From NCBI GenBank assembly GCA_031460175.1, contig JAVKGW010000003.1, positions 186,001 to 250,000 on the forward strand: 64,000 nucleotides of DNA, in the 5' to 3' direction. Shown here one piece after another: positions 1-64,000 of this stretch. This DNA is from Armatimonadota bacterium (lineage in GTDB: Bacteria > Sysuimicrobiota > Sysuimicrobiia > Sysuimicrobiales > Sysuimicrobiaceae). Made by a program: the position numbers and the translations under genes. The notes under the pieces are model-generated. The model had not been told where the DNA came from, did not search any database, and saw nothing but the letters and a program-made list of their open reading frames with translations. Position 1 is the stretch's first letter; each line of letters begins with the position of its first letter.

Positions 1-1
1 A

Positions 2-1468
2 GGAGGGTGGCCCGGCAGCAACCCGCGGGACATGGAGTTCTTCCGGTTGGCCCGGGAGATTCCCTGGAGATCCGCGCGCCTCGTGGCCTTCGGCAGCACC
101 CGTCGGGCAGGTCTGGAGGCCCACGCGGATCCCAACCTGCGGGCCCTCCTCGAGGCGGGGACGGAGTGGGTGACGGTTTTCGGGAAGAGCTGGGACCTGC
201 ACGTCCGCAAAGCCCTGCGCACCACCCTGGAGGAGAACCTCCGGATGATCGAGGACTCCGTCCGGTACCTCCGGGCCCAGGGCAGACGGGTGATCTACGA
301 TGCGGAGCACTTCTTCGACGGGTTCTACGCGAATCCGGAGTATGCCCTGGCCACGGTGCGGGTTGCCGCGGAGGCCGGGGCGGATCGGATCGTGCTGTGC
401 GATACGAACGGGGGGCGGCTTCCCCACGAGATCGGGCCCGTGGTGCGCACGGTGCGGGAACGGCTCTCTGTCCCCCTGGGCATCCACACCCACAACGACA
501 CGGGCTGTGCGGTGGCCAACACGGTGGAGGCGGTCCGCGCGGGATGCGTGCACGTTCAGGGGACGATCAACGGATACGGGGAGCGATGCGGGAACGCGGA
601 TCTGTGCGTGGTCATTCCCAACCTGGTGCTTAAGCTGGGATACGCGTGTCTTCAACCCGATGCCCTCGTGCAGCTGGTGCACATCAGCCACCTGGTGGCG
701 GAGCTCGCGAACCTTCCTCCCGACGAGTACCAACCGTATGTGGGCCGCAACGCCTTTGCCCACAAGGGAGGCGTACACGGGAGCGCGGTGCGTGCGGACC
801 CCACCACCTACGAGCACGTGGCTCCGGAGCAGGTCGGGAATCGTCGTCGGTTCGTGGTCTCCGACCTCTCGGGCCGGGCCAACATCGTGAGCAAGGCGGA
901 GGAGCTGGGACTCCAGCTGGATCCCCATAGTCCGACCACCGCCCGCATCCTCGAGCAGGTGAAGTGGTTGGAGTACACCGGGTACCAGTTCGAGGGTGCA
1001 GAAGCTTCCTTCGAACTGCTGGCCCGGCGGCTCCTGGGGGAGCCGGTGGACGGCTTCGAGGCGGGCCCCTTCCTGGTGGTGGTCCACCGGACGGACGGGC
1101 AGGCCCGCGCGGAAGCCACGGTGCGGGTGCGGGTGGATGGGGTGGAGGAGCACACCGCCGCGGAAGGGAACGGTCCCGTGCATGCTCTGGACCGGGCTCT
1201 GCGGAAGGCCTTGGAGCGGTTCTACCCGGAGATCCGGCGGATTCGGCTGGTGGACTATAAGGTGCGGGTGCTGAACGCGGAGGCAGCGACCGCGGCCCGG
1301 GTCCGGGTTCTCATCCAGTCCACGGACGGCGTGGAGCAGTGGGGGACGGTGGGGGTTTCGGAGAACGTGGTGGAGGCCAGCTGGATCGCCCTGGTGGACA
1401 GCCTGAACTACGCGCTCTGGCGAAACCGTACCCGGATCCCCTCGGTCCCTCAGACCTCGGATGCGTGA
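2..1468 (+). CDS. cimA: (R)-citramalate synthase, 5' end cut by window edge
   Basis: CimA condenses pyruvate and acetyl-CoA to (R)-citramalate, the first step of the threonine-independent isoleucine route. The frame is open from base 2 and reads [10 protein letters not shown] before the first internal Met, a typical CimA segment, so the true start lies outside the window. The catalytic HMGL/IPMS-type TIM barrel is followed by HTHND (metal-binding His pair) and [12 protein letters not shown]. The C-terminal regulatory LeuA-type domain covers roughly the last 130 residues. The visible part is 488 residues; the family is usually about 530. The stop overlaps the leuB start by 8 bases, so the two are co-translated. 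2-isopropylmalate synthase is the main alternative, but the GERCGNADL form and the leuB-ilvD neighbourhood favour CimA. Confidence 0.9.
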
Positions 1469-2513
1469 GTTTCGGGTCCTCCTGCTGGGCGGAGACGGGA
1501 TCGGGCCGGAGGTGACCGGGGAGGCGGTACGGGTCCTGGAAGCGGTCTCCGGACGATGGGGAATTCGCTTCCAGTTCGAGGAGGCGCCCATCGGCGGAGC
1601 CGCCATCGACGAGTACGGAGACCCCCTTCCCGCCTTGACCCGCCGCAAGCTGCGGGAGGTGGACGCGGTCCTGCTGGGGGCCGTGGGGGGGCCAAAGTGG
1701 GACCAGGGAGAGGTCCGGCCGGAGGCGGGATTGCTGGAGCTCCGCAGGCTCCTCGGGGTGTACGCGAACCTCCGTCCCGCGGTCCTGTTCGACGGCCTGG
1801 AAGGTTGCTCCCCGCTTCGACCGGAGGTGGTGCGGGGGACGGATCTGTTGCTGGTGCGGGAGCTCACGGGAGGTCTGTACTTCGGGGAGCCCAAATTCCG
1901 GACGGAAATGCAGGCGGTGGACACCATGGCCTACGCTGCGGAGGAAGTGGCCCGGGTGGCCCGGGTGGCCTTCCGGGCCGCGGCGCGCAGGCGTGGGATG
2001 GTGCACTCCGTGGACAAGGCGAACGTGCTGGAGACCTCCCGGCTTTGGAGGGAGGTGGTCTCCCGGGTGGCGGAGGAGTTCCCCGGGGTCCGATTGCACC
2101 ACATGCTGGTGGACACCTGCGCCATGGAACTGCTGCGTCGGCCCACCGCCTTCGACGTCATCCTCACGGAGAACACCTTCGGGGACATCCTCAGCGACGA
2201 AGCCGCCGCGGTGGTGGGCTCCATCGGGCTGTTGCCCTCCGCGAGCCTGGGGGATCGTCCCCCCTTTCTCTACGAGCCCGTGCACGGGTCCGCGCCGGAT
2301 ATCGCGGGGAAGGGGATCGCCAACCCCGTGGGGGCCATCCTCAGCGCGGCCATGATGCTCCGGTACTCCTTTGGGATGGAGGAGGCGGCGGCGGCGGTGG
2401 AGCGGGCTACGGAAGCGGTGCTCCGGGAAGGGGTGCGCCCGGCGGATCTCGGGGGATCCGCCTCCACGGAGGAGGTGGGGAGGGCCGTGGCGAAGCGGGT
2501 GGCCGAGGGCTAA
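1461..2513 (+). CDS. leuB: 3-isopropylmalate dehydrogenase
   Basis: LeuB oxidatively decarboxylates 3-isopropylmalate in leucine synthesis. In organisms using citramalate it can also act on erythro-3-methylmalate to give 2-oxobutyrate. The protein has 350 residues, the usual length. It shows GGDGIGPEV at the N-terminus, the signature [14 protein letters not shown], the catalytic Lys in SVDKANVL, and the NAD-binding part [14 protein letters not shown]. The ATG lies inside the end of cimA. leuA, leuC and leuD are not in the window, so the grouping with cimA and ilvD suggests at least a role in isoleucine synthesis. Confidence 0.95.
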
Positions 2514-2530
2514 GACCAGGAGGGATCCGG

Positions 2531-4198
2531 ATGCGCAGCGACCTCATCAAATCCGGTGTTCCGCGCGCGGGGGCCCGGGCCATGCTCCGGGCGGTGGGGG
2601 TACGGGATGAGGATTTCCGGAAGCCGTTCGTGGGCGTGGTGAACACGTGGACGGACGGGATGCCCTGCAACGTGCACCTGAGGGATCTCGCGGAGGAACT
2701 GCGGGCGGGGATGCGGGACGCGGGGCTGGTGCCCTTTGAATTCGGGGCGCCCGCCATCGCGGATGGCATCTCCATGGGAACGCCGGGGATGCGGGCGAGC
2801 CTCATCAGCCGGGAGGTGATCGCGGACGCGGTGGAGCTGGTGGCCCAGGGCTACCTGTACGACGCCATGGTGGTCCTCGTGGGCTGCGACAAGACCATTC
2901 CTGGAGGGGCCATGGGCCTGTTGCGGAGCGGGGTGCCGGGAATGGTCCTGTACGGGGGATCCATCGCACCGGGAGTGTGGGAAGCCCGGAAGCTCACCAT
3001 CGTGGAGGTGTACGAGGCCATCGGGCAGTTTGCCGCGGGGAGGATCGGGGAGAAGGAACTGGAAGCCGTGGAGCGGCACGCGGTTCCCGGGCCGGGGGCG
3101 TGCGGCGGGCAGTACACCGCGAATACCATGGCCATGGCCATGGAGGTGCTGGGGCTTTCCCCCATGGGCTACAACAGCATCCCCGCGGTGGTGCCGGAGA
3201 AGCGGGAGGCCACGCGCCGGGCCGCCTGGGTGCTGCTGGACGCCCTTCGGGCCAACCGCACCCCCCGGGAGTTCCTCACCCGCAACTCCTTCCTGAACGC
3301 CATCGCCGCGGTGGCGGCCACGGGCGGGTCCACCAACGCGGTCCTGCACCTGCTCGCCCTGGCCCGGGAGGCGGACGTGCCGTTGACCCTGGACGATTTC
3401 GACGCGGTAAGCCGCCGCACCCCCGTGATCGCGGACCTGCGGCCCTGGGGGAGATACACCGCCTGGGAGCTCTACGAGGCGGGGGGGACGCGGCTGGTGG
3501 TGCGGCGGTTGCTGGAGGCAGGGCTTCTGGATGGCGACCAGCGCACGGTGACCGGGCGGACCCTCGCGGAGGAGGTGGCGGACGCCACGGAGCTCCCGGG
3601 GCAGCAGGTGGTGGGAAGCGCGGACCGGCCCTTCAAGCCGCACGGCGGGCTTGTGGTGCTGCGGGGGTCTTTGGCTCCGGAGGGCGCGGTGCTGAAGCTG
3701 GCGGGGACGGAGCGGTTGTACTTCCGGGGACCTGCCCGGGTATTCGATGGCGAGGAGCAAGCCCTGCGGGCGGTGCTGGAGGGACGGATCCGGGCCGGGG
3801 ACGTGGTGGTGATCCGGTACGAGGGACCCAAGGGGGCTCCGGGGATGCCGGAGATGCTCGCGGTCACCGCGGCCCTGGTGGGAGAAGGCCTGGGCCCGGA
3901 GGTCGCCCTGGTGACGGATGGCCGGTTTTCGGGCGGAACGCGAGGCCTGATGATCGGACACGTCTCTCCCGAGGCCCAGGTGGGCGGGCCGATCGCGCTG
4001 GTGGAGGAGGGAGATCTCATCACCGTCGACGTGGAGAACCGAAGGCTGGATCTGGAGATTCCAATGGAAGTCCTCGAGGCGCGTCGCGTGCGTTTTCGGC
4101 CCCGCCCCGTTCCGGATCTCACCGGGATCTTCCGCCGCTACGCGGCCCTGGTTTCCTCGGCCTCGGAAGGGGCCGTCCTCCGGCTACCGTCCGCCTGA
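2531..4198 (+). CDS. ilvD: dihydroxy-acid dehydratase
   Basis: IlvD dehydrates 2,3-dihydroxy acids to 2-keto acids, the third common step of isoleucine and valine synthesis; it carries an Fe-S cluster. The start is the ATG after AGGAGGGATCCGG, 17 bases past the leuB stop; the frame is open far upstream but only in the shadow of leuB. The 555 residues begin MRSDLIKSG as in the family. Cluster cysteines are visible in VGCDKTIPG and [14 protein letters not shown], with one more in DGMPCN. The last 15 bases overlap the convergent DUF420 gene, leaving no room for a separate terminator. Confidence 0.96.
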
Positions 4199-4627
4199 GG
4201 GCATCCAGTACAGCATGGCGTAGATCCCCCACCCGGTGGCCGCCACGTAGAGCCATAGAGGGAAGGTGATGCGTGCGACGGCCTGGTGCGCCCGGTACTG
4301 GCCCCGGAAGGCCCGAAGGAGGGTGAGGGTCACGAGGGGCACAAGGGCGGTGGCGAGCACGGTGTGGGTGAGCAAGACGACGAGGTAGACGATGCGGAGA
4401 AGTCCCGTTCCGGAGAAGGGTTTGGATCCGAAGAGGGACCACCGGATGAGGTAGACCACGAGGAACAGGGCCGCGAACAGAGCAGCAACCAGCATCGCCG
4501 TGTGGTGGCGATGGACCTGTCCCCTGCGGATGAAGACGTAACCCGACACCACCCCGAACCCGCTCACCGCGATGAGCGCGGTGTTGAGGGCGGCCAGCCA
4601 GGATTCTGGTCTTGTGGTTTGGTCCAT
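4184..4627 (-). CDS. DUF420 family membrane protein
   Basis: A 147-residue protein with four predicted membrane helices (about residues 12-32, 42-62, 76-100 and 118-138). Histidines sit near membrane borders, in [18 protein letters not shown] and [11 protein letters not shown], a pattern typical of DUF420. Characterised relatives (YozB/CtaM) help cytochrome oxidase assembly; that role here is inferred from family only, as no oxidase genes are in the window. It is the last gene of the leftward run but is separated from the HIT gene by 67 bases that carry an AT-rich palindrome, so it may have its own regulated promoter. Its 3' end overlaps ilvD by 15 bases. Confidence 0.8.
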
Positions 4628-4666
4628 GTAGAAACCGTTGCTACAAGCCAGTACCCATCATCTGCG

Positions 4667-4682
4667 CATAATGAACATTATG
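4667..4682. promoter_or_regulatory. perfect 7-2-7 AT-rich palindrome, candidate operator for the DUF420 gene
   Basis: CATAATG-AA-CATTATG is an exact inverted repeat in a stretch far more AT-rich than its surroundings, about 40 bases upstream of the DUF420 start. On the minus strand TTAACA (4686-4681) and GATGAT (4662-4657) could serve as -35 and -10 with an 18-base spacer, placing the palindrome between them as a repressor site. The two-base loop makes a terminator unlikely. The binding protein is unknown. Confidence 0.4.
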
Positions 4683-4694
4683 TTAAGCATGTCT

Positions 4695-5186
4695 CTACCC
4701 CTCAGACAGGAACGCCTCCCGCAAGCTCCGGTAGGTTTCCCGGAGGTGCTGGGGGATGACCTTCACCTCCGCCAGCACCGGCATGAAGTTCGTGTCCCCA
4801 AACCACCGCGGGACCACGTGAACATGCAGGTGGTCCTCGATCCCCGCCCCCGCAGCCCGCCCCAAATTGATCCCCACGTTAAACCCATCCGGTCTGAAGG
4901 CCCGTCGAAGGGCCCGAACCGTTCGCGTCACCGCCTCCCACAGCCCCAAGGCCTCCTCCGCCCCCAACTCCTCGAGGCCCGCGGTGTGCCGGTAGGGGAT
5001 GGCCATCACGTGCCCGCTGCTGTAGGGGAACAAGTTCAGCATCACAAAGGCCCACTCTCCCCTCCACACGATGAGATTCTCCTCGTCCTTTCCCTGCCGC
5101 GGTTTCGTGCAGAAAATGCAGCCTTCCTCCTGGGGGGCCTGGATGTATTCCAGTCGCCAGGGCGCCCACAGCTGCCGCATGTTCAC
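4695..5186 (-). CDS. HIT family nucleotide hydrolase/phosphorylase
   Basis: A 163-residue histidine-triad protein. The triad HLHVHVV lies near residue 118, and a CIFC pair near residue 24 suggests a zinc site as in the AP4A phosphorylase-like branch (APWR...CIFC). Such enzymes cleave dinucleoside polyphosphates or nucleoside phosphoramidates; the exact substrate cannot be read. The GTG start overlaps the rnc stop as GTGA, so translation is coupled; an in-frame ATG two codons later is the alternative start. Confidence 0.85.
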   Translation of the reverse strand: MNMRQLWAPWRLEYIQAPQEEGCIFCTKPRQGKDEENLIVWRGEWAFVMLNLFPYSSGHVMAIPYRHTAGLEELGAEEALGLWEAVTRTVRALRRAFRPDGFNVGINLGRAAGAGIEDHLHVHVVPRWFGDTNFMPVLAEVKVIPQHLRETYRSLREAFLSEG

Positions 5187-5896
5187 AACACCCCCAACCG
5201 GCGCAGCGCATCCGCCGCCGCCGCCTGCTCGGCTTCCTTCTTGCTCTTTCCCCTCCCTTCCCCCAACACCCGCCCCGCCACCTCCACGACCGCCACGAAC
5301 ACCTTCGCGTGCTCCGGCCCCTCCGTGGCCGTGATGCGGTATTGGGGGACCACCCGGTCCCGCCGCTGGACCACCTCCTGCAGCTGGCCCTTGAAATCCC
5401 CCCGCATCTCCTCCAGCCGTCCCAGAAGGGGGCCGATCCAGCGGCTCACCAGCGCGTGGGCCACCCCGTAGCCCGCGTCCACGTACACGGCCCCCACCAC
5501 CGCCTCCAACACATCCGCCAACAGCGAGGCCCGCTCCCGCCCGCCGCTCCGCTCCTCCCCCTTGCCCAGCAGGATGTACCGCCCCAGATCCAGGCTCCGG
5601 GCGATCTCCGCCAGCGTCGGCTCGCTCACCAGCCGCGCCCGCATCCGGGCCAACTCCCCCTCCCGCGCCGCGGGGAATCGCCGGTACAGGTGGTCGCTCA
5701 CCACCAGGTTCAGAACCGCGTCCCCCAGGAACTCCAGTCGCTCGTACGACTCCAGATTGCCCGAGGTGTCCTCATGGGCATAGGAGCCGTGTACCAGGGC
5801 CCGTTCCAGGATCCGCGGGTCCCGGAACCGAACCCCCAACCGTTCCGCCAGTTGGAGGATCTGCTCCCCGCGAGATGTCCCGGACGGATGCGACAC
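5183..5896 (-). CDS. rnc: ribonuclease III
   Basis: RNase III cuts double-stranded RNA in rRNA precursors and structured mRNAs. The catalytic domain carries the signature ERLEFLGDAVL at about residues 52-62 and the second acidic motif LLADVLEAVVGAVY. A double-stranded RNA-binding domain fills about residues 160-235, ending GKSKKEAEQAAAADAL. The length of 237 residues is normal. It follows fabF by 11 bases, as in many Terrabacteria, where smc and ftsY often follow; here a HIT gene takes that place. Confidence 0.96.
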   Translation of the reverse strand: MSHPSGTSRGEQILQLAERLGVRFRDPRILERALVHGSYAHEDTSGNLESYERLEFLGDAVLNLVVSDHLYRRFPAAREGELARMRARLVSEPTLAEIARSLDLGRYILLGKGEERSGGRERASLLADVLEAVVGAVYVDAGYGVAHALVSRWIGPLLGRLEEMRGDFKGQLQEVVQRRDRVVPQYRITATEGPEHAKVFVAVVEVAGRVLGEGRGKSKKEAEQAAAADALRRLGVL

Positions 5897-5907
5897 GGAG
5901 GACGCGC

Positions 5908-7152
5908 TCAGAGCTCAAGCCTCCGAACGGCCAGGGACGCGTTGTGCCCGCCGAATCCAAAGGCGTTGGACATGGCCACCCGCACCTCCGCGGGCCGAGG
6001 CCGGTTCGGCACGTAGTCCAGGTCGCAATCCGGGTCCGGAACCTCGTAGTTGATGGTGGGTGGGAGGACCTGATGCCAAAGGGCCAGCACGCAGGCGATG
6101 AGTTCCACACCGCCCGCCGCTCCCAGCAGATGGGCCGTCATGGACTTGGTGGAGCTCACCGCAAGCCGATACGCATGCTCTCCGAATACGCGCTTGATGG
6201 CCAGCGTCTCATACTTGTCGTTGTAGGGAGTGCTCGTTCCGTGCGCGTTGATGTAGTCCACCTCCTCCGGCCGCAGCTCCGCGTCCCGCAAGCATCGGGC
6301 CATGGCCAGGGCGGCCCCTTCCCCTTCCGGGTCCGGCTGGGTGATGTGGTAGGCGTCCGCGCTCATGCCGTACCCCACCAACTCGCAGTAGATCCGAGCA
6401 TCCCGACGGAGCGCATGCTCCATCTCCTCCAGGATTACGATCCCTGCCCCTTCCCCCATCACGAACCCGTCCCGCTGTGCATCGAAGGGGCGCACCGCTT
6501 TTTCGGGCTCCTCGTTCCGGGTGGACATGGCCCGCATGGCGCAGAACCCTGCGATGGAGAGCTCCGTGATGGCCGCCTCCGTGCCGCCCGCGATCACCAC
6601 GTCCGCCTCCCCTCGCTGGATGAGCCGAAAGGCATCCCCGATGGCGTGCCCGCCCGTAGCGCAGGCGGTCACCGGTGCCGTGTTCGGACCCCGGGCGCCC
6701 GTGAGGATGCTCACCGCTCCCGCCGCCATGTTGATGATGAGCATGGGGATGAAGAAGGGGCTGACCCGATCCGGTCCCCGGGTCAGCAGGACCTTGTGCT
6801 GCTCCTCCCACGTGATGGCCCCTCCGATCCCGGAACCGATCACCACGCCCACACGATCCGCGTTCTCCCGCGTGACCCGGAACCTCGCATCCTCCAGGGC
6901 CATGCGGGTGGCCGCGATGGCGAATTGGACGAATCGGTCGTTGCGCTTTGCCTCTTTCCGGTCCATCCAGTCCAGGGGGTCGAAGTCCAGGACCTCCGCG
7001 GCGATGCGGGTGGGATATCTCGAGGCGTCAAAGCTCTGGATGGGACGGACCCCGCTCCGGCCCTCCATGAGGGCGTTCCAGAACCGATCCTTCCCGATCC
7101 CGATGGGGGTGACGACCCCGATCCCCGTGACAACGACCCGGCGCTTGGTCAT
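5908..7152 (-). CDS. fabF: beta-ketoacyl-ACP synthase II
   Basis: FabF elongates acyl-ACP by condensation with malonyl-ACP. The Cys-His-His triad is visible: C164 in TACATGGHA, His in [12 protein letters not shown], and His in [13 protein letters not shown]. The C-terminal glycine-rich end reads [12 protein letters not shown]. The 414 residues match the family. The start overlaps the acpP stop by four bases, a standard acpP-fabF arrangement. FabB is the alternative; the length and AHGTSTP context favour FabF. Confidence 0.96.
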
Positions 7153-7403
7153 GCACGTTCCTTGGCGGCCAGGCGCTGCTCGATGTACTGCACTGCCTGC
7201 CCCACGGTCCGGATTTTCTCCGCCTCCTCATCCGGGATCTCGATCCCGAACTCCTCCTCCAGGGCCATCACCAGCTCCACCACGTCCAGGGAGTCCGCGC
7301 CCAGGTCCTCCACAAAGGAGGCCTCCTCCGTCACCTCCTCCCCGTTGACTCCCAGCTGCTCCACGATGATGGCCTTCACCCGCTCAAAGGTCGATGTGGT
7401 CAT
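7149..7403 (-). CDS. acpP: acyl carrier protein
   Basis: An 84-residue acidic protein that carries growing acyl chains on 4'-phosphopantetheine. The attachment serine is S38 in [11 protein letters not shown]. Position between fabG and fabF confirms the fatty-acid role. It lies 34 bases after fabG with its own GGAGG-type site and overlaps fabF by four bases. The C-terminal tail (AAKERA) is slightly longer than usual. Confidence 0.97.
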
Positions 7404-7437
7404 CCCGTTCCTCCCCTCCCGTGTGCCATGGAACCTC

Positions 7438-8193
7438 CTATTTCATAACCATACCTCCATCCACGTTCAAGACCTGCCCCGTGATGTACCCGGCCGCCTC
7501 ACTGGCCAGGAACACGACCGCGGCCGCGACCTCCTCCGGCCGGGCGGTCCTCCCCATGGGGATGTTGGCCAGCAGCGCCGCCCGCTGTTGCTCCGTGAGC
7601 GCCTCCGCGAGCCCGGCCTCCACATATCCCGGGGCCACGGCATTCACCGTGATGTTGCGGCTTGCCACCTCTCGCGCCACCGCCCGGGTGAACCCGATGA
7701 TCCCCGCCTTCGCGGCTACGTAGTTCGCCTGCCCCACATTCCCCACCTCCCCCACCACGGAGGTGATGTTGATCACGCGCCCCCACCGGGCCCGTAGCAT
7801 ATCCCGGAGCGCCTCCCGGGTACAGAGGAACGTCCCCGTGAGGTTGGTCTCCACAACCCGCTGCCATTCCTCCAGCCGCATCCGTACCAGCAACACATCC
7901 CGCAGGGTCCCCGCGTTGTTCACGAGGACGTCCACCCGGCCGAAGACCTCCCGGGCCTGGGCAAACAGCCGTGCCACCTCCTCCTCCCGCCGCACGTCCG
8001 CAGGAAGGGCGACGGCTTCCCCTCCCATCTGCCGGATCTCCCGTACCACTGCCTCCGCGGCCTCCTGTCGGGTTCCGTAGTGCACCACCACCCGGCACCC
8101 CACCTCCGCCAGGGCCCGACACACGGCTCCGCCGATGGCCCCGCTCCCGCCCGTCACCAGGGCCACTTTCCCGTCCAGGCGAAACCAGTTCAT
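7438..8193 (-). CDS. fabG: 3-oxoacyl-ACP reductase
   Basis: FabG is the NADPH-dependent reductase of the elongation cycle. This SDR protein has 251 residues, the cofactor motif [11 protein letters not shown], the NNAG motif, the catalytic Ser in NITSVVG, and YVAAK for Tyr and Lys. The C-terminus reads [12 protein letters not shown], typical of FabG. The ATG overlaps the fabD stop by four bases; the frame stays open upstream only as the shadow of fabD. Confidence 0.95.
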
Positions 8194-9131
8194 CCGTCCA
8201 GGGCCTCCACGACCTCCAGCGCGGCCGCCAGGGACGCCCGATCTTCTACGGACAGGGCCAGGGCGCCCGGGACCTGGCGCCGGATCAATCCGGAGAGGAC
8301 CCTCCCGGGGCCGCACTCCACGAAGGTGTCCACGCCCTGCGCCGACATCCACGCCACGGACTGCGCCCACCGAACCGGACGGGCCACCTGCTCCACGAGC
8401 AGCCGGCGGATCTCGTCCCCCCGTTGCACGGGCCGTGCGGTGACGTTGGCGATCACGGGGACCTCCGGGTCCCGGATCGGTACCTCCTCCAGCACCGCGG
8501 CAAGCCGCTCCGCCGCCGGCCGCATCAGGCTCGTGTGGAAGGGAGCGGAGACCGCAAGCGGCACGGCCCTGCGGGCCCCTTGGGCTCTCGCGAGGCGAAT
8601 GGCCTCCTCCACCGCTGTCCGGTCCCCGGCCACCACCACCTGATCGGGGCCGTTGTAGTTGGCCACCTCGCAGACGCCCACCTTCGCGGCTTTCTGGCAG
8701 ATCTCCTCCACCGCCTCCGCATCCAGGTTCAGGATGGCCGCCATGGCCACTTCCCGGCCGGCGGCGGCCTCCTGCATGAAGATCCCCCGCAGGCGTACCA
8801 CGCGCACCGCATCCTCGAAGGAGAGGGCCCCCGCGGCCACCAGGGCCGTGTACTCTCCCAGGCTGAGGCCTGCGACGTAGGCGGGGGGCGGGAGGTGTGG
8901 CCGCAGGGCCACAAGGCACGCGAGGCTCGTGGTGAGGATGGCGGGCTGGGTGTTGGCGGTCTGCTGGAGGAGATCGGCGGGTCCCCGGGCACACAGCTCC
9001 AGCAGGTCCATCCCCAAGACCTGACTCGCCCGCTCGAACAGGGCCCGGGACTCCGGATGGGCCTCCGCCATCTCCACCCCCATCCCCACGTACTGAGCGC
9101 CCTGTCCGGGAAACACGTACGCCAGCCGCAC
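8190..9131 (-). CDS. fabD: malonyl-CoA:ACP transacylase
   Basis: FabD loads malonyl units onto ACP. The 313 residues start MRLAYVFPGQGAQ, the family N-terminus; the active serine is S90 in GLSLGEYTAL, with the catalytic His in APFHTSLM and the substrate Arg in RLRGIFMQEA. It lies 2 bases after fabH and overlaps fabG by four bases, so it is co-translated with both neighbours. Confidence 0.96.
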   Translation of the reverse strand: MRLAYVFPGQGAQYVGMGVEMAEAHPESRALFERASQVLGMDLLELCARGPADLLQQTANTQPAILTTSLACLVALRPHLPPPAYVAGLSLGEYTALVAAGALSFEDAVRVVRLRGIFMQEAAAGREVAMAAILNLDAEAVEEICQKAAKVGVCEVANYNGPDQVVVAGDRTAVEEAIRLARAQGARRAVPLAVSAPFHTSLMRPAAERLAAVLEEVPIRDPEVPVIANVTARPVQRGDEIRRLLVEQVARPVRWAQSVAWMSAQGVDTFVECGPGRVLSGLIRRQVPGALALSVEDRASLAAALEVVEALDG

Positions 9132-9133
9132 CG

Positions 9134-10120
9134 TTACCCCCAGCGCAGGGCACAGGCTCCCCAGGTCAGCCCGGCCCCGAAGGCCACGAGCACCGCGAGA
9201 TCCCCGGATCGTAGGCGTCCCGTGGCCACCGCCTCGTAGAGGGCCACGGGGACGGAAGCCGCGGAGGTGTTCCCGTACCGGTCCACATTCACGAAGAACT
9301 TCTCCAAGGGTTGGCCCAGCCGCTCCGCCGCCGCCTGGATGATTCGGATGTTCGCCTGGTGGGGAATGAAGAGGTCCACCTCCTCAGGATCCACGCCGGC
9401 CCGCCGGCACGCCTCCTCGATGGCCCGGGGGATCACCCGGGCGGCGAACTTAAACACCTCCCGTCCGTTCATGGTGATGTAGTGGAGACCCCGTTCCACC
9501 GTCTCCCGGGAGGCGGGCAGGCGGCTCCCGCCCGCGGGCTGAGCGATGAGGGACGCCCCGGAGCCGTCCGCCCCCAGCCAGAAGGAGAGGATTCCCCGGC
9601 GGCCATCCGAGGGGACCATGACCACCGCCCCCGCGGCGTCTCCGAACAGCACGCACGTGGTTCGATCCTCCCAGTTTACGATCTTGCTCAGCGTGTCCGC
9701 GCCCACCACCAGCACCCGCCGTGCCATGCCTGCCACGATGTGGGCATGGCCCATGGCCATGGCGTATACGAAGCTGCTGCAGGCCGCGGAGATGTCCACC
9801 GCGGCCGCGGCCCGGGCGCCCAACCGGTCCTGCAGGATACAGGCGGTGGCCGGGAAGATGGCATCCGGCGTCGCGGTCCCCACCAGGATGAGGTCCAGGT
9901 CCTCCGCGGATACCGAGGCCGCCTGCAGGGCCTCCCGGGCGGCCTCTAGGGCCAGGTCGGAGGTCGCCTGGTCCTCCCGGGCGACGCGACGTTCCCGGAT
10001 TCCCGTGCGGGTCGTGATCCACGCATCCGTGGTGTTTACCCGCTGCTCCAGGTCCGCATTCGTGAGGACCCGTTCCGGAATGCATCGTCCCATCCCTGCA
10101 ATGCGGCTGGACCCGATCAC
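9134..10120 (-). CDS. fabH: beta-ketoacyl-ACP synthase III
   Basis: FabH starts fatty-acid synthesis by condensing acyl-CoA with malonyl-ACP. The start chosen is GTG at 10120, preceded by GGAGGAGGAAGACC; the frame continues 34 codons upstream but those residues do not match the family. With this start there are 328 residues, the normal length. The catalytic residues are C114 in SAACSSFVY, His in PHQANIRI and Asn in RYGNTSAAS. plsX, which usually stands between rpmF and fabH, is absent, and only 44 bases separate rpmF and fabH. Confidence 0.95.
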   Translation of the reverse strand: MIGSSRIAGMGRCIPERVLTNADLEQRVNTTDAWITTRTGIRERRVAREDQATSDLALEAAREALQAASVSAEDLDLILVGTATPDAIFPATACILQDRLGARAAAAVDISAACSSFVYAMAMGHAHIVAGMARRVLVVGADTLSKIVNWEDRTTCVLFGDAAGAVVMVPSDGRRGILSFWLGADGSGASLIAQPAGGSRLPASRETVERGLHYITMNGREVFKFAARVIPRAIEEACRRAGVDPEEVDLFIPHQANIRIIQAAAERLGQPLEKFFVNVDRYGNTSAASVPVALYEAVATGRLRSGDLAVLVAFGAGLTWGACALRWG

Positions 10121-10164
10121 GGTCTTCCTCCTCCGTCCGACGCTCCGGTGGATGCGTGGGGGAT

Positions 10165-10353
10165 CTAGGATCGGCCTGCTTTCTCCTCGGGGATCACGGC
10201 CCGGCCGTTGTAGTACCCGCACCGGGGGCAGACCCGGTGGGGAAGGACGGGCTCTTTACAGCGCGGGCACGGGACCAGGTTCGGCCGCTCCACCCGCCAC
10301 AGGGCGCGGCGCCTGGCCACCCGCATGTGGGAGTGCCGCATGGACCGGCTCAT
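10165..10353 (-). CDS. rpmF: 50S ribosomal protein L32, zinc-binding form
   Basis: A 62-residue basic protein matching L32 from [14 protein letters not shown] on. CPRC and CPRC, nine residues apart, form the zinc site, followed by GYYNGRAVI. The N-terminus lacks the usual AVPKRRTS run and reads [15 protein letters not shown] instead, so this is a slightly divergent L32. GGAGGTGAGCGGAG precedes the ATG. DUF177 upstream and fab genes downstream are its standard neighbours. Confidence 0.9.
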
Positions 10354-10380
10354 CTCCGCTCACCTCCGGACACACTACGC

Positions 10381-10884
10381 TCACTCTACTCTGAAGCGCT
10401 CCAGGACGGCAAGACGTGGGTCTCGGGCAACGGGCACGCAGTCGCAAGGGTCGACGTTTCGGTCCGCCCCGCACACGGGGCACAGGCCCGCGCAGTCCGG
10501 GCGGCACAAGGGGGCCTGCGGGAGGGCGAGCAGGAGGTGCTGCCAGAAGATCTCCTCCACCTCGAGGTCCCCGTCCAGGGGGAAGATGAAATCCCCCTCC
10601 TCCAGCTCCCCGCCCCACGCCGGCTGAAGGGCGGGATCGAAGAGCTCGTTGACCTGGACGGAGATCGTCCCCACGAACTCCCGTAGGCAGCGGGCACAGG
10701 TCTGCCGGACGTCCGCCGAGGCTTCCCCGCTTAATCGGATCCGCGTCCCCTCGGCCCGCACCCAAGCCCGGCCCCGCATGGGGCCCACGAAGCCCACGTC
10801 TTCCATCTGCGAGGGGACGGATCCGCGAAGGTCCACCACCACGCCCCCGGGATCCTGAAAGATTTCCGGAACCGCGATCCTCAT
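10381..10884 (-). CDS. DUF177 (YceD) family protein
   Basis: A 167-residue protein of the YceD/DUF177 family, regularly encoded directly before rpmF. Features include CARCLREF in the middle and an acidic region followed by CRPDCAGLCPVCGADRN, the usual cysteine cluster. In bacteria and plants the family is linked to 23S rRNA processing or accumulation; the biochemical role is unclear. The start MRIAVPEIF was chosen because the open frame before it is the shadow of the preceding gene. The rpmF start is 27 bases downstream. Confidence 0.85.
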   Translation of the reverse strand: MRIAVPEIFQDPGGVVVDLRGSVPSQMEDVGFVGPMRGRAWVRAEGTRIRLSGEASADVRQTCARCLREFVGTISVQVNELFDPALQPAWGGELEEGDFIFPLDGDLEVEEIFWQHLLLALPQAPLCRPDCAGLCPVCGADRNVDPCDCVPVARDPRLAVLERFRVE

Positions 10885-10898
10885 CCCCGCACCTCGAG

Positions 10899-11348
10899 CT
10901 ACCTCTCCTTCCGATCCTCCAGCATCTGCTTCCCCTTCCGGATGCTCAGGAGGACCCGCAGGACTCCTTGTTCCAGATCGTCCAGGACCTGCCGCGCGTA
11001 CGCGTCCGCCCCCCTCCGGGTCTCCTCCGCCGCCATTTGGGCCGCGTGGAGGATCTCCTCCGCCCGGCGCTGCGCCAGCTTCACCACCTCGTGCTCCCCG
11101 CTCAGGCGCAGGGCATGCTCCTGTGCCCGGAGGACGATTTCCCGGGCCTCCTCCTGGGCCCGGATCAACAGCTGCTCCGCCTCCGCCCGCATCCGCTGGG
11201 CTTCCTGGAGATCCCGGGGGAGGCGGGCCCGGATCATCTGGAGCAGGGTGCGTACCTCCCTTTCCTCTGCCCCCCGGCGGTCCCGCGGGGAGGGCTTCGA
11301 GGAGACCAGCTGCTCCAGGTGGTCCAGCAACTCCCAAACCGTCTCCAC
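10899..11348 (-). CDS. coiled-coil protein of the coaD neighbourhood
   Basis: A 149-residue, highly charged, almost entirely helical protein; residues about 45-130 show a heptad-like pattern rich in Glu, Arg and Ala (for example EAQRMRAEAEQLLIRAQEE). It has no membrane segment. Similar proteins, often labelled ATPase or DivIVA/ATP-synthase-b-like, sit between coaD and DUF177 in several Terrabacteria, but I see no Walker motif to support ATPase activity. It starts 2 bases after coaD and is presumably co-translated. Function unknown; a scaffold or polar-localisation role is only a guess. Confidence 0.7.
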   Translation of the reverse strand: METVWELLDHLEQLVSSKPSPRDRRGAEEREVRTLLQMIRARLPRDLQEAQRMRAEAEQLLIRAQEEAREIVLRAQEHALRLSGEHEVVKLAQRRAEEILHAAQMAAEETRRGADAYARQVLDDLEQGVLRVLLSIRKGKQMLEDRKER

Positions 11349-11350
11349 GG

Positions 11351-11830
11351 TTACCGCTGCACCTTCCCGCGAAGCCGCTCCAGCACCCCACGGGGGACCA
11401 GTTCCGAGACGTCTCCGCCCAGCCTGGCCACTTCCTTGATGAGGGTGGAGCTCAGGTAGGCGAGCTCCGGGCTTGTGGGCAAGAAGAGGGTCTCCACCTC
11501 CGGAGCGAGACGCCGGTTCATCATGGCCATCTTCATCTCCGCATCGAAATCCATGGTCGCCCGCAGCCCCTTGACGATCACCCGAGCCCCGCAGCGCCGT
11601 GCAAAGGAGACGGTGAGGTCCTCGAAGGCCTCCACCCGGACCCCCCCAAGGCCAGCCACCGCCTCCCGGATCATCTCCACCCGTTCCTCGGGGCTGAAGA
11701 GGGGGCGCTTTGCGGGGTTGTGGGCGACCCCCACCACCAAGGTAGGGAAGAGCCCGACGGCCCGCACGATGATGTCCAGGTGCCCGAGGTGGATGGGATC
11801 GAAGGTGCCCGGATAGACCGCGATGGTCAC
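11351..11830 (-). CDS. coaD: phosphopantetheine adenylyltransferase
   Basis: CoaD makes dephospho-CoA from 4'-phosphopantetheine and ATP. The nucleotidyltransferase motif GTFDPIHLGHLD (HxGH) lies at about residues 10-21, and the second ATP motif is YLSSTLIKEVA. The 159 residues are normal. The GTG at 11830 has GGAGGGGAAC before it and overlaps the rsmD stop as GTGA; the open frame further upstream is the shadow of rsmD. The order rsmD-coaD is widely conserved. Confidence 0.96.
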   Translation of the reverse strand: MTIAVYPGTFDPIHLGHLDIIVRAVGLFPTLVVGVAHNPAKRPLFSPEERVEMIREAVAGLGGVRVEAFEDLTVSFARRCGARVIVKGLRATMDFDAEMKMAMMNRRLAPEVETLFLPTSPELAYLSSTLIKEVARLGGDVSELVPRGVLERLRGKVQR

Positions 11831-12375
11831 GTTCCCCTCCAGATCAGGATTCGCACCCGGGTGTCCCCGTAGCGCCGATCCCGCACGACCTCGTAGCCCG
11901 CTGGGATCTGCACCGCTTCCCGAACCGCGCTCTCCGCCACCACGGCGGCCCCAGGAGCCAGCAGCCCGGAGGTCGCGAGGGCCTCCAACGTCCGTTCCAC
12001 GAGCCCCGTCCCGTACGGGGGATCGAGGAACACGAGGTCGAACCGGTGACCTCGTCGTCCGAGGGAGACTAGGGCCCGGAAGACGTCCATGGGCCATACC
12101 TCCCCCTGGTCCTCCCACCCGCCTTCCGCGAGGTTTGCCCGGAGCGTCCGCACCGCCCGAGGTGCCCGCTCCACGAACACGGCCCACCGGGCTCCCCGGC
12201 TCAGGGCCTCCAGACCCAAGGTCCCCGCGCCGGCAAAGAGGTCCAGGACCCGGGCTTGCCGGACCCGTTCCCCCAGCATGTTGAAGATGGCGGACCGGGC
12301 TCGCTCCTGGGTCGGTCGTACCCCCGGGGGAACCCGGATCCTCCTGCCTCTGCTCGTCCCCGCCCCGATCCGCAT
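11827..12375 (-). CDS. rsmD: 16S rRNA (guanine(966)-N(2))-methyltransferase
   Basis: RsmD methylates G966 of 16S rRNA. The 182 residues begin MRIGAGTSRGRRI and contain RPTQERARSAIFNML, the SAM-binding FAGAGTLGLEAL and the catalytic FLDPPYGTG. It starts 2 bases downstream of recG and overlaps coaD by four bases. Confidence 0.95.
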   Translation of the reverse strand: MRIGAGTSRGRRIRVPPGVRPTQERARSAIFNMLGERVRQARVLDLFAGAGTLGLEALSRGARWAVFVERAPRAVRTLRANLAEGGWEDQGEVWPMDVFRALVSLGRRGHRFDLVFLDPPYGTGLVERTLEALATSGLLAPGAAVVAESAVREAVQIPAGYEVVRDRRYGDTRVRILIWRGT

Positions 12376-12377
12376 GA

Positions 12378-14495
12378 TCAGCCCACCGCCAGCAGCGCCG
12401 CGGATCCCTCGTACCGGGCCAGAAGGGTCCGCCGCAGGGCTTCGTGTTCGGGCTGCTCCAACCGGGGATCCGCGGTAAGGATGAGGGAGGCAGCTTCCCG
12501 CGCCCGCTCCAGGAGGGGTCCGTCCCGGAGGGGGTTCGCGACCCGGAAGTCAGGAAGGCCGTGCTGCCGCGTCCCGAATAGCTCCCCCGGCCCCCGGAGT
12601 TCCAGGTCCACCTGGGCGATCTCGAAGCCATCGTTGGTACGGACCAGGGCCTCCAGCCGCCGCCTCCCCTCCTCCGAGCTCGGCTCCGCGATCAGGATAC
12701 AGTAAGCCCTCTGGCCGCCTCGCCCCACCCGACCCCGGAGCTGATGCAGCTGGGCGAGCCCGAACCGCTCCGCGTGCTCCACCACCATGACGGTGGCGTT
12801 CGGCACGTCCACCCCCACCTCGATCACGGGGGTGGCCACCAGGATGGAGATCTCTCCTTCCCGGAAGGCCTGCATAACCCGTTCCTTGTGCTCCACCTCC
12901 ATCCGTCCGTGCAAGAGCCCCACCCGCAGATCCGGGAACACGCGCCCGCGCAGGTCCTCGTAGAGCTCCGTGGCCGCCTGCACGTCCAGCTTCTCGGACT
13001 CCTCCACAAGGGGACAGACGATGTACGCCTGACGGCCCGCCTCCACCTCCCGCCGGACGAAGGCGTAGATGCGCTCCCGGTCCGCGGGCGTCCGGAGGTA
13101 GGTGCGCACGGGGACGCGGCCGGGGGGAAGCTCGTCGAGCACGGAGATGTCCAGATCCCCGTACAGGGTGAGGGCCAGGGTGCGGGGAATGGGGGTGGCG
13201 GTCATCACCAGCACGTCCGGATCCCGGGCCTTCTGGCGGAGGGCGGCCCGCTGGGCAACCCCAAACTTGTGCTGCTCGTCCACGATCACCAAGGCCAGCC
13301 GGTGAAAGGCCACGTCCTCCTGGAGGAGCGCGTGCGTGCCCACCACCAGATCGGCCTCTCCGGATGCGATCTCCGCCCGGCGTGCCTCCCGCTCTCCTCG
13401 TCCGAGACCTCCCGTGAGCAGGACCGTGCGGATGCCCAGGGGTTCCAGCAGACGACGGAAGGTGAGGTAGTGCTGCTCCGCCAGGATTTCCGTGGGCGCC
13501 ATGACCGCCGCTTGGAACCCTCCCTGGACCGCGATCACCACCGCGGCCGCGGCCACCGCGGTCTTCCCGGAACCCACCTCTCCCTGCAGCAGGCGGTTCA
13601 TGGGATGCGGGGAATACATGTCCCGTGCGATCTCCTGGATGGCCCTTTGCTGGGCCCGGGTGAGGGAGAAGGGCAGGGAGGCAAAGAAGGCCTCCAGCAT
13701 CCCGCCCTCCGTCCGGTACCGGTGGGGCTTCGTGGCCGTGCTCGCCTCCCGCCGGCGCAGCAGGAGGGCCAGCTGCAGGATCAGGAGCTCCTCAAAGGCC
13801 AGCCGCCGTCGGGCACGTTCGGCCTCCTCCAGGCTCGTGGGAAAGTGCACGGCCCGCAGGGCCTGGGCGAGCGGCAGAAGCCCGAAACGCTCCCGAATTC
13901 CCTCCGGAAGGGTTTCGGGGACCCATCGGGCGTACTGCTGGACCGCGGTGTGGATCACCCGCCGGAGGACCCGGGCGGAGAGGCCCTCCGTGACGGAGTG
14001 GACCGGGACGATGCGGCCCGTATGGAGGGACGAAGCCGTGCCCTCCGTGAGGACCTCGAACTCCGGGTTCTCGATCTCGATCTGGCCGAAGGCCCGGCGC
14101 ACCCGTCCCCAAACCACGATCTCCGTACGGGGCTGGAGGGCTTTGTGGAGGTGCCGGTTCCCCCAGAACTTCAGCACGCCTACCGCGGTGCCGTCCGTCA
14201 CGTACACCTCCGTCAGGGTCCTCCCCGTGCGCAGTTGCGGGGTGTGCAGCCGCACCACGGTGGCCCGGAAGGTTCGGTGCTCGCCGTGGGGGGCGTCGTA
14301 GAGACGGCTGAAGTGCCGCCGGTCTTCGTACCGGCGCGGGACGTGGTACAGGAGGTCCTCCACCGTCTCCAGGCCCAGACGGCGCAGCTGGTCCGCGAGG
14401 GCGGGACCCACACCCCGGACCGCCTCTACGCCCTGCTGCAGCCCACCCGACCCGCTGGCCATTCGAGGAGTTGTGTTCGCACCCTTCCGTCTCAT
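12378..14495 (-). CDS. recG: ATP-dependent DNA helicase RecG
   Basis: RecG reverses stalled replication forks and moves Holliday junctions. Domains in order: a helix-hairpin-helix-like segment (VRGVGPALADQLRRLG), an OB-fold wedge domain, then the helicase with Walker A GEVGSGKTAVA, DEQH, TATPIPRTL, and the C-terminal motifs VIEVGVDVPNA and HQLRGRVGRG. The ATG at 14495 gives 705 residues and has AAGGA nine bases upstream; a longer frame to 14567 runs into the divergent rpmB promoter, so it is rejected. It leads the large leftward gene run. Confidence 0.93.
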   Translation of the reverse strand: MRRKGANTTPRMASGSGGLQQGVEAVRGVGPALADQLRRLGLETVEDLLYHVPRRYEDRRHFSRLYDAPHGEHRTFRATVVRLHTPQLRTGRTLTEVYVTDGTAVGVLKFWGNRHLHKALQPRTEIVVWGRVRRAFGQIEIENPEFEVLTEGTASSLHTGRIVPVHSVTEGLSARVLRRVIHTAVQQYARWVPETLPEGIRERFGLLPLAQALRAVHFPTSLEEAERARRRLAFEELLILQLALLLRRREASTATKPHRYRTEGGMLEAFFASLPFSLTRAQQRAIQEIARDMYSPHPMNRLLQGEVGSGKTAVAAAAVVIAVQGGFQAAVMAPTEILAEQHYLTFRRLLEPLGIRTVLLTGGLGRGEREARRAEIASGEADLVVGTHALLQEDVAFHRLALVIVDEQHKFGVAQRAALRQKARDPDVLVMTATPIPRTLALTLYGDLDISVLDELPPGRVPVRTYLRTPADRERIYAFVRREVEAGRQAYIVCPLVEESEKLDVQAATELYEDLRGRVFPDLRVGLLHGRMEVEHKERVMQAFREGEISILVATPVIEVGVDVPNATVMVVEHAERFGLAQLHQLRGRVGRGGQRAYCILIAEPSSEEGRRRLEALVRTNDGFEIAQVDLELRGPGELFGTRQHGLPDFRVANPLRDGPLLERAREAASLILTADPRLEQPEHEALRRTLLARYEGSAALLAVG

Positions 14496-14527
14496 CTCCT
14501 CCGATCCTTTCGCTCCCTTCCCGCCTA

Positions 14528-14536
14528 TGGTAGAAT
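14528..14536 (+). promoter_or_regulatory. extended -10 promoter of rpmB
   Basis: TGGTAGAAT is an extended -10 element (TGn plus TAGAAT) 25 bases before the rpmB ATG, in the divergent gap between recG and rpmB. A -35 is weak (TTTCGC at 14508-14513, 17-base spacer), as is common with extended -10 sites. Confidence 0.45.
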
Positions 14537-14560
14537 GCGCCGGGTCAAGGAGGGAGGAAC

Positions 14561-14752
14561 ATGGCACGGGTGTGCGAGATCTGCGGCAAGCGACCGGCGA
14601 GCGGTCATAGCGTCTCCTTCAGCAACCGGCACACGAAGCGGCGCTTTCTCCCAAACCTCCAGCGGGTACGCGCCCGGATCGGAGGAGGGGTCCGGCGGAT
14701 CACCGTCTGCACCACCTGCCTGCGCTCGGGCCGCGTCCGGCGGGCAGTCTAG
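14561..14752 (+). CDS. rpmB: 50S ribosomal protein L28
   Basis: A 63-residue basic protein of the large ribosomal subunit. CEIC near the N-terminus and CTTC near the C-terminus form the zinc-ribbon type of L28, with [16 protein letters not shown] between them as in the family. The strong site AAGGAGGGAGGAAC precedes the ATG. It is transcribed alone, divergent from recG, and its stop overlaps the end of the convergent hslO by four bases. Confidence 0.96.
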
Positions 14753-15621
14753 GCAAAACTCCGGAGCAGGTCGCGCAGGGCGGGACCGTCAAGCAGGTAG
14801 CGCTCCCCGCAGAACCGGCACCGGACCTCGGCTTGGCCCTGCTCCTCCAGGAGGGCGGTGAGCTCCTGCGGGCCCAGGCTCGCGAGAACCTCCCGCACCC
14901 GCTCCGTCGAGCAGGTGCACCGGAACCGGAGGGGCCGTTCTTCCAGCACCTGAAACGGCAGATCCCCAAGCGCCACCTGGAGGATCTCCGCAGGCCGCAA
15001 CCCCTGCCGCACGAGGGCCGTGACGGGCGGGAGCGCGCGGGCGTGGGCGTCCAGGTAGGCGAGGACCTGCTCAGGGGCCCGCGGCAGGACCTGCACGAGA
15101 AAACCGCCCGCGGCGACCACCCGGCCGTCGGCTTCCACCAGCACGCCCAAGGCCACCACGGAGGGGATCTGTTCGGACTGCGCGAAGTAGTAGGCCAGAT
15201 CCTCCCCGATCTCCCCGGAGACGAGGGGGGCGCTTCCGTGATACGGGTATCGCAGACCCAGGTCCCGGGTCACGTGGAGGGTCCCCCGGCCCACCGCGGC
15301 GCCTACATCCAGCTTGCGGGGTCGCCGGAGGGGGAGGTGGACGTGGGGATTCTGGACGTATCCCCGCACGGCCCCCTCCGCGGTCCCGTCCGCCAGGATC
15401 CCGCCAAGCGGACCATCTCCCAGGATGCGAAGGGTTACCTTCTGGCCATGCTTGAGGGTGCCCGCGAGCAGCCCGGAGGCGGTCAGGGCCCGCCCCAGGG
15501 CTGCCGTGGCCGTGGGCGCGGTCCCGTGGCGAAGCCTTGCCTCCTCCACCAGCCGCGTGGTCACGGAGGCAAACGCCCGAACCGACCCGTCCGCTCCCAG
15601 CGCCCGCACCAGGGTATCCAC
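14749..15621 (-). CDS. hslO: redox-regulated chaperone Hsp33
   Basis: Hsp33 is a cytoplasmic holdase that switches on when its zinc-bound cysteines are oxidised. The C-terminal zinc site is complete: CTC in [10 protein letters not shown] and CRFC in [12 protein letters not shown], about 30 residues apart. The N-terminus ([16 protein letters not shown]) fits the family when GTG 15621 is the start, giving 290 residues; the longer frame is the shadow of thiN. It follows thiN by 10 bases and may be read from the thiamine operon. Confidence 0.93.
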
Positions 15622-15631
15622 GGAGCGACCC

Positions 15632-16282
15632 TCACCGGCTCCTGCGGATTCGGATGGCCAGAAGTTCTCCGTCCCGCACCTCCACCTCCGGATCCGGGTC
15701 CACCACCTCATTGCTGATCCCCCGGGAGGACCCAAGCCTCAAGGTGCCCTCCATGAGGGCAAACCGCAAGCCCCGGGTGGAGATTCCCGAGCTCACCGGC
15801 GCCAGGGAAAAGAGGGAGACCATGTCCCCGGGGCGGGCATCCAGTCGAACCCGACCCCGCACCACCTGGGCCAGGGTCCCGCCCTGCCGGATCCGGAGGT
15901 CAAGACCCCGCTGGGCCGCGTAGTGCAGGAGGAGAAGGTTCCCGAGGAGGTGGTCCGGACGTCCCCCGAGGGCGCTCAGAAGGTATGCCCTCCGGTAGCC
16001 CCGCTCTGCCACGAGATCCACGGCCAGTTCCGTATCTGTCTTGTCCTTGTCTTTTGGATGCACCACGACCTGCGCACCGATCCGCTCCAGCCACGCCAAG
16101 GTGTCCGGATCCAGGGAGTCCAGATCGCCTACCGCCACGTGTGGGTGCCACCCTGCCTTCCGGGCCCGCACGGCGCCGCCGTCTGCACACACGACGAGGG
16201 CGGCGCCCCTCAGCCCCCTCGGCAACGAGCCCCGGCCGCCGCTCACGATCACCGCCACCGGATCCGTCCTCCGCACGACCAC
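15632..16282 (-). CDS. thiN: thiamine pyrophosphokinase
   Basis: Converts thiamine and ATP to thiamine diphosphate. The 216 residues carry GDLDSL, the nucleotide- and metal-binding KDKTDTELAV, and GGRPDHLLGN, the core motifs of the bacterial TPK family. The GTG at 16282 follows thiD by 19 bases; a second in-frame GTG two codons later is possible. In this operon with salvage genes it finishes the route from recovered thiamine to the cofactor. ThiE makes the monophosphate, which a TPK does not use, so a ThiL or a phosphatase must exist elsewhere. Confidence 0.9.
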   Translation of the reverse strand: MVVRRTDPVAVIVSGGRGSLPRGLRGAALVVCADGGAVRARKAGWHPHVAVGDLDSLDPDTLAWLERIGAQVVVHPKDKDKTDTELAVDLVAERGYRRAYLLSALGGRPDHLLGNLLLLHYAAQRGLDLRIRQGGTLAQVVRGRVRLDARPGDMVSLFSLAPVSSGISTRGLRFALMEGTLRLGSSRGISNEVVDPDPEVEVRDGELLAIRIRRSR

Positions 16283-16301
16283 CCACCGGGCCCCTGAACC
16301 C

Positions 16302-17111
16302 TCACGGATCGTCTTCCGGGGGCCGGATCAGGGAGAAGAGGGGATTGCAGGGGCCGACCCCTTTCCCCAGAGGGAGGCCCGCCTCGATGGCCCGGGTGAC
16401 GAAACGTTTGCCCTCCTCGACCGCCGCCTGGGGCGACAGTCCCCGGGCCAGGTGGGCGGCGATGGCCGCGGAGAGCACGCAGCCCGTGCCGTGGGTGTGC
16501 TGCGTGGGGATCCGGGGAGCGGGAAGCTCCAAAAACCCTTCCCCGTCGTACAGGACGTCCACGGGATCCCCCGGGAGGTGCCCGCCCTTGAGGAGCACGT
16601 ACCGGGGTCCCAGATCCGCAAGCCGCCGGGCGGCCTCCCGCATCTCCAGCAGACTGCGGATCTCCCGACCCACGAGCACCCGCGCCTCAGGCAGGTTCGG
16701 GGTCACCACCAGGGCGAGCGGCAAAAGGCGCGTGCGCAGGGTCTTTTGGGCTTCGGGACGCAAAAGCGGCGCGCCGCTTTTCGCCACCATGACGGGATCG
16801 ACCACGAGCCTGGTGATGCGGTGTGCCCGAACCCGGTCCGCCACCGCCTCGATGATGGGGGCGCTGCTGAGCATCCCGGTCTTCGCCGCGTCCACCCCGA
16901 TATCGGTGACCACCGCGTCGATCTGGGCGGCCACCACCTCCGGGGGCACTTCGTGCACCGCGTAGACTCCCGTGGTGTTCTGGGCCGTGATGGCGGTCAC
17001 GGCACTCATCCCGAAGACCCCGAGGGCGGAGAAGGTTTTAAGGTCTGCCTGGATACCGGCTCCTCCTCCGGAATCGGAGCCCGCGATGGTCAGGGCTCTG
17101 GGAACGGTCAC
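16302..17111 (-). CDS. thiD: hydroxymethylpyrimidine/phosphomethylpyrimidine kinase
   Basis: ThiD phosphorylates HMP and HMP-phosphate to HMP-diphosphate, the pyrimidine half of thiamine. The 269 residues start with [18 protein letters not shown], contain [14 protein letters not shown], and end with the ribokinase-fold motif [15 protein letters not shown]. The GTG start overlaps the thiE stop as GTGA. The route from HMP to TPP is nearly complete in this operon, but thiC is not in the window. Confidence 0.96.
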
Positions 17112-17758
17112 GTACCCACCTCCCCTCTTCGGGCAAGGGCCTCATCCACCGCCCGGCGCAGGGCCCGGGTGGCCTGCACCATGTCCTCCGCTGAAGCCAC
17201 CGCGGAGATCACCGCTACCCCCGCCGCCCCGGCCCGGATCACCTCCGGAACGGTCTCCTGGGTGATGCCGCCGATCCCCACCACGGGGATCCGCACGGCC
17301 CGGACGATCTCCCCGAGGCCTCCGGGTCCGATGGGGGCGCCCGCGTCGGGCTTGGTCCCCGTGGCATAAACGGCGCCCACACCCAGGTAGCTCGCCCCCT
17401 CCTCCTGCGCCCGGAGGGCCTCCTGCACGGTCCCCGCGCTCGCCCCTACGATGCGATGAGGTCCCAGGAGCTGGCGGGCCACGGCCACGGGCAGGTCGTC
17501 CGGCCCCACGTGTACCCCGTCCGCGTCCACCGCAAGCGCGATGTCCACCCGGTCGTTTACGATGAAGGGCACCGCAAAGGCCCGGCACAGCTCCCTCAGG
17601 CGCCGGGCGATCTCGTACAGCTGGCGGGTCGTGGCGTGCTTTTCCCGGAACTGGAGCACGGTGGCTCCCCCCCGCAACGCGGCCTCCGCCACCTCCTCGT
17701 GGGTGCGGCCCCGGAAGGTGGCGTCCGTGATCACATACAACCGCGGGTCAAGCGGCAC
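17108..17758 (-). CDS. thiE: thiamine phosphate synthase
   Basis: ThiE joins HMP-diphosphate and thiazole phosphate to thiamine monophosphate. The 216-residue TIM barrel shows [48 protein letters not shown] (diphosphate-binding loop) and VVGIGGIT. It overlaps the cytX 3' end by 11 bases and thiD by four. Confidence 0.96.
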
Positions 17759-19124
17759 GGCGCGACCTCCGCAGCACAGTTCCCAGGAGGGCGTGGAGGA
17801 GGAAGGCGGCCAGGAAGCTGGGGATGGAGGCGCCCAGCCATGGAACCGAGGCGCTCAGCGGGAAGGGAAGTCCCACGGTCCGGAACAGGACGGTCAGCAG
17901 ATCCTTCCACCCCGGGGCCTCCGTGGGCACGATCCACTGGTACAGGAGAAAGCCCACGAGCCACGGCACGAAGGCCGTCCATCGGATGCCGGATGCCTGC
18001 GGCCCGTAGAGATCCTCGGCCGCGAGCTGACCGCCTCGCACCACGAAGTAGTCCGCCACGAGGACACCGAAAAGGGGCACGAAGAAGGCACCGATGAGGA
18101 ACAGGAAGGCCTCGTACTGGGCGAGGGGAATGGTGGCGGCGAGGGCGGAGCAGACGATGCCCACGCCCACCGCGAGCCGCCTCCGGTCCGCGTGCGGCCA
18201 GAGGTTCTGCAGCGAGACGGAGGTGGAGTAGAGGTTGGCGAACGCCTCGTCCGTCTCGTCCACGAGGAGAATCCCGAGAGCCACGGCCCCCACGGGGATG
18301 GCCAGAACCGCGGCGATCAGGTCCTCGGCCCGCAGGGCCAGCATGAAGAGCGCTCCGAGGGCGTAGAACCAGAAGTTCGCAAGCCCGTACCCCAGGGCCG
18401 TGCCCCAGAAGGCCGCGCGGGGCCCTACTCCGAACCGGGTGTAGTCCGCCACGAGGGGGATCCAGGAGACGGGCATGGCCACCACCAGGTCCACCCCCAG
18501 CCAGAAGGGCAGTTGCCCTGTCCCTTTCTGGCTCCAGAGGCTCCGGACGTCGAGCCGGAACAGGGCGTACCCGGTGAGGTAAAGGGTAGAGGCGATCACG
18601 AGCCAGACGGCGTACTTGCGCAGCCACCGCCGCACCACCACGATGGGTCCGCCCACGGCCATCAGGGTGGTCAACAGCCCGAAGACCGCCACCCAGGCCA
18701 CGTAGCTGGAGGTTCCCAGGGCCCGGCGTGTAATCGCGTCCGCGCTCTGGGCGATGATGAGGAGTTCGAACGCTCCCCACCCGACGTTCTGAAGGATGTT
18801 GAGCACGGTCGGCGCCGCGGAGCCCGCGATCCCCAGGGGCGCCCGCAGCAGGACCATGCTGGGGACCCCCGCGCGCACCCCGATCCACGCCCCCAATCCC
18901 AGGAGCAGGTTCCCCAGCACCACGCCCACCGCGGTGGCGAGAAGTGCATCCCGAAGGCCCAGCCCCGGGACCAGCAGGGCCCCGGCCACGAGGAGCAGCA
19001 GGCTGATGCCGAGGTTGAGCCACAGCACGAAGATGTCCCATCCTCCCAGCGGCCGACGTTCCTCCGGGATGGGGTCGATCCCCCATTCCGTCACCGCCTC
19101 GCGTTCGTACACCGCCGCGGTCAC
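17748..19124 (-). CDS. cytX: NCS1-family permease, likely hydroxymethylpyrimidine transporter
   Basis: A 458-residue integral membrane protein with about 12 hydrophobic helices. NCS1-family features include the N-terminal WDIFVLWLNLGISLLLL, LGIAGSAAPTVLNILQNVGWGAFELLIIA and VADYTRFG. In TPP-riboswitch operons this family member (CytX) is assigned to HMP uptake by genomic context; cytosine or another pyrimidine is the alternative. The GTG at 19124 follows GGGAGGGAGGAGC and overlaps the upstream tenA stop as GTGA; 97 further upstream codons are a shadow. It presumably feeds the kinase ThiD. Confidence 0.85.
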   Translation of the reverse strand: MTAAVYEREAVTEWGIDPIPEERRPLGGWDIFVLWLNLGISLLLLVAGALLVPGLGLRDALLATAVGVVLGNLLLGLGAWIGVRAGVPSMVLLRAPLGIAGSAAPTVLNILQNVGWGAFELLIIAQSADAITRRALGTSSYVAWVAVFGLLTTLMAVGGPIVVVRRWLRKYAVWLVIASTLYLTGYALFRLDVRSLWSQKGTGQLPFWLGVDLVVAMPVSWIPLVADYTRFGVGPRAAFWGTALGYGLANFWFYALGALFMLALRAEDLIAAVLAIPVGAVALGILLVDETDEAFANLYSTSVSLQNLWPHADRRRLAVGVGIVCSALAATIPLAQYEAFLFLIGAFFVPLFGVLVADYFVVRGGQLAAEDLYGPQASGIRWTAFVPWLVGFLLYQWIVPTEAPGWKDLLTVLFRTVGLPFPLSASVPWLGASIPSFLAAFLLHALLGTVLRRSRRAA

Positions 19125-19741
19125 GCTCCTCCCTCCCAGCTCAACTCCCAGAACCGGATCTCGTGCTCGACGGTTTCCCCCAGCGCTCCCCGGGCCGCTT
19201 CCCGCTCTTTCTCGGTCGCCTCCGCCAGGGCCCGGTCCGCCGCCGCTTCCAGCTCCCCGACGTACTCCTCGAAGCCGGGGTGGGTCCAGCGCTCCACGAA
19301 CTCCCGGTACGGCTCCACACCCGGCTTCGCGTGGCTCCACGCTTCGAAGTAGATGCGCTCCAGGGCCCATAAGGCTACCAGCTGCGCGGCGTAGGGTCCG
19401 AAGGAAAGGGCCCACAGGAAGTTCACGTAGTTGCGGCAGACGGGGTGGACGGGCGCCTGCAGGTCCAGGTGGCGCCGCGCGGCCTGATCCTCAAACCACC
19501 CGAGCTCTTCCACCAGGCTCAGAGTCCCCCGGGCCAGCACCTTCTGGTCCCGCCGCGGGGCCAAGGCCAGCAGGCGCGCTTGGAACGGCAGCAATCCCCG
19601 CACGAAGTGGTAGTCCTGCACCAGCCACGTGGCAAACGCTTGTGGCGGCAGCGTCCCGTCCCGCACGACCGCGAGGAAGGGGTGCCGGGTGGCCCTCTGC
19701 CACCGTTCCGCCAACGCCCCTACCAGCTCCCGCACCCTCAC
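19121..19741 (-). CDS. TenA family protein lacking the catalytic cysteine (TenA_E type)
   Basis: A 206-residue all-helical TenA-fold protein. The substrate-binding Asp is present in LVQDYHFVRGLLP, but the position aligned with the catalytic Cys of TenA is Leu127 followed by Glu128 (LWALERIYFEAWS), the mark of the TenA_E branch. Classical TenA hydrolyses aminopyrimidine from degraded thiamine; TenA_E proteins are reported to act on related breakdown products such as formylaminopyrimidine. The exact reaction is inferred. It overlaps the neighbouring tenA by four bases and cytX by four bases, and the riboswitch upstream controls both. Confidence 0.8.
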   Translation of the reverse strand: MRVRELVGALAERWQRATRHPFLAVVRDGTLPPQAFATWLVQDYHFVRGLLPFQARLLALAPRRDQKVLARGTLSLVEELGWFEDQAARRHLDLQAPVHPVCRNYVNFLWALSFGPYAAQLVALWALERIYFEAWSHAKPGVEPYREFVERWTHPGFEEYVGELEAAADRALAEATEKEREAARGALGETVEHEIRFWELSWEGGA

Positions 19742-20358
19742 GCCGACCTCCAGGCGGATTCGAAGAAGTCGTACTCGAGCTGCATGGCGCGCCGGTAAAG
19801 GTCCCGAATCCGCGGACCTTCCGTGCCGTACCGGTCCAGCAGGGTCTCCAGCTGCTGAGCCAGGGCGCCGAACTCGGGGCTCCCGTAGGTGTGTACCCAG
19901 TCCAGGTAGGGGCTCTCGGGGCGGGCGATGGGCTCCAGGGACCGCCCCAGGTACGCGTACAGACGCATGCAGGGGGTCATGGCGGCGGCGATGTGGCCCA
20001 CGGGCTCAAGGGCTGCCACCCGCAGGAGGAAATCCGTGTAGGCCTGGGTCGCCGGGGCGGGTTGGGGGGTGAGATCCACGCCCCAGGCACGGGCATATCC
20101 CGCGTGCAGCTCCAGTTCCTGCAGCACCCCGTCCAGCAGCTCCTTCCACGCCCGAAAGCCCTCCCGGTCCGGGCACTTGGCCATGGCGAGGGCGTAGGCC
20201 CGGGCAAAGGCCTCGAGGAAATAGGCGTCCTGTCCCACGTAGAAGGCGAACCGGGACCGCTCCAACCGGCCAGTGGCGATCCCCTGAACGAAGGGGTGCC
20301 GGAGGCATCTCTCCGCCAAGTCCTGGTTTTCCTCCCACAACCGCGCCGCGATCCCCAT
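19738..20358 (-). CDS. tenA: aminopyrimidine aminohydrolase TenA, cysteine type
   Basis: TenA salvages the pyrimidine of degraded thiamine. The 206 residues start MGIAARLWEENQDLAERCLRHPF-like, and the catalytic nucleophile is C130 in AAAMTPCMRLY, with Asp44 in GQDAYFLEA. An upstream GTG (20427) would add 23 residues but lies inside the riboswitch, and the added residues encode the terminator hairpin, so ATG 20358 is preferred although its SD sequence is weak. First gene of the thiamine salvage operon. Confidence 0.88.
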   Translation of the reverse strand: MGIAARLWEENQDLAERCLRHPFVQGIATGRLERSRFAFYVGQDAYFLEAFARAYALAMAKCPDREGFRAWKELLDGVLQELELHAGYARAWGVDLTPQPAPATQAYTDFLLRVAALEPVGHIAAAMTPCMRLYAYLGRSLEPIARPESPYLDWVHTYGSPEFGALAQQLETLLDRYGTEGPRIRDLYRRAMQLEYDFFESAWRSA

Positions 20359-20365
20359 GGCTCTG

Positions 20366-20406
20366 AAACGCAACCGCCAGGCCCGATCGAGGACCTGGCG
20401 GTTGCG
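20366..20406 (-). terminator. hairpin between TPP riboswitch and tenA, candidate attenuator
   Basis: On the minus strand CGCAACCGCCAGG and CCTGGCGGTTGCG form a perfect 13-bp stem with a 12-base loop, followed by only three T residues. It stands between the aptamer and the tenA ATG, where a TPP-dependent terminator would be expected. The short U-tract is the weak point; a translational effect is an alternative. Confidence 0.6.
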
Positions 20407-20420
20407 GGAAAGCCGCCCAT

Positions 20421-20558
20421 TCCCCACGCCAGCATTACCTGGATCGGGTTCAGCGGGGTCTGCGACATCGCCCGAACCACCCAGGGAATCGCTGGACCGA
20501 TCCCCGGGCTTCGGCTCGGGCCGGCCGCACTCTCAGCCCGGCTTCACCGAGCTCCCCC
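20421..20558 (-). promoter_or_regulatory. TPP riboswitch (THI element)
   Basis: Both conserved halves are readable on the minus strand. The 5' half has GGGGAGCTCGG followed by GGGCTGAGAG (near 20530-20557). The 3' half has ACCCGCTGAACCCGATC, then CCAGGTAATGCTGGCGTGGGGA in two parts (20421-20458). These match the thiamine pyrophosphate aptamer consensus CTGAGA, CCTGATC and TAATGCCAGCG. The downstream genes tenA, tenA_E, cytX, thiE, thiD and thiN are all thiamine genes, so TPP should switch the operon off. Confidence 0.95.
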
Positions 20559-20587
20559 AGGGCCCGCTGTTCGGTTTTTCTCCCAAC

Positions 20588-20596
20588 ATTATCGCA
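20588..20596 (-). promoter_or_regulatory. extended -10 promoter upstream of the TPP riboswitch
   Basis: TGCGATAAT on the minus strand is an extended -10 (TGn plus GATAAT), about 30 bases before the first conserved riboswitch helix, in a locally AT-richer gap after pdxT. No good -35 is visible. The transcript would start near 20580. Confidence 0.5.
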
Positions 20597-20687
20597 CGGG
20601 GTGCAAGGTGGTTTGGTTGGTGCATGAAGCAACCGTTGTTTAAATAGCGTGCTGCCGACAAGCCTACCCTGCGGAGGGGGGTTCCTG

Positions 20688-21275
20688 CTACGGGCTTTGC
20701 CGTAGGGTTTCCAGTTGGGAGAGGAAGAGCTGGTGGAGGCGCACCTCCCCCGTGATCTCCGGGTGGAAGCTCGCGCCCAACCACGGACCCTGTCGCACCA
20801 GAACGGGGTGGTCCTCGAAGGTGGCGAGCACCTCTACTTCCGGTCCCACCCGGGTGATGAGGGGAGCCCGGATGAAGGCCACCCGAAGGGGGGGAGGACT
20901 CAGGCGCTCCACCCACACCTCCGCCTCGAAGCTCTCCCGCTGCCGCCCGTAGGCATTGCGGACCACGGCGATGTCCATCAGCTCCAGGGTACGGACCGGA
21001 CCGCCTGTGACCTCCCGGGCGAGGAGGATGAGGCCCGCGCACGTCCCGAGAACGGGCATGCCCGCGCGGGCGCGCCGTTGGATGGCTTCCCTCAAGTTCG
21101 CACGCTCCAGCAGACGGCTCTGGGCCGGACTCTCGCCCCCGGGAAGCACCAACCCGTCCACGTCAGCCAGATCTTCGGGGTCCCGCACCTCCACGGGTTT
21201 GGCGCCCAGCCGCCGCAAAACCTCCGCATGCTCCGCCACGTCCCCTTGAAGGGCCAGGATTCCGACTCTGGGCAT
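20688..21275 (-). CDS. pdxT: pyridoxal 5'-phosphate synthase glutaminase subunit
   Basis: PdxT releases ammonia from glutamine and passes it to PdxS. The 195 residues hold the glutaminase nucleophile C79 in GTCAGLILLA and the His/Glu pair in SFHPEITGEVRLH. The substrate loop reads PGGESPAQ where most PdxT proteins have PGGESTT; the GGES core is kept. It begins one base after pdxS, the usual order. Confidence 0.95.
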   Translation of the reverse strand: MPRVGILALQGDVAEHAEVLRRLGAKPVEVRDPEDLADVDGLVLPGGESPAQSRLLERANLREAIQRRARAGMPVLGTCAGLILLAREVTGGPVRTLELMDIAVVRNAYGRQRESFEAEVWVERLSPPPLRVAFIRAPLITRVGPEVEVLATFEDHPVLVRQGPWLGASFHPEITGEVRLHQLFLSQLETLRQSP

Positions 21276-21276
21276 C

Positions 21277-22161
21277 CTACACCCCCCGGGTCTGGAGCAG
21301 TTCCCGTTCCGTCAGCGCCCGCACGTCCACCCCCCGCATGGGCTCCCCGAGGTCCTCGCTGGCCCGGGCGATCACGTACGGGTCGTCGAAGTGGGCCACC
21401 GCGTCCACGATGGCCAGGGCCCGCCGGGCGGGGTCGCCGCTCTTGAAAATGCCGCTTCCCACGAACACCCCATCGCACCCCAGTTGCATCATCAGGGCCG
21501 CGTCCGCGGGGGTGGCGATTCCTCCCGCGGCGAAGTTCACCACCGGCAGCCTACCCAGCCGCCGGACTTCCCGCACGAGCTCCAAGGGCGCTCCCAACTC
21601 CCGGGCCACCGTCACCAGCTCCTCCTCCGGGAGGGCCTGCAGCCGGCGGATCTCGTCCAGGATCTGGCGCACGTGGCGCACCGCCTCCACCACGTTCCCG
21701 GTCCCCGCCTCGCCCTTGGTCCGGATCATGGCGGCCCCCTCCGCGATCCGGCGGAGGGCTTCTCCCAGATCCCGTGCCCCGCACACGAAGGGCGTTCGGA
21801 AGGGATGCTTGTCGATGTGATGCCGTTCGTCCGCGGGGGTGAGGACCTCGCTCTCGTCGATCATGTCCACCCCGATGGCCTCCAGCACCTGGGCCTCCAC
21901 GAAATGGCCGATGCGCACCTTCGCCATCACGGGGATGCTGACCGCCTCCATGATGGCCTTGATGCGGGCCGGATCCGCCATCCGGGCCACTCCCCCTTGG
22001 GCTCGGATGTCCGCGGGCACCCGCTCCAGGGCCATCACCGCCACGGCTCCGGCTTCCTCCGCGATCCGGGCTTCCTCCGGGGTGGTCACGTCCATGATCA
22101 CCCCGCCCTTCAGCATGGCCGCAAACCCGCGCTTGATGCGCTCCGTTCCCTCTTCCCTCAT
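21277..22161 (-). CDS. pdxS: pyridoxal 5'-phosphate synthase lyase subunit
   Basis: PdxS makes PLP from ribose 5-phosphate, glyceraldehyde 3-phosphate and ammonia. The 294-residue TIM barrel shows [43 protein letters not shown] (active-site Lys) and the phosphate-binding [19 protein letters not shown]. The start ATG 22161 follows GGAGGAGGTGCGGGA and overlaps the stop of the PurM-like gene (ATGA). Confidence 0.97.
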
Positions 22162-23156
22162 TCCCGCACCTCCTCCAGGAGCTCCAAAGCCCGCCACAGC
22201 TCGTCCCGGGCAAAGGGCACAAGCTCCGTACGCTTTCCGTCCCGGACCTGGATGCGTCCACGGGGCACGAACCGGCCCACCGCCTCCGCGGGGATCCCGG
22301 CCTGCGCCAGGGCGCCCGCGGTGCGGGCCGGGTCCGGCGTGGCGATGAGGAGGCTCCCGCTGCTGACTAGACCCAGCGGATCGATCCCCACCACCTCGCA
22401 GATCCTCCGGGTCTCCTCCCGCACCGGGACCCGGTCCACCCAGAGCTCCAGACCCACCCCCGAGGCGTGGGCCATCTCCAGGGCTGCGCCCACGATCCCC
22501 CCCTCCGTGGCGTCGTGCATGGCCACGGCTCCCGCCCGCACCGCCACCCTCCCCTCCGGGAGCACGCTGATCTCCTGCAGGAAGGCCTGGGCCCGCCGCA
22601 CGAGGTCCTCGCCCAGTCGCTCGGAAAAGTAGGGGGCGAAGTCCGTGGCCAGAATGGCGGTCCCCTCCAGCCCCGCGGCCTTGGTGACCAGGAGGGTGTC
22701 TCCCGGACGGGCCCCCCCGGTGGTCACGTAGCCGTCTCTCGGAGCCTTCCCCAGGGCGGTCATGACCACCAGGGTCCGGGCAATCCCCGGGGTGACTTCC
22801 GTGTGCCCTCCCACGATCTCCACCCCGATCTCCGCCGCGGTGGAACCCGCCTCCTCCATGAGCTCCCGGAGGTCCTCCTCCGTGCTTCCCTCCCGGAGGA
22901 GCACGTCCAGCAACAGCCCTACCGGCTCAGCGCCCGTGGCCGCGAGGTCGTTGCAGGCCACGTGCACCGCCAGCCGGCCCAGGTGCCGGCTGGCCCCCGT
23001 AATGGGATCCGTGGTCACCACGCACACCCACTCCCCGAAGTCCAGTACGGCACAGTCCTGCCCCCAGGAGGCGTGCACGAGCACGTCCGGGCGCCGCCCC
23101 AGGTAGGGATAGACCAGGCGCTGCAGGAGCTCCGGGGGAACCTTACCGGGCCGCAT
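22158..23156 (-). CDS. PurM-superfamily (AIR synthase/HypE-like) protein
   Basis: A 332-residue protein of the PurM fold. The N-terminal part has [10 protein letters not shown] and [29 protein letters not shown], typical of the dimerising ATP-binding half. The C-terminal half has [17 protein letters not shown]. It also carries [13 protein letters not shown], seen in HypE-like paralogues, and lacks the SelD-type Cys/Sec-Gly-Cys-Lys motif. Position between an ECF S component and pdxS, with overlaps on both sides (TGATG and ATGA), links it to cofactor metabolism. ThiL and HypE share this fold; which small molecule it phosphorylates or activates cannot be read. Confidence 0.75.
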
Positions 23157-23677
23157 CAGGCGGGACGTAGAATAGACCGCCGCAGCAAGGCCGCGGCCGG
23201 AACCCCCACCACGATGCCGCTGCTGACCTGGAAGAGGTTCCCGGGCACCTCCGCGGCCGCGGCCCCCCCACCCAGGCCCATGAGGTAGGCCTCCGCTACG
23301 AAGTAGCCCAGAACCATCCACGCCCCCGCAACCGCACAGGCCACGATCCCTCCTCCCACCAGCCTCGGACCTTCCCCCTCCGGCCATCCGAACATGCGCC
23401 CGGCAATCCACCCGCACACCGCGCCTTCTACCCCCTTGATCACGAGGGTGAAGGGCGCAAAGGCTCCATATCCCGCCAGGAGATCCGCGAGGGCTGACCC
23501 CACCCCTCCGGCCACCGCCCCGAACACGGGGCCGAGGAGCAGGGCCGTGAGGTATACCATGGTCTCCCCGAGGTTGATGTAGCCCTGGGTTGCGGGGATC
23601 GGGATGCGGATCACCAGGGTCGCGACCACCACCAGCGCCACACCCAGACCTCCCAACGTGAGGTGCCGCGTGCTCAT
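23156..23677 (-). CDS. ECF transporter S component, probably for a B6 vitamer
   Basis: A 173-residue membrane protein with about six helices. INLGETMVYLTALLLGPVFGAVAGG and FAPFTLVIKGVEG are typical of ECF substrate-binding (S) subunits. The ATPase and T subunits are not nearby, so it would use a shared ECF module (group II). Placement before pdxS and pdxT and divergent from PdxR suggests pyridoxine or pyridoxal; HMP is the alternative because related S components carry it. ATG 23677 follows GGAGGACCCC. Confidence 0.75.
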   Translation of the reverse strand: MSTRHLTLGGLGVALVVVATLVIRIPIPATQGYINLGETMVYLTALLLGPVFGAVAGGVGSALADLLAGYGAFAPFTLVIKGVEGAVCGWIAGRMFGWPEGEGPRLVGGGIVACAVAGAWMVLGYFVAEAYLMGLGGGAAAAEVPGNLFQVSSGIVVGVPAAALLRRSILRPA

Positions 23678-23770
23678 GGGGTCCTCCGGCAAACAAGTCT
23701 GGTTGGGTTTTACGTCCAAAAGTGGCTTGAGAAAAGAACCAATGACAAGCAAGATAAGTAGGGCCAATCC

Positions 23771-25174
23771 ATGGAACTCGCGCTTCGGCTTGACCCGAAG
23801 GCCCGGAGGCCCCTGTACCGCCAGGTGGCGGAGGAGATCCGGGAGGCCATCCTCGAGGGGAGGCTAAGGCCTGGGGAGCGGCTCCCTGCGAGCCGGGTAC
23901 TTGCGGCCTCCCTGGGGGTCTCCCGGGTGGTGGTGACCTCCGCGTACGAGGAGCTGGTGGCGGAGGGGTATCTGGAGGCATGGCGGGGATCCGGGACCTA
24001 TGTGACCCGGGCCCTCCCGGAGTTTCCGAGGGTTGCCCGGCGCCCCGCAGGTCCCCAAAGCCCGCCTCGGGAAGAACCGCCCCCCGAGTACGTGGTGGAC
24101 TTCGTGCCGGGCAGGCCCTCGGTGGAACGGTTGCATCCGGCTGCCTGGCGCCGGATGTGGCGGGCGGTGGCCCGGGAGCAGCCGCCCGCGGGATACGGGG
24201 ATCCCGCGGGGGACCCGGACTTGCGGGCGGCCATCGCCGCCTACCTGGGCCGGGCCCGGGGAGTGGGGTGCAGCGTGGAGGATGTCCTCATCACCTCCGG
24301 GGCCGCAGAGGCGGTGGATCTCATGGCCCGGGCCTTCCTGCAGCCCGGAGACCGGGTGGCCTACGAAGAGCCCGGCTATCCCGCGGCGCGCCGGGTTCTC
24401 CTCAGCCGGGGACTCGTTGTGGAACCTGTACCCGTGGACGATGACGGGATCCGCGTGGACCTGCTCCCTGCCCGGGCTGCCGCGGTGTACGTCACCCCTT
24501 CCCACCAGTTCCCCCTGGGGGGCCGTCTCCCCCTGGCCCGGCGGCTCGCCCTGCTGGAGTGGGCTCGGAACGCCGGCGCACTGGTGGTGGAGGACGACTA
24601 CGACAGCGAACTCCGGTTTCACGGCCCGCCCCTTCCTGCCCTCGCAGGGCTCGACGCCTCAGGGCGCGTGCTGTACATGGGGACCTTCTCCAAGGTCCTC
24701 CTGCCCGGCCTGCGGGTGGGCTACTTGGTGGCCCCCCCGGATTTGCGGGAGCGTCTGCTGCGGGTGCGGGATCCCTCGGAGTCCCATACGCCTTGGCCGG
24801 TCCAGCGGGCCCTCGCGGCACTCCTGAGGAGCGGCGACTTCGACCGCCACATCCGGCGGATGCGGCGCCACTACGCGGAGCTGCGGGCGGCCCTCCGGGA
24901 CGCCCTCGGTCCCGTGGAGCCCCTGGCCCGCCTCCGGGGCTTGGAGGCGGGCCTTCACGCGTTCCTCGAGCTCCAAAGCGGCCTGGACGCAGAAGAGGTC
25001 GCCCGGTGCGCCGCGCAACGGGGGGTGCGCGTCCGGACCCTGACCCCCTACTACCTGGGATCCCCTACCCGCACCGGCATCCTCCTGGGATACGGGGGCC
25101 TCTCCCTGGAGGACGTCCGCCGGGGAGCCGGGATCCTGGCCGGGGTGATCCGGGAGCTGGCTCAGGCCAAGTAA
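23771..25174 (+). CDS. pdxR: MocR/PdxR-type transcription regulator
   Basis: A 467-residue fusion of a GntR winged helix (about residues 10-78: PLYRQVAEEIREAILEG, RVLAASLGVSRVVV, GSGTYVTR) and a fold-type I aminotransferase domain. The PLP lysine is in MGTFSKVLLPGLRVGYLV, with DDYDSE as the cofactor Asp motif. Known PdxR proteins sense PLP and control pdxST. It is divergent from the ECF S-pdxST operon across a 93-base AT-richer gap, which should hold the operator, although I cannot define the direct repeats there. Confidence 0.88.
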   Translation: MELALRLDPKARRPLYRQVAEEIREAILEGRLRPGERLPASRVLAASLGVSRVVVTSAYEELVAEGYLEAWRGSGTYVTRALPEFPRVARRPAGPQSPPREEPPPEYVVDFVPGRPSVERLHPAAWRRMWRAVAREQPPAGYGDPAGDPDLRAAIAAYLGRARGVGCSVEDVLITSGAAEAVDLMARAFLQPGDRVAYEEPGYPAARRVLLSRGLVVEPVPVDDDGIRVDLLPARAAAVYVTPSHQFPLGGRLPLARRLALLEWARNAGALVVEDDYDSELRFHGPPLPALAGLDASGRVLYMGTFSKVLLPGLRVGYLVAPPDLRERLLRVRDPSESHTPWPVQRALAALLRSGDFDRHIRRMRRHYAELRAALRDALGPVEPLARLRGLEAGLHAFLELQSGLDAEEVARCAAQRGVRVRTLTPYYLGSPTRTGILLGYGGLSLEDVRRGAGILAGVIRELAQAK

Positions 25175-25280
25175 AACCACCGAGGAGGAGGGTGCTGCAA
25201 GGGAGATCCCTCCTTGGCAGATCCGGGCCACCGGGTTACCATCCTGGCATCGGGAACCCGCAGGGCGGGAAAGGAGGACC

Positions 25281-25508
25281 ATGCACATCGCCTTCCTGTT
25301 GATCTCCCTGGATGGCAACACCCCGGCCCAGGCCGCCCGCGAGGTCCGCACCATCCCGGGGATCTCGGAGGCCCACGCCACTCTGGGCGACTACGACGTG
25401 ATCGCCATCGTCCGCGCGGAACACACCCGGGAGATCCCGCAGATCACGGAACGGGTGAGCCGGGTCCACGGGGTGGTAAAGGTCCTGACCTGCGTGGCGG
25501 TGGCCTAG
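25281..25508 (+). CDS. stand-alone Lrp/AsnC ligand-binding (RAM) domain protein
   Basis: A 75-residue protein matching only the C-terminal effector domain of Lrp/AsnC regulators: AFLLISLDGN, then IPGISEAHATLGDYDVIAIV and a final beta strand VKVLTCVAV. No helix-turn-helix is encoded upstream; the ATG has its own AAAGGAGGACC. Such proteins form oligomers that bind amino acids and may modulate other Lrp proteins. The target here is unknown. Its TAG stop is shared with the convergent Gfo/Idh stop (CTAG). Confidence 0.8.
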   Translation: MHIAFLLISLDGNTPAQAAREVRTIPGISEAHATLGDYDVIAIVRAEHTREIPQITERVSRVHGVVKVLTCVAVA

Positions 25509-26461
25509 GGGGTTCGGACGCGCGGGGTCACCACGTGCATCGCCTGCAGCACCCGGTGCGCGAGAACAAGGGCGGCAAGCCCCGCTTCTCCGGGAACCCG
25601 GGGGGTTTGCTCTCCTCGGACGCAGGCGAGGAAGTGCCGGAGCTCCGCACGGAGGGGTTCCTCCCGCAAGAGGAGGAGCTCTTCCCGCCGGTTCCCCCTC
25701 CACACCGTCAGCGACTCCCGCAGGAAATCCAGGTGCCACCGCTCCTCCGGGGTGACCACCTCCATCTCCGCGGCCTTCGCGGAATCCACGCGGCTCGCGA
25801 AAAGGCTTGCCGTGCAGCCTCCCTCAAATACCAGCTGCACCGCCGCGAGGTCCTCACCGTCTCCCCACAGCCGGGTGCCGACCGCGGAGATGGACCGGAG
25901 GGACGAACCGGTGAGGGAGAGAACCAGATCGAGGTCGTGGATCATGAGGTCCACCACGACCCCCACATCCGTGGCGCGACCCGCCTGAAAGGGCCGTACC
26001 CGACGGGCCCGGATGAAGAGGGGATCGCGCACCCGATGGAGCAGGGTTTCCACCGCGGGCTTGAACCGCTCCACATGGCCCACCAGCAGCAAGACTCCCT
26101 TGCGACGGGCCCGGGCGATGAGCTCCTCCGCCTCCTCCACACGACCCGTGATGGGCTTTTCCACCAGGACGTGGATCCCGGCCTCCACCAGGTCCCGGGC
26201 GATCTCGTAGTGGTGGCTGGTGGGCGCCACCACGCTGACCGCGTCCACCTTCCCGATGAGCTCCCGGTGATCCAGATAGCCCGCGATGCGGTACCGGTGT
26301 GAGAACTCCTCCAGCTCCGCGGGGTTTGGGGAGACCACGGCCCGGAGGTCCGCCTCCGGGAGCTCGTGGTAGATCCGGACGTGGTGCCGGCCCCACCGTC
26401 CCAGCCCCACCACGGCCACCCGCACGCGCTCTCCCCGGGCGGAGTCCACCTTGTCCTTCAC
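25505..26461 (-). CDS. Gfo/Idh/MocA family NAD(P)-dependent oxidoreductase
   Basis: A 318-residue protein with the N-terminal Rossmann motif VAVVGLGRWGRHHVR, then VVAPTSHHYEIA and the catalytic-region EKPITGRVEEAEEL typical of the family. GTG 26461 overlaps the stop of the DegT gene (GTGA), so the two act together. Gfo/Idh plus DegT pairs usually convert a nucleotide sugar to its 3-amino form (WlbA/WlbE-like). The substrate is inferred; no other sugar-nucleotide genes lie beside it. Confidence 0.82.
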   Translation of the reverse strand: MKDKVDSARGERVRVAVVGLGRWGRHHVRIYHELPEADLRAVVSPNPAELEEFSHRYRIAGYLDHRELIGKVDAVSVVAPTSHHYEIARDLVEAGIHVLVEKPITGRVEEAEELIARARRKGVLLLVGHVERFKPAVETLLHRVRDPLFIRARRVRPFQAGRATDVGVVVDLMIHDLDLVLSLTGSSLRSISAVGTRLWGDGEDLAAVQLVFEGGCTASLFASRVDSAKAAEMEVVTPEERWHLDFLRESLTVWRGNRREELLLLREEPLRAELRHFLACVRGEQTPRVPGEAGLAALVLAHRVLQAMHVVTPRVRTP

Positions 26462-27582
26462 TTCTGCACCACGGCCCGGGAATCCGCGAAGGCCTGGATC
26501 GCCTCGACGATCCCGCGGAGATCCTCCGGGCCGAGGGCGGGATGGACCGGCAGGGACAGGACCTCCCGACATGCCCGATCCGTCTCGGGCCAGGGTCCCC
26601 CCTCGTATCGGACCTGGCGGTAGGCCCTGGTGGCGGGAACGGGCCTCGGGTAGTAGACCCGAGTCTCAATCCCTCGACCCGCGAGGAATTCCTGGAGGGC
26701 GTCCCGTTCCTTGGCGCGGACCGTGTACTGGTTGTACACGTGGTACATCTCCGGCGGCTCCACGGGCGTCCGGATGCCCGGAACGTCCCGCAAGTGCGCG
26801 GTGAGGTACGCCGCGTTGCGCCGGCGGATCTCGTTGAGGACGTCCAGCCGCTCGAGCTGGGAAAGGCCCAGGGCCGCCGCCAGGTTCGTCATCCGGAAGT
26901 TGTACCCCACCACCTCGTACTCGTAGGTTCCATCCTGGGCTCCCGCGTGTACCAGGAGGCGTGCCCGGCGGGCCAGGGCCTCGTCCGAGGTGACAATCAT
27001 CCCGCCCTCCCCCGTGGTGATGTTCTTCGTGGGGTAGAAGCTGAAGATGGCCGCGTCCCCGAAGGACCCTGCCCGCCGTCCCCGGAAGGCGGCCCCATGC
27101 GCCTGCGCCGCGTCCTCGATGAGCACAACCCCATACCGCCGCGTGAGGTCGCACAGGGCCTCCATGCGGGCCGGAAGCCCGTACAGGTGCACCACCAGGA
27201 CGGCGCGCACACCCCGGTGCCGGCGAAGGACATCCTCCACCCGGTTGGGATCCAGGTTAAAGGTGTCCTCCTCGATGTCCACAAATACGGGGATCGCGCC
27301 CCGGTGTACCACCGCGTTGCTGGTGGCCACGAAGGTGAAGGGAGGAACGATCACCCGGTCTCCGGGTCCGATGCCCGCGGCCTCCAGCACCACCTGCAGG
27401 GCCGCGGTCCCCGAGGAGGTGGCGATCCCGAAGCGCGCCCCCACGTAGGCCGCGAAGGCCGCTTCAAACCGTTCCACCCAATCCCCATGGGAGAGCTGCC
27501 CGGAGGCAAGCACCTCCAGGACCCTCGCCTGGTCTTCCTCCGTCACCACGGGCCGCGCGATGGGGATCATCCTACTGAACAT
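26458..27582 (-). CDS. DegT/DnrJ/EryC1/StrS family aminotransferase
   Basis: A 374-residue PLP enzyme. The cofactor lysine is in FSFYPTKNITTGEGGM, with ATSSGTAAL for phosphate binding, IEDAAQAHGA for the Asp, and YNFRMTNLAAALG. These enzymes transaminate keto-sugar nucleotides. GTG or ATG starts at 27582 or four codons on (MIPIARP) are both possible. It overlaps the partner Gfo/Idh oxidoreductase by four bases. Confidence 0.87.
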   Translation of the reverse strand: MFSRMIPIARPVVTEEDQARVLEVLASGQLSHGDWVERFEAAFAAYVGARFGIATSSGTAALQVVLEAAGIGPGDRVIVPPFTFVATSNAVVHRGAIPVFVDIEEDTFNLDPNRVEDVLRRHRGVRAVLVVHLYGLPARMEALCDLTRRYGVVLIEDAAQAHGAAFRGRRAGSFGDAAIFSFYPTKNITTGEGGMIVTSDEALARRARLLVHAGAQDGTYEYEVVGYNFRMTNLAAALGLSQLERLDVLNEIRRRNAAYLTAHLRDVPGIRTPVEPPEMYHVYNQYTVRAKERDALQEFLAGRGIETRVYYPRPVPATRAYRQVRYEGGPWPETDRACREVLSLPVHPALGPEDLRGIVEAIQAFADSRAVVQK

Positions 27583-27646
27583 GGTAACGGAATGTTCTGG
27601 AATCGTCTCCCCTGGGCAAGTCCTGGGTCGGGGGCGGGGAGGACGA

Positions 27647-27802
27647 TTACTGGATGATCACCCGCCGGTTCGTGGCCAGGACCCAGATGAGGAAGGCCAG
27701 GAGCAGGACCACGAAGAGCTCCGCCTGGCCGGATTCATCTCGTCCGAGACGGCGCAGGGCGCTGCGCATCCGCGTTTCCAGGAGGGGAAGCAAAAACAGC
27801 AT
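27647..27802 (-). CDS. small single-span membrane peptide, unrecognised
   Basis: A 51-residue peptide starting four bases after the SRPBCC stop. The N-terminal half is basic (TRMRSALRRLGR); the segment DESGQAELF leads into one hydrophobic helix (VVLLLAFLIWVLA), and the tail is short and basic. The motif loosely recalls Flp-type pilins and TadE proteins (ESGQA then hydrophobic helix), but Glu is at +3 instead of +5 after the Gly, so a pilin role is not supported. Function unknown. Confidence 0.5.
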   Translation of the reverse strand: MLFLLPLLETRMRSALRRLGRDESGQAELFVVLLLAFLIWVLATNRRVIIQ

Positions 27803-27806
27803 GGGG

Positions 27807-28286
27807 TCACCTCCAGCTCCGATCCTCCTCCGCTTCCGGGCCTGGGGGAGCTCCCTCCTCAGCCCGTCGTCGGAGGGCATCCAACATCCTCTCCGCGTTC
27901 TTACGCATGAGCAGGAGGACGAGGTTTGCGAGCAGCGGTCCGAGCAAGGGAATGCTCAGCTCGAACTCCACCACGAGCCGGGTCCGGCACCCCGTCTGCA
28001 CGGGTTCAAAGGTCCACACGCCCTCGTATCGGTCGAAGTCCCCCTCCCGCTGGCGGAAGGTACACGTGTGCGTGGCGTCGTCCCACGTGTCTTCCTCCAC
28101 CCACCGGATCCGCCGCCCCTGGACCCGCCCCACCCACTCCGTGGTGGTCCGGTGGCCGTCCCGCGCGATCAGGCGTACGGTCTCCAGATCCGGCATGAAC
28201 TCGGGGAACCGCTCCACGTCCTTCGCGAGGGCATAGACGGTCTCCACGGGAGCCCGTATGAGCGTCTGCACCTCCACGCGCGGCAT
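27807..28286 (-). CDS. SRPBCC (polyketide cyclase/COQ10-like) family protein
   Basis: A 159-residue START-like domain: the N-terminus VEVQTLIRAPVETVYALAKDVERFPEFMPD-like and the central strands (TTTEWVGRVQGRRIRWVEED) are typical. The end has a hydrophobic segment (SIPLLGPLLANLVLLLM) and an acidic, proline-rich tail. Such proteins bind hydrophobic ligands or help quinone or lipid handling. It lies 76 bases after the tRNA-Sec gene and may be read through from it; the small membrane peptide follows. Confidence 0.8.
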   Translation of the reverse strand: MPRVEVQTLIRAPVETVYALAKDVERFPEFMPDLETVRLIARDGHRTTTEWVGRVQGRRIRWVEEDTWDDATHTCTFRQREGDFDRYEGVWTFEPVQTGCRTRLVVEFELSIPLLGPLLANLVLLLMRKNAERMLDALRRRAEEGAPPGPEAEEDRSWR

Positions 28287-28362
28287 GACCGGGATGCGCC
28301 GACCCTCCTCCCAGGTAACCTAACTATGCGATCTATACGATCCCGGAGGCGGGAATGCCTTC

Positions 28363-28455
28363 TGGCGGAGGGCGGTGGGAATCGAACCCACCCCGCCCGA
28401 GCGGGGCGGCACCGGTTTTGAAGACCGGGAGGCCCACCAGGGCCCTTCGCCCTCC
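28363..28455 (-). tRNA. selC: tRNA-Sec (anticodon UCA)
   Basis: The minus strand folds into the selenocysteine tRNA: an 8-bp acceptor stem (GGAGGGCG with CGCCCTCC), a 6-bp D stem with a 4-base loop, the anticodon stem CCGGT/ACCGG around CTTCAAA with anticodon TCA, a long variable arm (CCGCCC/GGGCGG), a 5-bp T stem around TTCGATT, discriminator G and an encoded CCA. The 8+5 layout and long D stem are specific for bacterial tRNA-Sec. Its 5' end is one base after the selB stop, so it is probably cut from the selA-selB transcript by RNase P. Confidence 0.97.
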
Positions 28456-28456
28456 G

Positions 28457-30352
28457 TTAAGAGGCTCCCCGCACGAGCTTGGGTCCCGGCACCCGGAGCT
28501 CCCCTTGCCGCCGGGTGATCCCCACGGTGTCCAGGTGCTCCAGGAGGGGCAGCACGTACTTCCGGGAGGTCCCCAGGAGATCCCGGACCGCGGCCACGGT
28601 GAGCGCAGGCTGAGACCGCAGCGCCTCGGAGACCACCTGGACGGCGCGCTCCACCGACTTCCCATGGTACAGCAATCCCCGCAGCTCCACCGCTTCGCCC
28701 GCATCCAGGAGGAACTGCACCGCCACCTCCGCGTGACCCCCCAGGACCTGCTCCACTTCCTCCCGGCTCGGTCCCTCCAGCCCGCACCGCCCGATCCACG
28801 AACGGAGCGCCTCCACCGCTCGGGCCTGATCCGGTGTTAGGGTGGGACGGTGGTCCGGCAGCCGTACGAATCCCCCCTCTCCTGCGGTTCGGGAAGCCAC
28901 CCGCTCCGCCACCAGCTCCCATGCCGCCCCCGCAAGGCGGCGGATCAGGGTGAGCCACTCCGCGTGCGGCATCCCTCGCCGCCAAGGACGCTCCCGGTGG
29001 TACGCGGCGAGGGCCTGAACGACCTCCTCCTCGACCCGGCCCAGGACGGACTCGTGGACCCACCGATCCCGGACGTCCCACACCAGCCCCTTCGCCCGGG
29101 CCTGCGCCAGCAGTCCCTGGATCTGACCCGGGGCCATCCCCGTACGGCGGACGAGATCCGCGACCGTGCTCCCCTCGGTCCCGGAGGCCCCCACGGCCAG
29201 CAGGAGCACGCCCTCCGGATCCCGGGACTCCAGGGTCCGCAGGTGCACGAGGACCACGGGATCCCCCCTCCGGGAACGGGGCGGGTTTACCCGAAGGACC
29301 TCCCCTCCGCCCCAGGTCAGCAAGGGCGAGAACCGACGAATGACGAAGGGATCTCCGAAGGCGGCCGTGATGGGCCGCTCTAACCGGATGTGCGCAAAGC
29401 CGCTCTCCCCGGGCGCGAGCACCGTCTCCTCCAGCAGGAACGCCCGACCGATGGCCTCCGCGGTTCCCAGGTAGAGCCGGACCCGGTCCCCGTGCCGGAG
29501 GGGCGGGGTGTGCGGCAGGAGGTGGAGGCGGACGTCCAGGGTGGTGGCGGGCTCGAACGCCCCCGGGGTAACGATCACGTCTCCCCGTTCCACCTCGTCC
29601 CGGGAAACCCCCAGAAGGTTGAGGGCTACCCGCTGTCCCGCCCGCACCTCCGCGACCGGCTCCCCGTGGGATTGGATGCCCCGTACCCGGACGGTCCGAC
29701 CTGCGGGAAGGACCTCCAGGGTGTCGTCCGGGCGGATTCGGCCGCTCCACAGGGTCCCCGTCACCACGGTGCCGAACCCGGCCACCTGGAAGGATCGGTC
29801 CACGGGGAGCCGCACGGGACCCTCGGCCGGGCGTGGGGAGCCCTGCGCCACCACGCGATCCAGGGCGGCGACGAGATCCGCAAGTCCCTCTCCCGTCCTT
29901 GCGGAGACCGCCACCACGGGCGCGGCCTCGAGAAACGTGCCCTGCAAGAAGCTACGCACGTCCTCCCGGACCAGCTCCAGCCACTCCTCATCCACCAGGT
30001 CCCGCTTGGTGAGGGCCACGATCCCCGTGGGGATCCGCAGAAACCGCAGGATGTCCACGTGCTCCCGGGTCTGGGGCATGACCCCTTCGTCGCTCGCCAC
30101 CACCAGGAGGACCGCATCGAAGCCCGCGGCCCCGGCCAGCATGTTCCGGATGAGGCGTTCGTGTCCGGGCACGTCCACGAATCCCACCCGGACTCCACTC
30201 GGGAGATCCATGTGGGCGAACCCCAGGTCGATGGTCATCCCTCGCCGCTTCTCCTCCTCCAGCCGGTCGGGGTCGATCCCGGTGAGGGCGCGTACGAGGG
30301 TACTCTTTCCGTGATCCACGTGCCCCGCGGTCCCCACCACCGCGGTGCGCAC
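28457..30352 (-). CDS. selB: selenocysteine-specific elongation factor
   Basis: SelB brings Sec-tRNA to UGA codons marked by a SECIS hairpin. The 631 residues have the GTPase motifs GHVDHGKST (residues 10-18), DVPGHERLI and TKRDLVD, then EF-Tu-like domains 2 and 3. From about residue 370 to the end come winged-helix repeats for mRNA binding. GTG 30352 was chosen because residues before it do not match; the SD sequence is weak and lies 10 bases after selA, suggesting coupling. No UGA-containing selenoprotein gene is apparent in the window. Confidence 0.93.
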   Translation of the reverse strand: MRTAVVGTAGHVDHGKSTLVRALTGIDPDRLEEEKRRGMTIDLGFAHMDLPSGVRVGFVDVPGHERLIRNMLAGAAGFDAVLLVVASDEGVMPQTREHVDILRFLRIPTGIVALTKRDLVDEEWLELVREDVRSFLQGTFLEAAPVVAVSARTGEGLADLVAALDRVVAQGSPRPAEGPVRLPVDRSFQVAGFGTVVTGTLWSGRIRPDDTLEVLPAGRTVRVRGIQSHGEPVAEVRAGQRVALNLLGVSRDEVERGDVIVTPGAFEPATTLDVRLHLLPHTPPLRHGDRVRLYLGTAEAIGRAFLLEETVLAPGESGFAHIRLERPITAAFGDPFVIRRFSPLLTWGGGEVLRVNPPRSRRGDPVVLVHLRTLESRDPEGVLLLAVGASGTEGSTVADLVRRTGMAPGQIQGLLAQARAKGLVWDVRDRWVHESVLGRVEEEVVQALAAYHRERPWRRGMPHAEWLTLIRRLAGAAWELVAERVASRTAGEGGFVRLPDHRPTLTPDQARAVEALRSWIGRCGLEGPSREEVEQVLGGHAEVAVQFLLDAGEAVELRGLLYHGKSVERAVQVVSEALRSQPALTVAAVRDLLGTSRKYVLPLLEHLDTVGITRRQGELRVPGPKLVRGAS

Positions 30353-30362
30353 CTGCTTCGGC

Positions 30363-31769
30363 TCAGGACCGCTCCGCGAGGACCGCGACAAGGCCTGCCT
30401 CCAGGTCTGGATCGTCCTCCGGAAGCACCGAACGGAGGTCCAGGAGCACCGCTTCCTCCTGGACCCTCGCGAGGATCGGCGGGGCTGCGGTCCGGAGTCG
30501 GGCGGCCAGGGCGTGGGCCGGAAGGGAAGAATGCCGGAGGCGGACCGCATAGGAGGGGAGGACCATCCCCGGAAGCGAACCTCCCCCGGCTTCCGCCTCC
30601 GAGGGCACCGCCTCGGCGGCGACTCCCACCTCCCTCAGGCGCCGGGCCAAACGCTCGGCCCGCTCCTGCAGGTCCTCCACGGAAGCGCCGAGCATCCGCA
30701 GCACGGGGATCCGCTGCCAGGCTACCTCGGGATCCAGGTACAGCCGGAGCGTGGCCTCCAGGGCCGCCAAGTCCAACTTGTCCACCCGGACCACCCGATA
30801 CAGGGGATGTGTCCGGAGCCGCTCGAGGAGGGAGGTCCGTCCGACCAGGATGCCGGACTGCGGCCCCCCGAGGAGCTTGTCTCCGCTGAAGAGCACGAGA
30901 TCGCAGCCGCTCGCCACGGCCTCCGGGACCGAGGGCTCGTAGGGGAGACCGCGGCCCCGGAGGTCCACCATGCCCCCGCTCCCCAGGTCGTACATCACGG
31001 GAACCCCCACCCGCCGTCCCAGGTGCACCAACTCCTGCAGGGGGACATCCGCCACGAACCCGACAATCCGGAAATTGCTGCGGTGCACCTTCAACAGCAG
31101 GGCGGTATCGGGCGTGATGGCGGCCTCGTAATCCCGCAGGTACACCCGGTTCGTGGTCCCCACCTCTACCAGTCGCACTCCCGCCGCCCGCATCACGTCC
31201 GGCATCCGGAAAGAGTCCCCGATCTCCACCTGCTCGCTGCGGGCCACCACCACCTCCCGGCCGGAAGCGAGGGCGCTCAGGGCCAGGAGGACCGCGGCGG
31301 CGTTGTTGTTCACCACGAGGGCTCCCTCCGCCCCCGTGAGGCGCCGCAGCAGCGAGGTCACGTGGTCCTGTCGGGAGCCCCGTTCTCCCGAGGCCAGGTC
31401 CAGCTCCAGATTGCAGGCTCCCGCGGCCTCCAGGACCGCCCTCCGGGCCTCAGGGGCGAGGGGGGCCCGACCCAGGTTTGTGTGGAGGAGGGCACCCGTG
31501 GCGTTGAGGACCCGACGCAGGGAGGGACGGACCAGCGCCTGGATCCGGGTCTCCACGGCCTCTGCGAGGTCCGTGAGGTCCACGTGTTCCCGATTGCCTC
31601 GCTGGAGTTCTGCCCGGTACTCCTCCACCACCTCCCGGATGAGCCGGACCAGGACGGCGTGCGCCACTCCCCGCACGCCGTCCCGCATCCGCAGGGCGGA
31701 CAGCACCCGATCCACGGAGGGAAGCTGCCGCAGGTGCTGGTGCAATCCCTTCGAGCGGTCCTCCCTCAC
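30363..31769 (-). CDS. selA: L-seryl-tRNA(Sec) selenium transferase
   Basis: SelA converts Ser-tRNA(Sec) to Sec-tRNA using selenophosphate. The 468 residues begin with LRQLPSVDRVL, contain LNATGALLHTNLGRAPL, NNNAAAVLLALSALA, and the PLP lysine in FSGDKLLGGPQSGI. GTG 31769 overlaps the stop of the zinc-ribbon gene as GTGA and has no clear SD, so it relies on translational coupling. selD is not in the window. Order selA-selB-selC is the classical cluster. Confidence 0.94.
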   Translation of the reverse strand: MREDRSKGLHQHLRQLPSVDRVLSALRMRDGVRGVAHAVLVRLIREVVEEYRAELQRGNREHVDLTDLAEAVETRIQALVRPSLRRVLNATGALLHTNLGRAPLAPEARRAVLEAAGACNLELDLASGERGSRQDHVTSLLRRLTGAEGALVVNNNAAAVLLALSALASGREVVVARSEQVEIGDSFRMPDVMRAAGVRLVEVGTTNRVYLRDYEAAITPDTALLLKVHRSNFRIVGFVADVPLQELVHLGRRVGVPVMYDLGSGGMVDLRGRGLPYEPSVPEAVASGCDLVLFSGDKLLGGPQSGILVGRTSLLERLRTHPLYRVVRVDKLDLAALEATLRLYLDPEVAWQRIPVLRMLGASVEDLQERAERLARRLREVGVAAEAVPSEAEAGGGSLPGMVLPSYAVRLRHSSLPAHALAARLRTAAPPILARVQEEAVLLDLRSVLPEDDPDLEAGLVAVLAERS

Positions 31770-31984
31770 AGGAGCACGAACCCCAGCACGGCCCCCAGGG
31801 CGACGGCAACCCCCACGCAGGCCAGAAACCGGAGCAGATCGTACCGCACGCGGTGGACCAGGGCCTCGGGGGTTTCCCGGGTCACCGGCGAAGGCGCGGG
31901 GGATGTGGGGCGCAACCGCGTCCCGCACCGGGCGCAAACGATCTTCCCCGGTCGGTTCTCAGCTCCGCATTTCGGACACCGCAT
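31766..31984 (-). CDS. zinc-ribbon protein with C-terminal membrane helix
   Basis: A 72-residue protein: an N-terminal zinc ribbon with CPKC and CARC about 13 residues apart, a proline-rich linker, then one C-terminal transmembrane helix (LLRFLACVGVAVALGAVLGFVLL). The cytoplasmic ribbon would be membrane-tethered. Its start lies 26 bases inside the PHP gene and its stop overlaps selA, so its translation probably drives selA. No known selenium function; unrecognised beyond the domain. Confidence 0.7.
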   Translation of the reverse strand: MRCPKCGAENRPGKIVCARCGTRLRPTSPAPSPVTRETPEALVHRVRYDLLRFLACVGVAVALGAVLGFVLL

Positions 31985-32801
31985 CCCGCACCCTCCTCCG
32001 TTCCTCTAAGGCCCGCACCACTTCGGGGGGGACGTACTGACCACCTAGGGTTGCCCCCGTCCCGACCCCATCGCCATGGTAATCGCTTCCCCCCGTCACG
32101 AGGAGACCGAGGTCCCGGGCGAGGGCCAAAAGCCGCTCCACCTGCTGGGGCGTGTGCTCGGGATAGTACACCTCGATCCCATCCAGGCCCGCGGCCTTGA
32201 GGGCCGCCACGTGCGCGAGGACTCTGGACCGGCCAGGATGCGCCAGGATGGCCAGGCCCCCCGCCTCCCGGATGGCCCTCAGGGCTTCCTCCAGGGAGAG
32301 GGTGCTCCGCGGGACCCACGCGGGCTTCCCCCGACCGAGGTATCGTTCGAAGGCCTCCGCGGGGGTGCGCACGAATCCCGCGGAGACCAGGGCTCTGGCC
32401 AGGTGTGCGCGCCCCACGGCGCCCTGCCCTGACCGCGTCACCTCGTCGAAGGAGACGGAAACCCCAAGTCTCCTCAAGCGGCAGACCATCTCCCGAATCC
32501 GGTCCACCCGGCTCGCCCGCAACTCCTGCAGGAGATCCCGGAACCAGCCGGCCCGGTGGTCCACGAAGTACCCCAGAAGGTGCAACTCCTCCTCTCCGTA
32601 CTCCACGCTCAGCTCGACCCCTGGGACGACGGTGACGCCCAGGTTTGGGGCCGCCTCCAAGGCTTCCGGGATCCCGTCCACGGTGTCATGGTCCGTCACG
32701 CCCAGGACTCCCACGCCTGCCCTGCGGGCCGCGTGGACCAGGTCCCGGGGATTCAAGAGTCCATCGGAGGCCGTGGTGTGGGTGTGCAGGTCAATCCGCA
32801 T
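31959..32801 (-). CDS. PHP-domain phosphoesterase (TrpH/RNase AM-like)
   Basis: A 280-residue PHP-superfamily metalloenzyme. The metal motifs are DLHTHTTASDG, VTDHDTVDGI, PGVELSVEY, LAILAHPGR and GGSDYHGDG, all with intact His and Asp residues. Relatives such as E. coli YciV (RNase AM) are 5'-3' exoribonucleases that also release nucleoside monophosphates from 3',5'-bisphosphates. ATG 32801 overlaps ymdB by 11 bases. Being between ymdB and sel genes in a run starting with RNase Y, an RNA-related role is plausible. Confidence 0.85.
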   Translation of the reverse strand: MRIDLHTHTTASDGLLNPRDLVHAARRAGVGVLGVTDHDTVDGIPEALEAAPNLGVTVVPGVELSVEYGEEELHLLGYFVDHRAGWFRDLLQELRASRVDRIREMVCRLRRLGVSVSFDEVTRSGQGAVGRAHLARALVSAGFVRTPAEAFERYLGRGKPAWVPRSTLSLEEALRAIREAGGLAILAHPGRSRVLAHVAALKAAGLDGIEVYYPEHTPQQVERLLALARDLGLLVTGGSDYHGDGVGTGATLGGQYVPPEVVRALEERRRVRDAVSEMRS

Positions 32802-33573
32802 CGTGTACCTCGAAGATGCGGCGGATGGCGGTGGCCCGCCCGGTTTCATCCGCCTCCACCACCACCGCGTTGAACTGCACGGGACCCTGGGCCACCTCAA
32901 ACCGGACGGGCAGGTGCGTGAGGAACCGCTGCAGGATGGCCTCCCGGTCCATCCCGATGATCCCGTGGGCGGGTCCCGTCATCCCCACGTCCGTGATGGT
33001 GGCGGTGCCGCCCGGGAGGATGCGCTCGTCCGCGGTCTGCACGTGGGTGTGGGTCCCCACCACCGCGGTGACCAGGCCGTCCAGGTACCACGCAAGGGCC
33101 ATTTTCTCACTGGTGGCCTCCGCGTGGAAATCCACGAGGACATAAGGGGTGATCTCCCGGAGACGCATCGCTTCCGCCCGGCCCCAGCGGAAGGGATCCT
33201 CCAGGGGGTCCATGAACACCCGCCCCTGCAGGTTCAGCACGGCGAGGCGGAGGGTGTCCCGCCGGACCACGGTACTGCCGCGGCCCGGCACGCCCGGGGG
33301 GAAGTTCGCGGGGCGCAGGACGCAGGGCTCCCGGTCCAGGACCTCGTACGCCTCTTTCCGGTGCCAGGTGTGGTTCCCCCCCGTGAGCACGTCGATCCCG
33401 CAGCGCAACAGCTCCTGGACAGTGCCGGGGGTAATGCCCGCTCCTCCCGCGCTGTTCTCCGCATTGGCCACGACGAAGTCCAAGGCCAGCTCCCGGCGGA
33501 GGGCCGGGACCCGGCGGGCCACCAGCTTCCGCCCGGGCTTGCCGCAGATGTCCCCGATGAACAGGATCCGCAC
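32791..33573 (-). CDS. ymdB: YmdB-type metallophosphoesterase
   Basis: A 260-residue calcineurin-like phosphodiesterase. The motifs are FIGDICGKPGR, VANAENSAGGAGI, TGGNHTWHRKE, DFHAEATSEK and GTHTHVQTAD. Bacillus YmdB cleaves 2',3'-cyclic nucleotides and affects RNA turnover and biofilm formation. In Firmicutes it normally follows rny directly; here one extra gene lies between, 4 bases upstream. Confidence 0.92.
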   Translation of the reverse strand: MRILFIGDICGKPGRKLVARRVPALRRELALDFVVANAENSAGGAGITPGTVQELLRCGIDVLTGGNHTWHRKEAYEVLDREPCVLRPANFPPGVPGRGSTVVRRDTLRLAVLNLQGRVFMDPLEDPFRWGRAEAMRLREITPYVLVDFHAEATSEKMALAWYLDGLVTAVVGTHTHVQTADERILPGGTATITDVGMTGPAHGIIGMDREAILQRFLTHLPVRFEVAQGPVQFNAVVVEADETGRATAIRRIFEVHDAD

Positions 33574-33577
33574 GGGC

Positions 33578-34129
33578 CTAGTCCGGGGTGGTTTGCCGAC
33601 CTGCTCCCACCGCGTAGATGAAGACGTGGCCCTCCTCCCGGAGTCCTACCAGGGGACGCAGGCTCCCCCGCTCCCGGAGGTGCTCCAGCTGTTCCCGTAA
33701 CCGTTCCTCCTGCCGCACGCGTTCCTCCTCCGGCCAGTCCTCCCGCGGTCCTTCCAAGGGCAGCATCTCGCGCGCCAGATGCGCCACCAGACCGAGCTCC
33801 TCGCACATGAGGTCCGCGAGCTCCCGAACCACCTCGATGCGGGTGAAGTGTCGGGTTCTCGTCTGTCGAATCCACACCCTAGGGGCGGGGCGGCGTTCCA
33901 GCTCGTGGAGGACCGCAAGGGCGTCCAGGACCCGCCGCCGGAAGGCCCGGTAGACCGCCGGGGAGAGGGCCTGAGGGAGGAAGAGGACAAGCCGTAGGGT
34001 TCCCCTCCCGGGATCCAGGGCCGCGGAGGAGAACTCCCCGAAGCGCACCAGGAGCGTGGCCAAGAAGCTGGCGCTGTCCGGAAGGGAACGGTCCGGGCGC
34101 AGGGTCCACATGGCGAGGCTAGCGGGCAT
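33578..34129 (-). CDS. unrecognised protein between rny and ymdB
   Basis: A 183-residue soluble protein. The first part (about residues 20-100) looks alpha/beta, with [20 protein letters not shown] and [27 protein letters not shown]. The middle has paired Arg/His residues ([23 protein letters not shown]). Residues 125-165 form a charged helix ([18 protein letters not shown]), and the end reads [12 protein letters not shown] recognise no family or catalytic motif. The start overlaps the rny stop by 11 bases; an ATG six codons later is an alternative. Coupling with RNase Y and YmdB suggests an RNA-turnover link, which is inference. Confidence 0.7.
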
Positions 34130-35648
34130 ACTCCACGATCCGGGTCTCCCGCACCACGGTCACCTTGATCTGGCCCGGGTACTCCAGGTCCTGCTCGATC
34201 CTGCGGCTCAGGTCCCGGGCAATGCGGTACGCGGCCAGGTCGTCCACCTCCCCGCTGCGAACGATGACCCGGATCTCCCGACCCGCCTGGATGGCGTACG
34301 CCTTCTCCACCCCCGGGAAGGATTGGGCGAGCTGCTCCAGGGCCTGCAGCCGCTTGATGTAGGCCTCTACGGACTCCTTCCGGGCCCCCGGCCGGGATCC
34401 GGAGATGGCATCCGCGGCCGCCACCAGTACGGACTCCAGGTACTTTGCCTCCTCTTCCCCGTGGTGGTACAGGATGGCGTTGATCACCTGGGGCGGTTCG
34501 TGGTACCGTCGGGCGATGTCCACCCCGATCTGGGTGTGGGTTCCCTGAACCTCATGGGTGAGGGCCTTGCCGATGTCGTGGAGCAGTCCCGCCCGCCGGG
34601 CCATGTGGACATCCGCCCCCAGCTGGGCCGCCAGCTCTCCCGCCAGGAGGGCCACCTCTACGGAGTGCTGCAGGACGTTCTGGCCGTAGGAGGTTCGGAA
34701 CTTCAGCCGGCCCAGCAGCTTCACCAGGTCGGGGTGCAGCCCGTGCACCCCGGCCTCGAAGGCCGCCTGTTCCCCCGCCTCCTGGATCCGCCGATCCAGC
34801 TCCTGCTGGGCCTTCTCCACCATCTCCTCGATCCGGGCGGGATGGATGCGGCCATCCGCCATGAGCTTCTCCAGAGCGATCTTCGCAATCTCCCGACGCA
34901 CGGGATCGAAGGAGGAGAGGGTCACGGCCTCCGGGGTGTCGTCGATGATGAAGTCCACCCCCGTGAGGGCCTCTAGGGTCCGAATGTTCCGACCTTCCCG
35001 GCCAATGATCCGTCCCTTCATCTCCTCCGTGGGCAGGGGCACCACGGAGACCGTGAGCTCCGCGGTGTGGTCCGCGGCGGTTCGCTGGATGGCCAGGGCG
35101 AGGATCTCTCGGACCCGGCGCTCCGCCTCCTCCCGGGCCTCCCGCTCCACTTTCCGGATCCGGGCCAGGGCGTCTTCCCGGGCCTCGGCCTCCACCTCCT
35201 CCAGGAGGCGCTGTCGGGCTTCCTCCCGGGTCAACCCTGCGATCTCCTCCAGGGTCCGACGCTGTTGTGCGATGAGTGCGGCAACTTCCTCCGTCCGGAC
35301 GGCGAGTTCCTGTTCCTGCTGTTGAAGCGTCCGCTCCCGGCGTTCCAGCTGCTCCGCGCGCCGTTCCAGCGCCTCTTCCCGCTGGCTCAGCCGCCGTTCC
35401 AACCGCTGGAGGTCCGCCCGCTGCTCCCGGATCTCCCGTTCCGCCTCGCGCTTGATCCGGAGAGCCTCATCCTTCGCTTCCAGGAGCGCTTCCTTCCGCT
35501 TCGCATCCGCCTCCCGCTGGGCATCCAGGAGGATTCGCTTCGCCTCTTCTTCCGCAGAGCGGATCTTGGATTCCGCGATCCACTTCCGGAAGACGTATCC
35601 GGCGAGGAAGGCCACCGCACCCACCGCCATGACCACGAGAACGGCCAT
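34119..35648 (-). CDS. rny: ribonuclease Y
   Basis: RNase Y is the membrane-anchored endonuclease that starts mRNA decay. The 509 residues show an N-terminal membrane helix ([18 protein letters not shown]), a long coiled coil (about 25-190), a KH domain with [12 protein letters not shown], and an HD domain with [11 protein letters not shown] and GLLHDIGKA, then ILYHHGEEE. The ATG used is 20 bases after a strong GGGAGGTGA, an unusually long spacing, but no other in-frame start exists between them. Confidence 0.95.
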
Positions 35649-35686
35649 CGCGGTGTCCGTGGTGCCTCACCTCCCTCTTTTCCCCA

Positions 35687-35716
35687 ATTGTATTCGTCAT
35701 CCGGAAATGGGGTCAA
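35687..35716 (-). promoter_or_regulatory. sigma-70 type promoter of rny
   Basis: On the minus strand TTGACC (35716-35711) and TACAAT (35692-35687) are separated by 18 bases, each one mismatch from consensus. It is the best promoter seen upstream of the rny-to-tRNA-Sec gene run. The LexA box lies 10 bases upstream of this -35. Confidence 0.65.
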
Positions 35717-35725
35717 GGAAGGAAG

Positions 35726-35739
35726 GGAACAGGTGTTTG
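35726..35739. promoter_or_regulatory. LexA (SOS) box
   Basis: GGAACAGGTGTTTG matches 13 of 14 positions of the Gram-positive SOS box (CGAAC-RNRY-GTTYG), including the paired GAAC and GTTT half-sites. It overlaps the -35 of the lexA promoter, 47 bases before the lexA ATG, as expected for self-repression. Confidence 0.75.
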
Positions 35740-35765
35740 CATGTCGAATTTCCGTCTGCTAAACT
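35737..35765 (+). promoter_or_regulatory. lexA promoter
   Basis: TTGCAT (35737-35742), a 17-base spacer and TAAACT (35760-35765) with an upstream TG (extended -10). The -35 overlaps the SOS box. Transcription would start about 14 bases before the ATG. Confidence 0.5.
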
Positions 35766-35785
35766 TGAACCCGTGGGAGGGAGCC

Positions 35786-36400
35786 ATGCCTAGACCCCTA
35801 ACCCGCAGGCAGAGGGAGATCCTTCAGTACATCGTGGACTACACCCGTCGGCACGGATATCCCCCGTCCGTGCGGGACATCGGCAGTGCCCTGCACCTCA
35901 CCAGCAGCTCCACCGTCCACAGTCACCTCAGCGCCCTGGAGAAGAAGGGATTCATCCGCCGGGATCCCAGCAAGCCTCGGGCCATCGAGGTGATCCGGGA
36001 CGATGCGGCGCTTCCCCACAAGCGTCCCGTGGTGCTGCCCGTGGTGGGGCGGGTGACCGCGGGTGCTCCGATCCTGGCGGAGCAGAACATCGAGGACGCC
36101 TTCCTCCTGCCCGAGGACTTCCTGGGTCCTGGAGAGCACTTCCTCCTCCGGGTCCGGGGAGACTCCATGATCGGAGCGGGGATCTACGACGGGGACTACC
36201 TCATCGTCCGCCGGCAATCCCATGCGGAGAACGGGGACATCGTGGTGGCCCGGATCGGGGAGGAGGCCACGGTGAAACGGTTCTACCGGGAACCGGACGG
36301 CATCCGGCTGCAGCCTGAGAATCCCCTGCTGGAGCCCATCAAATCCAGGGAAGTGGTGATCGAGGGGAAGGCGGTGGGCCTCCTTCGTCGCCTCCGCTGA
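35786..36400 (+). CDS. lexA: SOS repressor LexA
   Basis: LexA represses DNA-damage genes and cleaves itself with RecA. The 204 residues have an N-terminal winged helix ([24 protein letters not shown]), the cleavage site A92-G93 in TAGAPILAE, catalytic Ser127 in GDSMIGAGI and Lys164 in EATVKRF. ATG 35786 follows GGGAGGGAGCC; an upstream in-frame ATG lies beyond the promoter. The last 62 bases overlap the end of convergent hflX. Confidence 0.96.
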
Positions 36401-38186
36401 GCCCCCGCTGCAGGAGGGCCTGGATCCGGCGTACGAGGAAGCAGGGAGCCTCCACCTCCACCCGCATCCCCTCTGGTCCGTCCCGGCGAGCCAGGACCCG
36501 GCCGTGTTCGTAGAGGGCGTGGAGGATTCCGGCCTGGGCGTACGGCACCTCCAGCGTGACCCGGGTGACGGGCTCCGGGAGGACCTGCTGGATTTTCAGG
36601 AGGAGGGCCTCCAGCCCGATGCCGTGGAGGGCGCTGATGGGAACCCCGCCCGTCTGGGCCGCGATGCGTTGCGCCTCGCCCGCGGGGAGGCGATCCGTCT
36701 TGTTGAGGGCGAGGACCGTGGGTTTTGCGCCCGCGCCCAGATCCGCCAGGATCTCCTCCACCACCCTCCGTTGCATCGGCCAGTCGGGATGCGAGACGTC
36801 CAGGACATGCACGAGCACGTCCGCCTCCGTCACCTCCTCCAGGGTGGCCCGGAAGGCCGCGATGAGCTGGGGCGGCAGCTTGCGGATGAACCCAACGGTG
36901 TCCACGAGGACCGCACTTCCTCCGCCGGGAAGCCGCACCCGACGGGCGGTGGGATCCAGGGTGGCGAAGAGCCTGTCCTCCACCAACACCCCCGCCCGGG
37001 TGAGGGCGTTGAGGAGCGTGGACTTGCCCGCGTTGGTGTAGCCTACCAGGGCCACCACGGGCATCCTGGCCTGCTTCCGGGCCCTCCGCTGGGTGCGCCG
37101 TACCCGGCTTAGGGTCGCGATCTCCCGCTGCAGGTCCGTGATCCGGGCCCGAATCCTCCGGCGGTCCGTCTCCAGCTTCGTCTCGCCCGGACCCCGGGTG
37201 CCGATCCCACCGCCCAGGCGGGAGAGCAAGACCCCTCTACCGGTCAGGCGCGGCAACAGGTACGTGAGCTGCGCGAGTTCCACCTGGAGGGCCCCTTCCC
37301 GGGTGCGGGCCCGATGGGCGAAGATGTCCAGCACCAGGGCGGTCCGATCCAGAACCTTGACTCCAAGCTCCTCCTCAAGGGTCCGCTGCTGGGCCGGGCT
37401 CAGCTCTTCATCGAAGATCACGAGATCCGCGGCCTCCAGCTCCACCAGGGACCGCAGTTCCCCCACCTTCCCCCTCCCGATCAGGGTCCCCGGATCCGGC
37501 CGGGCACGGGTCTGCAGCACCACGTCCACCACCTCCGCGCCCGCGGTCTCCGCGAGCCGCCGGAGCTCCTCCAAGGTCCCGTCCGTGGACCAACCGTCCC
37601 GACCGGGAACCTGCAGGCCCACCAGGATGGCCCGTTCCACCCTCCGATCTTCCTCCGGATCGCCCGGCAGACGGCGGAGGGCAGCCTCTGCGGATCGGAT
37701 CCGCTCCGTGCTCCGCACGGTCTCCAACTCCTCCAGGGCGAGCGGTCCTTCCACGCGGGGTCCCCGGTGGTCCAGAAAACTCACCCACGCCTCCGTGGGC
37801 GTGCCCTTCCGGTGTCCCACGGTGACCAGCAGGTCCAATCGGACGCGCTCCAATAGGTCGAGGTCGGATTCCGTGGGTTCCGAGAGGGCCTGATTGTAGG
37901 CGAGCACCAACCGCAGGCCACAGAGCAAGCCCTTGCGCCGCCCCCGCAGCCGTTCCTCCAGGCCCGGCCAGCTGCGCCCCACGAGCCCGTACACCACGGT
38001 GCCGTGACGGCTCACCAGAACCCCCACCTCCCGCTGCATCCGGTGGGCGAGGGAGGCCAGCTGCCGGGCCAGCTCCGGGGGACAGGCGAGATCCTCCCGC
38101 ACCACGAAGGTGCGGAGCCGGCTGAGCTCCTGGCGGATGGAGGGGCTCAACCTGGGCGGGACCCCGAGGAGGAACGGCAGCCGCAC
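36339..38186 (-). CDS. hflX: GTPase HflX with N-terminal extension
   Basis: HflX is a ribosome-binding GTPase that splits stalled 70S ribosomes. The HflX N-domain ([31 protein letters not shown]) and GTPase motifs ([24 protein letters not shown]) are clear. At 615 residues it is about 180 longer than E. coli HflX; the extra N-terminal domain ([16 protein letters not shown]) is also known from other long HflX proteins. The C-terminus runs 62 bases into antisense lexA. It follows dapL by one base. Confidence 0.93.
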
Positions 38187-38187
38187 C

Positions 38188-39342
38188 CTAGCCCACCCGC
38201 TGCAGCCGGCTCAGGGCCTCACGCAGGCGGTGGTCCGGAACCGTGAGGGACAGGCGCACGTACCCTTCCCCTCCCTCCCCGTAGCCGATCCCGGGGGTCA
38301 GCAGCACACCCGTCTGGTCCAGGACCCGAGCCGCGAAGTCCACGGAGCGGAATCCCTCCGGCACCCGCGCCCACAGGTAGAAGGTGGCCCGGGGCTTCGC
38401 AAGCCGCCAGCCCGCCTCTTGGAGGGCCGCCACCGCGAGATCCCGCCGGGCCTGGTAGATCCGCACCCGCTCCCGCACGGGCCCCTCTGGACCCCGGAGG
38501 GCGGCCTCCCCGGCCCGCTGGATGGCCACGAACACCCCGCTGTCCAGGTGGGTCTTCAGCTTCGCGAGGGCGGCCACCACCTCCGCGTTCCCGCACACAA
38601 ATCCCAGCCGCCATCCGGTCATGCAGAACGTCTTCGAGAGGGAGTGGAATTCCACCCCCACTTCCCGGGCACCCCGCACCTGCAGGAAGGAAGGGGGCTG
38701 GTAGCCGTCGTAGGCGATCTCGGAGTAGGAGTTGTCGTGAGCCACCACGATGCCGTACTCCCGGGCAAACCGGACCACTTCCTCGAATACCCCCAGATCC
38801 GCGGTGGCGCCCGTGGGGTTGTTCGGGTAGTTCAAGAACAGCAGCCGCGCCCGGCGGGCGACCTCTGTCGGGACCGAGGCCAGATCGGGGAGCCAGCCCC
38901 GGTCGGGCCGCAGCCGTAACGGGTGCGGGATGCCGTCCGCGAGGAGCGTCGCGGTGCCGTACACGGGATACCCGGGATCCGGCACCAGCACCACGTCCCC
39001 CGGGTTGACCAGGGCCCAAGGGAGGTGCGCGATCCCTTCCTTGGAGCCGATGAGGGCCAGTACCTCCCGGTCGGGATCCAAGGTCACGCCGAACCGCCGC
39101 GCGTACCAGGCGGCCACGGCCTCCCGGAACCCCCGGGTGCCCGCATACGGCGGGTACGGATGGGTGGCGGGGTCCATGACCGCCTCCTGGAGGGCACGCA
39201 CGATGTGATCCGGGGTGGGGAGGTCCGGATCCCCCACCGCGAGGCTCACCACCTCCACCCCTTCCCGCTCCAGCTCCTCCTTCCGGCGATCCAGGTCCGC
39301 GAAGAGGTAGGGCGGGATCCGCTGCAGTCGTCGGGACTCCAT
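38188..39342 (-). CDS. dapL: class I/II aminotransferase, likely LL-diaminopimelate aminotransferase
   Basis: A 384-residue PLP enzyme; DapL converts tetrahydrodipicolinate to LL-diaminopimelate in one step. The start RRLQRIPPYLFADLDRRK, the IGSKEGIAHLPWALVNPGD segment, NYPNNPTGA, and the PLP lysine in SLSKTFCMTGWRLGF agree with the DapL branch. ATG 39342 follows GGAGGCGGAG; a GTG 9 codons upstream, overlapping the miaA stop, is less likely. An aspartate- or alanine-type aminotransferase is the alternative, since the branches are close. Confidence 0.78.
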   Translation of the reverse strand: MESRRLQRIPPYLFADLDRRKEELEREGVEVVSLAVGDPDLPTPDHIVRALQEAVMDPATHPYPPYAGTRGFREAVAAWYARRFGVTLDPDREVLALIGSKEGIAHLPWALVNPGDVVLVPDPGYPVYGTATLLADGIPHPLRLRPDRGWLPDLASVPTEVARRARLLFLNYPNNPTGATADLGVFEEVVRFAREYGIVVAHDNSYSEIAYDGYQPPSFLQVRGAREVGVEFHSLSKTFCMTGWRLGFVCGNAEVVAALAKLKTHLDSGVFVAIQRAGEAALRGPEGPVRERVRIYQARRDLAVAALQEAGWRLAKPRATFYLWARVPEGFRSVDFAARVLDQTGVLLTPGIGYGEGGEGYVRLSLTVPDHRLREALSRLQRVG

Positions 39343-39365
39343 CTCCGCCTCCGTCGAGATCCGCG

Positions 39366-40304
39366 TCACCGGATGGCGAGTCCTTCCCTCGCCTCCACAA
39401 GGAACCATTCGACGATGCGCTCCGCGGCTTCCTCCGGCCGGAGGGCCGTGACGTCCAGCCACCGGATGCGGGCTTCCGCCCGGAACCAGATGAGCTGGCG
39501 GCGGGCATAGCGGCGGGTGTTGCGGCGCCACCGCCGGATCGCCTCCGTCCAGCTCAGCTCCCCGCGCAGGTACGCCGCGATCTCCCGGTAGCCCAGGGAC
39601 TGGAGGGCGGGCGCGGAGGGAGGCACGTCCTCTTCCAGCAGTCTGCGCACCTCCTCCACGAACCCCGCTTGCAGCTGCTCGTCGATGCGGCGGTCGATCC
39701 GGGCATCGAGCACGCGGCGATCCATGGTGAGGCCCACCCGCAGGGAGGGTTCCTCCGGTCCCCGGGCCTGCACCCGGCTGGGCGGCACGCCCAGGTGGTG
39801 CCAGATCTCCAGGGCACGGACGAGGCGCCGGAGGTTCGTGGGATGGATCCGGGCGGCACTTTCCGGATCCACCTCCCTCAGCCGCGCATGGAGCACCCCG
39901 GGGTGGCGGCGCTCCTCCTCTTCCAGCTGTTGGCGCAGTTCCCAGTCCGGGGGAACGGGAGGGATCCGCAGCCCGTCCAGCACCGCCCGGATGTAAAGCC
40001 CGGTCCCTCCCACCAGAAGCGGCACCCGGCCCCGGGCCCGGATCTGGGCTATGGCCTCCCGGGCCAGCCGCTGGAAAAGCTGCACCGTGAACACCTCATG
40101 GGGATCCGCCACGTCCAGGAGGTGGTGGGGGACCCGGGACCGCATCTCCCACGTGGGCTTTGCGGTTCCGATGTCCATGCCCCGGTACACGGTGCGGGAG
40201 TCCGCGCAGACGATCTCTCCCCCGATCCGCTCTGCCACCCGCACCGCGACCTCCGTCTTCCCCACCGCGGTGGGGCCCACAATGGCCAGGATGGGCAACC
40301 GCAT
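39366..40304 (-). CDS. miaA: tRNA dimethylallyltransferase
   Basis: MiaA adds the isopentenyl group to A37 of UNN-reading tRNAs, the step before MiaB. The 312 residues hold the P-loop VGPTAVGKTEVA, DSRTVYRGMDIGTAKP, VGGTGLYIRAVLDG, and QSLGYREIAAYL. ATG 40304 follows GGAGGCG. It is divergent from mutS; mutS-mutL-miaA clustering is common and miaB is also nearby. Confidence 0.95.
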   Translation of the reverse strand: MRLPILAIVGPTAVGKTEVAVRVAERIGGEIVCADSRTVYRGMDIGTAKPTWEMRSRVPHHLLDVADPHEVFTVQLFQRLAREAIAQIRARGRVPLLVGGTGLYIRAVLDGLRIPPVPPDWELRQQLEEEERRHPGVLHARLREVDPESAARIHPTNLRRLVRALEIWHHLGVPPSRVQARGPEEPSLRVGLTMDRRVLDARIDRRIDEQLQAGFVEEVRRLLEEDVPPSAPALQSLGYREIAAYLRGELSWTEAIRRWRRNTRRYARRQLIWFRAEARIRWLDVTALRPEEAAERIVEWFLVEAREGLAIR

Positions 40305-40363
40305 CGCCTCCATTTTAGCCCACGGAAGGAGAGGCCCGGGCATGGATCGAACACCTCATCGGT

Positions 40364-42949
40364 ATGGACACCCCCATGATGCGCCAGTACGAGGCCCTGC
40401 GCCGGGCCTATCCCGGGACCCTGCTGTTGTTCCGGCTCGGGGATTTCTACGAGCTGTTCGGAGAGGACGCGGTGGTCGCAAGCCGCGCGCTGGACCTCGT
40501 CCTGACCTCCCGGCCCGTGGCGAAGGGACGGCGCGTCCCCATGTGCGGGATCCCGCACCACGCCCTGGAAAGCTATCTCGCCCGGCTCGTGGAGGCGGGA
40601 TTCCGGGTGGCCATCTGCGAGCAGGTGGAGGACCCCAGAAAAGCCCGCGGGCTGGTGCGGCGGGAGGTGGTGCGGGTCGTTACCCCAGGCACCGTCACCG
40701 AGGAGGGCCTCCTTCCGCCCCGGGCCAACGTGTATGTGGGGGCGGTGTTGCACCGGATGGGGCGATGGGGGCTCGCCTTCGCGGATCTACTGACCGGGGA
40801 GTTCAGGATCCTCGAGCTGCCGGGCGCGGAAGGGATCTGGGAAGAGGTGGTCCGGAGGGAGATCCGGGAGCTGCTGTACCCCGAGGGCGAAAGCCTCCCG
40901 CCCTTCTCCGAATCCGCCTGTGCCCTCACCCCGTATCCCGCGTGGCGGTTCGACCCCGAGATCGCCCGGCAGGCCCTGTGCGAGCAGTTCCAGGTGCAGG
41001 GATTGGAAGGCTTCGGGTGTGCGGAGGTTCCCGTGGCCACCTGCGCGGCCGGTGCCCTGGTGCAGTACCTCCGGGAGACCCAGCGCAGCGAGCTCCGGCA
41101 CCTCCACCGGCTGCAGGTTGATCTTCGCGGGGAGACCCTCTTCCTGGACCCGGGCGCCATCCGGAGCCTGGAGCTCTTGGACCCCCTGTGGGCCCGGAAC
41201 CGGCAGGCTACCCTCCTGGGGGTCCTCGACCGGACGCGGACCCCTATGGGTGGCCGGCTGCTGCGCCAGTGGATCACGGCTCCCCTCCGGGACCCCGACC
41301 GCATCGGGGAGCGCCTGGACGCCACGGCGGACCTGCTGCGCTCGCCCGTCCGGTCCCGGATCCGGGAGGTCCTGGGGACGTGCGCGGACCTGGAACGGCT
41401 GGTGGGAAGATGCGGGCATGGGTCTGCGACCCCCCGGGACCTGGTGGCCCTCGGCCGCACCCTGCGGCAGGTGGCCGTCTTGCGGGAACTGCTGACAGAT
41501 CTCCGGAGCCGCCTGGTACGGGCGATTCGGGAGGATCTGGATCCGCATCACGAACTCGCGGAGCGCATCGAGCAGGCCCTGGTGCCGGACCCGCCCGCCA
41601 CCCTACGGGAGGGAGGACTCATCCGGGACGGATACGATCCGGAGCTGGACGCCCTCCGCCGGTCGGTACGGGAGGCGCAGGACTGGATCCGGAATCTCGA
41701 GGCCCGGGAGCGAGAACGCACGGGGATCAAGTCCTTGAAGGTGGGGTACAACCGGGTGTTCGGGTACTACATCGAGATCGGCCGGGCACATCGGGACCGC
41801 ATCCCTCCCCACTACGAGCGGCGGCAGACCCTGGTCGGCGCGGAGCGCTACGTGACTCCGGAGATGAAGGAGCACGAGGCCCTGATCCTCAACGCCCAGG
41901 AGCGGATGGCGGAGCGGGAGTTCGAGCTCTTCTGCAGGCTGCGGGAAGAGGTGGCCCGCTCCGGCCCCACCCTCCTGCGGACCGCCCGGGCCATGGCCAC
42001 CCTGGACGTGCTCTCCACCTTCGCGGAAGTGGCGGAGCTGTACGGATACACCCGGCCCGAGGTGGTGCCGGAGCCCGTGCTGGAGATCCGGGCGGGCCGG
42101 CATCCCGTAGTGGAGCGTGCCCTGCGGGAGGAGCGGTTCGTGCCCAACGACCTCCGGATGGACGCGAACCGGCGGATCGCCATCGTGACGGGCCCCAACT
42201 TCGCGGGGAAATCTACTTACCTGCGCCAGGTGGCCCTCATCGTGATCCTGGCCCAGATGGGCAGCTTCGTGCCCGCTGAATATGCCCGCGTGGGAGTGGT
42301 GGACCGGATCTTCACCCGCATCGGAGCCGCGGACGACATCGCCTCCGGCCGCAGCACGTTCCTCGTGGAGATGCAGGAGGTAGCGAACCTCCTGCACAAT
42401 GCCACTTGCCACAGCCTGGTGCTGCTGGACGAGGTGGGTCGGGGGACCGCCACCTACGACGGGCTCAGCATCGCGTGGGCGGTGGTGGAATACCTGTGGA
42501 AACACCGGAAAGCCCGGGTCCTGTTCGCCACCCACTACCACGAGCTGACGGAGCTCGCGGAGCGACTCCCGGGGGTGTTCAACCTGAACGTGATGGTCCG
42601 GGAGGAACACGACCGCATCGTGTTCCTCCACCGGGTGGCGGAAGGGGCTTCGGACCGCTCCTACGGCATCCACGTGGCGCGGCTTGCGGGCCTCCCGCGG
42701 GAGGTGGTGGCCCGGGCGGAGGAGATCCTGGCGCGCCTGGAAGGGGCCGGTGGGCGCAACCGCATCTCGCCGGGGCTGGAACAGCGGGTGGAGGCGGTCC
42801 AGACGACCCTTGCACTCCAATCTCCCTCCCCAGACCAGATCCCCGCGGGACGGGACGGGGGGGCAGAGAGGGGGAAACGCCCGCGGCTCCGGCGTCGCGC
42901 CATCGCCCGGCAGGCCTCCATCTTCCATGGGGAAGATCCAGGTCCTTGA
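40364..42949 (+). CDS. mutS: DNA mismatch repair protein MutS
   Basis: MutS recognises mismatches. The 861 residues include the Phe-x-Glu mismatch wedge in LGDFYELFGED, connector and lever domains, Walker A GPNFAGKSTYLRQ, Walker B LVLLDEVGRGT and the signature FATHYHELTEL. The ATG at 40364 has no visible SD sequence, but TPMMRQYEALR right after it is the normal MutS N-terminus, so the start is firm. Its end overlaps mutL by 23 bases. Confidence 0.96.
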   Translation: MDTPMMRQYEALRRAYPGTLLLFRLGDFYELFGEDAVVASRALDLVLTSRPVAKGRRVPMCGIPHHALESYLARLVEAGFRVAICEQVEDPRKARGLVRREVVRVVTPGTVTEEGLLPPRANVYVGAVLHRMGRWGLAFADLLTGEFRILELPGAEGIWEEVVRREIRELLYPEGESLPPFSESACALTPYPAWRFDPEIARQALCEQFQVQGLEGFGCAEVPVATCAAGALVQYLRETQRSELRHLHRLQVDLRGETLFLDPGAIRSLELLDPLWARNRQATLLGVLDRTRTPMGGRLLRQWITAPLRDPDRIGERLDATADLLRSPVRSRIREVLGTCADLERLVGRCGHGSATPRDLVALGRTLRQVAVLRELLTDLRSRLVRAIREDLDPHHELAERIEQALVPDPPATLREGGLIRDGYDPELDALRRSVREAQDWIRNLEARERERTGIKSLKVGYNRVFGYYIEIGRAHRDRIPPHYERRQTLVGAERYVTPEMKEHEALILNAQERMAEREFELFCRLREEVARSGPTLLRTARAMATLDVLSTFAEVAELYGYTRPEVVPEPVLEIRAGRHPVVERALREERFVPNDLRMDANRRIAIVTGPNFAGKSTYLRQVALIVILAQMGSFVPAEYARVGVVDRIFTRIGAADDIASGRSTFLVEMQEVANLLHNATCHSLVLLDEVGRGTATYDGLSIAWAVVEYLWKHRKARVLFATHYHELTELAERLPGVFNLNVMVREEHDRIVFLHRVAEGASDRSYGIHVARLAGLPREVVARAEEILARLEGAGGRNRISPGLEQRVEAVQTTLALQSPSPDQIPAGRDGGAERGKRPRLRRRAIARQASIFHGEDPGP

Positions 42950-44585
42950 GCAGTGGCTGGCGGACCGCATCGCCGCGGGCGAGGTGGTGGAACGCCCTGC
43001 CTCCGCGGTGAAGGAACTGGTGGAGAACGCCCTGGACGCGGGTGCCCGGACGATCACGGTGGAGATCGAGGAGGGCGGGTTCCGGCTCATCCGGGTGACG
43101 GACGACGGAGAGGGCATGGACCCCCAGGATGCGGTGCTTGCCCTCCGGCGGTTCGCCACCAGCAAGATCACCTCCCCCGACGACCTGCACCGTATCGTCA
43201 CCCTGGGGTTTCGGGGGGAGGCCCTTCCCAGCATCGCCGCGGTGTCCCACCTGGAACTCGTGACCTCCGACGGAATCCGGGGCACCCGGGTACGGACGGA
43301 GGCGGGAAGGATCGTGGGCGTGGAGGAGGTGGGCTCCGGACGAGGGACCGTGGTTACCGTGCGCCGTCTGTTCTACAACACCCCGGCCCGTCGGAACTTC
43401 CTGAGATCCGTCTCCCGCGAGGCCGCCCTCTGCCTGGAGGCGGTGGAGCGGCACGCCCTGGCGCACCCGGAGGTGGCCTTCCGCGTGATCCGGGACGGCG
43501 AGGAGGTCCTGTGGTGCCCGGCTTCCGACCCCCTGGAGCGGGCTGCCCGGGTGCTTCGGGTGCCCAGCGATCGGCTCATCCCCATCCCCGAACTGCCCCG
43601 GGAGGTGCGGGTGGCCGGATTCGTGGGTTCCCCGGAGATCGCCCGGCGCAGCCGCACGGGACAGCACTTCTACGTAAACCGCCGGCCCGTGCACAGCGCG
43701 CTCGTGGCCCGGGCGGTGGAGCAGGGCGCGCATACCCTGATCCCCACGGGGCACCACCCAGTGTGCGCGGTGTTCGTCTTCCTGCCCCCGCTCGCCGTGG
43801 ACCCCAACGTGCACCCCCGCAAGCTGGAGGTGCGATTCGCCGAGGAGGACCGGGTCTTCCGGGCCGTGGAAGCCGCGGTGCGGGAGGCCTATCGTTCCCG
43901 TCCCCTGACCCGCATCCCCGAAGGACCCCGTACGGAGACCCAACCGGGAAGCCTTCCCGTCCGGGAGCCCGCGGTGCCCTGGACCCCGGAACCCCGCCGG
44001 GCGCGGCCGGTGCCCTCCTCCCTCCGGGTTCTGGGACAGGTCCTGCGGACGTACATCGCGGCGGAGTCCGGGGAAGGCCTGGTGCTCATCGACCAGCATG
44101 CGGCGCACGAGCGGGTGCTGTACGAGCGGCTGCAGCGGCGGATGGAGCCGGGAGGGGCAGCCCAGATCTTGGCGGTCCCGCTGTCCGTGGAGCTCAGCAG
44201 CGGGGAGGCGCAGCTGGCAGAAGAACTCTCCGAAGGGCTCCGGGAAGCGGGGTTTCTCCTGGAGCCCTTCGGCAGAAACACCTATCTGGTGCGGGCCGTC
44301 CCCGCGGTTGCCCGGAATGCCGCCGCGGACCTCCTCCGGGCCTGCCTCAAAGACCTCCTGGAGGGCCCCCGGATCCGCTCCGTGGAGGACGCCGTGGACC
44401 GGATGCGGATCGCGGTGGCCTGCCACAGTGCGGTGCGGGCGGGGGAGGCGCTCACCCAGGCGGAGATGGAGGCCCTGGTGGCGGACCTCCTGCGGTGCCG
44501 GGATCCCTACACCTGCTTCCACGGCCGGCCCACCCTGGTGGTGGTGCCGCGGGAGCGGCTGGAGGGATGGTTCTTGCGCCGCTAG
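42927..44585 (+). CDS. mutL: DNA mismatch repair protein MutL, endonuclease type
   Basis: MutL couples mismatch recognition to strand cutting. The 552 residues show the GHKL ATPase motifs (VKELVENALDAGA, DDGEGM, TSKI, GFRGEALPSIAAV) and a C-terminal domain with DQHAAHERVLYE, the metal-binding endonuclease motif DQHAxxExxxxE, plus ACHSAVRAGE and CFHGRP. This is the nicking form found in bacteria without MutH. The ATG lies 23 bases inside mutS, so the two are co-translated. Confidence 0.95.
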   Translation: MGKIQVLEQWLADRIAAGEVVERPASAVKELVENALDAGARTITVEIEEGGFRLIRVTDDGEGMDPQDAVLALRRFATSKITSPDDLHRIVTLGFRGEALPSIAAVSHLELVTSDGIRGTRVRTEAGRIVGVEEVGSGRGTVVTVRRLFYNTPARRNFLRSVSREAALCLEAVERHALAHPEVAFRVIRDGEEVLWCPASDPLERAARVLRVPSDRLIPIPELPREVRVAGFVGSPEIARRSRTGQHFYVNRRPVHSALVARAVEQGAHTLIPTGHHPVCAVFVFLPPLAVDPNVHPRKLEVRFAEEDRVFRAVEAAVREAYRSRPLTRIPEGPRTETQPGSLPVREPAVPWTPEPRRARPVPSSLRVLGQVLRTYIAAESGEGLVLIDQHAAHERVLYERLQRRMEPGGAAQILAVPLSVELSSGEAQLAEELSEGLREAGFLLEPFGRNTYLVRAVPAVARNAAADLLRACLKDLLEGPRIRSVEDAVDRMRIAVACHSAVRAGEALTQAEMEALVADLLRCRDPYTCFHGRPTLVVVPRERLEGWFLRR

Positions 44586-44606
44586 GTCTTGATGTGCCCT
44601 CCGGAT

Positions 44607-45941
<1,335 letters not shown>

Positions 45942-46034
45942 GGATCCTCCTCCGCTCCCGAAGAAATCTTACACGGCCCCGGGGGAGCGGATCGAGGGCA
46001 TCCGGAGAAACCGAGCCCCGCCAGGAGGAGTTCT

Positions 46035-46056
46035 GAAACGTTTAGCGAACCGTTTC
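46035..46056. promoter_or_regulatory. LacI-family operator abutting the regulator start
   Basis: The arms GAAACG and CGTTTC are separated by 10 bases, with near-symmetric inner bases (GTTTAGCGAAC), a layout common for LacI-family sites. It ends three bases before the ATG of the LacI-type gene, so binding there would block its expression directly. Confidence 0.55.
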
Positions 46057-46059
46057 ACC

Positions 46060-47052
46060 ATGGCCACCATCAAGGACGTGGCGCGGCTTGCCGGGGTCTC
46101 CCCGGCCACGGTCTCCGCGGTGATCAACAACAGCGCGTTCGTGAGCCCGGCTCTGCGCCACCGGGTAGAGCGGGCCATCCAGACCCTGGACTACCACCCC
46201 AACGCCCTGGCCCGGGGGTTGAAGACGCGCCGCACCCACACCCTCGCCCTGCTGGTCTCCGACATCCGCAACCCCTTCTACACCGCCCTCGTGCGTGGGG
46301 TGGAGGACGTGGCCCGGGAGCACGGGTACACGGTGATCTTGGGGAACACCGACCGGAGGCCCCAGAAGATCCAGCGTTACCTCAGCACCCTGGTAGGCCG
46401 CCGGGCGGAGGGGGTGATCCTCACCCACGTGATCCCCCGGAGCCACCTGGAGGCCCTGCGGCGCCAGGGCCTCCAGGTGGTGTTCGTGGACGTCCGTCCC
46501 CGGCCCCTCTACGCGGATGCGGTGGTGGTGAACAACGAGGAGGCCGCCCGGGAAGCGGTACGGCACCTGGTGTCCCACGGGCGCCGACGGATCGGACTCC
46601 TGGGATTCCGCGCGGGGCTTTCCACGGGGGAGGAACGCCTGGCCGGCTACCGGGGGGCTCTCCAGGAAGCGGGGTTGCGGCCTACGGGGCTGGTGGTGCT
46701 CTCCCGGCTCTCCCTGGAACACGCCCAGGAGGCCGCCCGGGACCTACTCCGGCGGAGACCCGACGGGGTCTTCGCGGCCAACAACACCATGGTGCTGGCG
46801 GTCCTGCGGGCGGCCCGGGAGCTCGGCCTCCGGGTCCCGCAGGACTGTGCCCTGGTGGGGTTCGACGACGTCGAGTGGATGTCCGTGGCGGAGCCACCGG
46901 TGACCACCGTGGTCCAGCCCATGTACGAGCTGGGGGCCACCGGGGCCCGGTGCCTGCTGGATCGCCTGCGGGAGGGAGGAACCCGGGAGCCGCGGCTGGA
47001 GGTGCTCCGCGCGGACCTCGTGATCCGACGCTCGTGCGGGTGTGAGGGCTAA
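46060..47052 (+). CDS. LacI family sugar-responsive repressor
   Basis: A 330-residue regulator: the N-terminal helix-turn-helix and hinge (TIKDVARLAGVSPATVSAVINNS, ARGLKTRRT) and the periplasmic-binding-like effector domain (VSDIRNPFYTALVRGVED, GFDDVEWM) ending RRSCGCEG. ATG 46060 directly follows the operator and has no SD sequence, suggesting a leaderless message. The longer frame starting at 45940 has 40 extra residues without family match. It heads the sugar operon and probably controls it; the inducer is unknown. Confidence 0.9.
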   Translation: MATIKDVARLAGVSPATVSAVINNSAFVSPALRHRVERAIQTLDYHPNALARGLKTRRTHTLALLVSDIRNPFYTALVRGVEDVAREHGYTVILGNTDRRPQKIQRYLSTLVGRRAEGVILTHVIPRSHLEALRRQGLQVVFVDVRPRPLYADAVVVNNEEAAREAVRHLVSHGRRRIGLLGFRAGLSTGEERLAGYRGALQEAGLRPTGLVVLSRLSLEHAQEAARDLLRRRPDGVFAANNTMVLAVLRAARELGLRVPQDCALVGFDDVEWMSVAEPPVTTVVQPMYELGATGARCLLDRLREGGTREPRLEVLRADLVIRRSCGCEG

Positions 47053-47056
47053 CCGG

Positions 47057-48187
47057 ATGTCCAACGCCGCGCTCGCCAGTCTGGACCGCTGGCTTGACCG
47101 CGGCATCCTGCCGCTTCGGCCCACGTATGTGCGCCGGTTTTACCCGGACGGGGGGCGCCTGGGGTTGAGGACCCGGACGGGGGGAGCCCTCCATCCGCGC
47201 CGGCGTTTTTGGAAGCCCGAACGCTGGATCGCCTCCTGCGTTCCGGCCACCAACCCCTCCCCCGTACCGGACGAGGGGATCAGCTTCCTGGCGTTCCGGA
47301 CACCGCTCAGCTGGCCACAGGCGCTCCGTCTGCGCGGGGAGCGGATCCTGGGACCCCGCCACTTCGCCGCGTACGGACCCGACTTCCCGGTCCTTACGAA
47401 GCTGCTCGACCCCGGAGAGCCCATCGCGTTCCATTTCCATGCCCGGGACGAGGACGTCTGGCAGGACCCGGCCCGGTTCGGCCACCGGTTCGGCAAAGAC
47501 GAGGCGTACTACTTCCTCGACGCCCCCAAAGGCCCGGTCCCCTACACCCACGTGGGCCTTTACCCCGGGGTCACGCTCCGCACCCTGCTCCAGGCCATCC
47601 ACCAAGGCCGGGAGCGGACCCTGGAGCTCTCCCCGGTGGTGCATCAGCGGATCGGGGAAGGGTTCTTCGTGCCGGCCGGCGTCCCCCACCGCCCGGGGAC
47701 CGCCCTCACCCTGGAGATCCAGCAGCCCTCGGACGTGTATACCCTGCTGGAGACCACCGCGGGCGGAACCCCCCTGAGGCCCGAACAGATCCATCCCGGC
47801 TTCCCGCACCTGGAGGAGGCTCTGAGGCGATTGGACTTCGAGGCCGCGTGCGCACCGGACCTGCTGGAGCGGAATCGCCTCGCTCCGGAGGGGATCACCC
47901 ACGCCCGGGGCGGGGAGGAGGCGTGGATCTTCCCCCCAAGGCTCCGGAAGTTCAGCGGCAAGCGGTTGGTGGTCCGGAAGCGGTTCGAGAGCGTAGAGCA
48001 GGCACCGTATGCCCTCTTCGTGTGGCGCGGGCAGGGCCGGCTCCTGGGATATCCCCTCCGCCCGGGAACGGAGTGGTTCGTGACCGCGGAAGCGGCATGC
48101 CGTCCGCATCTCTTCGAGGCAGAGGAGACCCTGGAGGTGTTCAAGCTGTTCGGGCCCGATCCACAGACCTACGGACGAAGGGGGTGA
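47057..48187 (+). CDS. mannose-6-phosphate isomerase-like cupin protein
   Basis: A 376-residue protein related to class I phosphomannose isomerases. The cupin metal site is visible in AFHFHARDEDVWQ, GKDEAYYFLD and FVPAGVPHRPG, and a second cupin-like half follows. Catalytic identity is uncertain because the usual Arg motif of ManA is not evident. The ATG at 47057 has GAGGG eight bases upstream; a GTG at 47042 overlapping the lacI stop is the alternative. It sits between the regulator and the transporters, so it likely isomerises a sugar or sugar phosphate. Confidence 0.7.
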   Translation: MSNAALASLDRWLDRGILPLRPTYVRRFYPDGGRLGLRTRTGGALHPRRRFWKPERWIASCVPATNPSPVPDEGISFLAFRTPLSWPQALRLRGERILGPRHFAAYGPDFPVLTKLLDPGEPIAFHFHARDEDVWQDPARFGHRFGKDEAYYFLDAPKGPVPYTHVGLYPGVTLRTLLQAIHQGRERTLELSPVVHQRIGEGFFVPAGVPHRPGTALTLEIQQPSDVYTLLETTAGGTPLRPEQIHPGFPHLEEALRRLDFEAACAPDLLERNRLAPEGITHARGGEEAWIFPPRLRKFSGKRLVVRKRFESVEQAPYALFVWRGQGRLLGYPLRPGTEWFVTAEAACRPHLFEAEETLEVFKLFGPDPQTYGRRG

Positions 48188-48250
48188 GAACGCAGAACTC
48201 CAAGCGCCCTCAAGCACCGAGAACACAGAGTCTGCGAGGGGGTGAATCAC

Positions 48251-49804
48251 ATGAAGGTGGTACGATGGGGCGTGCTGGGTATGGTGCTCCTCTCCGTGGT
48301 GGGCGTGGCGTTCGCCGCGGCCCGGCCCTTCGCGGGCCGTACCGTTACGCTGGGGGTATTCGCAGGAGGCACCCGAGGAGCCATCTCTGGCCCCTTCTAT
48401 TATTTCCGCTCCGCGTGGGAGCAACGCACGGGAGCCAAATTGAACATCGTGGAGATTCCCTTCGATCAGCTTCCCACGAAGATCAAGACGGACCTCATCA
48501 CCCGGGCGGGACGGTTCGACGGATTCGTGCCCTGCGCCACCATCTACGGGGACCTGGTGACCAACAACTGGATCGTGCCGGTGGATCCGTGGATCCGGGA
48601 TCCGCGGTTCCCCCGGTGGGACCCCAACGACATGGGTCCTCCCATCCGGCAGCTGTACCGGTGGGGCGGGCGGCAGTACGGAGCCAACTACGACGCGGAC
48701 GCCTGGGTGCTCTACGGCCGACGGGACCTTCTCAACGATCCCAAGGAGAAGGCTGCGTTCCGGGCCAAGTACGGGTATGAGCTGCGGCTGCCGCAAACCA
48801 TCAAGGAGCTCCTGGACGTGAGCGAGTTCTTCAACAACCGCGACTGGAACGGGGACGGGCGAGCCGACTTCGGCATCGTCCTCCCCCTCAAGGTGAGTGC
48901 CCAGGGGTTCTTCTTCTACCTGGCCTTCGCGGCTCCCTACGTGGTGGTTCCGGGCCCCACCGTGGACGAGTACCACAACGTGTTCTTCTTTAACCCCCGC
49001 ACCATGGAGCCCCTCATCAACTCCCCGGGACACGTGAAGGCCCTGGAGGACTACATCCGGCTCACGAAGAACGGCCCCCGGGCCCAGCTGGGATGGGACC
49101 TCGTGGAGTCCTGGGATCCGTTCCTGAAGGGCAATGCGGCCCTGACCTACAGCCCGGGCGACATCGGCTCCCTCGCCAAGAACCCCGACCGCTCCCGGAT
49201 CAAGGGCAAGCTCACCGCAGGCCCCATGCCGGCCAGCACGGAGTATTACGACCGACGGACCGGCCGGTGGGTCCAGAGGCTCAACCGGGTCGGCAACCTC
49301 CTGGGATGCTCCTGGCACGGGCTGATCAGCTCCCTCAGCCGGAACAAGGAGACCATTTACCACCTGTTCGCGTACATGGCGGAGCGGTCCCGACTCTTCC
49401 AGATCACCACCTTCGGCTGGGGCGGCGTGGATCCCGGGAAGATCTACGACTTCCCGCCGGAGGTGAGCAACGGCCAGGGCACGGGATCCATCCAGGCCTA
49501 CCTCCAGCAGGGGTTCGACCGGCAGGACGCCCTGGACTGGCTGCGGGCCTACTGGCAGAACTACTACCAGATGGATGCCTGGCAGGAGTACCTCCGCATC
49601 CCGGGCGCTCCGGAGATGATCAACAGCCTCGACCTGCACATCAGCCAGGCCCTGGTGGGACGGGAGACGCCCAAGCAGGCCCTGGATGCGGTGGCTCGGG
49701 AGTGGACGGAGATCGTGAACAAGCTGGGCCGGGAGAAGCTACGGCGCGCGTACCAGGAGTCCATCGGCTACGGCAGGCCCGCGCCCCGGTACCGGCCGCG
49801 CTAG
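48251..49804 (+). CDS. ABC transporter solute-binding protein, CUT1 (family 1) type
   Basis: A 517-residue extracytoplasmic binding protein. It begins with a Sec signal peptide (MKVVRWGVLGMVLLSVVGVAFA, cleavage near AFA-AA) with no lipobox cysteine. The mature part has the family-1 carbohydrate-binder layout with many Trp and Tyr residues (YRWGGRQYGANYDADAW). ATG 48251 follows GAGGGGGTGA; the upstream GTG three codons earlier overlaps that site. The two permeases follow at once. The ligand is probably an oligosaccharide or polyol. Confidence 0.85.
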   Translation: MKVVRWGVLGMVLLSVVGVAFAAARPFAGRTVTLGVFAGGTRGAISGPFYYFRSAWEQRTGAKLNIVEIPFDQLPTKIKTDLITRAGRFDGFVPCATIYGDLVTNNWIVPVDPWIRDPRFPRWDPNDMGPPIRQLYRWGGRQYGANYDADAWVLYGRRDLLNDPKEKAAFRAKYGYELRLPQTIKELLDVSEFFNNRDWNGDGRADFGIVLPLKVSAQGFFFYLAFAAPYVVVPGPTVDEYHNVFFFNPRTMEPLINSPGHVKALEDYIRLTKNGPRAQLGWDLVESWDPFLKGNAALTYSPGDIGSLAKNPDRSRIKGKLTAGPMPASTEYYDRRTGRWVQRLNRVGNLLGCSWHGLISSLSRNKETIYHLFAYMAERSRLFQITTFGWGGVDPGKIYDFPPEVSNGQGTGSIQAYLQQGFDRQDALDWLRAYWQNYYQMDAWQEYLRIPGAPEMINSLDLHISQALVGRETPKQALDAVAREWTEIVNKLGREKLRRAYQESIGYGRPAPRYRPR

Positions 49805-49813
49805 GGGGGAACC

Positions 49814-50677
49814 GTGCGGGATGAGGGGGTCAAGTGGGCACTGCTCCTGCCCGCGGTGGGGTGGATCTTGACCTTCACCGTCTACCCCCTCGTCTTTTCC
49901 CTGCTCCTCTCTTTCCAGAACTGGAACCTGACGTCTCCGCCCACCTGGGCAGGGTTGGCAAACTACGTGCGGGCTGTGCAGGACCCCCGGACGCACAACG
50001 CGCTCCGGGTCACGGGTCTCTTCGTGGGGGCGACGGTCGCCGCAGAGCTCCTGTTGGGGTTCGCGCTCGCCCTGCTCTTCCACCGGCCCATGCGGGGGAT
50101 TCGCCTTCTGCGGGCGGTCGTGGTGGCACCCCTGTTTACCTCTCCCATCGCCCTCGCCTTCCTGGGCATGATGCTCTTCCACGAGGAGGACGGGCCCATC
50201 GCGCATCTCGTTCGGGCCGTGGGGGCCGGCAAAGTCCACTGGCTCTCGGACCCCACCACCGCCCTGGGGTCCGTGGTGCTCCTGGACATCTGGCAGTGGA
50301 CGCCTTTCGCCTTCCTCGTGTTCCTGGCGGGCCTCGCGGGCGTCCCGCAGGAACCCATCGAGGCGGCGATCGTGGACGGTGCGGGGCGGTGGGCTCTTTT
50401 CCGACACGTTTTGCTTCCCCTGCTGACGCCGGTGATCGTCACCGCCCTGCTGTTCAAGCTTATCTATTCCGTGAAGGTCTTCGACCTCGCGTTCGGACTC
50501 ACCGGAGGGGGGCCGGGGATCTCCACGGAGGTCCTGGCCCTTTACATCCACCGACAGGGCCTGGAGTTCTTCAATCTCGGGTACGCCTCCTCCCTGTCGT
50601 ATATCTTTCTCGTCCTGGTGTCCCTGACATGCATCGGTCTGGTGCTTCGCGTGCGGCATCTGTACGAACGTCTCTAG
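49814..50677 (+). CDS. ABC sugar transporter permease, MalF-like
   Basis: A 287-residue inner-membrane permease with six predicted helices. The EAA loop that contacts the ATPase reads EAAIVDGAGRWALFRHVLLPLL. The GTG start is 9 bases after the binding-protein stop. It forms the channel with the next gene. No ATPase of the MalK type is in the operon, so a shared one must serve. Confidence 0.88.
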   Translation: MRDEGVKWALLLPAVGWILTFTVYPLVFSLLLSFQNWNLTSPPTWAGLANYVRAVQDPRTHNALRVTGLFVGATVAAELLLGFALALLFHRPMRGIRLLRAVVVAPLFTSPIALAFLGMMLFHEEDGPIAHLVRAVGAGKVHWLSDPTTALGSVVLLDIWQWTPFAFLVFLAGLAGVPQEPIEAAIVDGAGRWALFRHVLLPLLTPVIVTALLFKLIYSVKVFDLAFGLTGGGPGISTEVLALYIHRQGLEFFNLGYASSLSYIFLVLVSLTCIGLVLRVRHLYERL

Positions 50678-50709
50678 CCGTTCGCCCGGCCCGTGGACTG
50701 ACGCGCCGG

Positions 50710-51540
50710 ATGGAGCGGGCGGCGCTGGGAGCGCTGCTCCTGGCCGTCCTGATTTGGGTCCTGTTCCCCCTCTACTGGGCCGGGATCACCTCCCTCAAGG
50801 AGCCCACGGAGACCTTCCGCCCCACCCTCCTCCCCTTCGTGCAGTTCATCCCCACCCTGGCCAACTGGCAGGACCAGTTCCGACTGGCGGGGCGGGACAT
50901 CCTCCGGGATCTCCAGAACAGCTTGCTCGTCGCCGCAGCGAGCGCCTCCCTGGCGCTCCTGCTCGGGAGCATGGCGGGTTACGCCCTGGCCCGCTTTCCG
51001 TTTTACGTCGGTCCCCTTCGCAATCACGACATCGCCACCTGGTTCCTCTCGCAGGTCATCCTGCCCCCCGCGGTGGTCGTCATCCCCTTCTTCCTGTTCA
51101 TGCAGCGGCTGGGCCTCCTGGACACGCCTCTCGCCCTCATCCTCGCGCATACCACCATGAACCTGCCGCTCGCCACCCTGCTCATGCGTGACACCTTCCT
51201 GAGCCTTCCCGTGGAGCTGGAGGAGGCCGCCCTGGTGGACGGGGCCAGCCGGCTACGCGCCCTCGTGCACGTGGTGCTGCCCCTCGCAGCCCCTGCACTG
51301 GTCTCCACGGGAATCCTGGCCTTCGCGTTCTCCTGGAACGAGTTCATCTACGCCCTCACCCTCACGTTCGAGCGGGCCACCACCATTCCCCTCCTGATCG
51401 CGGGGGCCAAGATGAGCCAGGGGATTCAGTTCTGGTTCGTGTCCGTCCGGGTGCTGCTGGCCCTCCTGCCCCCCGTACTCCTGGCGTTCGCCGTCCAGCG
51501 GTACGTGGTGCGGGGCCTCACCCTGGGCGCGCTGCACTAA
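50710..51540 (+). CDS. ABC sugar transporter permease, MalG-like
   Basis: A 276-residue permease with six helices and the EAA loop EEAALVDGASRLRALVHVVLPLAAPAL. The C-terminal FSWNEFIYALTLT is typical of MalG-type subunits. ATG 50710 lies 32 bases after the first permease with no clear SD, so translation may be coupled. It ends two bases before the PfkB kinase. Confidence 0.88.
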   Translation: MERAALGALLLAVLIWVLFPLYWAGITSLKEPTETFRPTLLPFVQFIPTLANWQDQFRLAGRDILRDLQNSLLVAAASASLALLLGSMAGYALARFPFYVGPLRNHDIATWFLSQVILPPAVVVIPFFLFMQRLGLLDTPLALILAHTTMNLPLATLLMRDTFLSLPVELEEAALVDGASRLRALVHVVLPLAAPALVSTGILAFAFSWNEFIYALTLTFERATTIPLLIAGAKMSQGIQFWFVSVRVLLALLPPVLLAFAVQRYVVRGLTLGALH

Positions 51541-51542
51541 CG

Positions 51543-52481
51543 ATGCCGCAAGTGCTGAGCGTGGGGATCATGGTGGCCGACGTGATCGTCCGGACCGTGG
51601 ACGCCTGGCCGGAGCTGGGACGCCTTCGGTTGGTGGAATCCATCGAGCTGCAAAGCGGGGGCCTCGCCCACACCACGGCCATCACCCTGGCGAAGTTGGG
51701 GGTCCCCACCGCCGCGGTGGGCCGGGTGGGCGCGGACGTCTTCGGCGGCTACCTCATCGAGCGGCTCCGGCACCATGGGGTAGAGCCACACGTGGTGGAG
51801 GATCCCGCGATCGGAACCTCCATCACCGTGGTGGCGGTGGCCCCCGGCGGAGAACGGTCCTTCCTCCACTTCGTCGGCGCCAACGCCCGCCTCGTCCCGG
51901 AAGACGTCCCCGATCACCTCCTCTCCGCGGCAAGGATCCTGCACCTGGGCGGATACTTCGTGCTCCCCGGCATGGACGGACCCCCCGCGGCTCGGCTTCT
52001 GGCGCGCGCAAGAGCCCATGGATGTCGTACGAGCCTGGACGTGGCCTGGGACGCCCGGGGCCGATGGATGGAGGACCTGGCGCCCTGTCTAGCGCACCTG
52101 GACGTCCTGTTCGCCAATCAGGACGAGGTGGCACAGCTGGCGGGGACCCGGGATCCCCAACGCGCCGCGGCCGCATTGCGGGAGCGAGGAGTGGGCGTGG
52201 TGGCGGTGAAGCTGGGCGAACGGGGAGCGTACGTGGACGCGGGCAGCTGGCAGGGGTGGGTTCCCGCATTCGACGTCCCCGTGGTGGACACCACGGGCGC
52301 GGGAGACGCCTTCTGCGGCGGATTCCTGGCCGCCTGGCTTCGGGGCTGGAGCTGGGAGGAGGTTACCCGGTTCGCGAACGCGGTGGGAGCCCTCTGCGTG
52401 ACCGCGGTGGGAGGGACGACGGGCGTGCGAAGCTTCGAGGAAACCGTGGATTTCCTACGCCGGGCGCGGGTTCGAAATTGA
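51543..52481 (+). CDS. PfkB family carbohydrate kinase
   Basis: A 312-residue ribokinase-fold kinase. The N-terminal GIMVADVIVRTV and SGGLAHTTAITLAKLG bind substrate; the C-terminal signature VVDTTGAGDAFCGGF holds the anion hole and the catalytic Asp. The substrate could be a ketose, ketose phosphate or nucleoside; the neighbouring isomerase and transporters suggest a pentose or deoxy sugar. Confidence 0.88.
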   Translation: MPQVLSVGIMVADVIVRTVDAWPELGRLRLVESIELQSGGLAHTTAITLAKLGVPTAAVGRVGADVFGGYLIERLRHHGVEPHVVEDPAIGTSITVVAVAPGGERSFLHFVGANARLVPEDVPDHLLSAARILHLGGYFVLPGMDGPPAARLLARARAHGCRTSLDVAWDARGRWMEDLAPCLAHLDVLFANQDEVAQLAGTRDPQRAAAALRERGVGVVAVKLGERGAYVDAGSWQGWVPAFDVPVVDTTGAGDAFCGGFLAAWLRGWSWEEVTRFANAVGALCVTAVGGTTGVRSFEETVDFLRRARVRN

Positions 52482-52501
52482 AGGGGGAAGGAGGGGAGAG
52501 G

Positions 52502-53650
52502 ATGCCGTTACGGGATCTGCGCGGGCAAAGGGTGCGGCGTTCGGGGGAAGAGCTCGTGCGCCACCTGCAGAGCTTCGTGCTGGAGCCAAAGTTCTCCGTC
52601 GGGGTCTGGTACCTGTCGCCGTTTGCGAGCCGGTTCCACGACAAGTACCAGCCCGACCGGGACATCCGCGCACGGTTGGACCTGGTGACCTCCCTGAAGG
52701 AGTACGGCGTGGTCGGGGTCGAAGCCCACTACCCGGCCGAGGTGAACGAGGACAACCTGGACCTCTGGAAGAGCTTCATCCGCGACACGGGCATCCGTCT
52801 CGTGGCGCTGGCGCCGGGGATCTTCTATGACCGCGAGTTCGAGTTCGGATCCCTCTCCTCTCCGATCCCGGAGGCCCGACGGAGGGCAATCCAGCGGACA
52901 ATCCGCACGCTGGAGCTGAGCCGGGAACTCGGGACGGACGTGACCATCGTGTGGCCCGGGATCGACGGGTACGAGAACCCCTTCGGGCAGAACTTCACGG
53001 ACCTCCGCGCACGGTTCGCAGAAGGGCTCGCGGAAGCGATGGACGCGGTCCCCAGCGTCCGGATCGCGTTCGAGCCCAAGCCCTATGAACCGCGAGGTCG
53101 CATCCTGTTCGGGACCACAGCCGAAGGGCTCCTTCTGGCCCACCGGGTGGAGGCGATGCTGACGAATCCCGACAACCGCCGCCTCCTTCAGGAAGGCCAC
53201 GCCCTGGTCGGGCTCAACCCCGAGACCGGGCACATGCTCATGGGGTACGAGGACCTCGCCTACTCCCTGAGCCTCGCCTGCGAGGAGGGTCGCCTCGCGC
53301 ACACCCACTGGAACAGCCAGCCCCTCGGGAACTACGATCAGGACCTGAACGTGGGTGTCGTCTCGCCGGAGCAGACGGAGGCGGCCCTGTACGCTTTGAA
53401 GATGCACGGGTACGAAGAACACTTCGGGATCGACATCAATCCCGAGCGGATGCCGCCGGAGGTCGCGATCAAGAACTCCATCGATGCCCTCCGGGCGGCC
53501 GCCGACCGGGTCAACCACCTGGACCACGAGCGGATCGTCTGGGCCATCGAGCACCCGGACCGGGCACGCGGATGGCTGGAAGCCTACCTGATCCGGCAGC
53601 GGGCCCGGACTCCGGATGCCCTCCCGCCTTTGTGGGAGCTTGCGCGGTGA
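52502..53650 (+). CDS. xylose-isomerase-family TIM-barrel protein with altered metal ligands
   Basis: A 382-residue protein aligned by eye with actinobacterial-type XylA: YGVVGVEAHYPAE, WPGIDGYENPF, FEPKPYEPRG (E191, K193), GLNPETGH (E241, H244), LAHTHWNSQ, NYDQDLNVG (D279, D281) and GIDINPER (D311) match in order and spacing. Two differences stand out: the Asp of HIDLNGQ is His269, and the HxxD catalytic pair reads H76-Y-P-A. From memory, L-rhamnose isomerases of the Pseudomonas type use a Glu/Asp/His/Asp set, so the sugar may not be xylose. The strong site AAGGAGGGGAGAGG precedes the ATG. It overlaps the FGGY kinase by four bases. Confidence 0.75.
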   Translation: MPLRDLRGQRVRRSGEELVRHLQSFVLEPKFSVGVWYLSPFASRFHDKYQPDRDIRARLDLVTSLKEYGVVGVEAHYPAEVNEDNLDLWKSFIRDTGIRLVALAPGIFYDREFEFGSLSSPIPEARRRAIQRTIRTLELSRELGTDVTIVWPGIDGYENPFGQNFTDLRARFAEGLAEAMDAVPSVRIAFEPKPYEPRGRILFGTTAEGLLLAHRVEAMLTNPDNRRLLQEGHALVGLNPETGHMLMGYEDLAYSLSLACEEGRLAHTHWNSQPLGNYDQDLNVGVVSPEQTEAALYALKMHGYEEHFGIDINPERMPPEVAIKNSIDALRAAADRVNHLDHERIVWAIEHPDRARGWLEAYLIRQRARTPDALPPLWELAR

Positions 53651-55155
53651 GGGGCGCGTTCCTGGGGATCGACGTGGGGACCACCGGCGCCAAGGCGGTG
53701 CTGGTGGATGGGCAGGGTCGGGTCCTCGCCTCGGCCACCCACGACTACCCCCTCTCGGTCCCCCGACCGGGCTGGTCCGAGCAGGAGCCGCAGGCGTGGT
53801 GGGAGGCCACGGTGCTGAGCATCCGGGCGGTCCTCGCGGCCCAAGACGTGCAGGTCGACGGGGTGGGGCTCACCGGTCAGATGCACGGCCTCGTGGCCCT
53901 CGATCCGAAGGGCGAGGTCCTGCGGCCGGCGATCCTCTGGAACGACCAGCGCACGGCCGAGGAGGTCGCGTGGATCACGGAGCGGGTGGGTCCACAGCGC
54001 GTTCTCGAGCTCACCGGTAACCCCGTCCTCACCGGGTTTACGGCACCCAAGATCTGTTGGGTGCGCCGGCACGAGCCTCAGGTCTACCGCCGCATCGCCC
54101 ATGTTCTCCTCCCGAAGGACTACGTCCGGTACCGGCTCACGGGCACACTCGCCACCGACGTCGCGGATGCGTCCGGGACGTCGCTGTTCGACGTGCGCGG
54201 ACGCCGGTGGTCGGATGAGATGCTCTCCGCCCTTGAGATCCCCCGATCTTGGCTCCCGGACGTCTTCGAGTCACCGGAGGTGGTGGGCCGGGTCTCCGAA
54301 GCGGCTGCGGGGCTCACGGGGCTTCGGGCCGGCGTCCCGGTGGTGGCGGGGGCCGGAGATCAGGCAGCCCAGGCGGTCGGAGCCGGGATCGTGCGGAGTG
54401 GGCTTCTCTCGGTCACCATCGGGACATCCGGGGTCGTGTTCGCCCACCTCGACGCGGTACAGGTGGACCCTCTCGGCCGCACCCACACCTTCTGCCACGC
54501 CGTGCCGGGCAAGTGGCACGTGATGGGCGTGATGCTGGCGGCCGGGGGATCCCTCCGATGGCTGCGGGAAGGCCTCGGCATCCCGGATTGGCACCGCGCA
54601 GGGGGCGACCCCTACGCCCTCATGACGGAGGAGGCCGCGGAGGTGCCGCCCGGGAGCGAAGGCCTCCTCTTCCTCCCCTACCTCTCAGGGGAGCGGACGC
54701 CGCACGCGGATCCGTTCGCCCGGGGAGCCTTCGTGGGCCTCACGCTCCGCCACCGCCGGGCCCACTTCGTGCGGTCGGTCCTGGAAGGCGTGGCGTTTGG
54801 GCTGCGCGATTCCCTGGAGATCCTCCGGACGATGGGACTTGCGCCCACCCAGGTCCGGGTCTCCGGCGGAGGGGCCCGCAGTGCCCTGTGGCGGCAGATC
54901 CTCGCCGACGTGTTCGGGACCGAACTCGTGACCGTGGAGGTCACCGAAGGGGCTGCCTATGGGGCGGCCCTCCTGGCCGCTGTCGGGGCGGGTGCGTTCC
55001 CCTCCGTGGAGGCGGCGTGTGACCGGGCGGTCCGGGTCGTGGAGCGCACTGCACCGGGCCCCGGCCGGGAACGGTACGAGGAACTGTACCGGGTGTACGT
55101 CGAACTCTATCCCCGGTTGCGAGATGCAATGCACAGGCTGAGCCGACTCTCCTAG
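53647..55155 (+). CDS. xylB: FGGY family sugar kinase, xylulokinase-like
   Basis: A 502-residue kinase: the N-terminal phosphate-binding GIDVGTTGAKAVLVD, GLTGQMHGLVALD (xylulokinase-type GQMHG), DVADASGTSLFD, and the C-terminal RVSGGGARSALWRQILADVFG. GTG 53647 overlaps the isomerase stop as GTGA, so the ketose made by that enzyme is the likely substrate. D-xylulose is the default call, but the altered isomerase leaves L-xylulose, L-rhamnulose or another ketose possible. Confidence 0.8.
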   Translation: MRGAFLGIDVGTTGAKAVLVDGQGRVLASATHDYPLSVPRPGWSEQEPQAWWEATVLSIRAVLAAQDVQVDGVGLTGQMHGLVALDPKGEVLRPAILWNDQRTAEEVAWITERVGPQRVLELTGNPVLTGFTAPKICWVRRHEPQVYRRIAHVLLPKDYVRYRLTGTLATDVADASGTSLFDVRGRRWSDEMLSALEIPRSWLPDVFESPEVVGRVSEAAAGLTGLRAGVPVVAGAGDQAAQAVGAGIVRSGLLSVTIGTSGVVFAHLDAVQVDPLGRTHTFCHAVPGKWHVMGVMLAAGGSLRWLREGLGIPDWHRAGGDPYALMTEEAAEVPPGSEGLLFLPYLSGERTPHADPFARGAFVGLTLRHRRAHFVRSVLEGVAFGLRDSLEILRTMGLAPTQVRVSGGGARSALWRQILADVFGTELVTVEVTEGAAYGAALLAAVGAGAFPSVEAACDRAVRVVERTAPGPGRERYEELYRVYVELYPRLRDAMHRLSRLS

Positions 55156-55163
55156 GGGCAGGC

Positions 55164-56168
55164 GTGTCGAGAGGGGAATCGCTGGGGGTAGAGCGGGCGA
55201 GGCCACTGGGCCGGGTGGGACGACCCGCCCTCGCCGTGCGATTCCGGGAGCTCAACATCCTGTTGGCTCTCGGGGCCCTCGTCCTCTTCTTCACCTGGCG
55301 GAACCCCACGTTCCTCTCCACCTCCAACTTGAACATCATCCTGCGGGACATGCCGCGCTACACGCTCCTGGGTGTCGGCGAAACGCTCGTGATCGTCACG
55401 GGGGGCATCGACCTCTCGGTCGGTTCGATGGTCGCCCTCACGAACATGGTCGCCGCCTACCTCATGGTGACGTGGAACGTGCACTGGCTTGTGGCGATCC
55501 TCGTGATCCTCACCCTCTCCTGCCTGGTCGGGCTCTGGCACGGGCTGTTCGTGACGAAGCTGGGAGTACCGGCCTTCATCATCACGCTGGGCACCCTGAT
55601 GTGGGCCCGGGGCCTTTCCTCCCTCATGACGAAAGGGTTCATCATCGCTCTGCCGGACACGCCCTACCTCGCCCTGGGACAGGGGGACCTCTTCGGGATT
55701 CCGATGCCCTTCGTCGTCCTCCTCACGGTGGCGGGAGTGTGCGGTGTGATCCTCCACCGCACGGTCCTCGGTCGCCACATGTACGCGGTGGGCGGAAACC
55801 TCCAAGCCGCCCGTGCAGCGGGCATCAACGTGGATGGGGTGCGGATCTTCGCCTACGCGGCCTGCAGCGTGATCGCGGGGATCACGGGGGTGGTGGTTGC
55901 CGCGAGGCTCGGGCAAGGCAACCCGAACGTAGGTGGGGCCTATGAGCTCTGGGCGATCGCGGCCACCGTGATCGGCGGGACGAGCCTCTTTGGCGGGGAG
56001 GGGACGATCCTGGGAGCGCTGTTGGGCGGGGCGATCATGGCCGTGGTCGTGAACGGAATGATCCTCGTCGACGTCTCCGCGTACTACCAGGACATCGTGC
56101 TCGGATTGATCCTCGTGGCGGCTGTTGCCGTAGACATCCTCCGCAAGCGCAAGGAAATACGACTCTGA
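55164..56168 (+). CDS. ABC permease, ribose/xylose (CUT2) type, module 1
   Basis: A 334-residue RbsC-like permease with about ten hydrophobic helices. [23 protein letters not shown] and [19 protein letters not shown] are hallmark CUT2 segments, followed by [23 protein letters not shown] start lies 8 bases after xylB. It is the first of two permease-binder-ATPase sets. Confidence 0.9.
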
Positions 56169-56182
56169 GGGAGGTGATCGGC

Positions 56183-57169
56183 ATGAAGCGCACGTGGCTC
56201 AAATTTCTCGCGGTGGGGCTGGCGGTGGGCCTGGTGGCCTCCGCAGGCATCCCGGCACCCACCATCCGGGTGGTCGTGATTGGGAAGTCCGTGCACCCGT
56301 ACTGGGCCAACGTGGAGCGAGGGGTAAAGGCCGCGGCGCAGAAGCTGGGGGTCCAAGCGGTCTTCTTCGTGCCCCAGAAGGAGGACGTGGCCGCCCAGAT
56401 CAGCACCATGGAGACCTACATCGCCCAGAAGGTGTCCGGCATCGCCGTCGCGCCCTCGGATCCCAAGGCGCTCGGGCCCACCATCAAGAAGGGACGGGAC
56501 GCCGGGATTCCGGTGATCACCCTGGACACCGATGCGCCGGAAAGCGCTCGCCTCGCCTACATCGGCACGGACAACCTGGCGGCCGGGCGGATCGCGGGAC
56601 AGGAGATGCGCAAGCTTTTGCCCCAGGGCGGGAAGGTGGCCATCGGGACCGGAAGCCTCACCGCCCTCAACTCCCTGCAGCGCATCGAGGGATTTAAGCA
56701 GGCCATCCAGGGGAGTCCGATCCGCATCGTGGCCACGAACAACGACAAAGAGGACGCGGCCACCGCGGTGAGCCTCGCGGCTGCCACCCTGCGGGCTCAC
56801 CCGGACCTCGCGGGGGCATACGGGGTGTACGCCTACAACGGCCCCGCATGGGCCCGCGCGGCCAAGGAGGCGAAGGTGGCCGGGAAACTGAAGATCGTCG
56901 CCTTCGACGCCACGGATGAACACATCGCCCTGCTCAAGGAAGGCGCCATCCACGTGCTCGTGGCTCAGCGGGAGTACTTCCAGGGCTACCGGAGCGTGGA
57001 ACTCCTGACCCTCATGGCCCGGGAGGGGGTGGAGCGTGCCCTACGCCTCTACCGGGTCCCTCCCAGCCGCATCGTGGATACGGGTGTGGACGTGGTGACC
57101 CGGGCCACGCTCGCCGCGTACGCCAAGAAGCTGGATGAGCTGGGGATCCCCCACACGTGGAAGCCATGA
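56183..57169 (+). CDS. ABC solute-binding protein, ribose (CUT2) type, module 1
   Basis: A 328-residue periplasmic-binding protein of the RbsB fold. A Sec signal peptide ([22 protein letters not shown]) lacks a lipobox cysteine. The fold is marked by [30 protein letters not shown] and the hinge region [19 protein letters not shown] 56183 follows GAGGGAGGTGATCGGC. It overlaps the ATPase gene by four bases. Confidence 0.88.
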
Positions 57170-57912
57170 GGGGGCCGCTCCTCCGAGCCCGAGGGATCAG
57201 CAAGCGGTTTGGGGCCGTCCAGGCCCTGCAGGACGTGGATGTGGACCTGTACCCGGGGGAGGTCCTGGGATTGGTGGGGGACAACGGGGCGGGAAAATCC
57301 ACCCTCATCAAGATCCTCTCGGGAGTCTACCCACCGGACGCGGGGAGCATCGAGCTCGAGGGTCGGCCCGTACGGTTCACGAGCCCCCGGGAGGCCCGGG
57401 CCGCGGGCATCGAGACCATCTATCAGGATCTCGCCCTCGCGGAGAATCTGGACGTGGCGGGGAACATCTTCTTGGGCCGGGAGCCGGGATACGGCTGGGG
57501 GGTGCTCCGGATCCTCGCTCGCCGTCAGATGGAGACGGCCTCGACCCAGGTCCTCCAGCGGCTGGAGATCCAGCTCCCCTCCGTGCGGACCCTGGTGCGG
57601 CACCTGTCCGGCGGACAGCGTCAGGCCGTGGCCATCAGCCGGGCGGTGTACTGGGAGGCCCGCATCGTCATCATGGACGAGCCCACCGCGGCCCTTGGGG
57701 TGCGGGAGCGATCCCGGGTGCTGGACCTGGTGCGCCGTTTAAGGGATGAGGGCAAGAGCGTACTCCTCATCAGCCACAGCATGCCGGACATCTTCGCGGT
57801 GTGTGACCGGATCGTGGTCCTGCGCCGGGGCCTGAAGGTGGGGGAGCGGCAAACCGCGCAGACCACGGAGGAGGAGATCGTGCGGATGATGATGGGGGTG
57901 GAGGCGGCCTAA
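57166..57912 (+). CDS. ABC ATP-binding protein, single-domain CUT2 type, module 1
   Basis: A 248-residue ATPase with Walker [13 protein letters not shown]-loop IYQDLAL, signature [14 protein letters not shown], Walker [10 protein letters not shown] and switch His in ISHSM. A single domain of this size is the FrcA type, not the duplicated RbsA form. ATG 57166 overlaps the binding-protein stop (ATGA). Confidence 0.92.
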
Positions 57913-57913
57913 G

Positions 57914-58912
57914 GTGGCGCAGAAGACGGATGGGGTCGCGGCCTCTCCGGCCCGAGGGCCACAACGGGTAGAGGTCTCGTATGAGCTTGCCATGCTGGCG
58001 GTGCTGGGCCTCCTCATGGCCGTGGTCGGGACTCTCGCCCCCCGCTTCCTGCAGCCGGACAACCTCTTCCAGATCGCCCGAAACTTCGCCTTCATCGCGG
58101 CCGCGGGGGTGGGCGAGGCCATGGTGATCCTGAGCGGCGGAGGCGGCATCGACCTCTCCGTGGGATCCGTGATGAGCCTGGGGGGTGTGGTCACCACGAA
58201 GCTCCTGAGCCTGGGGTACGGACTCCCGCCCGCCCTGGGAGCAGGCGTGTCGGCCGGACTCCTGGCCGGCGCCGTGAACGGCCTACTGGTCACCCAGGCC
58301 CGCATGACTCCCCTGATCCCCACCCTGGGCATGCTCTCCATCGCGGGGGGGCTGGCCCTGGTCATCACCCGGGGCTTCCCCATCACCGAACTCGGTCCGC
58401 AGGCGGACCTGTTCGTGTCCCTGGGCGCGGGATTCGTGGGTCCAGTTCCCGCGCCCGTGATCTACATGGTGGCCGTGGTCCTCCTGGGATGGTTTCTCAC
58501 CACCCGTACGCCTTACGGCTACGACCTGTACGCGGTGGGAGGGAATGCGGAGGCGGCCCGCCTTGCCGGGATTCCCGTGGACCGGGTGCGGTTCGTGGCA
58601 TACGTGACGAGCGGGGGACTTGCGGCCCTCACCGGCATCCTCCTCGCGGCCCGTCTCTCCGTGGGGGATGCCACCCTGGGACAGGGGATGGAGCTCAGCG
58701 TGATCGCCGCGGTGGTGATCGGAGGGGTGAGCCTGCAGGGCGGACGTGGCTCCATCCTGGGCCTGTTGATCGGCGCCGCCCTCATCGGCGTCCTGCAGAA
58801 CGCCATGGTCATCGTGGGAGTCCCCGCCTTCTGGCAGCAGGTGGTGATCGGAACCACCATCATCGCCGCCGTGCTCGTGGACCGACTGCGGGTACGGCTC
58901 GCGTCTGTATGA
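57914..58912 (+). CDS. ABC permease, CUT2 type, module 2
   Basis: A 332-residue RbsC-like permease, clearly homologous to the 55.2 kb permease ([48 protein letters not shown]). It begins one base after the module-1 ATPase with a GTG. It contains one extra Gly in the substrate segment ([11 protein letters not shown] against GGIDLSVGS), which may change specificity. Confidence 0.9.
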   Translation: MAQKTDGVAASPARGPQRVEVSYELAMLAVLGLLMAVVGTLAPRFLQPDNLFQIARNFAFIAAAGVGEAMVILSGGGGIDLSVGSVMSLGGVVTTKLLSLGYGLPPALGAGVSAGLLAGAVNGLLVTQARMTPLIPTLGMLSIAGGLALVITRGFPITELGPQADLFVSLGAGFVGPVPAPVIYMVAVVLLGWFLTTRTPYGYDLYAVGGNAEAARLAGIPVDRVRFVAYVTSGGLAALTGILLAARLSVGDATLGQGMELSVIAAVVIGGVSLQGGRGSILGLLIGAALIGVLQNAMVIVGVPAFWQQVVIGTTIIAAVLVDRLRVRLASV

Positions 58913-58976
58913 AAGGAGGTGATGTGCACGGAGCAAACCGCGGGCAGGACCCTCATTCCACCTTGGAGGTGAGAAC

Positions 58977-59930
58977 ATGTATCGGGTAAGACTCGCCTTG
59001 GGCCTCGTGATGGGCCTCGTGTTGGCCTCCGCTTCCCTCGCGGGGCAAGCGCGCCGGCCCACCTTCGCCCTGGTCCCCAAGGCCATCAACAACCCCTTCT
59101 TCAACCAGGCACGGGACGGATGCATGGACGCCGCCAAACGTCTGGGGGTGGTGTGCGAGTACACGGGGCCGGAGCGCACGGAGATCGCCCCCCAGATCCA
59201 GGTCCTGGAGGGGCTGGTGAGCCGAAAGGTGGACGGTATGTCCATCTCGCCCGTGGACGCAAAGAGCGTGGTCCCCGTGATCCGGAAGGCCATGGGAAGC
59301 GGCATCCCCGTCATCACCTTCGACTCCGATGCGGCTCCGGAGAGCGGACGGCTGGCCTTTGTGGGCACGGACAACGAAGCCGCGGGCCGCGAGCTGGGGA
59401 AGCTGTTCCTGCGGTTCGCGCCCCAGGGAGCCGTGTACGGGATCATCACCGGGGGACTGGGCGCCCAGAACCTCAACGCGCGGATCAAGGGCTTCAAGAG
59501 CGTGGTCCGGGGCGCGAACTACCGGGAGGTCCGGGGATCTCCCTTCCCCAGCAACGACGACATCAACCGGGCCGTGCAGCTGGTGGAGCAGATGATCACC
59601 GCGAATCCGGATCTGACCGCCATCGTCATGGTGGGTGGATGGCCCCTGTTCGCGCCGGAAGCCTACAAGAACGCGGTCAAGAAGAAGGAGACGGACATCA
59701 AGGCAGGGAAGTTCGTGATCGTCTCCTTCGATACCCTGGAGCCGGAGCTGCGGCTCCTCAAGGAAGGGTATGTGCACGGGTTGGTGGGCCAGCGCCCTTA
59801 CCAGATGGGCGTGCGGAGCATGGAGCTCCTCTACGACATCGTGGTGCGCAAGCGGAAGCCCGCCCGCACCTTTTACAACACCGGTGTGGACCTGGTGACC
59901 AAGGAGAACGTGGACAGGTTCCTGAAGTGA
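58977..59930 (+). CDS. ABC solute-binding protein, CUT2 type, module 2
   Basis: A 317-residue RbsB-fold protein with a signal peptide ([23 protein letters not shown]) and no lipobox. [39 protein letters not shown] and [19 protein letters not shown] mark the sugar-binding fold. TTGGAGGTGAGAAC precedes the ATG. It is only distantly similar to the module-1 binder, so the two may take different sugars. A terminator-like hairpin follows its stop. Confidence 0.88.
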
Positions 59931-59936
59931 GCGGGA

Positions 59937-59961
59937 GGGGGGCCTGTGCGGCCCCCCTTTT
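59937..59961 (+). terminator. intrinsic terminator-like hairpin inside the operon
   Basis: GGGGGGCC and GGCCCCCC form a perfect 8-bp stem with a 5-base loop followed by TTTT, six bases after the binding-protein stop and 22 bases before the ATPase ATG. It probably lowers transcription of the ATPase relative to the binding protein or protects the upstream mRNA end. Confidence 0.7.
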
Positions 59962-59983
59962 CCTTCCCGCGGGCGGGAGACCG

Positions 59984-60736
59984 ATGCAGCTCGTGGAGAT
60001 GCGAGGCATCCGAAAGCGGTTCGGGGCCGTGGAGGCGCTGCGCGGGGTGGATCTCGTCCTGTACCCGGGGGAGGTCCTGGGCCTTGTGGGGGACAACGCC
60101 GCCGGAAAATCCACCCTCATGAAGGTCCTCTCCGGCGCCTACCAGCCGGACGAAGGGGAGATCCTGTTCGAGGGGCGCCGGGTACGCTTCACCACGCCCG
60201 CGGACGCCCGGGCCCTAGGAATCGAAATGGTCTACCAGGACCTTGCCCTGTGCGAGAACCTGGATGTCTCCCAGAACATCTGGTTGGGACGATGGCCCCG
60301 TCGAGGACTGCTCGTGGACCGCTCCCGCATGGACCAGGAGGCCCAGCGCGTTTTGGAACGGCTCGGCATCGCGGAACTCCCTGTCCGGAGCGCGGTGGTC
60401 ACCCTCTCCGGTGGACAGCGGCAGAGCGTGGCCATCGCCCGTGCCCTCTCCTTCAACCCCAAGGTCCTGATCCTGGACGAGCCCACCGCGAACCTCTCCC
60501 CCGCCGCCACCCACCAGGTGCTGGCCCTGATCCGCGTCCTCCGGGATCAAGGGGTGTCCTGCATCTTCATCAGCCACCGTCTGCAGGAAATCCTCCAGAT
60601 CGGGGACCGGGTCATGGTCCTCAAACAGGGACGCAACGTCGGGGTCCGGCGGGTGACGGAGACCACCGAGGAGGAGCTCCTGGAGCTCATCATCGCGGGG
60701 GATCGGCCACCCGCAGCCCGCGAGCGGAAAGGCTAG
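59984..60736 (+). CDS. ABC ATP-binding protein, single-domain CUT2 type, module 2
   Basis: A 250-residue ATPase with Walker [24 protein letters not shown], signature [14 protein letters not shown], Walker [10 protein letters not shown] and switch His FISHRLQ. It is a close paralogue of the module-1 ATPase ([14 protein letters not shown] against [14 protein letters not shown]). No good SD precedes the ATG, though GGGCGGGAG is near. Last gene of the sugar operon, three bases from the convergent dehydrogenase. Confidence 0.92.
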
Positions 60737-60739
60737 CGC

Positions 60740-61822
60740 TCACGGGAAGGTGAGGACGGTGCGGATCACCTCCCCCTTGCGCATCCACTCGAAGCTCTCG
60801 TTCACGTGCTCCAACCCCGCCTTCCGACTCACCATCTCGTCCAGCTTCAACCGCCCCTGCCGGTACAGCTCCAGGTACCGCGGGATGTCCACGGGGAACC
60901 GGTTGGATCCCATGATGCACCCCTGAATGGCACGCTCCCAAAGGATCTGCCGGGGATTCAGCTCGAGCCGCTCTCCGGGAGGGATCAACCCGATCACCGT
61001 GGCGGTGCCCAGGGGGGCCAGGCAGTCCACGCACTGGCGGTACACCTTCGCGGACCCCACCACCGCGAAGGAGTAGTCCACGCCCTCTCCCGTCAACTGC
61101 AGGATGGCCTCCACGGGATCCACCTCCGAGGCGTTGACCACATCCGTGGCCCCGAACCGCTTGGCCATCTCCAACTTCTGCGGCACGATGTCCACCGCGA
61201 TGATGCGCCGCGCTCCCGCGAGGTAGGCTCCTTGGAGCACCGCGGTCCCCACGCCGCCCACGCCGAAGACCGCCACGGTGCTGCCCGGCTGCACCTTGGC
61301 CCTGTTAAACACCGCCCCCACGCCGGTCAGCACCCCGCAGCTCACGAGCGCCGCCACCTCGAACGGCACGTCCTCAGGGATCGCCACCGCCGCGTTCTCA
61401 TGCACCAACATCTGCTCCGCGAAGGCCCCGATGCCCGCGAACTGCCCCATGGGCTGCCCATTCCGCCGCAGACGCGGAGGATCCCCCGGCCCCCGTCTCG
61501 TGAGGGGGCTCTGGCACAGGTTCATGTGTCCCGTGAGGCACTTCTCGCACTGCCCGCAGAAGGGGGTGACGCAGACCACCACGTGGTCCCCGGGCTTCAC
61601 CCGGGTCACCAAACTCCCCACCTTCTCCACCACCCCCGCGGCTTCGTGCCCCAACACCACGGGGACGGGCCAGGGAGCATCCCCCTCCGCGATGTGGAGG
61701 TCGCTGTGACAAACCCCCGCGGCCATGGTGCGCACCAGAATCTCCCGGGGGCCCGGCTCGTCCACCTCCACCTCCTGAATCACCAGGGGCTTCTTGTACT
61801 CCTGCAGGACCGCTGCCCTCAT
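60740..61822 (-). CDS. zinc-dependent alcohol dehydrogenase family protein
   Basis: A 360-residue MDR protein. The catalytic zinc ligands are in GVCHSDLHI and LGHEAAGVV; the structural zinc loop is CGQCEKCLTGHMNLC; the NAD motif is FGVGGVGTAVLQGA. It resembles class III/NDMA-type and benzyl-alcohol-type dehydrogenases in the presence of the loop RRGPGDPPRLRRNGQ. ATG 61822 follows GAGGAGGTTCCC; the longer open frame is a shadow of the next gene. The substrate is unknown. Confidence 0.88.
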   Translation of the reverse strand: MRAAVLQEYKKPLVIQEVEVDEPGPREILVRTMAAGVCHSDLHIAEGDAPWPVPVVLGHEAAGVVEKVGSLVTRVKPGDHVVVCVTPFCGQCEKCLTGHMNLCQSPLTRRGPGDPPRLRRNGQPMGQFAGIGAFAEQMLVHENAAVAIPEDVPFEVAALVSCGVLTGVGAVFNRAKVQPGSTVAVFGVGGVGTAVLQGAYLAGARRIIAVDIVPQKLEMAKRFGATDVVNASEVDPVEAILQLTGEGVDYSFAVVGSAKVYRQCVDCLAPLGTATVIGLIPPGERLELNPRQILWERAIQGCIMGSNRFPVDIPRYLELYRQGRLKLDEMVSRKAGLEHVNESFEWMRKGEVIRTVLTFP

Positions 61823-61836
61823 GGGAACCTCCTCGG

Positions 61837-63375
61837 TTACGGTTGCCGACTGATCCACGCCTCCGCGGGCTTCCAGAACGGCCAGGTGGCCCCCTGCAGG
61901 TGTCCGGTGTCCCGGATCCCCTTCCGGACCACCACCGCGGCTCCGGGATGGGTGTACACGGGGATCACGGTGTGATCCTGGAGCAGCATCCGGTGGAGCT
62001 GCTGGAGCTTGTGGCGCTGCGGGGTCAACGTCCCCGCGGATTCCTCCAGGAGCTTCTGGAGCCCCTCCGGGCGTTTCAGGCTGGCCCACACCTCCGCCGC
62101 GGTGTCCGAGAGGTAGAACCCGATGTAGCTGTTGATGTTCGGGAAGTAGCCGTAGAGATGCACCAGGAGCCCCCGCCAGCCCTTCCGCTGGTACTCCACG
62201 TAGCGGCCGATCTGCGGCAGCTCCAGCTCCGCCCGGATCCCCACCTGCTGGAGGGCCTGCTGCAAGGCAACCCCCACGTCCCGCTGGAGGTAGAACGCCA
62301 CGATCAGCCGCGTGCTGAACCCGTTGGGATATCCTGCCTGGGCCAGCAGCTCCCGGGCCCGCTGTGGATTGTACGTGGTTCCCCGGTAGTCGTTGAGGAC
62401 GGCAGGCGTTCCCGGAGGGACGATCTGGTTCCATGGCTCTCCGAGGCCGGCCCCCAGCACCCGGGCGAGGCCCTCCCGGTCCAAGGCGTACCCCACGGCC
62501 TCCCGCACCCGGGGATCCGCGAACGGGGAATCCGGATTCGCGCTGTCCGGAATCAACATCAGGATGGCCCGGGAGGGAGGTCCGGTGATGACGTCGAACT
62601 TTCCCGTCTGCCGGAGCTGGTTAACGATCTGGGGATCCGCGAACCGTGCCACGTCCAGCTGTCCCGCGAGGAGGGCCGCCTGGATGGTCAGGGGCTCCGC
62701 CTGGCCGAAGAACCGGAGCTCGATGCGGTCCAGATACGGCTTGGGGCGATCCCAGTACCGATCGAACCGGACGAAATCCGCATACGCGTTCGGATCGTAC
62801 CGGGTGATCCGGAAAGGACCGGTGCCCACGGGTTGCCATTGGGCCCGCTCCACGCCCATCCGACGGATGGTGGTGGGGGAAGCGATGAGGGCCCCGCTCC
62901 CCGAGAGGGCCAGGTAGATGCCGTTGTCCCACCGGGAGAGGTTCAGGCGTACCGTGTACCGGTCCAACACATCCACGGACTGGATGTACGAGGGCAGCCG
63001 CTTGACCTCGATCTGATGGTCCAGGTTGAACTTCACCGCCTCCGCGGTCATCTCCGTGCCGTCTTGAAAGAGCACGCCCCGGCGCAGCCGCAAGATCAAC
63101 GCCTTGCGGTCCGGGGCCACCTCCCACCGCTCTGCCAGCCGGGGGTACACCCGGTTCCACGCGTCCACGAACACCGGGGTCTCGTAGACCGGGATGGCCG
63201 GCAGGATCCCGAAGATGGGCATGAGCCACGGAACCCCGATGGGACCGCCCGCGGGAGGTTCCGCGATCCGGATGACCCCTCCCCGCTGCTTCTGCTCCGC
63301 GGGCCCCGCAACCCCGGCCAAGCCAAGGCTCAAAACCAGGAGGAGGCCGAGAGCCACCTTCCAGGACCGATGCAT
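61837..63375 (-). CDS. ABC solute-binding protein, family 5 (peptide/nickel type)
   Basis: A 512-residue extracytoplasmic binder of the DppA/OppA fold with a Sec signal peptide (MHRSWKVALGLLLVLSLGLAGVAG) and no lipobox. Family-5 segments include LRRGVLFQDGTEMTAEAVKFNL, PVGTGPFRITRYDP and REAVGYALDREGLARVL. No cognate permease or ATPase is next to it; the dehydrogenase follows 14 bases on. Upstream, an inverted repeat AACATC/GATGTT (63413-63435) lies in the 62-base gap and a TTGACA occurs there, but no matching -10 is found. Confidence 0.88.
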   Translation of the reverse strand: MHRSWKVALGLLLVLSLGLAGVAGPAEQKQRGGVIRIAEPPAGGPIGVPWLMPIFGILPAIPVYETPVFVDAWNRVYPRLAERWEVAPDRKALILRLRRGVLFQDGTEMTAEAVKFNLDHQIEVKRLPSYIQSVDVLDRYTVRLNLSRWDNGIYLALSGSGALIASPTTIRRMGVERAQWQPVGTGPFRITRYDPNAYADFVRFDRYWDRPKPYLDRIELRFFGQAEPLTIQAALLAGQLDVARFADPQIVNQLRQTGKFDVITGPPSRAILMLIPDSANPDSPFADPRVREAVGYALDREGLARVLGAGLGEPWNQIVPPGTPAVLNDYRGTTYNPQRARELLAQAGYPNGFSTRLIVAFYLQRDVGVALQQALQQVGIRAELELPQIGRYVEYQRKGWRGLLVHLYGYFPNINSYIGFYLSDTAAEVWASLKRPEGLQKLLEESAGTLTPQRHKLQQLHRMLLQDHTVIPVYTHPGAAVVVRKGIRDTGHLQGATWPFWKPAEAWISRQP

Positions 63376-63437
63376 CTACCCTCACCCCCTGCAATTTGTA
63401 ATCAGAGCTGTCAACATCTTCTCCGTCCTGATGTTTT

Positions 63438-64000
63438 CTACGAGCCCTCCCGGGTTTCCTCCTCGTCTTCGGCATCCGGGGCGGCGGGAAGGGGGATCCC
63501 GGAGGTGCGGAGGGCGGCGAGGTACTCCGAGAGGGCCTCTTCCCAGGGCCGCATGCGGATCCCTAAAGCTTTCAGTTTGGCCGTGGAGAGGGCGGAGTTC
63601 GCCGGACGCCGTGCCCGCGTGGGGTAGAGGGCCTGAGGGACGGGCTGCACGGTTGCCCTGTACCCCAACAGGACCAGGACCTGGCAGGCGAGGTCGTACC
63701 AGGTGCACGACCCGTCGTTCACCACGTGAAACACCCCTCCCGCCCCCCGACGCAGGAGGTCCACCAGGGCCCGGGCCGCGTCCACCGCGTAGGTCGGGGA
63801 CATCCGGACGTCCGTCACCACCTGCAGGGGCTCCCCGCGCCGGGCGCGTTCCAACACGGAGAGCACGAAGTTGCCGCCCTTCGTTCGGGCCCCGCTTCCC
63901 CCGAACAGGCTCGCTACCCGCACGATGAGGGCGTCCGGGCAGGTCTGGCGCACGAGATACTCCCCGGCCAGCTTGGAGGCTCCGTACACGTTGATGGGAT
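63438..64000 (-). CDS. rfbD: dTDP-4-dehydrorhamnose reductase, N-terminus cut by window edge
   Basis: RmlD/RfbD reduces dTDP-4-dehydro-L-rhamnose to dTDP-L-rhamnose. The frame is open to the last base and reads PINVYGASKLAGE at the edge, the catalytic Tyr and Lys region (YxxxK) of RmlD, so the NAD-binding N-terminus lies outside. The visible 186 residues include RVASLFGG, KGGNFVLSVLERARRGEPLQVV, RMSPTYAVDAARAL and RPANSALSTAKLKALGI. An acidic C-terminal tail (AAPDAEDEEETREGS) is unusual. Other extended-SDR sugar enzymes are less likely. Confidence 0.85.
   Translation of the reverse strand, partial: PINVYGASKLAGEYLVRQTCPDALIVRVASLFGGSGARTKGGNFVLSVLERARRGEPLQVVTDVRMSPTYAVDAARALVDLLRRGAGGVFHVVNDGSCTWYDLACQVLVLLGYRATVQPVPQALYPTRARRPANSALSTAKLKALGIRMRPWEEALSEYLAALRTSGIPLPAAPDAEDEEETREGS

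Follow-up and report, generated by a model that had tools for sequence, protein, structure and literature searches.

A candidate aldose isomerase family with a mixed XylA/RhaI active site, encoded beside xylulokinase in Armatimonadota and other phyla

The isomerase gene and its operon

The window analyzed here is a 64,000-nt stretch of contig JAVKGW010000003.1 from an Armatimonadota bacterium (assembly GCA_031460175.1, positions 186,001 to 250,000); all features below lie on its forward strand. The operon of interest includes a LacI-family regulator (45940-47052), the true start of which is probably further in. This gene is followed by a ManA-like protein of 381 aa (47042-48187), a sugar ABC transporter (48242-51540) comprising a binding protein (48242-49804), a permease (49814-50677) and a second permease ending at 51540, the binding protein and second permease being named by reading, and a PfkB-family sugar kinase (51543-52481). 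Twenty bases further on begins the gene studied here, ISO (isomerase; 52502-53650), which encodes 382 aa. The GTG start of the next gene, an FGGY kinase of the xylulokinase (XylB) type (53647-55155), overlaps the ISO stop codon by four bases (GTGA). An earlier note, made from the sequence alone, had described ISO as placed with an FGGY and a PfkB kinase, and both proved to be its immediate neighbors. Two ribose-type ABC sets follow (55164-60736), with permease, binding protein and ATPase genes starting at 55164, 56174 and 57157 in one, and a permease at 57914, a binding protein at 58977 and an ATPase ending at 60736 (by reading) in the other. No transketolase gene was found between 45940 and 60736 by reading together with Pfam and NCBIfam matches.

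The ManA-like protein is conserved in a genome of the same genus; it matches mannose-6-phosphate isomerase (1qwr) weakly (E 8e-5) and, at E 1e-3, nothing in either Pfam or NCBIfam. None of the transporter proteins received an NCBIfam assignment over cut-off. For one downstream binding protein the closest model was the rhamnose-binding RhaS (108 bits, cut-off 342), and the ATPase at 57157-57912, with its 251 aa, is half as long as RbsA. The operon is damaged in the same-genus genome G001 (locus L069), through gene decay or an assembly error: the match to ISO ends at residue 234, that to XylB starts at residue 199, and the ManA-like gene and the PfkB gene are each spread across more than one frame.

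The ISO ORF runs from an ATG at 52502 to a TGA at 53650 and is preceded by a GGAGG-like stretch. Searches of genome contigs yielded 17 relatives, confirmed by tblastn, from Chloroflexota, Armatimonadota, Planctomycetota and an unplaced bacterium (57-72% identity), and a genome search added further members (52-86% identity) in the window's phylum and beyond. Taken together, these findings establish the ORF as real. The family is patchy in the window's phylum (4 of 43 genomes) and rare in that of genome G062 (3 of 350), and a plasmid search returned only relatives under 60% identity.

ISO belongs to the superfamily of AP_endonuc_2 (PF01261; 73.5 bits, gathering score 31.1). Its best NCBIfam model was class I XylA (TIGR02631), at 93.7 bits against a cut-off of 447; the L-rhamnose isomerase (RhaI) models scored 25.3 of the required 646.75 bits (TIGR02629) and 43.6 of 531.35 (TIGR02635, RhaI_grampos). 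The best single sequence match in the PDB was 3ktc, a putative sugar isomerase of Pectobacterium (5e-25), followed by class I xylose isomerases. In the superfamily tree the ISO clade (support 100/100) stood beside the XylA group (98/94), with RhaI and ISO2, a second family described below, apart; the last such tree retained 10 of the 18 ISO rows, the long-branched L005 being among those dropped. By sequence, ISO is a family of its own, one that the curated XylA and RhaI models do not cover and that standard annotation does not recognize. No named family of this kind was found among the titles and abstract openings searched, which covered few subscription journals.

The AlphaFold model of ISO (pLDDT 84.4, pTM 0.88) matched 3ktc (Z 32.3, 324 residues aligned, 3.0 Å), class I XylA (for example Streptomyces 1mnz and Thermus 1bxb; Z about 31-32, about 2.6 Å) and L-rhamnose isomerase (L-RhI; P. 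stutzeri type, 2hcv; Z 30.2, 316 residues aligned, 2.4 Å). The top matches, 3ktc and XylA, are tied, and the model points to a shared fold, which by itself shows no function.

Active-site residues compared with XylA and RhaI

In class I XylA, metal 1 is described as bound by Glu181, Glu217, Asp245 and Asp287 (PMC8070043), and metal 2 by Glu217, His220, Asp255 and Asp257, plus Lys183 (residue roles in PMC8070043 and PMC11194214). Alignment placed E191, K193, E241, H244, H269, D279, D281 and D311 of ISO at XylA E181, K183, E217, H220, D245, D255, D257 and D287, respectively. The metal-2 set is complete in ISO, comprising the bridging E241 with H244 (53222-53233), D279 with D281 (53336-53344), and the lysine of E191-P-K193 (53072-53080). 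The metal-1 set retains E191, E241 and D311 (53432-53434) and has H269 (53306-53308) in place of Asp245, the XylA motif HIDLNGQ reading HTHWNSQ. Apart from K193, these are the residues that the earlier note had named, and in the printed alignments all sit where it had put them. Its account of their spacing also holds, since the intervals from E241 to D311 (3, 25, 10, 2 and 30) are identical to those of XylA, whereas the interval from E191 to E241 is 50 residues rather than 36 because of a 14-residue insertion. This insertion (residues about 222-235; 53165-53206) is specific to the family, was modelled as a confident helix (223-230), and contains four positions, N225, L229, G232 and H233, that are invariant in the family alignment.

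The His54-x-x-Asp57 pair of XylA is replaced, as had been noticed, by H76-Y77-P78-A79, with H76 kept and an acid one place further on at E80 (52727-52741). The family form of this motif is HYPxE, which matches HIPWD of L-RhI. In an alignment of 18 full-length ISO sequences, of which the 17 others are 52-73% identical to that of the window, H76, Y77, P78, E80, E191, K193, E241, H244, H269, D279, D281 and D311 are invariant, as are N271 and others. Within HYPxE position 79 alone varies, being N in 15 of 18 sequences, A in the window, I in L024 and D in L005. An aspartate at the site of H269, which would have spoken against the earlier reading, occurred in none of the 18 sequences. Since the deviant residues are invariant throughout, they are not a sequencing accident. 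R44-F45-H46 is likewise invariant and coincides with the lowest confidence in the model; by analogy with L-RhI, which has a flexible lid between its first strand and helix (PMC10908623), it may form a substrate lid.

ISO and class I XylA, its sister clade, thus have in common the equivalents of H76, E191, K193, E241, H244, D279, D281 and D311 and the motifs NPExGH and EPKPxEPRG; they differ in the histidine for Asp245, the non-aspartate at Asp57 and the insertion, and are 22-25% identical by structural alignment. The structural metal of L-RhI is described as held by Glu228, Asp261, His288 and Asp328 (PMC10908623), a set of Glu, Asp, His and Asp for which ISO has Glu, Glu, His and Asp. The motifs of P. 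stutzeri L-RhI along the alignment are LHIPWD, EHK, LVDLGHH, GGFHFND, YGDDDLD and HMIDQ. The suggestion that ISO carries a rhamnose-isomerase-like metal set therefore stands in part: the structural-metal histidine and the H-x-P-x-acid motif are common to both enzymes, but E241 is the glutamate of XylA where L-RhI has aspartate. The Pectobacterium protein 3ktc and its Pantoea and Streptomyces relatives differ from ISO in lacking the catalytic histidine and in having aspartate at the positions of both H269 and E241, and fall in another clade.

The mixed XylA/RhaI metal set of ISO is real, but its histidine proved less distinctive than had been supposed. Across the superfamily alignment, histidine occupies the Asp245 site in ISO, ISO2, RhaI, an XylA-like group, XylA homologues from the window's order, and rhizobial and Deinococcus rows, and aspartate is confined to XylA proper and the 3ktc-like Streptomyces/Pantoea pair. 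In the sample aligned, histidine is the common state and aspartate the special one. Because histidine is so widespread at this site it is not diagnostic, and H269 was rejected as a mark of a rhamnose-type enzyme.

Xylulokinase linkage and distribution of isomerase types

The window kinase scored 588.6 bits against the XylB model TIGR01312 (cut-off 380), compared with 166 bits for ribulokinase and 75.8 bits for rhamnulokinase (cut-off 528), and the PDB protein closest to it is XylB of E. coli (2itm). By score, the kinase linked to ISO is therefore XylB and not the rhamnulokinase that accompanies RhaI. An FGGY kinase adjoins ISO or lies no more than 8 kb away in 14 of 21 carrier genomes (G000, G001 [broken], G026, G038, G048, G062, G063, G065, G066, G067 [fragment], G068, G072, G074 and G076), the match in G048 being weaker and below cut-off. 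No kinase was found near ISO in the other seven (G061, G064, G069, G070, G071, G073 and G075), three of which have the gene close to a contig edge. Genome-wide, XylB exceeded its cut-off in 16 of the 21 carriers, XylA-I in one and XylA-II in none; in G061 no XylB scored above 94 bits. The single genome with XylA-I, G074, has ISO together with a genuine XylA-XylB pair and, since both are kept, the two isomerases may not be equivalent there. G026 has, some 8 kb away from ISO, a genuine RhaI accompanied by a separate FGGY kinase, so that this genome is already provided with an enzyme for rhamnose.

In a tree of 39 XylB-type kinases, from which four duplicate loci (L072-L075) were left out, ISO-linked (11) and XylA-linked (9) kinases were interleaved. 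A supported clade of 23 rows holds all 11 of the former and five of the nine latter, the remaining four XylA-linked kinases falling outside; the L067 kinase was counted as ISO-linked by hand, its ISO gene lying in the neighboring stretch L066. The window kinase is 57-72% identical to ISO-linked kinases and 59% identical to the one beside the genuine XylA in G074. The simplest reading of these sequences would be a single kinase function, acting on D-xylulose.

Other genes recur near ISO. An IolE-like TIM-barrel gene is present at L022, L025, L026, L027, L029, L032, L037 and L070, and five of these eight loci also have a Gfo/Idh/MocA oxidoreductase resembling levoglucosan dehydrogenase (at L032, 390 bits against 650).

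The co-occurrence of isomerase types was surveyed in 301 genomes of Chloroflexota, the phylum of G074. Over cut-off, XylB was present in 141 genomes, XylA-I in 57 and XylA-II in 12; ISO2 was found in 19 and ISO in 4, the latter count being the three matches at E 1e-60 among the 350 genomes of the phylum of G062, all of which are among the 301, plus G074. The scarcity of XylA-I in Chloroflexota weakens the absence of XylA from ISO carriers as evidence in its own right, and for this reason the XylB-positive subset and mutual exclusion within it were used instead. All genomes with XylA-I, XylA-II, ISO2 or ISO fall within the 141 XylB-positive ones, and only G074 has two isomerase types. When the types were shuffled over the XylB-positive genomes, a mean of 14.6 doubles was obtained and none of 20000 shuffles gave as few as one, a statistic that ignores genome relatedness and to which ISO contributes just 4 of the 301 genomes. 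This near-exclusion supports, without proving, a shared function of the four types. XylB alone is no proof of xylose use, since 84 of the 141 genomes are without XylA-I and 50 are without all four types; the latter 50 suggest that yet other XylB partners may exist.

ISO2 is a second uncharacterized HYPxE family found beside XylB kinases in genomes lacking XylA (for example L142:2551-3606, L143:about 2200-3271 and L132:5090-6148). It adjoins XylB in 13 of its 19 genomes, none of which has XylA-I or XylA-II over cut-off. All 12 rows aligned, representing 11 genes since L143 and L162 contain the same one, have the motif HYP[GNT]E, the metal-1 histidine and DDD, with Asp and His where ISO has E241 and H244. 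ISO2 thus resembles ISO in its HYPxE motif, metal-1 histidine and XylB neighbor, but is only 29% identical to it, has aspartate at the E241 site as in RhaI, lacks the insertion, and groups with RhaI at moderate support. The free tree separates ISO from ISO2, although an AU test does not reject their union in a single clade (p 0.064), so that HYPxE may have had one origin or two. At L142 the oxidoreductase gene (Gfo/Idh/MocA) before ISO2 encodes a protein 66% identical to one upstream of ISO in L032. ISO and ISO2 therefore appear to be alternative solutions to a single step.

Proposed function and its alternatives

The identity of ISO as a metal-dependent aldose isomerase, the XylA-like reading originally proposed, is well supported and remains the best one. 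From the conserved residues we infer the chemistry, metals and sugar as follows. ISO would be a two-metal aldose-ketose isomerase of the XylA/RhaI superfamily, in which H76 would open the sugar ring. E191, E241, H269 and D311 would hold the static metal, which would bind O2 and a neighboring sugar oxygen, and the mobile metal, with its water, would sit between E241, H244, D279 and D281. The hydride would move from C2 to C1 in a metal-mediated shift assisted by K193. E80, one place beyond Asp57 of XylA, probably acts as the acid partner, as the equivalent aspartate of L-RhI may likewise do. The ketose would pass to xylulokinase, giving D-xylulose 5-phosphate for the pentose phosphate pathway. 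On this evidence ISO is rather probably an aldose-ketose isomerase feeding XylB, with D-xylose as its most likely substrate because the ketose would go to the xylulokinase whose gene overlaps that of ISO; it would then be a non-orthologous stand-in for XylA. Counting against this reading are the missing counterpart of Asp57, the XylA-XylB pair of G074, the low XylB score in G061, the seven carriers without a kinase near ISO and the RhaS-like binding protein. A different sugar, as the earlier note had raised, is possible, but the gene partners argue for D-xylulose as product.

The XylB evidence bears on the product alone and not on the aldose, so that another aldose whose ketose XylB accepts must be considered, chiefly D-lyxose, which would give D-xylulose and fit xylulokinase equally well, or D-ribose or D-arabinose, which would give D-ribulose. 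Such a substrate would accord with the retention of a true XylA besides ISO in G074, and with the broad specificity, including D-allose, described for L-RhI (PMC10908623), which has the same histidine and H-x-P-x-acid motif. The large excess of the xylulokinase over the ribulokinase score and the near-exclusion with XylA-I and XylA-II, which suggests the same role, make this alternative unlikely. Moreover, D-lyxose is rare in nature. Less likely again is that ISO is an epimerase, or acts, in concert with the upstream oxidoreductase and second TIM-barrel gene of some Chloroflexota, on a phosphorylated or keto-glycoside intermediate. The oxidoreductase and IolE-like genes do precede ISO in several loci, and the oxidoreductase is 66% identical between one ISO locus and one ISO2 locus; the pair is absent from the window's operon, however, and ISO, unlike single-metal epimerases, retains K193, the ring-opening histidine and every ligand of both metals.

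Two narrower assignments meet stronger objections. The metal-1 histidine, the likeness of HYPxE to HIPWD and the weakly RhaS-like binding protein could be taken to indicate an L-rhamnose isomerase in the strict sense, which is very improbable given the glutamate at position 241, scores far below both RhaI cut-offs, a kinase far closer to XylB than to rhamnulokinase, the separate RhaI set in G026 and the grouping of ISO with XylA rather than RhaI. A D-apiose isomerase of the ApsI type is harder still to credit. It is brought to mind by a distant Streptomyces relative (L151) that sits with a split transketolase, an FGGY kinase and pectin enzymes, the split transketolase and FGGY kinase being the gene set described for the D-apiose pathway (PMC13001218). 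The L151 protein belongs to another clade and is without the catalytic histidine, and its kinase is GlpK-like (364 bits, against 161 for XylB). The linkage of ApsI to a split transketolase and an apulose kinase is not seen at the window, where transketolase is absent from the operon and the kinase is XylB-like.

Returning to the reading of ISO as a D-xylose isomerase, a wider proposal can be put forward more tentatively, at a little under an even balance of belief. ISO and ISO2 may both be unrecognized D-xylose isomerase families that take the place of XylA next to xylulokinase across several little-studied phyla, with a mixed XylA/RhaI active site (static-metal histidine, and HYPxE for HxxD), such that the textbook signature of Asp245 and His54-Asp57 would not be required for isomerizing xylose. 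Xylose isomerase is used industrially and serves as a model for the metal-mediated hydride shift. If the proposal is true, equivalog models miss xylose use in the carrier genomes, as 20 of 21 ISO carriers and all 19 ISO2 genomes are without XylA over cut-off; the families would also provide a natural test of which residues in the XylA signature an isomerase needs, and would widen the choice of enzymes from which xylose conversion could be developed.

A separate observation concerns class I XylA homologues from the window's own order. Those at L006, L007, L008, L009 and L015 have histidine for Asp245, within GIHLN or GLHLN. The homologue at L006 scores 391 bits against the XylA cut-off of 447 and is consequently missed by equivalog annotation.
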